This document shows, one piece after another, positions 1 to 24,041 of a DNA stretch of 24,041 nt. This DNA comes from a virus. The stretch lies in IMG/VR virus record IMGVR_UViG_3300044730_001913, positions 1 through 24,041 of that record; one strand, 5' to 3'. Position 1 is the first letter of the stretch; each line of letters begins with the position of its first letter. A program made the translations under genes and the position numbers. The notes under the pieces were generated by a model. That model was given only the letters and a program-made list of their open reading frames with translations. It was not told the DNA's origin and searched no databases.

Positions 1-287
1 ATGTTATGTGGGTGAATGGAAATATCCCAAATGGTATTGTTAATTGGAATGCAACAGTGACATTATCAAACTCAAACGTACCTGTAATTGGTGTACAGTA
101 TGGGTGGTATTATCTTGCGGGAAATGTTTTGGAGTTAACATCAATACCAAGTCAGATAGTTGGAACTGCAGGAACTATTAGTACCTCAGCGCCAGCGGTT
201 TCAAATTCAAATACCTTTACATTTGGTATAACCAATAACAGTGGCTCATCTCAAATAGTTTATTACGGATATGTTAAAGTAAGTTAA
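1..287 (+). CDS. C-terminal end of a probable phage fibre/structural protein (5' partial)
   Basis: The reading frame is open to the left window edge (first full codon at 3) and stops with TAA at 285-287, so this is the 3' end of a longer gene. An internal ATG at 6 is probably not the real start. The visible 94 or so residues are rich in Asn, Ser, Thr, Val and Gly with alternating hydrophobic positions, as in beta-sandwich tips of phage fibres. The end (ITNNSGSSQIVYYGYVKVS) looks like a final beta strand. No family is recognised. The neighbour downstream is another probable surface protein, which supports a virion role by context only. Confidence 0.5.
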   Translation, partial: VMWVNGNIPNGIVNWNATVTLSNSNVPVIGVQYGWYYLAGNVLELTSIPSQIVGTAGTISTSAPAVSNSNTFTFGITNNSGSSQIVYYGYVKVS

Positions 288-364
288 TTGGTAACAACAC
301 AAAACTTTAATACGGACTTTAACTAAAATTTTATAAAAAATCTAACTAGTTTACTCTTTCTGAG

Positions 365-371
365 TATTTAT
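365..371 (+). promoter_or_regulatory. TATTTAT motif, candidate late promoter element
   Basis: TATTTAT lies 12 nt before the ATG at 384. The same heptamer recurs upstream of eight other genes in the window, mostly virion genes. Promoter function is inferred from recurrence. Confidence 0.35.
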
Positions 372-383
372 TATTAAAAAAAA

Positions 384-1622
384 ATGGCGTGTAGAAAATA
401 TGTTTTGACTAATAACACTTCAGGTATCTTGGTGTTTTCATATCAGGAGTGTTCAAATAATATGTGGGAGTACGATATTGTACTTGAACCAAATCAAGTA
501 AGAAACATTTGGTTGGTTAATGGAACTTTCCAAGCTGCTTTATATGATAATTTCACGATTGTCGATTATGGGGTATTTCCGCCCGTAACACCAACATCTT
601 CAAACACCCCAACACCATCCTTTACACCATCACCAACTGTTACACCTACAAATACTACAACCACAACTAATACAAATACTCCAACCCCTACAAAAACACA
701 AACACCAACTACAACCACAACTTTAACATCAACACCAACACCAACCCCTACAAACACTAGCACGGTAACACCGACAAATACAAGTACAGTAACGCCAACC
801 AATACAAGCTCTGTAACACCGACTAACACGCGTACAAATACACCAACACCAACAAACACTTCAACACAAACTCAAACACCAAGTCCAACAAATTTAGTTA
901 GATATGCGTTTGCAGGATTCTCAGGAGCAACTGAATTGCAAGCTTGTTCTGAACTATTTGGTTCATCAACAATTTATGGTAATGATATTAACTTTGATGA
1001 AAACTTATATTTCTACAATAACGCTGTAGGACCTGTAACAATCAATATGACAGGTTTCTATGAGTATAATAATGTTGTTGTAGAATTAGATTCGAATGGA
1101 TTAGTTGTTGATTATATTTTGTGTCCAACATTGACACCTACACCAACTAATACACCTACACCAACTAACACACCAACAAATACTGCAACGAATACTCAGA
1201 CACCAACTAATACTTCTACAAACACCCCAACTCCAACTAATACTACAACAAATACTCAAACACCAACTAATACCTCTACAAACACACCTACTCCAACAAA
1301 TACAGTAACTAACACTCCAACACAAACAAATACTCAAACTCAAACACCAACTACAACTCAAACTCCAACACCAACAAGAAACCATTGGGAATATACTTTA
1401 GGTTCAGGAGCAACATCAAATGACGCTTGTGTTGATTACGCAACTGCCCCAAGTAGCGTTTATGCACCATTGAATACACCAGTAGGTCCAAATATCGGAG
1501 ACTTCCTTTATCAAGACATTGCGACTTCAATTCCTGTGGTTAATGGTTTCTATTCCAATGGAGTTTTTGCTTATGAAGTCACAGGAGGTAGTGGTGAAAT
1601 TTCTTCGTCTGTACCTTGTTAA
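384..1622 (+). CDS. Mucin-like Thr/Pro-rich multidomain protein, probable virion surface or fibre protein
   Basis: A 412-residue protein with five parts: N-terminal domain (about 1-66), Thr/Pro/Asn linker (67-170), globular domain (171-248), second Thr/Pro/Asn linker (249-332) and globular domain (333-412). The two later globular domains look homologous: both have a SGAT...AC segment, a SS(T)IY/SSVY segment, a GFY segment and a C-terminal Cys, suggesting duplication with a disulfide pair. The linkers repeat units such as TNTSTVTP and TPTPTNT. No signal peptide or membrane segment is seen. It is preceded by a TATTTAT motif and followed by a strong terminator, consistent with high late expression. 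A glycosyltransferase operon follows directly. A virion surface role is inferred from architecture and context; the linkers would be natural O-glycosylation substrates. Confidence 0.6.
   Translation: MACRKYVLTNNTSGILVFSYQECSNNMWEYDIVLEPNQVRNIWLVNGTFQAALYDNFTIVDYGVFPPVTPTSSNTPTPSFTPSPTVTPTNTTTTTNTNTPTPTKTQTPTTTTTLTSTPTPTPTNTSTVTPTNTSTVTPTNTSSVTPTNTRTNTPTPTNTSTQTQTPSPTNLVRYAFAGFSGATELQACSELFGSSTIYGNDINFDENLYFYNNAVGPVTINMTGFYEYNNVVVELDSNGLVVDYILCPTLTPTPTNTPTPTNTPTNTATNTQTPTNTSTNTPTPTNTTTNTQTPTNTSTNTPTPTNTVTNTPTQTNTQTQTPTTTQTPTPTRNHWEYTLGSGATSNDACVDYATAPSSVYAPLNTPVGPNIGDFLYQDIATSIPVVNGFYSNGVFAYEVTGGSGEISSSVPC
582..893 (+). repeat. Degenerate tandem repeats coding for Thr/Pro linker 1
   Basis: ACA/CCA/AAT-rich coding repeat. 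Part of it has a period of 24 bp (8 residues, TNTSTVTP, three near copies at about residues 123-147). Synonymous positions differ between copies, so the protein pattern rather than the DNA appears to be kept. Confidence 0.75.
1128..1379 (+). repeat. Degenerate tandem repeats coding for Thr/Pro linker 2
   Basis: Second Thr/Pro/Asn linker. It contains two nearly identical 20-residue (60 bp) units at residues 270-289 and 290-309, differing mainly in the last residues, inside a shorter NTPTPT-like pattern. Confidence 0.75.
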
Positions 1623-1647
1623 AAAAAATTTAAATATAGTTAACTAG

Positions 1648-1676
1648 AAACCCTCCACTTTATAGGAGGGTTTTTT
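1648..1676 (+). terminator. Rho-independent terminator after the mucin-like gene
   Basis: Stem AAACCCTCC / GGAGGGTTT (1648-1656 with 1665-1673), loop of 8 nt, followed by a T run to 1676. It separates the mucin-like gene from the glycosyltransferase operon. Confidence 0.9.
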
Positions 1677-1696
1677 ATTTTTACAAAAAAAGAGTA

Positions 1697-2944
1697 ATGA
1701 AAATATTTGTACAGATAGCTTCCTACAGAGACCCTGAATTAGTTCCAACCATCAAAAATATGTTGGAAAATGCTAAAAGGCCAAAAAATTTAAGATTTGG
1801 TATTGCGAGACAATTTCAAAAAGATGATGGTTTTGACAACTTAGATGAGTTTTCAAAAGATAAAAGATTTAGAGTTTTAGATATTCCTTACGAAGAATCT
1901 AAAGGTGTTTGTTGGGCAAGAAATTTAACACAACAACTTTACGAAAATGAAGAGTATACTTTACAAATAGACTCTCATATGCGTTTCGCACCTAATTGGG
2001 ATGACGAAATGATTAAGATGATTAAACAACTTCAGAAAAAAGGACACTCTAAACCTTTGTTAACGGGATATGTTTCATCATTTGACCCTGAGAATGACCC
2101 TACAGGTAGGGTTCAGGAACCTTGGAGAATGGTTTTTGATAGATTCATCCCTGAGGGAGCTGTTTTCTTTTTACCCGAAACAATTCCAGGTTGGCAAGAA
2201 TTGAAAGAACCTGTAACCGCAAGATTCTATTCAGCACATTACTGTTTTACCGTTGGAGAATTTTCTAAAGAAGTTCAACACAACCCTGAGTATTATTTTC
2301 ACGGTGAAGAAATTTCAATTGCTGCTCGAGCATACACTTGGGGTTACGATTTATTTCATCCCCACAAACCATTGATTTGGCACGAGTATACACGTAAGGG
2401 AAGAACAAAACAATGGGATGATGACAAACAATGGGTAGATAAAAACAATCATTCACACCTTACAAATAGAAAGTTGTTTGGAATGGATGGAGAAACACAA
2501 GAGGGACACGATGGTCCTTATGGTTTCGGAACTATTAGAACTTTAAGAGATTACGAAAAATACTCAGGATTGTTGTTCGAAAAAAGAGCCGTACAACAAT
2601 ACACTTTGGACAAAAATTATGCACCAAATCCTTACAACTATGTTTCCGAAGATGATTGGAAATTAGATTTTGCTCAAGTATTTAAACATTGTATTGATGT
2701 TGGATATAGTTCTGTTCCTGAAAAAGATTATGATTATTGGGTAGTTGCATTCCACGGACCTGATGATGAAACTATTTTTAGAAAAGATGCCGATAAAAAT
2801 GAAATTGCATCTATGATGAGAGACCCCGATGGATATTGTAAAATTTGGAGAGAATTCCAAACATCAGTTAAACCTAAATATTGGGTTGTTTGGCCCTACT
2901 CAGCATCAAAAGGTTGGTGCGATAGATTAACAGGAAATCTATAA
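1697..2944 (+). CDS. GT60-type polypeptide GlcNAc-transferase-like protein
   Basis: A 415-residue protein resembling the GlcNAc family (Pfam PF11397, CAZy GT60), which includes Dictyostelium Skp1 hydroxyproline GlcNAc-transferase and trypanosome mucin-initiating alpha-GlcNAc-transferases. Visible hallmarks: N-terminal FVQIASYRDPELVPTI, GVCWARN at 70-76, the DxH metal/sugar-nucleotide motif D92-S-H94 in LQIDSHMRF, and HYCFTVGEF followed by FHGEEISIAARA (about 191-212). About 100 residues after position 315 form an extra Trp/Tyr-rich C-terminal part that I do not recognise. It is the first gene of a four-gene operon; its stop overlaps the next start by one base. No signal peptide is present, so it should act in the host cytoplasm. 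The acceptor is unknown; the neighbouring Thr/Pro-rich protein is the obvious candidate. Confidence 0.8.
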   Translation: MKIFVQIASYRDPELVPTIKNMLENAKRPKNLRFGIARQFQKDDGFDNLDEFSKDKRFRVLDIPYEESKGVCWARNLTQQLYENEEYTLQIDSHMRFAPNWDDEMIKMIKQLQKKGHSKPLLTGYVSSFDPENDPTGRVQEPWRMVFDRFIPEGAVFFLPETIPGWQELKEPVTARFYSAHYCFTVGEFSKEVQHNPEYYFHGEEISIAARAYTWGYDLFHPHKPLIWHEYTRKGRTKQWDDDKQWVDKNNHSHLTNRKLFGMDGETQEGHDGPYGFGTIRTLRDYEKYSGLLFEKRAVQQYTLDKNYAPNPYNYVSEDDWKLDFAQVFKHCIDVGYSSVPEKDYDYWVVAFHGPDDETIFRKDADKNEIASMMRDPDGYCKIWREFQTSVKPKYWVVWPYSASKGWCDRLTGNL

Positions 2945-3681
2945 TGGTTTTTAAAGATATACCAAAGTTTGTTATCAATCTCGAAAGGAGACCTGATAGA
3001 TTAGAGTCAACAAAAAAGGAGCTAGACTATCTTGGTTGGGATTTTGAGTTGTTCAAAGCAATTGACAAAAATAGTCACGTTGGTTGTACGTATTCACATA
3101 CGTCAATTTTAAAAATTGCAAAAGAACGGGGTTATAAAGAAGTTTTGATTGTTGAAGATGATTGTACAGTTATGCCTTATGCAAAATCTCTTCTTAACAA
3201 AATTGAAAACGAATGTAAAAATTTAGAATATGCAATATTCAATTTGGCGCCAACTTTAAACCGTCCTGTCAATAGAAGTGAAAATAGTCCACTACTAATT
3301 GATATTTCTAATTTTCCACCAGCAGGTCCTGAACATAGAGGAATTTTTGCAACTAATATGATTTTATATCACGAATCATCATACGATGATGTGATTAAAA
3401 TTGAGGAAAATGAGAATTGGAGATTTTACGCTATTGATGACTATCTATATCAAAAAGTGTATCAGAAAAAACAAAGTTATTGTCCTATACTACCTATCGC
3501 CCCCCAATTAGGGAATGATTGGTCAGATGTGTCACAACAAATGTGTAATAACTTTTACGGACAAACTTACAATTGGAATTTGTACTCGAGAACAAAAATA
3601 CCAACAGAGTTTCTCAATATTAATGAAAATAAAAAATTTAAAGAACAAGGAATTCATAAGGAATTTATATATGAAAATTAA
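2944..3681 (+). CDS. GT25-family glycosyltransferase
   Basis: A 245-residue protein matching the GT25 (LPS beta-1,4-galactosyltransferase-like, Pfam PF01755) pattern: FVINLERRPDRLE at 9-21, VGCTYSHTSILK at 46-57, and the catalytic-site acidic motif EDD at 71-73 in VLIVEDDC. A later AIDDYLYQ (163-170) fits the second acidic motif of the family. It starts in a TAATG overlap with the GT60-type gene, so the two are probably translationally coupled. It likely adds a sugar, perhaps galactose, to a glycan begun by another enzyme; donor and acceptor cannot be read from the sequence. Confidence 0.8.
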   Translation: MVFKDIPKFVINLERRPDRLESTKKELDYLGWDFELFKAIDKNSHVGCTYSHTSILKIAKERGYKEVLIVEDDCTVMPYAKSLLNKIENECKNLEYAIFNLAPTLNRPVNRSENSPLLIDISNFPPAGPEHRGIFATNMILYHESSYDDVIKIEENENWRFYAIDDYLYQKVYQKKQSYCPILPIAPQLGNDWSDVSQQMCNNFYGQTYNWNLYSRTKIPTEFLNINENKKFKEQGIHKEFIYEN

Positions 3682-4552
3682 ATTTATTACCTGTATATAT
3701 GGTAACCTATGGGGTACAGAAATGGGTGGAAGACCATCTAGATTTGGTCATTATATGCACTCATTACTATCACTTTTAAAAATGACTGATGCTGATTTCA
3801 TTTGTTATACATCTGAAACAGAAATTGTAAGACTAAAAGAATATTTTTATGAAGAAAATAATATCTCTGAATCAAAGTTAAAATTTGTTTTATTCGATTT
3901 GAAACAAACAAAATACCAACCGTTACTACAACAATACAAAGACTACGAACAGGCTAAAAAAAGTGATAGATGTTTTGAAATACAATATCAAAAATTTTCT
4001 TGGTTTTGGGATGAAGATAAATCCTACGACTATTATTTTTGGATTGATGCAGGTCTTTCTCACAGTGGGTTAATACCAAACAAGTATCTTTCACAACCTA
4101 ACGGTCCGAGACAGTTTTATGAGAGTCCTTTATTTAATAACACATTTTTAAAAAATCTGTGTGAGTTTTCAGAAAACAAATTTGTTGTTTTTGCTAAAGA
4201 AAATGATAGAAATTTTTGGTCACAGACAGTTGACCCAAAGTGGTACACAAATTATGATAGAATGTTACACGTAATAGGTGGAATGTTTGGTGGTAAACGT
4301 CAGTTGTGGGAAACAATAGTACCACTTTTTGAAGACTATTCTCAAAGGATTATCGAAACTGATAAGAGACCTTTTCCTGAAGAGTTATTTATGACCTTGA
4401 TGTTTTACAATCATCCCGAACTTTTTAAACACAAATATTTTGAAACTTGGTGGTGCAGAGATAACGCTCCAAAGGAAACTCCCGACAGTTATTTTGAACA
4501 AAACAAAAGTTTCTATAAAATTTTAGAAGAATTAAACAATATAAATGAGTAA
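3671..4552 (+). CDS. HtrL/YibB-like (WlaTC-type) glycosyltransferase
   Basis: I chose ATG 3671 (293 residues, MKIKFITCIYGN) because the longer frame from 3515 would lie inside the upstream gene; 3671 leaves an 11-base overlap. The protein resembles the HtrL_YibB family (Pfam PF09612), which includes Campylobacter WlaTC. Seen: YYFWIDAG at 121-128 with a DxG-type acidic site, GGMFGG at 203-208, and PEELFMTLMFYNHPELF (236-252). The same features occur at nearly the same spacing in the N-terminal half of the next gene, so the two are paralogues, probably from a local duplication. Sugar specificity is unknown. Confidence 0.65.
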   Translation: MKIKFITCIYGNLWGTEMGGRPSRFGHYMHSLLSLLKMTDADFICYTSETEIVRLKEYFYEENNISESKLKFVLFDLKQTKYQPLLQQYKDYEQAKKSDRCFEIQYQKFSWFWDEDKSYDYYFWIDAGLSHSGLIPNKYLSQPNGPRQFYESPLFNNTFLKNLCEFSENKFVVFAKENDRNFWSQTVDPKWYTNYDRMLHVIGGMFGGKRQLWETIVPLFEDYSQRIIETDKRPFPEELFMTLMFYNHPELFKHKYFETWWCRDNAPKETPDSYFEQNKSFYKILEELNNINE

Positions 4553-6221
4553 AATAACATTAGTTACTGGTCTTTGGAATATTAGACGGGACGCATTAAC
4601 AGAAGGTTGGTCACGTTCGTACGACCATTATTTACAAAAATTTTCCGAACTCTTAAAATCGGAAAGTAATTTCATAATTTTTGGTGATGAAGAATTAAAA
4701 GATTTTGTTTTTTCTCAACCAAACAGAAATGATGAAAACACTCAATTTATAACAAGACATCAAGATTGGTTTAAAAATGAATTTTATGATAAAATTCAAA
4801 ACATCAGAACTAATCCCGAATGGTACAGTCAATCTGGTTGGTTACCCGAATCAACGCAAGCAAAATTGGATATGTACAACCCCCTTGTTATGTCAAAAAT
4901 GTTTTTACTTCACGATGCTAGAATTTTTGACAAATTTGATTCAACACATATGTTTTGGATTGATGCTGGTATAACCAACACTGTACATTGGGGTTATTTT
5001 ACTCACGATAAAATACAAAATAAATTTGATAAACTATTTCCAAAGTTCGGTTTTGTGGCTTTTCCTTACGATGCTGAAACTGAAATTCACGGGTTTACAT
5101 ATCCAAGAATTAATAGTTATGCTGGTCAAGATGTAAAATTTGTTTGTAGAGGTGGTTTGTTTGGGGGATTAAAAAGTATGATATCGGACGCTAACGGAAT
5201 TTACTATAATTTAATAAGTGAAACCCTTAACAATAATTTGATGGGTACTGAGGAGTCTTTATTCAGTATTATGTTATATAGACACCCTGACTTATTTGAT
5301 TATCACCAAATTGATGGAAATGGTTTAATTTCTACTTTTTGTGAAAATGCAAAAAATGACACTTGTGTAATAAAAAATATTGCGGGTGAAGTTTCATATA
5401 GAAATTTAGATGTTAATAACACAGCACTTTATGTTATAACATTTAACAGTCCAAATCAATTTGAAACTTTAATAAAATCAATGAGTCTATATGATTCAAA
5501 CTTTTTAGAAAAACCAAAAAAATATTTGTTGGATAATTCATCTGATTTAACCACAACCCAAAAATATTCTGAACTTTGTTCCCTACACGGATTTGAACAT
5601 ATTAAAAAAGATAACCTTGGGATTTGCGGAGGAAGACAATGGATTGCTGAACACGCTAAAGAACACGCCTTTGATTTTTATTGGTTTTTTGAGGATGATA
5701 TGTTTTTTTATGTAGGTGAAGATATTTCTTGCAGAAACGGATTTGTTAGGAAGATTAAAAACTTATACGATAAATCTATGAGAATTACTAAAAATTATTC
5801 TTTGGATTTTTTAAAATTGAATTACTCAGAATTTTTTGGTGACAATGGAGTTCAATGGTCTTGGTATAATGTACCACAAAGTGTTAGAGAAGAATTTTGG
5901 CCAGAAAAAAATTCTTTACCTGTACAAGGGCTTGACCCTAATGCTCCGAGAACCAAATTCAACGGGGTACATACTCTTGAAGGAACATCATTTGGAATTG
6001 GTGAAGTATACTATTGTAATTGGCCTCAAGTTGTTACAAAATACGGTAATGAAAAAATGTTCCTAACTACTAAATGGGACAGACCTTTTGAACAAACTTG
6101 GATGAGTTACATTTATCAGGAAGGTAAAAAGGGAAATATAAAATCCGCACTATTGTTTGCAACACCAACTGAACACAATAGGTTTGACCATTATGATGCT
6201 AATTTAAGAAAAGAGTCATAA
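4545..6221 (+). CDS. Two-domain glycosyltransferase: HtrL/YibB-like domain plus GT2-like domain
   Basis: A 558-residue protein overlapping the previous gene by 8 bases. The N-terminal half (about 1-275) is HtrL/YibB-like, with MFWIDAG at 136-142, GGLFGG at 203-208 and GTEESLFSIMLYRHPDLF at 234-251, paralogous to the upstream gene. The C-terminal half (about 295-558) looks like a separate GT-A-type transferase: YVITFNSPNQFETLIKSM resembles the start of GT2-like domains, and FFEDDMFF (381-388) supplies an acidic motif in the expected place. A single chain may add two successive sugars. It is the last gene of the operon; no terminator is visible after it. The HtrL assignment is moderately sure, the second domain is inferred from pattern. 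Confidence 0.65.
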   Translation: MSKITLVTGLWNIRRDALTEGWSRSYDHYLQKFSELLKSESNFIIFGDEELKDFVFSQPNRNDENTQFITRHQDWFKNEFYDKIQNIRTNPEWYSQSGWLPESTQAKLDMYNPLVMSKMFLLHDARIFDKFDSTHMFWIDAGITNTVHWGYFTHDKIQNKFDKLFPKFGFVAFPYDAETEIHGFTYPRINSYAGQDVKFVCRGGLFGGLKSMISDANGIYYNLISETLNNNLMGTEESLFSIMLYRHPDLFDYHQIDGNGLISTFCENAKNDTCVIKNIAGEVSYRNLDVNNTALYVITFNSPNQFETLIKSMSLYDSNFLEKPKKYLLDNSSDLTTTQKYSELCSLHGFEHIKKDNLGICGGRQWIAEHAKEHAFDFYWFFEDDMFFYVGEDISCRNGFVRKIKNLYDKSMRITKNYSLDFLKLNYSEFFGDNGVQWSWYNVPQSVREEFWPEKNSLPVQGLDPNAPRTKFNGVHTLEGTSFGIGEVYYCNWPQVVTKYGNEKMFLTTKWDRPFEQTWMSYIYQEGKKGNIKSALLFATPTEHNRFDHYDANLRKES

Positions 6222-6226
6222 CATAG

Positions 6227-6233
6227 TATTTAT
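6227..6233 (+). promoter_or_regulatory. TATTTAT motif, candidate late promoter element
   Basis: GTATTTATC lies 6 nt before the ATG at 6240, just after the stop of the glycosyltransferase operon. If it is a -10 element the mRNA would be nearly leaderless. Confidence 0.3.
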
Positions 6234-6239
6234 CTATGT

Positions 6240-6617
6240 ATGGAATTCTTTATTAGGAAAAATGCGACGTTACCTGTATTAAAAATGCAGGTTGTTAAGG
6301 ATGGTCGTTCTGGTTATTTGGAACTGATGGAACTTTTGGAGGTTTCAACAATTTATTTTTCTATGATAAATGTACAAACAGGTATTCCAAAAATTGTTTC
6401 AGCTCCTTGCTCAATAGTAAGTTTAATTTTGACACCGGGTGCACCAACAGAATACTATATCTATTATAAATTTACTGCTAGAGACACAAATACTCCAGGA
6501 AGATACCAAGGGCAATTTTTAATTAAAAATGCTGACGGTAACTTGATTGTCCCGATACGTGAAGAATTATATGTAAATGTAGAAGACAGTTTTATTTCTG
6601 AAACTGCTTGTTGTTAA
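6240..6617 (+). CDS. Small Ig-like/BppU-like beta-rich phage protein
   Basis: A 125-residue protein, mostly predicted beta strands. The segment RDTNTPGRYQGQFLI followed by GNLIVPIREELYVNV resembles the end of BppU N-terminal-like and related Ig-fold modules in phage baseplate and fibre proteins (a strand, a short turn with an acidic residue or Gly, then a 'P..e..y..V' strand). The C-terminus ends in CC. No signal peptide or membrane segment is visible. Placement after surface-protein and glycosylation genes and a late-type motif upstream suggest a virion component. The fold is inferred by pattern and the function is unknown. Confidence 0.5.
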   Translation: MEFFIRKNATLPVLKMQVVKDGRSGYLELMELLEVSTIYFSMINVQTGIPKIVSAPCSIVSLILTPGAPTEYYIYYKFTARDTNTPGRYQGQFLIKNADGNLIVPIREELYVNVEDSFISETACC

Positions 6618-6655
6618 TTTTATAACGGGGCAAACAGTTTACATTATTTATACTA

Positions 6656-6687
6656 TTTGACATATTGAGTTTATCATTCTATCTTTG
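6656..6687 (+). promoter_or_regulatory. Bacteroidota-type promoter for the DNA polymerase gene
   Basis: TTTG at 6656-6659, 20 nt spacer, then TATCTTTG at 6680-6687, an exact match to the TAnnTTTG -7 element of the Bacteroidota primary sigma factor with -33 TTTG. This fits early transcription by host RNA polymerase. The -7 element ends 7 nt before ATG 6695, so the transcript would be leaderless or nearly so if that start is used. A TATTTATA also occurs at 6645-6652. Confidence 0.7.
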
Positions 6688-6694
6688 TAATTGA

Positions 6695-9565
6695 ATGAGA
6701 AGACAAACTCCACACGGTGTGGAAGAAAATGTGTTACTCGGTAAAACTTATAGTATGATTGAACAACAAGAAATCAAAGAATTCTTGGAAGGTAATGACC
6801 CTGAAGAATTTATTGTTGCGGTAGAATTTGACTACGCTTCAGACTCCATCTTTAAAATTAAGGAAATTCCTGGTAAGGGAAAAGAAATCCGAAAGGATAC
6901 ATTCATAGCCTTTTGTTGGGTTGGTGACCTAAAAGGCCTAAATTTTTACAACAATTCCAAAGCGCATCAAAAGGAAGCTATGTCCCAACACGGTATTGTG
7001 ATTGAGAAATTAGATACTCACGGTGATGAAAGAATGGAGAAAGGTTTGACCTTTATGGTCAAATGTTTGAAAGGTTATAGAAGTCTCATTCAATTTTTCA
7101 GAGATGGTGGTGCAGACCCTTGGGGTGAGAAATATAAAGATAAAATTATGATTTTACCCCCCGTTGAGCAATACTTTATTGCGAAACAAAAACGTCTTTT
7201 CAAGGGGTTTGAGGATTACGACGATGTAAGCCGTTTGGTATATGACTTAGAAACAACGTCATTAGAACCTAAGGACGGTCGAATCTTTATGATTGGAATT
7301 CGTACTAATAAAGGATACAATAAAATCATCGAATGTATTAATGAAGAGGATGAAAAAAAGGGTATTATCGAGTTTTTTAATGTGATTAATGAATTAAAAC
7401 CTAGTATTATTGGTGGATATAATTCGGCAAACTTTGACTGGTATTGGATTCACGAAAGATGTAAAATTTTAGGTATCAATATCAAAAAGGTCTGTAAATC
7501 ACTTCACCCTGAACATTCTATTACCCAAAAGAAAAATATGTTGAAACTTGCGAACGAAGTTGAGGACTTCATACAAACTTCAATTTGGGGTTATAACGTT
7601 ATTGATATTATTCACGCTGTAAGACGTGCACAGGCAATCAACTCATCAATCAAATCTGCGGGTTTGAAATACATTGCAGAATATACAAACGTTAAAGAAC
7701 CAGACCGAGTTTATATTGGACACGATTCAATAGGTAAAATGTATCAGGAAAAAAAAGAATATTGGTTAAACCTAAAAAATGGTGAATATAGAAAAAAAGG
7801 AGACTTTGTTGATTTAGATAAAAAATTTCCAGACACCTATATATTATCCAATGGTGCCGAGTTAGTAGAAAGATACCTACAAGATGACTTAGAAGAAACT
7901 CTCAAGGTTGACAAAGAATTCAATCAGGCATCATTTTTACTTGCATCTATGATTCCTACTACCTATGAGAGAGTGTCCACTATGGGGACCGCGACTTTGT
8001 GGAAAATGTTGATGTTGGCTTGGAGTTATAAACACAACCTTGCAATTCCTGTTAAACAAACAAAGACGGATTTTGTTGGTGGTTTGTCACGTCTTCTTAA
8101 GGTTGGGTATTCAAAGAATGTTTTGAAACTCGACTTTTCATCTCTGTATCCATCAATTCAGTTAGTTCACGATGTGTTTCCTCAATGTGATGTGACAGGT
8201 GCGATGAAAGGAATGTTGAAGTACTTCCGTGACACTCGTATTATGTACAAACAGTTGGCGGAACAAAATGAAAAAACAAACCCCCACTTAGCAGCAACAT
8301 ACAATAACAAACAGTTACCAATTAAAATCTTTATTAACTCGATGTTTGGTGCATTGTCGGCTCCTCAGGTATTTGCTTGGGGTGATATGTATATGGGTGA
8401 ACAAATTACCTGTACAGGTCGACAATACCTACGTCAGATGATTAAGTTCTTTATGACTCGAGGTTATATTCCACTTGTGATGGATACTGACGGTGTTAAC
8501 TTCTCTTCTCCTGACGATATTAATTCTCACAGATATGTCGGAAAGGGATTAAATTGGAAAGTTAAAGAGGGGAAAGTTTATGAAGGTGCCGAAGCCGATG
8601 TTGCTGAATACAATGATATCTTTATGAGGGGAGAAATGGCACTTGACACTGATGGTATATGGCCATCCTGTATCAATATTGCTCGTAAAAACTATGCGCT
8701 TCTTACAGATAAGGGTAAAATTAAATTAGTTGGTAACACTATCAAATCAAAGAGATTACCAGGTTATATCGAGGAGTTTCTTGACAAAGGAATAAAATTA
8801 TTATTACAGGGTAATGGTAAAGAATTTGTTGAATATTACTATCAATACATAGACATAATTTATAATCAACAAATACCATTAGCTAAAATTGCACAAAAAG
8901 CTAAGGTGAAACAAACACTTGATGATTATAAAAAAAGGTGTACACAGAAAACAAAAGCGGGTTCATTAATGTCACGTCAAGCTCATATGGAATTGGCTAT
9001 TACACACAAGATGAACGTTAATTTGGGTGATTTGATTATGTATGTCAATAACGGTGCAAAGGCATCCCACGGGGATGTACAAAAAGTTGGTAAACTAAAA
9101 AGTGGTTGGAGAAAAGAAGATTCAGAATATTACGAAAATCATTTTGGACAACTTCCCCCTGACAACTTAGAATCTATAATCAGATTAAATTGTTACATAT
9201 TGGAACCAGATGATTTGGAAAATAATCCCAATATGACCGGACCTTACAATGTTCCTCGAGCAATTACAACATTTAATAAACGAATTGAGCCTTTGATGGT
9301 GGTTTTTAAAGAAGATGTAAGAAATGCTCTGTTAGTTGACAAACCTGAAGACAGGGGTTTATTTACAGGAACTCAATGTGAGTTAATCAACGGTCTACCA
9401 CTTGGTAATGGTGACCAAGATGAACTTGATGAGGTTATGAATATGTCAGAAGGTGAAGTTTCTTATTGGAATAAACGAGGTTTATCCCCAAATTATATGT
9501 ATGATTTGGCGGAAGAAGGTTGGGAGCAGTATATTTACAGTTATGAAGTTGAAACACATAGTTGA
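6695..9565 (+). CDS. 43: DNA polymerase, family B (T4 gp43-like)
   Basis: A 956-residue replicative polymerase with 3'-5' exonuclease (T4 gp43 is 898). Exonuclease motifs: ExoI Y-D184-L-E186, ExoII GGYNSANFDW (D248), ExoIII Y394-L-Q-D-D398. Polymerase motifs: A D480-FSSLYPSI, B K544-IFINSMFG, C D597-T-D599 in VMDTDGV, then a K-x-Y motif in ARKNYALL (about 663-670). All catalytic residues are present. The N-terminal ~175 residues correspond to the family's N-terminal domain. The start at 6695 is the first ATG after the promoter; M21 (6755) is an alternative that would leave a ~60-nt leader. It is one of two genes here with host-like rather than late-like upstream signals, fitting early expression. 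The 3' end overlaps the next gene. Confidence 0.96.
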   Translation: MRRQTPHGVEENVLLGKTYSMIEQQEIKEFLEGNDPEEFIVAVEFDYASDSIFKIKEIPGKGKEIRKDTFIAFCWVGDLKGLNFYNNSKAHQKEAMSQHGIVIEKLDTHGDERMEKGLTFMVKCLKGYRSLIQFFRDGGADPWGEKYKDKIMILPPVEQYFIAKQKRLFKGFEDYDDVSRLVYDLETTSLEPKDGRIFMIGIRTNKGYNKIIECINEEDEKKGIIEFFNVINELKPSIIGGYNSANFDWYWIHERCKILGINIKKVCKSLHPEHSITQKKNMLKLANEVEDFIQTSIWGYNVIDIIHAVRRAQAINSSIKSAGLKYIAEYTNVKEPDRVYIGHDSIGKMYQEKKEYWLNLKNGEYRKKGDFVDLDKKFPDTYILSNGAELVERYLQDDLEETLKVDKEFNQASFLLASMIPTTYERVSTMGTATLWKMLMLAWSYKHNLAIPVKQTKTDFVGGLSRLLKVGYSKNVLKLDFSSLYPSIQLVHDVFPQCDVTGAMKGMLKYFRDTRIMYKQLAEQNEKTNPHLAATYNNKQLPIKIFINSMFGALSAPQVFAWGDMYMGEQITCTGRQYLRQMIKFFMTRGYIPLVMDTDGVNFSSPDDINSHRYVGKGLNWKVKEGKVYEGAEADVAEYNDIFMRGEMALDTDGIWPSCINIARKNYALLTDKGKIKLVGNTIKSKRLPGYIEEFLDKGIKLLLQGNGKEFVEYYYQYIDIIYNQQIPLAKIAQKAKVKQTLDDYKKRCTQKTKAGSLMSRQAHMELAITHKMNVNLGDLIMYVNNGAKASHGDVQKVGKLKSGWRKEDSEYYENHFGQLPPDNLESIIRLNCYILEPDDLENNPNMTGPYNVPRAITTFNKRIEPLMVVFKEDVRNALLVDKPEDRGLFTGTQCELINGLPLGNGDQDELDEVMNMSEGEVSYWNKRGLSPNYMYDLAEEGWEQYIYSYEVETHS

Positions 9566-9830
9566 TTTTAGTGTTAACAATCCCGACGCCAATTTTTGGT
9601 TAATCCGTAAAGGTGGTGAAACTACTGTTGGAAGACCCACTCGTGAATTTTCTCCTGAACATATTGGGGTTACTGTTACACGTCCTGATTTGGTTTTACC
9701 CGACTATCTTTACTATGTGTTTGAATATCTTGCAAACCAAGGTAAGATTGCTGAGTTATCTCACGGAACAACAGGATTGAAGAATATTAAAATTCGTGAA
9801 TTAGAGAATATCTCTATTACGAATTCTTAA
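9543..9830 (+). CDS. Small protein resembling a type I restriction specificity (HsdS) target-recognition domain
   Basis: I place the start at ATG 9543 (95 residues, MKLKHIVDFSVNN), which overlaps the polymerase end by 23 bases; a longer frame from 9453 would lie inside the polymerase. The C-terminal half, with LPDYLYYVFEYL followed by LSHGTTGLKNIKIRELENIS, matches the end of HsdS target-recognition domains (pattern: Y/F-L-Y-Y, then S-x-G-T-T-G-x-K-N-I, then L-x-x-I-x-I). At 95 residues it is far shorter than HsdS and lacks the usual P-P-L-x-E-Q and coiled-coil spacer, so it is not a complete specificity subunit. It may be a DNA-binding accessory of the polymerase or a decoy acting on host type I systems; both are guesses. 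The 3' end overlaps the convergent gene by 14 bases. Confidence 0.55.
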   Translation: MKLKHIVDFSVNNPDANFWLIRKGGETTVGRPTREFSPEHIGVTVTRPDLVLPDYLYYVFEYLANQGKIAELSHGTTGLKNIKIRELENISITNS

Positions 9831-10152
9831 GACCGTCAGATGATATAATATACCAATTTCCAGTCGCGTAACGAAACTCTACACAAGCTCCCCAACCTAA
9901 GTCAATTTCGTCGTAATTTTCATCAATTTTTCCGACATCAGGGATTATCAAAACTTTAGTTAAAGCTTTTATTACTGTGTGGTCTGTGGATAAACTATCA
10001 AGTCTAATTTTACAAAAAGGTGTTTCCCTTACAATTATACAGGCTTCACCGTGTGTTTCGTAGAATGACTCTGATACTATAGATAATTCTGAGGTATTGA
10101 TAACCTTACCCCCAATTATTCTTTGTGATGGTATACTTTTTAAAACTGCCAT
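9817..10152 (-). CDS. Small conserved-looking phage protein of unknown function
   Basis: A 111-residue protein beginning MAVLKSIPSQRI. It is mostly beta strands by pattern: LDSLSTDHTVIKALTKVLIIPD then GWGACVEFRYATGNWYIISSDG, the last part being typical of a small beta-barrel strand pair ('G.cv.f.y....WyI.ssdg'), seen in small decoration or fibre-associated phage proteins. It is the last gene of the minus block, 4 nt after the gp13-like gene, so it is probably co-transcribed and structural. I do not recognise a named family. Confidence 0.55.
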   Translation of the reverse strand: MAVLKSIPSQRIIGGKVINTSELSIVSESFYETHGEACIIVRETPFCKIRLDSLSTDHTVIKALTKVLIIPDVGKIDENYDEIDLGWGACVEFRYATGNWYIISSDGLKNS

Positions 10153-10156
10153 ATTT

Positions 10157-11275
10157 TTAAATTACGTAGATTTGACGAGGCATTGCTCTGTATTTCATTT
10201 GTTTGTTAAGATTTTCTGCGATGATTGCTTCTTTTTCCATTTGTTTTTCAGGACGAAGTCTTTCGAGACGCAATTTCAATTCTTCTTCTAATTTAGATTT
10301 TTCATCTTTAGATTCTGTTGCTAACGATGTATAGTCCATAATTAGTTCAGAATCGGGTGTTTTTAGATTACCCGAATACTTTCCTCTAACCCTTGCTAAA
10401 GTTTCTTTACAATAGGCGGTGAACCACCTACGAACCCATTGTTGTGCGGGTGTATTTAAGTCTTCCCAAGAAAGTTCCTCAATTGGAACATCGGATGGTA
10501 ATTTAATAACATCGGGATTATCTCTAAGACAAGATTTTCTACTGTCTCCATCAACATCGTAATACCAATACCAAACAGCATTCCCCTCATAACTTGAATA
10601 GGAATTCCAATTAAATCTACCACCAGGGGTATTATAAAGGTGAACTAATCTTTTTCCATCGGGTAACCCTGTAATTCTATATGTAAGGGAACCTCCCAAT
10701 ATTCTATTAAGAATATTGGCTTCTTGATATCTAATTAAATAATCAAAACCACTTAACATAAAGTACGAACCTGTATTGCCAAATTGTGCAAATCCAGCCT
10801 GATTGGCACCTAATCCTAAACCACCAAAACCAAAGTCGGTCGTACCCATAATAGCTAAATTTTGAAATGGTTGGTTGGAAAACCATAGAAGTTCGTTAAC
10901 CTCACGACCAGCAGGGATTTCGTATGTTTGAACACCACCACTTAAGATAAAATAATCTTTTTTCAATGTCCAAGGTCCTACAGTTTGTAAACCTACAATT
11001 TTTGAATATGCGTAAGAGTATTGGTCTTCTAAGTTAAATGTTCTTGTTATAAGAGCATTTGCGACAGACTTTTCACTCATATTCAGGTTAACTAAGTTAA
11101 CCCATTGAGATTCAATTAACCAATCTAAAACATATTGTTCGTAATCTTGAATTGATAATTCCATCAGAGAATCCATCATTTCATCTTCCAATTCTACACT
11201 ACGTAATGGTGCACCTAATTGGTGTTTGATTCGTGTATAGATTTTACTTCTTTCTGGTTCAGGTATTGCTGACAT
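10157..11275 (-). CDS. 13: Neck protein, T4 gp13-like
   Basis: A 372-residue protein (T4 gp13 is about 309). The N-terminus IKHQLGAPLRSVELEDEMM with the following helix resembles gp13-type neck proteins ('LG.P...VEL.dE.....' ). YEIPAGREVNELLWF (about 117-131), a YFMLSGFDYLIRYQE helix and the C-terminal WVRRWFTAYCKETLARVRGKYSG helix also fit that family's order. The last ~60 residues are charged and helical. gp13 helps join the filled head to the tail. Here it lies on the minus strand, away from the gp14-like gene at 14678. Assignment is by remembered pattern, so moderate. Confidence 0.6.
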   Translation of the reverse strand: MSAIPEPERSKIYTRIKHQLGAPLRSVELEDEMMDSLMELSIQDYEQYVLDWLIESQWVNLVNLNMSEKSVANALITRTFNLEDQYSYAYSKIVGLQTVGPWTLKKDYFILSGGVQTYEIPAGREVNELLWFSNQPFQNLAIMGTTDFGFGGLGLGANQAGFAQFGNTGSYFMLSGFDYLIRYQEANILNRILGGSLTYRITGLPDGKRLVHLYNTPGGRFNWNSYSSYEGNAVWYWYYDVDGDSRKSCLRDNPDVIKLPSDVPIEELSWEDLNTPAQQWVRRWFTAYCKETLARVRGKYSGNLKTPDSELIMDYTSLATESKDEKSKLEEELKLRLERLRPEKQMEKEAIIAENLNKQMKYRAMPRQIYVI

Positions 11276-11279
11276 ACCT

Positions 11280-11286
11280 ATAAATA
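11280..11286 (-). promoter_or_regulatory. TATTTAT motif, candidate late promoter element
   Basis: On the minus strand CTATTTATA ends 4 nt before the ATG of the gp13-like gene. The spacing is too short for a normal leader, so leaderless transcription or a non-promoter role must be considered. Confidence 0.3.
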
Positions 11287-11293
11287 GTTAGTA

Positions 11294-12832
11294 TCAACCT
11301 AAATTGTAAATCATCGCGTTTTCGTCAAAAACGTAATTACCCATAACAACATTACCAGTGTTTTCAAAAATCACAACTTTTTTTCGTTGTAAGTTAACAA
11401 ACACCATCCAATCTATGTTCGGGTATTTTACAGTGTCGCCAGCACCTGTTACGACAACTTTACCCTCTGAAGGTATTAGTTCCATAAAACCTTTAACTTG
11501 TGCTTTTTTTGTATTACCACCAATCGTGATTTCCAAATCAATTTTTTTGAATGCGTCTTCTTTAGACCCTAATCGACCAACTTTGTTTACAACAGATTCG
11601 GGTAAATTTACCGAAATAATTTTTTTTGCATAATCTTCGCGGTCTTCACCTATTTGATGTTTTTTTGTTAGAACATCAAAAATATTTTTGAAAATTGCAC
11701 TCTTTGGGTCAAAAATCCTGTCACTATATTTTTCGATATAATTGAGCATTCTTTTTATTTCTTTTTCTTGATTTGCGGGAGTTGTGAAAAAATTGAGTTC
11801 TTCTATATCTTGTGATTTCAAAACTCTATTCATATCTTTTACAAAAAAACAAAGAACTGAAAAATTTGTGTCTAGCTTATTAATAATTGACCTCCCTTTT
11901 TCATCACTTGGAAATATTTCTAATTCATAAATTCCTGACATTTCATCTTTTGTCGCAGGTTTCCAATTACTTTCGAATGTGTCTTTAAGAATTTTTCTTA
12001 TACCGTTGGAATATATGTTTTTTATTGCTTTGTTTTGTATTAACATCCTGTAAAATTCTTTTTCCCCTGATGTACAAAAAGATGACTTAGATTCATTAAT
12101 CAAATGTTTTAGAGATTGTTCCTGAATCAGATTAGATTCGGTTTTCATTTTGTACATATCCTCAACAAATTTCCAGTTTACAACTGTCCAAAAGTTTTTA
12201 ATATATTCATCTCGTCTATTTTTGTATTTTAAATAATAAGCGTGTTCCCAAACGTCCAAACCTAAAAGAGGAAATCCCCCATCTTCAATTACATTCATCA
12301 GCGGATTATCCTGATTCGGTGTCGACATAATTTTGAGTGTCCCCTTTTTGGTCAGAACAACCCAAACCCAACCAGAACCAAATCTTTCGGTTGCTATTTT
12401 GGAAAATTCTTTTTTGAATTTATCTATTGAGGTGAAGTCTTTGATAATTCTTGATTTCATCTCAGGACCTATCTCAATCTCTTCAGGAGACAACATATTC
12501 CAAAACAGCGCGTGGTTGAATGCTCCTCCGGCATTGTTACGAACAGATTTTGGGAATCTAGAAATGTTTCTAATAATCTTTTCTAAATCGTCGTCACCTT
12601 TTCTTTTTTGAATTAATTTGTTGAGTTTGTTGACGTACCCTTTGTAATGTTTGTTATAATGAACATTCATTGTTTCTGGGTCGATAAATCTTTTCAGGGC
12701 TGAATACGAGTAAGGTAATTTTTCAATTCCGATTTTTTTCATTTCGGATAATAAACCTTTCACCTCTTCTTTCTTTTTTTCTTGTAGAATCTCTTTCTCT
12801 ACTTTTTGTATTGATTCTTGTAGATGTTGCAT
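11294..12832 (-). CDS. Mn-type superoxide dismutase domain fused to an uncharacterised C-terminal (possibly nuclease-like) domain
   Basis: A 512-residue protein. Residues 1-34 form a charged helical N-terminus. Residues about 37-228 are a Fe/Mn superoxide dismutase: LPYSYSALKRFIDPETM, metal ligands H58 (VHYNKHY), H107 (FNHALFW), D193 and H197 (GLDVWEHAYYLKYKNRR), plus FGSGWVWVVL. The Gln in PNQDNPL (Q174) and the AGG before FNH point to the Mn subtype. Residues about 245-512 are a separate domain. Within it, D432-L-E434 followed by Q445-V-K447 and a hydrophobic strand (IDWMVFVNL) recall a PD-(D/E)XK nuclease core, but this is inference. Phage SODs are unusual and this fusion is longer than any stand-alone SOD (about 200 residues). 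It lies 18 nt before the gp13-like gene and is preceded by a late-type motif, so it may be packaged or made late. Confidence 0.8.
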   Translation of the reverse strand: MQHLQESIQKVEKEILQEKKKEEVKGLLSEMKKIGIEKLPYSYSALKRFIDPETMNVHYNKHYKGYVNKLNKLIQKRKGDDDLEKIIRNISRFPKSVRNNAGGAFNHALFWNMLSPEEIEIGPEMKSRIIKDFTSIDKFKKEFSKIATERFGSGWVWVVLTKKGTLKIMSTPNQDNPLMNVIEDGGFPLLGLDVWEHAYYLKYKNRRDEYIKNFWTVVNWKFVEDMYKMKTESNLIQEQSLKHLINESKSSFCTSGEKEFYRMLIQNKAIKNIYSNGIRKILKDTFESNWKPATKDEMSGIYELEIFPSDEKGRSIINKLDTNFSVLCFFVKDMNRVLKSQDIEELNFFTTPANQEKEIKRMLNYIEKYSDRIFDPKSAIFKNIFDVLTKKHQIGEDREDYAKKIISVNLPESVVNKVGRLGSKEDAFKKIDLEITIGGNTKKAQVKGFMELIPSEGKVVVTGAGDTVKYPNIDWMVFVNLQRKKVVIFENTGNVVMGNYVFDENAMIYNLG

Positions 12833-12849
12833 ATTAAAGGTATTTCCTT

Positions 12850-12856
12850 ATAAATA
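12850..12856 (-). promoter_or_regulatory. TATTTAT motif, candidate late promoter element
   Basis: On the minus strand TTATTTATA lies 17 nt before the ATG of the SOD-fusion gene, in the 39-nt gap after the helicase gene. Confidence 0.35.
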
Positions 12857-12871
12857 ACAGGAACATACTCT

Positions 12872-14617
12872 TTATCTTTGTTTGTTAATTAGTTTCAAAA
12901 TTTCTTCAACAACATTTGTCTCATCTTGTTGGATATCACCCATCACAGTTCCAATAATTTTTTTCTTGGCATTTAATATATCGTAGATAATACCTTCGAT
13001 TGTATTTTCAAAAATCGGGTAATATACTAACACATTATTTTTTTGTCCGTAACGGTATGCTCGGTCTTCTGATTGTGAGTGGTCTGATGGTAGGAATGAC
13101 AAATCGTTCATAATAACAGCTTCAGCTGCGGTTAAAGTAATACCAACACCGGCTGCTTTTATATTTCCTACAAATACTTTGACTTTTTCATCTTCTTGGA
13201 ATCTATCCACAGAATCTTGTCTTTGTATTTTGGACATTGAACCATCCAATCTAACCGCTGCTTTACCAAAATGTTCACATATTGTTTCTAAAGATTTTGT
13301 AAAATTACAAAAAATAATAACTTTTTTTCCCTGTTCTATAATGTTTTCGGCAAGTTCGATTGTGTGAGATGTTTTTTCTTCAGCAAGAACTTGTCTAACT
13401 TGTGTTAATTTTGTGAACTGAAGAGAGAGGTTTTTACTTTCATCAGGGTTTTTTTCATACCAATTGAAATAATCTCCCATCAATTCTTCGTAAACTTTTG
13501 ATTTTAATCTTAAGTAAACTGGTGTAATAATTTTATCTGGTAAATCCAAAACGTCTTCTTTCAATCGCCTTAGTACCGTCGCTGAGGTTCTATCTCTTAA
13601 TTCTTCTAAATGGGAGGCTCCCATAACATTCCACACTTTCCGAGGTCCTACTTTGAATTGATATCCCGAACAGTACCGAACTACGTATGCCATCCAATTC
13701 TTCGCTACAGGTGAATCAACCAAAGATAAAAGGTTAAAATAATTAATTGGTCTTGAGGTCATTGGTGTTCCTGTAAGTAACCACAACCTTTCAACGTTTT
13801 TAACTAAATCATTGATTAATTTTGTTCTTTGGGCTTGAACATTTTGAATGTAGTGAGCTTCATCTATGATTACCAAATCAATATTTGAATTGAAAATTTT
13901 TGAATTTGTTTTGTCTTTAGGGTCGTGAAAGTTTTTGATGATGTCATAATTCATAATCAATATTTCTGCATCTTCAGAAAAATTTTTACCATCACAAACA
14001 AAAGTTTTTTTGTTTGAATACAACCAAAATTCTCTCTCCCAGTTTATTTTCAAAGATGCTGGACAAATAATTAAAATTTTCTTTGCGCCGGCTTCAAGCG
14101 CTGCAATAATGGTTGATGTTGTTTTACCCAATCCCATATCATCAGCTAAAATAAATTTTTTATTTTTTAACAGAGACTCTACCGCAATTTTTTGATGTTC
14201 TAAAGGAGGTCTATGTATGTATTTAGAATAGTCTATTTTTTCGATTTCAACTTTATTGTCTTTAATAATTGCGACTTTAGGTATCCATATGTCGTGTATT
14301 TCCTGATAATCACCAAATTTACCCCATATGTGATATGCCTTGTCAGTTTCAGATAAAAGTTTTTCAATCCAAATTTTTTCAGGAATTGTCATTAAGAATT
14401 TTTCATCAGCTAACTTCTGAGCAAAGTAAGAATCCAAAAGAACCCATTTACGAGCAACCTTAGGTACAACATCTTTATTTGTAAAAATGTAATCACACTG
14501 GCTCCTTGTTGGAAAAAATTTTGGGTTTTTTTCTAGTTTAGATTTTAGATTCAGGATGTAATTGTTTGCTCCCTGATATTCCTCCAAAATTTTTATAGCT
14601 TTGCTTTCTATAGTCAT
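12872..14617 (-). CDS. SNF2-family DNA helicase/translocase
   Basis: A 581-residue superfamily 2 ATPase of the SNF2/SMARCAL1-HepA type. Seen: LADDMGLGKTT (Walker A, 157-167), ILIICPASLKINWEREF (motif Ia), IDEAHYIQN (DEAH 252-255), LTGTPMTSRP (motif III, 281-290), KVIIFCNFTKSLETI (motif IV), GNIKAAGVGITLTAA (motif V) and QSEDRAYRYGQ (motif VI, 515-525). The first ~130 residues are an accessory domain not identified here. Starts upstream at TTG 14629 are possible but ATG 14617 (MTIESKAIKIL) is preferred. In phages such enzymes remodel forks and recombination intermediates, a job done in T4 by UvsW/Dda; this protein is SNF2-type and not a UvsW orthologue by motif. It is transcribed divergently from the gp14-like gene. 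Confidence 0.9.
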   Translation of the reverse strand: MTIESKAIKILEEYQGANNYILNLKSKLEKNPKFFPTRSQCDYIFTNKDVVPKVARKWVLLDSYFAQKLADEKFLMTIPEKIWIEKLLSETDKAYHIWGKFGDYQEIHDIWIPKVAIIKDNKVEIEKIDYSKYIHRPPLEHQKIAVESLLKNKKFILADDMGLGKTTSTIIAALEAGAKKILIICPASLKINWEREFWLYSNKKTFVCDGKNFSEDAEILIMNYDIIKNFHDPKDKTNSKIFNSNIDLVIIDEAHYIQNVQAQRTKLINDLVKNVERLWLLTGTPMTSRPINYFNLLSLVDSPVAKNWMAYVVRYCSGYQFKVGPRKVWNVMGASHLEELRDRTSATVLRRLKEDVLDLPDKIITPVYLRLKSKVYEELMGDYFNWYEKNPDESKNLSLQFTKLTQVRQVLAEEKTSHTIELAENIIEQGKKVIIFCNFTKSLETICEHFGKAAVRLDGSMSKIQRQDSVDRFQEDEKVKVFVGNIKAAGVGITLTAAEAVIMNDLSFLPSDHSQSEDRAYRYGQKNNVLVYYPIFENTIEGIIYDILNAKKKIIGTVMGDIQQDETNVVEEILKLINKQR

Positions 14618-14630
14618 AATCACTGACAAT

Positions 14631-14638
14631 CAGATATA
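14631..14638 (-). promoter_or_regulatory. Weak Bacteroidota-like -7 element for the helicase gene
   Basis: On the minus strand TATATCTG, one mismatch from TAnnTTTG, ends 13 nt before ATG 14617. No clear TTTG is found 19-21 nt upstream, so the call is weak. Confidence 0.2.
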
Positions 14639-14666
14639 CTTTACGTAATAATAATCAGAATATTGG

Positions 14667-14673
14667 TATTTAT
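14667..14673 (+). promoter_or_regulatory. TATTTAT motif, candidate late promoter element
   Basis: GTATTTATC ends 4 nt before ATG 14678 in the divergent gap between the helicase and gp14-like genes. Confidence 0.3.
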
Positions 14674-14677
14674 CAAT

Positions 14678-15193
14678 ATGACCGATAAACTAGTCCCCAT
14701 TACAAGACTTGGTAAATTTTTTGGTGGTGAAGATTATGCCTTAGATATTTCTATGGGTCAGGAGTGGCTCGAGGGAGATATGAATTTTACTGTTATACTT
14801 TACCGTATTGATAGATACAAAACAAGAAATGATGATGTATATGGTGAGGCTTTAGAAGGTGGAATTAATTTCTTGGCCCCTGTTGAAATTAAAGGTTTAG
14901 TACAAATTTTAGCCCCAACCGCAGGTTATTTGGGTGGAAGTAGAATAGAACAAAATGAACCAGGTAATATGAAGTTCTCTGTTTATCAATCTTATTTGAA
15001 TGAACTTGGTGTGGATATTATGATGGGTGATTACATAGGATATTATGAGACGGAAAGTAAAGTTAGATATTATTCTGTTGCAGATGATGGAAGGGTGGTT
15101 TCGGATAATAAACACACCTATGGTGGATATAAACCTTTTTACAGGACCATTATTGCTACTCCTGTAAACATAAATGAATTTGATGGTAACTAA
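14678..15193 (+). CDS. 14: Neck/head-completion protein, probably T4 gp14-like
   Basis: A 171-residue protein; ATG 14678 (MTDKLVPITRLG) is preferred over an upstream TTG at 14663 that lies before the TATTTAT motif. TRNDDVYGEAL (about 48-58) matches the 'DD.YGE' signature of gp14-type neck proteins, and the rest is a beta-rich module with MMGDYIGYYETES and YRTIIATPVNINEFDGN at the end, like stopper proteins. T4 gp14 is about 256 residues, so this is shorter. It sits right before the gp15-like gene, in T4 order, with a TAATG overlap. gp14 is thought to act with gp13 at the head-tail joint. Confidence 0.5.
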   Translation: MTDKLVPITRLGKFFGGEDYALDISMGQEWLEGDMNFTVILYRIDRYKTRNDDVYGEALEGGINFLAPVEIKGLVQILAPTAGYLGGSRIEQNEPGNMKFSVYQSYLNELGVDIMMGDYIGYYETESKVRYYSVADDGRVVSDNKHTYGGYKPFYRTIIATPVNINEFDGN

Positions 15194-16236
15194 TGGCATT
15201 CCCAAAACAAGTAAAACCAAGTATTGATTTAGTTCCACCAAAAATTCTTTCTGCAAGAAGAGAGGAATTATTGGAATACATCAACAAAGATGGGACTTAT
15301 TTACCGAAGTCAGTATTGCACGCTGACTTAGACCAAGGTATGCTCGATTTTGTTAAGACAGAATTGGAAACAATAGTTTCGGGACAAAAAGTTCCTGTAG
15401 TTGACAAAATAATAACAACTCAGAACTGGTCACAGTTTACAGAAACTTGGAACTTCAAAGACCCTGACTTTAACGTGTTACCACCGTTTGTGACGGTTGT
15501 TAGAATACCTGAGGTAAAATATGGAACTAATCCTTCGACACAATATACAATTCCTGTAAGGAAACAATTTTATTATGCAACGGTCCCGACTTGGAATGGA
15601 AATATGAAAGGTTATGATGTTTATACTATTCCACAACCTGTACCTGTTGATATAAATTATCAGATAAAAATTATCTGTAATCGTATGAGGGAACTTAATA
15701 CATTCAATAAAAATGTGTTACAAACTTTTGCTTCAAGACAAGCTTATACTTTTATCAAAGGGCAGTACGTACCAATTATCAATACGAATATCACCGACCA
15801 ATCGGTTTTGGATTTGGAAAAAAGAAAATTCTACGTTCAAAGTTATGACTTTACTATGTTAGGTTATCTAATAGACGAGGAAGAATTCAAAGTTAAACCA
15901 GCCGTTAGTAGGGTTTTACAATTATATGAAGTAGACACCCAATTAGCTTCTAACAAATACAGAAAACCAACACCCCCAAATCCTGACCAATTTCCTTTTA
16001 ATTTTTTATACACTTCAGGAAACACGTCCTTGAGTGATGTCATTGACTATAGAGTAGATTTGAATTTGGATTCAACACTTAATGTTGACACATTTGATGT
16101 TTATATCAATGGGAGTTTTTACGGTTCTGATTTGAATAAAATACAACTCAATACCTCAGATACAATTTTAATTGAAGTAACCAAAGATATTGTTGGTGAA
16201 GTCGCACAAGTAGATTTTACTGCAAAGTTAGTTTAA
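15193..16236 (+). CDS. 15: Probable tail terminator / proximal sheath stabiliser (T4 gp15-like)
   Basis: A 347-residue protein starting inside the stop of the previous gene (TAATG). The middle, with YTIPVRKQFYYATVP and then QPVPVDINYQIKI and NKNVLQTFASRQAY, fits the tail-terminator pattern of gp15-like proteins: two beta strands, a 'P.PV...Y.i.i' strand and a helix that lists tail-tip contacts. TMLGYLIDEEEFKVKPAVSR (about 222-241) is a further distinctive segment. The last ~80 residues (from about 265) form an extra beta domain (SGNTSLSDVIDYRVDLNLD...). T4 gp15 is about 272 residues, so the C-terminal domain is an addition. Location between gp14-like and sheath genes matches T4 order. Confidence 0.5.
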   Translation: MAFPKQVKPSIDLVPPKILSARREELLEYINKDGTYLPKSVLHADLDQGMLDFVKTELETIVSGQKVPVVDKIITTQNWSQFTETWNFKDPDFNVLPPFVTVVRIPEVKYGTNPSTQYTIPVRKQFYYATVPTWNGNMKGYDVYTIPQPVPVDINYQIKIICNRMRELNTFNKNVLQTFASRQAYTFIKGQYVPIINTNITDQSVLDLEKRKFYVQSYDFTMLGYLIDEEEFKVKPAVSRVLQLYEVDTQLASNKYRKPTPPNPDQFPFNFLYTSGNTSLSDVIDYRVDLNLDSTLNVDTFDVYINGSFYGSDLNKIQLNTSDTILIEVTKDIVGEVAQVDFTAKLV

Positions 16237-16397
16237 TCTTCACCGTAGACATCTTTAATTTCTTTGCATTTTTCAAAAATAAGTTTTTCTAAAAACTTAT
16301 GAATTTTAAGTCCGTGTTTATTACAGTGTTTTTTTAGTAATAAATGAGACTCTGTTGAAATCTTTATGTTCTTGATATTATTAAGGGGTTTTTCCAT
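16233..16397 (-). CDS. Small ribbon-helix-helix-like protein (54 residues)
   Basis: A 54-residue minus-strand gene, ATG at 16397-16395 and TAA at 16235-16233, filling most of the gap between the gp15-like and sheath genes. The sequence NIKNIKISTESHLLLKKHC followed by NKHGLKIHKFLEKLI has the order of a ribbon-helix-helix (CopG/Arc-like) protein: a short strand 'IKIS', a helix of 'L..L...C...G' type, a Gly turn 'HGLKI' and a second helix. The C-terminus is acidic and basic (KCKEIKDVYGED). It overlaps the end of the gp15-like gene by 4 bases in convergent orientation. It could be a small DNA-binding regulator; no target is known. Confidence 0.65.
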   Translation of the reverse strand: MEKPLNNIKNIKISTESHLLLKKHCNKHGLKIHKFLEKLIFEKCKEIKDVYGED

Positions 16398-16421
16398 AAG
16401 GTAGAAAAAAGGCAGAAAAAA

Positions 16422-16429
16422 AGGCGCCT
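16422..16429. repeat. GC-rich 8-bp palindrome AGGCGCCT
   Basis: A perfect palindrome in AT-rich DNA, 24 nt upstream of the RHH-like gene and about 50 nt before the TATTTATC of the sheath gene. A possible operator for the RHH-like protein; chance occurrence is not excluded. Confidence 0.3.
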
Positions 16430-16477
16430 GTTTACAAATACATATTTAAAAGTCAAGTTTTTTGTATTTTATTCTAA

Positions 16478-16484
16478 TATTTAT
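16478..16484 (+). promoter_or_regulatory. TATTTAT motif, candidate late promoter of the sheath gene
   Basis: ATATTTATCA lies 34 nt before ATG 16519. The intervening A-rich leader has a direct repeat ATCAAGAAA (16483-16491 and 16500-16508). The long leader is shared with the tube gene. Confidence 0.4.
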
Positions 16485-16518
16485 CAAGAAATAAATAACA
16501 TCAAGAAAATAATAACGA

Positions 16519-19500
16519 ATGGCAACACAAGTTAATTCAAAGGTTTTTGTATCACCTGGAGTTTATACATCCGAAACAGATTTATCATTTGTAGCACAGA
16601 GCGTGGGTGTAACCACTTTGGGTGTTGTAGGTGAGACTTTAAAAGGTCCAGCTTTCGAACCAATTTTTATCACAAATTACGATGAGTTCCAAAGTTTCTT
16701 TGGGGGGACTGAACCTGTAAAATTTATAGGTACACAAATCCCAAAGTACGAAGCTGCTTACATCGCTAAATCTTATTTACAACAATCTAACCAACTTTTT
16801 GTAACAAGAGTTCTTGGTTTATCGGGTTATGACGCGGGTCCTTCTTGGTCTATCAGAGTTGTTGCCAATGTGGACGGCACCACTGTTGGTTTGAATGTTG
16901 GTGTGACTAATTGGTCGGCAACATTCACAGGTTCTTCAGTAGGTACTTCAATTTCGTTTACAAGTGCATTACCTGCTTTGGTAAATAATGATTTGAACAT
17001 TCAATACACATTGAATGATGGTTCAACATCAACTTATTCTTCAGATTTCTTAACATTTATACAATCAATATCAGGTAACACATCACTTTCTGCTAGTACT
17101 GTAAACGTTTATGGTAGTGTATCCTCATCGGGTTACGCAAACTTAGACGGAACTTACACAACATTAAGTAATGTATTCGGTTGTGATAATTTAAATATTG
17201 ATGATGCTGAGTTGACCGATGGTAATAATGACCCTTGGTATTACGCAACTTTCAACAACTATACAAACAATGATTACTCAGGATATTCTTGGAACTATGC
17301 AGTGACTAACTATATTACAGGTGCTTCGGGTACTTTTACAGGTACAGTTTCAGGAAGTGTTTACACACTCAGTGGAACCGCTTTTACTGACTATAATAAT
17401 TTAGTAGTTGGAACTCTACGTTCGAGAGGTATTTCCATTTACGATTCAAATGACCACGGTATGAACTATCAAGTTACTGGATTGACTGATGTTGTTATGA
17501 ACTGTTCGGGAGCGTACTCAGGTGTTACTCAATCACCATTCGCTCCATTCCAAATTAGTGGTGTAACTTATCAAGGTTCTGGTTTTACATTTGATTGCTC
17601 ATTCCAATCTAACGACACTAACTACATTACAAAAGTATTAGGTCTTACAAATTTTGGTAAATCTAGATTTACAACACCTTTGTTTGTTGAGGAATCTTAT
17701 CCAGGATTGTTAAATTATGGATACAATAAAGGTTACATTCGTGGTTTAAACTGTGATTTAGTAGCGTTACCTGAAGCGAGGGACACATCATCAACAACTT
17801 CTATAGCTTGGTATTTGGAAAAGTACCAAACTCCAAAAACTCCTTATGTTGTTTCTGAATTAAGAGGTAATCAAGTTTACAAACTTTTCAGATTTTTTTC
17901 AATTTCTGATGGAGATTCTGCTAATACTGAAATTAAAATTTCTATTCAAAATATTTCGTTTGGTAATATGACTTTCGATGTTTTGGTTAGAGATTTCTTT
18001 GATACAGATGCAAATCCTGTTGTTTACGAAAAATATACTAATTGTACTATGGACCCATTTTCTAACAGTTTTGTTGGTAAAAAGATTGGTTCTTCAAATG
18101 GTGAATTTCCTTTAAATTCAACATTCATTATGATTGAGATGGCTGATGAAGCACCCGTTGACGCACTTCCGTGTGGATTCTACGGATTGGAGTCACGTGT
18201 TTATGAAACCGCTACAAACCCTTCCCCTTTTCCAATAATTAAAAACAAATATTTTTTCCCAGGTGAAACTGTTTTTGACCCTCCGTTTGGTACAACTGCT
18301 GGTGGTTCAAATATAACAACTTCATCGGGTGATGTTGTAAGAAGAACTTATTTGGGAATGTCAAGTTCATTAGGTATCGACTCTGACTTGTTACAATACA
18401 AAGGTAAACAAAATCCGGTTACAAATTGGTATTTAGCTACCGAATCCGCTCCTTGGAATTATTTAACTCAGGGATTTCATATGGATTCAGGGGCAACTGT
18501 TGTTACAATCTCTGATGGTTATGTAACAAGTGGTCAGTCTGCATTTATTTGTGGAGTTGCTGATTTTACAGACGACCCTGACACTCAAGATAACCCTTAT
18601 TATTTCTTATTCTCAAGAAAGTTTACTTTCTGTTTTCAAGGAGGTTTTGACGGATGGGATGCATATAGAGAGTTTAGAACAAATCAGGATAGATTTGCAC
18701 TTGGTGCTTCAGGTTACTTACAAGGAGCTTACCCATCAGTAAGATACCCTAACGCAACAGGTGACGGTACATTCAAAAGAATTGTGGTAGCAAACAACAC
18801 CCAAGACTTTGCAAATTCTGACTACTACGCTTACTTGTTAGGTATGTTAACATTTGATAATCCTGAATCAACGAACATCAATTTGTTTGCAACAGCAAGT
18901 ATTGATTATGTAAACAACTCTAACTTGTGTGAAGCTGCGATTGGTCTTGTTGAACAACAAAGAGCAGATTCAGTTTATATTGTGACAACACCTGACTACA
19001 ATATGTATACTCCTGACGGAGGTAGTCAGTATGAAATAATCTACCCACAAGAGTCAGTCGATAATTTGGACGGAACAGGAATTGATTCGTCTTACACTGC
19101 AACTTTTTACCCTTGGATTTTGGTCAGAGACACAGTAAATAATACTCAAATCTACTTACCACCAACAGGTGAAGTTTGTAGAAACTTGGCACTAACTGAC
19201 AACATTTCTTTTCCTTGGTTTGCAACTGCGGGTTACACAAGAGGTTTAGTCAACTCTGTTAAAGCAAGATTGAAACTAACTCAAGAAGATAGAGATACTC
19301 TTTATCAGGGACGTATCAACCCAATTGCAACATTCTCTGATGTTGGTACGGTTATTTTTGGTAACAAAACTCTTCAGGTTGCTGATTCGGCACTAAACAG
19401 ATTGAATGTTAGAAGATTGTTGTTACAAGCACGTAAACTAATTTCAGCTGTGGCGGTAAGATTATTGTTTGAACAGAACGATGAAATTGTAAGACAACAG

Positions 19501-19707
19501 TTTTTGGATTCTGTAAACCCGATTCTCGACTCAATTAGAAGAGACAGGGGTTTATATGACTTCCGTGTGACAGTAAGTTCTTCACCTGAGGATTTGGATA
19601 GAAATACATTGACAGGTAAGATTTACTTGAAACCAACTAAAGCACTTGAATTTATTGACATTGAGTTCTTGATTACTCCAACAGGAGCATCTTTTGAGAA
19701 CATTTAA
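16519..19707 (+). CDS. 18: Tail sheath protein (T4 gp18-like), large
   Basis: A 1062-residue sheath protein, against 659 in T4. The N-terminus FVSPGVYTSETDLSF and then GVVGETLKGPAFEP, ITNYDEFQSFFGG and AYIAKSYLQQSNQLFVTRVLG are classic phage sheath motifs. The C-terminal domain (about 905-1062) includes GRINPIATFSDVGTVIFGNKT, LNRLNVRRLLLQARKLI and ALEFIDIEFLITPTGASFE. Residues about 105-365 are a Ser/Thr/Gly/Asn-rich, beta-rich insertion with no counterpart I recognise; it probably decorates the outer surface of the sheath. A late-type motif and leader precede it and a strong terminator follows. In the virion it forms the contractile outer tail layer around the gp19 tube. Confidence 0.95.
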   Translation: MATQVNSKVFVSPGVYTSETDLSFVAQSVGVTTLGVVGETLKGPAFEPIFITNYDEFQSFFGGTEPVKFIGTQIPKYEAAYIAKSYLQQSNQLFVTRVLGLSGYDAGPSWSIRVVANVDGTTVGLNVGVTNWSATFTGSSVGTSISFTSALPALVNNDLNIQYTLNDGSTSTYSSDFLTFIQSISGNTSLSASTVNVYGSVSSSGYANLDGTYTTLSNVFGCDNLNIDDAELTDGNNDPWYYATFNNYTNNDYSGYSWNYAVTNYITGASGTFTGTVSGSVYTLSGTAFTDYNNLVVGTLRSRGISIYDSNDHGMNYQVTGLTDVVMNCSGAYSGVTQSPFAPFQISGVTYQGSGFTFDCSFQSNDTNYITKVLGLTNFGKSRFTTPLFVEESYPGLLNYGYNKGYIRGLNCDLVALPEARDTSSTTSIAWYLEKYQTPKTPYVVSELRGNQVYKLFRFFSISDGDSANTEIKISIQNISFGNMTFDVLVRDFFDTDANPVVYEKYTNCTMDPFSNSFVGKKIGSSNGEFPLNSTFIMIEMADEAPVDALPCGFYGLESRVYETATNPSPFPIIKNKYFFPGETVFDPPFGTTAGGSNITTSSGDVVRRTYLGMSSSLGIDSDLLQYKGKQNPVTNWYLATESAPWNYLTQGFHMDSGATVVTISDGYVTSGQSAFICGVADFTDDPDTQDNPYYFLFSRKFTFCFQGGFDGWDAYREFRTNQDRFALGASGYLQGAYPSVRYPNATGDGTFKRIVVANNTQDFANSDYYAYLLGMLTFDNPESTNINLFATASIDYVNNSNLCEAAIGLVEQQRADSVYIVTTPDYNMYTPDGGSQYEIIYPQESVDNLDGTGIDSSYTATFYPWILVRDTVNNTQIYLPPTGEVCRNLALTDNISFPWFATAGYTRGLVNSVKARLKLTQEDRDTLYQGRINPIATFSDVGTVIFGNKTLQVADSALNRLNVRRLLLQARKLISAVAVRLLFEQNDEIVRQQFLDSVNPILDSIRRDRGLYDFRVTVSSSPEDLDRNTLTGKIYLKPTKALEFIDIEFLITPTGASFENI

Positions 19708-19721
19708 TAAATAAAAATTAT

Positions 19722-19747
19722 AAAGTGGGGATAAAACCCCACTTTTT
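19722..19747 (+). terminator. Rho-independent terminator after the sheath gene
   Basis: Stem AAAGTGGGG / CCCCACTTT (19722-19730 with 19737-19745), loop ATAAAA, then a short T run. It stands only 8 nt before the HAD gene start. Confidence 0.88.
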
Positions 19748-19755
19748 GCCTTTAT

Positions 19756-20577
19756 ATGAAAAAAGAATTTAAAGAGGGTATAACAAAACAAGGTACACCA
19801 GATTTAAAGTATTATGCTTTTGATTGGGATGACAATATTGTTCATATGCCAACCAAAATTATTTTGGAAAATGAAAATGGTGAAGAGGTACCGATGACTA
19901 CAGAAGATTTCGCTCTTTATCGAGAAAAAATTGGAAAAGATAATTTTGACTACAATGGTGACACAATTGTGGGTTATGCAGAAAACCCGTTCCGAAACTT
20001 TAGAGTTGATGGAGATGATGATTTTTTGGTCGATGCTATGAGGGCAAAAACAGGTCCTGCGTGGGACGACTTTGTTGAGGCAATTAATAACGGGTCAATT
20101 TTTGCTATCATCACGGCAAGGGGTCATCGACCCGACACTTTGAAAGAAGGGGTTTATAATTACATTATCAATAATTTCGAAGGTATCAATAAGAACACTT
20201 TAATTAAAAACCTAAAAAAATACCGAGATTTTGTAGGTGAAGAAGAAATGACAGATGACCAACTAATTAGGTCTTATCTAGAACTGAATAGATATAACCC
20301 TGTGAGTTTTGGTGACACTATAGGAGCTTCAAACCCTGAAATTGCTAAAGTAAAAGCAATGGAAAACTTTATCTATTATGTAAAAAGTATGGCTTCACTT
20401 TTAAAAGGAAAAGCGGTATTAAAGAAAGACATTGCCAACAAGTTTATTCCTGCAGAACCCCAAATAGGTTTTTCTGATGATGACTTAAAAAATCTCGAAG
20501 CAATGAAAACACATTTCAAAGACAAAGAAAATGTGCAAACTTATTCTACTGCTGGAGGAATAAAGAAGAAATACTAA
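19756..20577 (+). CDS. HAD-superfamily hydrolase/phosphatase
   Basis: A 273-residue protein. Motif I is D23-W-D25-D-N27 in YYAFDWDDNIVHMP, with the nucleophile Asp and the acid Asp two residues on. Motif II T120 in IFAIITARGHRP, a Lys in AKVKAM (about 198-200) as motif III, and the acidic pair in IGFSDDDLKNLEAM (motif IV, D241-D243) complete the set. The 'IITARG' and 'GFSDDD.KN' motifs resemble phosphatases of the 5'-nucleotidase/polynucleotide 3'-phosphatase kind, but the substrate cannot be told. It sits between sheath and tube genes, just past the sheath terminator, so it must be expressed by read-through or a promoter not seen. No membrane segment. Confidence 0.8.
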   Translation: MKKEFKEGITKQGTPDLKYYAFDWDDNIVHMPTKIILENENGEEVPMTTEDFALYREKIGKDNFDYNGDTIVGYAENPFRNFRVDGDDDFLVDAMRAKTGPAWDDFVEAINNGSIFAIITARGHRPDTLKEGVYNYIINNFEGINKNTLIKNLKKYRDFVGEEEMTDDQLIRSYLELNRYNPVSFGDTIGASNPEIAKVKAMENFIYYVKSMASLLKGKAVLKKDIANKFIPAEPQIGFSDDDLKNLEAMKTHFKDKENVQTYSTAGGIKKKY

Positions 20578-20692
20578 CTAGTTAAGTAATTAATTAAAAT
20601 AAACTAGAAATAAATAACTAAACTGGAACTGGTACTAGCAATAGTAATATTTTGAAACTATTAAGTCAAGAGAAATATTTTCAAAAAAGTTA

Positions 20693-20699
20693 TATTTAT
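20693..20699 (+). promoter_or_regulatory. TATTTAT motif, candidate late promoter of the tube gene
   Basis: TTATATTTATAAG, 37 nt before ATG 20737, followed by an A-rich leader similar in length to that of the sheath gene. The rest of the 159-nt gap from 20578 is AT-rich and holds only a weak CTAGTT/AACTAG inverted repeat at 20578-20607. Confidence 0.4.
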
Positions 20700-20736
20700 A
20701 AGAAAATAAAAACGTTAAAGAAAAAAATTTTATACA

Positions 20737-21225
20737 ATGGCTGATTTATTAATGAAAATGCCCATACCTTACGAACCTAAACGTCAGAATCGTTTTATTC
20801 TAAGGTTTCCTTCCTCTTTAGGAATTAACGAATGGTTTGTAGAAAGCACCTCAAGACCTCACATTATGATTGGCGCTACTGAAATACAATTCCTAAACAC
20901 ATCAACATTTGTTGCGGGTAGATTTAATTGGCAAACGATTAATGTAACGTTCCGAGACCCAATTGGTCCATCTGCATCTCAAGCTCTTATGGAGTGGGTT
21001 CGTCTACACGCCGAATCTGTAACAGGTCGTATGGGATATGCTGCAGGATACAAAAAAGACGTGGACCTCGAAATGTTAGACCCAACTGGTGTTGTTGTTG
21101 AAAAGTGGATTCTTTACGGAACATTCTTAACAGACGTAAACTTCAACCAATTAAGTTACAGTCAGGATGCTTTAGCAACAATCACAGCAACACTCAGAAT
21201 GGACCGCTGTGTTCTTGTTTATTAA
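20737..21225 (+). CDS. 19: Tail tube protein (T4 gp19-like)
   Basis: A 162-residue protein, almost the length of T4 gp19 (163). Seen: PKRQNRFILRFPSSLGI then WFVESTSRPHI near the N-terminus, RFNWQTINVTFRDPIGPSAS in the middle, GYKKDVDLEMLDPTG and LTDVNFNQLSYSQDALATIT at the end, all typical of the tube protein family (Phage_T4_gp19). It forms the inner rigid tube of the tail. A strong terminator follows directly, indicating high expression. Confidence 0.93.
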   Translation: MADLLMKMPIPYEPKRQNRFILRFPSSLGINEWFVESTSRPHIMIGATEIQFLNTSTFVAGRFNWQTINVTFRDPIGPSASQALMEWVRLHAESVTGRMGYAAGYKKDVDLEMLDPTGVVVEKWILYGTFLTDVNFNQLSYSQDALATITATLRMDRCVLVY

Positions 21226-21256
21226 TCTTTATTAATTTTTTTAAGACGTTATATTT

Positions 21257-21285
21257 AACCGTAGGGCCAATCCCTACGGTTTTTT
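21257..21285 (+). terminator. Rho-independent terminator after the tube gene
   Basis: Ten-bp stem AACCGTAGGG / CCCTACGGTT (21257-21266 with 21272-21281), loop CCAAT, then T to 21285. The next gene starts only 3 nt later. Confidence 0.92.
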
Positions 21286-21288
21286 ATT

Positions 21289-22032
21289 ATGGAAAATAAA
21301 GTTGAAGATTACGGACAAATGAATTTTACTCTACCACACGATGTGGTAACACTTCCAAGTGGGGGTATGTTTTACAAAAATAAAAAAGACTCAATCAAGG
21401 TGGGTTACTTGACAGCATCTGATGAAAACATTTTGTTAGCTGGGGGTCAAGATATGACTCTGAATTTACTGAGAGCAAAAGTATTTGAACCAGGTGTGAG
21501 ACCTGAAGAATTGCTTGAAGGTGATGTAGAGTCAATCCTTATCTTTTTGAGAAATACAGCTTTTGGACCAGAACTAGAATTAAACCTCAAGGACCCTAAA
21601 ACCGACAGAGACTTCAAAACAAACGTTAGACTTGACGAGATTAATATAAAAAGAGGACAAACACCTTCTGAAGATGGAACATTTACTGTTACACTTCCTG
21701 TATCTCAGACTACAGTTAAACTCAAACCATTAAATTACGGTGAAACAATGGATTTGAGTAGACAAATACAATCATACCCTCAAGGTCGTGTGGCACCGAG
21801 AAGAACACTTCGTCTACAGAAAGAAATCCAAAAAATTGGTGAAAATTCTGATAAAGGAGAAATTGCAAAATTTGTTGAGACAATGCCAATTGCTGACTCG
21901 AAATTCATAAGTAAATTTATGAATGATAACGAACCTAGACTCGATATGTCTAGGGTTATTATAGCCCCATCAGGAGAAAAACTTACGGTTAACGTAGGGT
22001 TTGGGGTCGAGTTTTTTCGCCCTTTCTTCTGA
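21289..22032 (+). CDS. 26: Baseplate hub / tape-measure chaperone-like protein (T4 gp26 family)
   Basis: A 247-residue protein resembling the T4_baseplate family (Pfam PF12322, gp26-type): VVTLPSGGMFYKNKKDSIKV and LTASDENILLAGG near the N-terminus and a C-terminal VGFGVEFFRPFF, the usual end of the family. It sits between the tube and tape-measure genes, the place of tape-measure chaperones in many phages. The zero frame stops at TGA 22030-22032, but a longer open +1 frame continues to 22171 (see next entries), so a longer fusion is probable. The start ATG is 3 nt after a strong terminator's T run. Confidence 0.75.
   Translation: MENKVEDYGQMNFTLPHDVVTLPSGGMFYKNKKDSIKVGYLTASDENILLAGGQDMTLNLLRAKVFEPGVRPEELLEGDVESILIFLRNTAFGPELELNLKDPKTDRDFKTNVRLDEINIKRGQTPSEDGTFTVTLPVSQTTVKLKPLNYGETMDLSRQIQSYPQGRVAPRRTLRLQKEIQKIGENSDKGEIAKFVETMPIADSKFISKFMNDNEPRLDMSRVIIAPSGEKLTVNVGFGVEFFRPFF
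22012..22018 (+). other. Probable programmed ribosomal frameshift site (TTTTTTC)
   Basis: The zero frame reads GAG TTT TTT CGC. A Phe tRNA at the second TTT can slip +1 onto TTC and continue with GCC; a -2 slip to the first TTT pair gives the same frame. CGC after the slip is a rare-looking Arg codon here and could cause pausing. A sequencing insertion in the T6 run would look the same. Confidence 0.6.
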
Positions 22033-22171
22033 GTATAGAAAAACACAATTAGACGAATTTTACTATCTGTCCAAGTTGGTTGGAGTTAGTTGGTCTGAGT
22101 TTCAGACTATGCCAATATATTTTAGAAAATATCTTTTGGATAAGTGGGTGGACGAAAACAAACCACAATAA
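22019..22171 (+). CDS. +1-frame extension of the gp26-like protein (gpGT/gp51-like part)
   Basis: From 22019 the +1 frame codes for 50 residues (ALSSEYRKTQLDEFYYLSKL onward) ending ...RKYLLDKWVDENKPQ at TAA 22169-22171. The frame is open only from 21998 and has no useful start codon of its own (an ATG lies 20 residues before the end). The sequence has coding character: aromatic helix, a 'MPIYFRKYLLDKW' segment as in tail assembly chaperone extensions. Fusion length by +1 slip would be about 293 residues. This mirrors the G/GT chaperone frameshift known in many tailed phages and perhaps links gp26- and gp51-like functions. Confidence 0.65.
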   Translation, partial: ALSSEYRKTQLDEFYYLSKLVGVSWSEFQTMPIYFRKYLLDKWVDENKPQ

Positions 22172-22186
22172 AAGTGACCAATAATC

Positions 22187-22193
22187 TATTTAT
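22187..22193 (+). promoter_or_regulatory. TATTTAT motif, candidate late promoter of the tape-measure gene
   Basis: CTATTTATC lies 13 nt before ATG 22207, directly after the frameshift extension. Confidence 0.35.
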
Positions 22194-22206
22194 CTAAAAA
22201 ACTAAT

Positions 22207-23916
22207 ATGGCAGAAGAAAACATTGGTGGTTTCTTGGGGGCAATTGAAAAACTCAAATCCGGATTAAAAGACGAAGGTCTTGTCGGAGCCTTTGACAATC
22301 TATCTCAGGGAATTCAAAATATTAATAATGGTTTTTTGGAATCGAGAACAAGAGTGTTGGAATTCTCCACAGCACTATCGGATTCAGTTGCTGGTATTAC
22401 AAGATTGGGTGGAGATTTAACTGCGACTCAAGAAACAATTTCTAATATTGCAGTTGCCTCAAGACGGAATGTTGTAGAAACATCTCAAACCGTTCAAGAG
22501 ATATATGCAACTGCAAAACTGTTAGGTCAATTTGCGGACGACTTGGTACAAGATTTTGTAGAAGTAGGCAATAGTATCGAAAACATCGGAGAAATAACTG
22601 CCGAGTCCATTCAGTACATTCAAAGTATGGGACTGAATGCAAAAAAAATTATGGGTGACGTAACTGATAATATGGGATATATGAACCGATTCAATTTCCA
22701 AGATGGTGTTATGGGTCTGACAAAAATGGCAGCACAAGCATCTATGTTACGTTTTGATATGAATCAAACTGCTCAGTTAGCTGAGAAGGCTATGGACCCT
22801 GAAGGAGCTATTGAGTTGGCATCGGCATTCCAAAGATTAGGTGTGACTATGGGTACATTGGTCGACCCGTTTGCCTTGATGGATGCATCTATCAATGACC
22901 CAGGAAAATTACAAGACAGTGTCATTGATTTAGCCAAGACATACGCACAATTTGACAAAGAAACACAAAGGTTTGAAATTAATCCGTATGGAATAAGAAT
23001 GTTGAGAGAGGTTGAAAAACAAACTGGTCTGAGTGCTGAAAATTTAAAAAAGACTGCTTTAGCAGCTTTGGAATTAGACACAAGATTATCGGACATCAAT
23101 TTTAGTATTGATGCTAGTGAAGAAGATAAAATGATGATTGCCAACATAGCAAAGAAAAAAGATGGTGACTATGTTGTTAGAATATTTGATGAACAAAAAG
23201 GTGAAATAGATGTAAAACTTTCGGAATTGACCTCCCAACAGTTTAGTAAGTTAATAGAACAACAAGAACAAGAACCTAAGACGATTGAAGAAATTCAAAG
23301 AAGTCAATTTAGAGTTTCCGAAAAAATGGCTAATGATACTGCAGCAATTAAAAATTATTTTTTATATGGTGCAGCTGGTCAGACTGGATTTAGGAGAGTT
23401 TTTGAGGATTTGGGAACAGCATATGATGATTTTTCAACAAGTATGAACAAAGCGGTACCATCCCAAGGAGATATGAGAACAATGTTCGAGGGAGTTGGAA
23501 ACAGTGTTAGACAAGTTGTATTAGACGCAATTACTACAAGAGACCCTGCACAAATTGAAAAAGCTCTTAATGAGTTAGCAAAACCGAAAGAAGATATTCC
23601 TGCAAAGAGCGCTGAAATTATGAAAAGATTTTTGTCAGAACTTGGGACAAATATGCCAAAAGAAAGTTTATCTGCTGTAGGAGTAGGGTATAAACAATTG
23701 ACAGATGCCATAAGAAGTTTGACAACAGTTAGTGAAAAAACACAAACAATAAATGGAGATTTTAATTTAGATGGAACAATAAGCGTAAATGTTCAAACTC
23801 CTGGTGTTGACCCTAAACAAGTTCAGGCGCTGTTCAGAGATAGAGAATTTCAAAACTTGTTACATCAAATCATAAGAGAAAGAGCTGCTGTTGAAATAAA
23901 AGCCCTTAATAGATAA
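22207..23916 (+). CDS. 29: Tape measure-like tail protein (T4 gp29-like)
   Basis: A 569-residue, mainly alpha-helical protein, close to T4 gp29 (590). It begins MAEENIGGFLGAIEKLKSGL and has long amphipathic helices, e.g. LEFSTALSDSVAGITRLGG, LTKMAAQASMLRFDMNQTAQ and AEKAMDPEGAIELASAF, in the style of tape measure proteins. The C-terminal ~60 residues (INGDFNLDGTISVNVQTPGV) are a small beta segment before a last helix. No clear transmembrane stretch is seen. Position after the gp26/chaperone-like gene with frameshift supports the assignment. It should set tail length and fill the tube lumen. Confidence 0.72.
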   Translation: MAEENIGGFLGAIEKLKSGLKDEGLVGAFDNLSQGIQNINNGFLESRTRVLEFSTALSDSVAGITRLGGDLTATQETISNIAVASRRNVVETSQTVQEIYATAKLLGQFADDLVQDFVEVGNSIENIGEITAESIQYIQSMGLNAKKIMGDVTDNMGYMNRFNFQDGVMGLTKMAAQASMLRFDMNQTAQLAEKAMDPEGAIELASAFQRLGVTMGTLVDPFALMDASINDPGKLQDSVIDLAKTYAQFDKETQRFEINPYGIRMLREVEKQTGLSAENLKKTALAALELDTRLSDINFSIDASEEDKMMIANIAKKKDGDYVVRIFDEQKGEIDVKLSELTSQQFSKLIEQQEQEPKTIEEIQRSQFRVSEKMANDTAAIKNYFLYGAAGQTGFRRVFEDLGTAYDDFSTSMNKAVPSQGDMRTMFEGVGNSVRQVVLDAITTRDPAQIEKALNELAKPKEDIPAKSAEIMKRFLSELGTNMPKESLSAVGVGYKQLTDAIRSLTTVSEKTQTINGDFNLDGTISVNVQTPGVDPKQVQALFRDREFQNLLHQIIRERAAVEIKALNR

Positions 23917-23932
23917 AAAACAATCAAGTTTC

Positions 23933-23939
23933 TATTTAT
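23933..23939 (+). promoter_or_regulatory. TATTTAT motif, candidate late promoter element
   Basis: CTATTTATT lies 13 nt before ATG 23953, the same spacing as at the tape-measure gene. Confidence 0.35.
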
Positions 23940-23952
23940 TTAAAAACACAAA

Positions 23953-24041
23953 ATGGCTAGTCCTTTAGATTTTGCAAGCTCAGAGGTTTTTAGAAAAAAA
24001 CTTATTGTTAGAAACCTCGTGCCTTATGTAAAATCACCCAC
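23953..24041 (+). CDS. Start of a tail/baseplate protein gene (3' partial)
   Basis: ATG 23953 opens a frame that runs to the window edge (29 full codons, MASPLDFASSEVFRKKLIVR...). Too little is visible to assign it. In T4 the gene after the tape measure encodes the tube cap gp48, so a baseplate or tube-cap protein is plausible by synteny only. The ATGGC start and A-rich leader are like the other virion genes here. Confidence 0.55.
   Translation, partial: MASPLDFASSEVFRKKLIVRNLVPYVKSP

Follow-up and report, generated by a model that had tools for sequence, protein, structure and literature searches.

The DNA analysed here, a virus sequence of 24,041 nucleotides (IMG/VR record IMGVR_UViG_3300044730_001913, positions 1 to 24,041; hereafter the window), carries a gp26-like gene that is overlapped and followed in the +1 frame by a conserved coding extension. 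We consider it highly likely (probability about 0.9) that a programmed +1 frameshift in this tail assembly chaperone (TAC) gene yields a short and a long protein from one message. The evidence for the shift consists of conserved +1 coding, the position of the shift and homology, and we infer that it occurs, how efficient it is, that ribosomes stall at CGC and that the products act as chaperones. A programmed shift giving a long chaperone form had been suggested in an earlier note on this DNA, and it fits all of the sequence evidence assembled here.

In the mechanism that we propose, the locus would be the tail assembly chaperone gene of a contractile-tail phage of the T4 type. Translation would mostly end at TGA 22030 and give the 247-residue short form (TAC-N), while a minority of ribosomes would stall at the rare CGC codon when their P site holds tRNA-Phe paired to UUU. 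This tRNA would then re-pair one base forward on UUC and the ribosome would go on in the +1 frame, giving a rarer 293-residue long form (TAC-NC) whose C domain has three helices. If these products act like lambda gpG/gpGT, the tape measure would be coated by many copies of the short form and few of the long, and tube subunits would be recruited by the C domain.

The chaperone gene, its two frames and its neighbors

The zero frame opens at ATG 21289 and, as the earlier note had read it, encodes a product ending in FFRPFF (in full, GVEFFRPFF). The slippery T-run followed by CGC that was also described there occupies 22012-22017 and the C is base 22018, which puts TTT at codon 243 (22015-22017) and CGC at codon 244 (22018-22020). 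From GCC 22019 the +1 frame is open as far as TAA 22169-22171, exactly 50 codons, for a predicted long form of 243 + 50 = 293 residues. This protein-like frame, likewise noticed earlier, is conserved in all relatives whose sequence extends across this region. The accompanying statement that it has no start codon holds for ATG and GTG but not for TTG, which is present at 22001.

Features of the chaperone locus (window coordinates)
Feature	Position	Strand	Details
Tail tube gene, 5' of chaperone gene	20737-21225	+	phrog_4542, E 1.7e-24
Terminator-like hairpin and T-run, ending just 5' of chaperone ATG	21259-21285	+	arms CCGTAGGG/CCCTACGG in the window
Short-form (TAC-N) gene, gp26-like, 247 aa	21289-22032	+	PF12322, phrog_150, AF2 model
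Possible 5' element, 6-bp helix, 21964-21969 with 22002-22007	21964-22007	+	CCCC 21965-21968, GGGG 22003-22006
Putative +1 shift site, UUU_CGC	22015-22020	+	P-site Phe UUU to UUC (22016-22018); A-site rare Arg CGC
+1-frame extension, C domain of predicted long form	22019-22171	+	50 codons and TAA
Zero-frame stop TGA, short form	22030-22032	+	place drifts among relatives, shift site stays put
Tape-measure-position gene, 569 aa	22207-23916	+	position only

The chaperone gene sits between the tail tube gene and the tape-measure-position gene, as is expected of a TAC gene. The earlier note had given it this placement, which stands on the phrog_4542 match for the tube and on position for the 569-residue ORF, since family profile scans matched no tape-measure family to the latter. 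The equivalent downstream position carries a tape measure annotation in loci L084 and L265. The gp26-like gene itself matched PF12322 T4_baseplate (E 7.6e-7; 29.5 bits, curated cut-off 24.5) and the phrog_150 baseplate hub family (E 4.9e-11). PF12322 is also matched by T4 gp26 (8.8e-64) and T4 gp51 (3.9e-52). The family scans returned no sequence match of the window gene to lambda-type chaperones.

For the N domain, the AlphaFold2 model (pLDDT 87.9) had as its two best structural matches among 894 chains the two solved tail assembly chaperones, namely 3klu (YqbN; Z 5.6, rmsd 3.5, 83 aligned) and 2ob9 (HK97 gp13; Z 5.4, rmsd 2.7, 71 aligned), both with Z below 8 and covering residues 128-217 only; the next chain reached Z 3.1. 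A Foldseek search of the same model against the PDB gave no significant match. On the strength of this model, the resemblance to known tail assembly chaperones appears modest but specific. AlphaFold2 modeled the extension with confidence as three helices (pLDDT 86).

The stem of the hairpin just before the gene occurs among relatives as the variants CCGTAGGG, CCGTAGAG, CCGTAAAG and CCCTGAAG, each with a matching partner. Because the stem varies on both sides, we read the hairpin as probably a conserved terminator or attenuator, which would lower the chaperone dose relative to the tube. In Bacillus phage SP-15 a terminator is annotated at the same place before the chaperone gene.

Conservation of the extension and of the putative shift site

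A first IMG/VR scan yielded 80 relatives, and all that cover the region carry the +1 extension; L058 and truncated loci end short of it. Further +1 sequences came from GenBank relatives and from a second scan (80 viral contigs), the added members including Microcystis phage Mel-JY01, Streptococcus phage GXN1, SP-15, Listeria phage LIS04 and the huge phage LR756508. Use of GXN1 as a query revealed one further viral contig and no more. The isolate Flavobacterium phage immuto (L265) also carries the +1 arrangement. Altogether, the extension was in the +1 frame and joined at the same Phe-Phe hinge in 161/161 informative +1-branch sequences, down to ∼21% identity. This total comprises three later loci (genome contigs and immuto) and 158 scored sequences, among which are the window and its copy L081. 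A single continuous frame in relatives, which the earlier note had named as the observation that would speak against a shift, was found in none of the 173 scored loci.

In the region after the short-form stop, 22 representative sequences had no stops in the +1 frame, compared with averages of ∼7 and ∼4 in the other frames, and variability by +1 codon position was 0.168/0.091/0.314. A coding signature is thus present in exactly the +1 frame, so the extension is not due to chance, and the alignments indicate that purifying selection acts on it in the window clade. The zero frame is also constrained near the shift site: among amino-acid-invariant codons, 3/97 were codon-invariant over codons 1-235 versus 4/10 over codons 236-247, and Arg244 was encoded by CGN in 22/22 sequences versus 20/192 elsewhere, figures that are counts and not independent events because the sequences are related. 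Conservation of CGY is also partly forced by the +1 protein. The extension had no clear family match in Pfam, PHROG or NCBIfam. DUF6760 was weakly matched by two of the 37 extensions in one alignment (A3; best E 0.006). We take this family to be one from contractile injection system clusters, where relatives of the C domain may occur.

The window has GAG TTT TTT CGC in the zero frame ahead of the conserved +1 ORF, in agreement with the UUU_CGN type of +1 site. CGC accounts for 3 of the 7412 codons in the window (0.4 per 1000), in a codon table for which two genes were taken from guessed starts (3669 and 14675), with slight effect only. The site is kept as UUU_CGY in every window-clade locus. 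Near relatives have GAG or GAC before TTT TTT CGY, L060-L067 have GAT TTC TTT CGC and L085 has GAA TTC TTT CGT. The zero-frame stop is less fixed, L074 being without the window's TGA and stopping two codons later. The Mel-JY01 branch has TTT TTT TGG CC with almost no variation, and its zero-frame stop drifts from two to five codons past TGG. L078 and immuto have TTT CTT TGG and L082 has TTT CTA. A slip of UUU to UUC, of UUU to UUU (before UGG) or of CUU to UUU (L078 and immuto) is possible in the lineages seen; L084, with UUU UUU AGU, would require a slip one codon earlier or poor re-pairing. The A-site codons across lineages (CGC/CGU, UGG, UAC and CAC) fit a ribosome stall, itself presumed. 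Both in the window and in all close relatives the domain is encoded in the +1 frame, which does not agree with a -1 heptamer of the form X_XXY_YYZ.

A search for a downstream stimulatory RNA structure found none (alifold z -0.9 to -1.4). Upstream, the possible helix encloses a loop of 32 nt and ends 7 nt 5' of the slip codon. Its CCCC (codons 226-227) and GGGG (codons 239-240) were invariant in 14 distinct sequences, that of L074 (53% identical) included, and CCCC was invariant although codon 226 alternates between Thr and Ala. In the alignment, 97.6% of cells were paired, with one double change, and the shuffle control was not striking; for these last two reasons we treat this candidate element just upstream of the shift site, which is suggestive only, as a lead. 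A more speculative reading, which we think unlikely, is that the family reversed its shift direction at the same protein hinge and that the +1 shift of this clade is helped by the hairpin re-forming behind the ribosome and pushing it forward. If true, the hairpin would be a 5' element that stimulates +1 shifts at bacterial UUU_CGN sites.

Other routes to the extension

We also considered that the extension might be a separate small gene, translated from TTG 22001 or by reinitiation after the stop as a stand-alone gp51-like protein. The TTG exists, and nearly all window-clade members have one 29 nt ahead of the stop; moreover, GenBank annotators gave Mel-JY01 a separate overlapping CDS, and an ATG at or just past the stop is common in related phages that use a -1 shift (78/78 in the P-SSM2-type set). 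However, ATG, GTG and TTG are all absent from the part of the +1 ORF that precedes the domain in 27/79 Mel-JY01-type loci and in L061, L080 and L264. Conservation extends to the Phe-Phe hinge and the precise slip site, and T4 has the same domain fused in frame, all of which leaves a separate gene only a slim chance of being correct. We judge slimmer still the chance that ribosomes enter this frame by shifting -2 on the T-run, as known for phage Mu (PMC3498833). The earlier note had allowed for a +1 or a -2 shift. The +1 reading is workable in all relatives; re-pairing after a -2 shift, permitted by the window's own TTT TTT, is impossible at TTC TTT CGC (L060-L067), TTC TTT CGT (L085), TTT CTT TGG (L078 and immuto) and TTT CTA (L082).

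The same broken runs bear on slippage of RNA polymerase, which could put the extension in frame by adding or removing U on a run of 6 T (window clade) or 7 T (Mel-JY01 clade). In several lineages the run is interrupted to TTCTTT or TTTCTTT and the extension is still conserved; in addition, 6 T is short for transcriptional slippage, and we regard this explanation as very improbable. A sequencing error or gene decay that split one continuous frame is practically negligible: a single-base difference would account for one genome alone, but the same layout recurs in divergent clades and independent contigs, where the +1 frame is under selection, and the relatives refute it.

Relationship to T4 gp26 and gp51 and to known frameshifts

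The link to T4 genes 26 and 51 that the earlier note had drawn holds. T4 gp51 consists of a gp26-like domain with a homolog of the extension fused in frame at its C-terminus (residues 206-248). By sequence comparison, then, T4 gp51 corresponds to an in-frame long form and T4 gp26 to the short form, and T4 therefore has the two forms as paralogous genes. Thus, within the same PF12322 family, T4 has two genes and no shift whereas the window phage has one gene and a predicted shift.

In cyanophages and other T4-like phages, among them P-SSM2, S-ShM2, Aeh1 and Vibrio CZ01, a homologous extension follows in the -1 frame after U_UUU_UUC, U_UUU_UUU or U_UUU_UUG. The N domain and extension of this -1 branch are homologous to those of the window and in both cases are joined at FF; however, in the -1 branch a U_UUU_UUY site immediately precedes the stop and an extra ATG is often present, whereas the window has the +1 arrangement and lacks such an ATG. 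In P-SSM2-type contigs, TTTTTTC occurs one codon before the stop in 78/78, and, counted from the first base of the stop, an ATG five bases further on is equally constant (78/78); since all keep an ATG near the stop, a stand-alone product is also possible in these phages. Several -1 records annotate the extension as a separate 'gp51 baseplate hub assembly catalyst'. Small 'gp51' ORFs of this type (L171, 2223-2396; L172, 2223-2405; and others in T4-like records) probably encode the C-terminal part of a gp26 product made by a -1 shift; small cyanophage 'gp51' annotations most likely mark the ends of longer proteins. In Aeh1 (L176) and nACB2 (L177) the extension is unannotated. Immuto has an annotated 37-residue hypothetical protein (3152-3262) that is probably an annotation artefact; it falls inside the conserved +1 extension that belongs to the 'baseplate hub subunit' upstream.

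A profile built from the +1 extensions alone ranked the -1 extensions first among 601 ORFs; one built from the -1 extensions alone found T4 gp51 at E 2e-8, and hhalign of the +1 and -1 profiles gave 95.6%. Single-sequence hhalign of T4 gp26 and gp51 against the +1 profiles was weak, a gap that is bridged by the -1 extension profiles. In the family tree, a strong branch (100/99) separated the 35 +1 sequences from the main -1 group, which includes T4, although two poorly placed -1 sequences (L088 and L170) fell on the +1 side. The +1 label changes twice on the best tree, and at least one change is required by branches that are well supported; we are unsure of the deep order of the tree because of its long branches.

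The tail-chaperone shift of the lambda type is general in long-tailed phages, with T4 listed as an exception in a 2016 review (PMC5009743). As in the window, the lambda gpG/gpGT gene lies between tube and tape measure and its long form arises by a shift near the 3' end, but the lambda shift is -1 and that proposed here is +1 at UUU_CGN. T4-like TAC genes were identified by Vladimirov, Gautam and Davidson (2022). As that work is described in papers that cite it, some T4-like phages have a short and a fused long TAC gene (in the PRFect paper, PMC10885494), and it is credited with -1 poly-T sites in T4-like TAC-N genes (PMC12846349). Because these were reported in 2022, according to the citing papers, we treat the T4 pair and the -1 branch as prior knowledge. 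A +1 shift is very likely used for the tail chaperone of the haloarchaeal myovirus HSTV-2 (PMC5009743), a likeness to the window by description. The slip of UUU to UUC with CGN in the A site is shared with influenza A PA-X and plant amalgaviruses, in which the UUU_CGN site has no known 3' element (PMC3498833, PMC5052127, PMC8310308). Those are eukaryotic RNA viruses and unrelated genes, whereas the window comes from a DNA virus of bacteria, and UGG occupies the A site in the Mel-JY01 branch.

The +1 branch, its UUU_CGN and UUU_UGG sites and the reversal of shift direction within one family look new; we found no account of a +1 branch in the T4 chaperone family in the open literature, a search that cannot exclude one. 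The RF2 gene prfB slips CUU to UUU, the same slip that is possible at CUU_UGG in L078 and immuto, but it uses a stop codon and a Shine-Dalgarno element, unlike the window site. One family appears to have three solutions, namely a pair of genes in T4 and shifts of -1 or +1 elsewhere, and therefore offers a natural experiment on the evolution of recoding sites. Its +1 branch would place a bacterial virus at the UUU_CGN site known from PA-X and the plant amalgaviruses. Since immuto is an isolate with the +1 arrangement, the claim is directly testable.

Elsewhere, no tRNA genes were found within the window. On the minus strand, a 512-residue ORF (11294-12832) contains a complete Fe/Mn superoxide dismutase (PF00081, PF02777) in its N-terminal half, the remaining ∼280 residues being without a match, and represents a phage-borne superoxide dismutase fusion. 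A glycosyltransferase-like gene cluster at 1697-6221 (GlcNAc PF11397, GT25 PF01755 and HtrL_YibB PF09612) is adjoined by a Thr/Pro-repeat protein at 384-1622.
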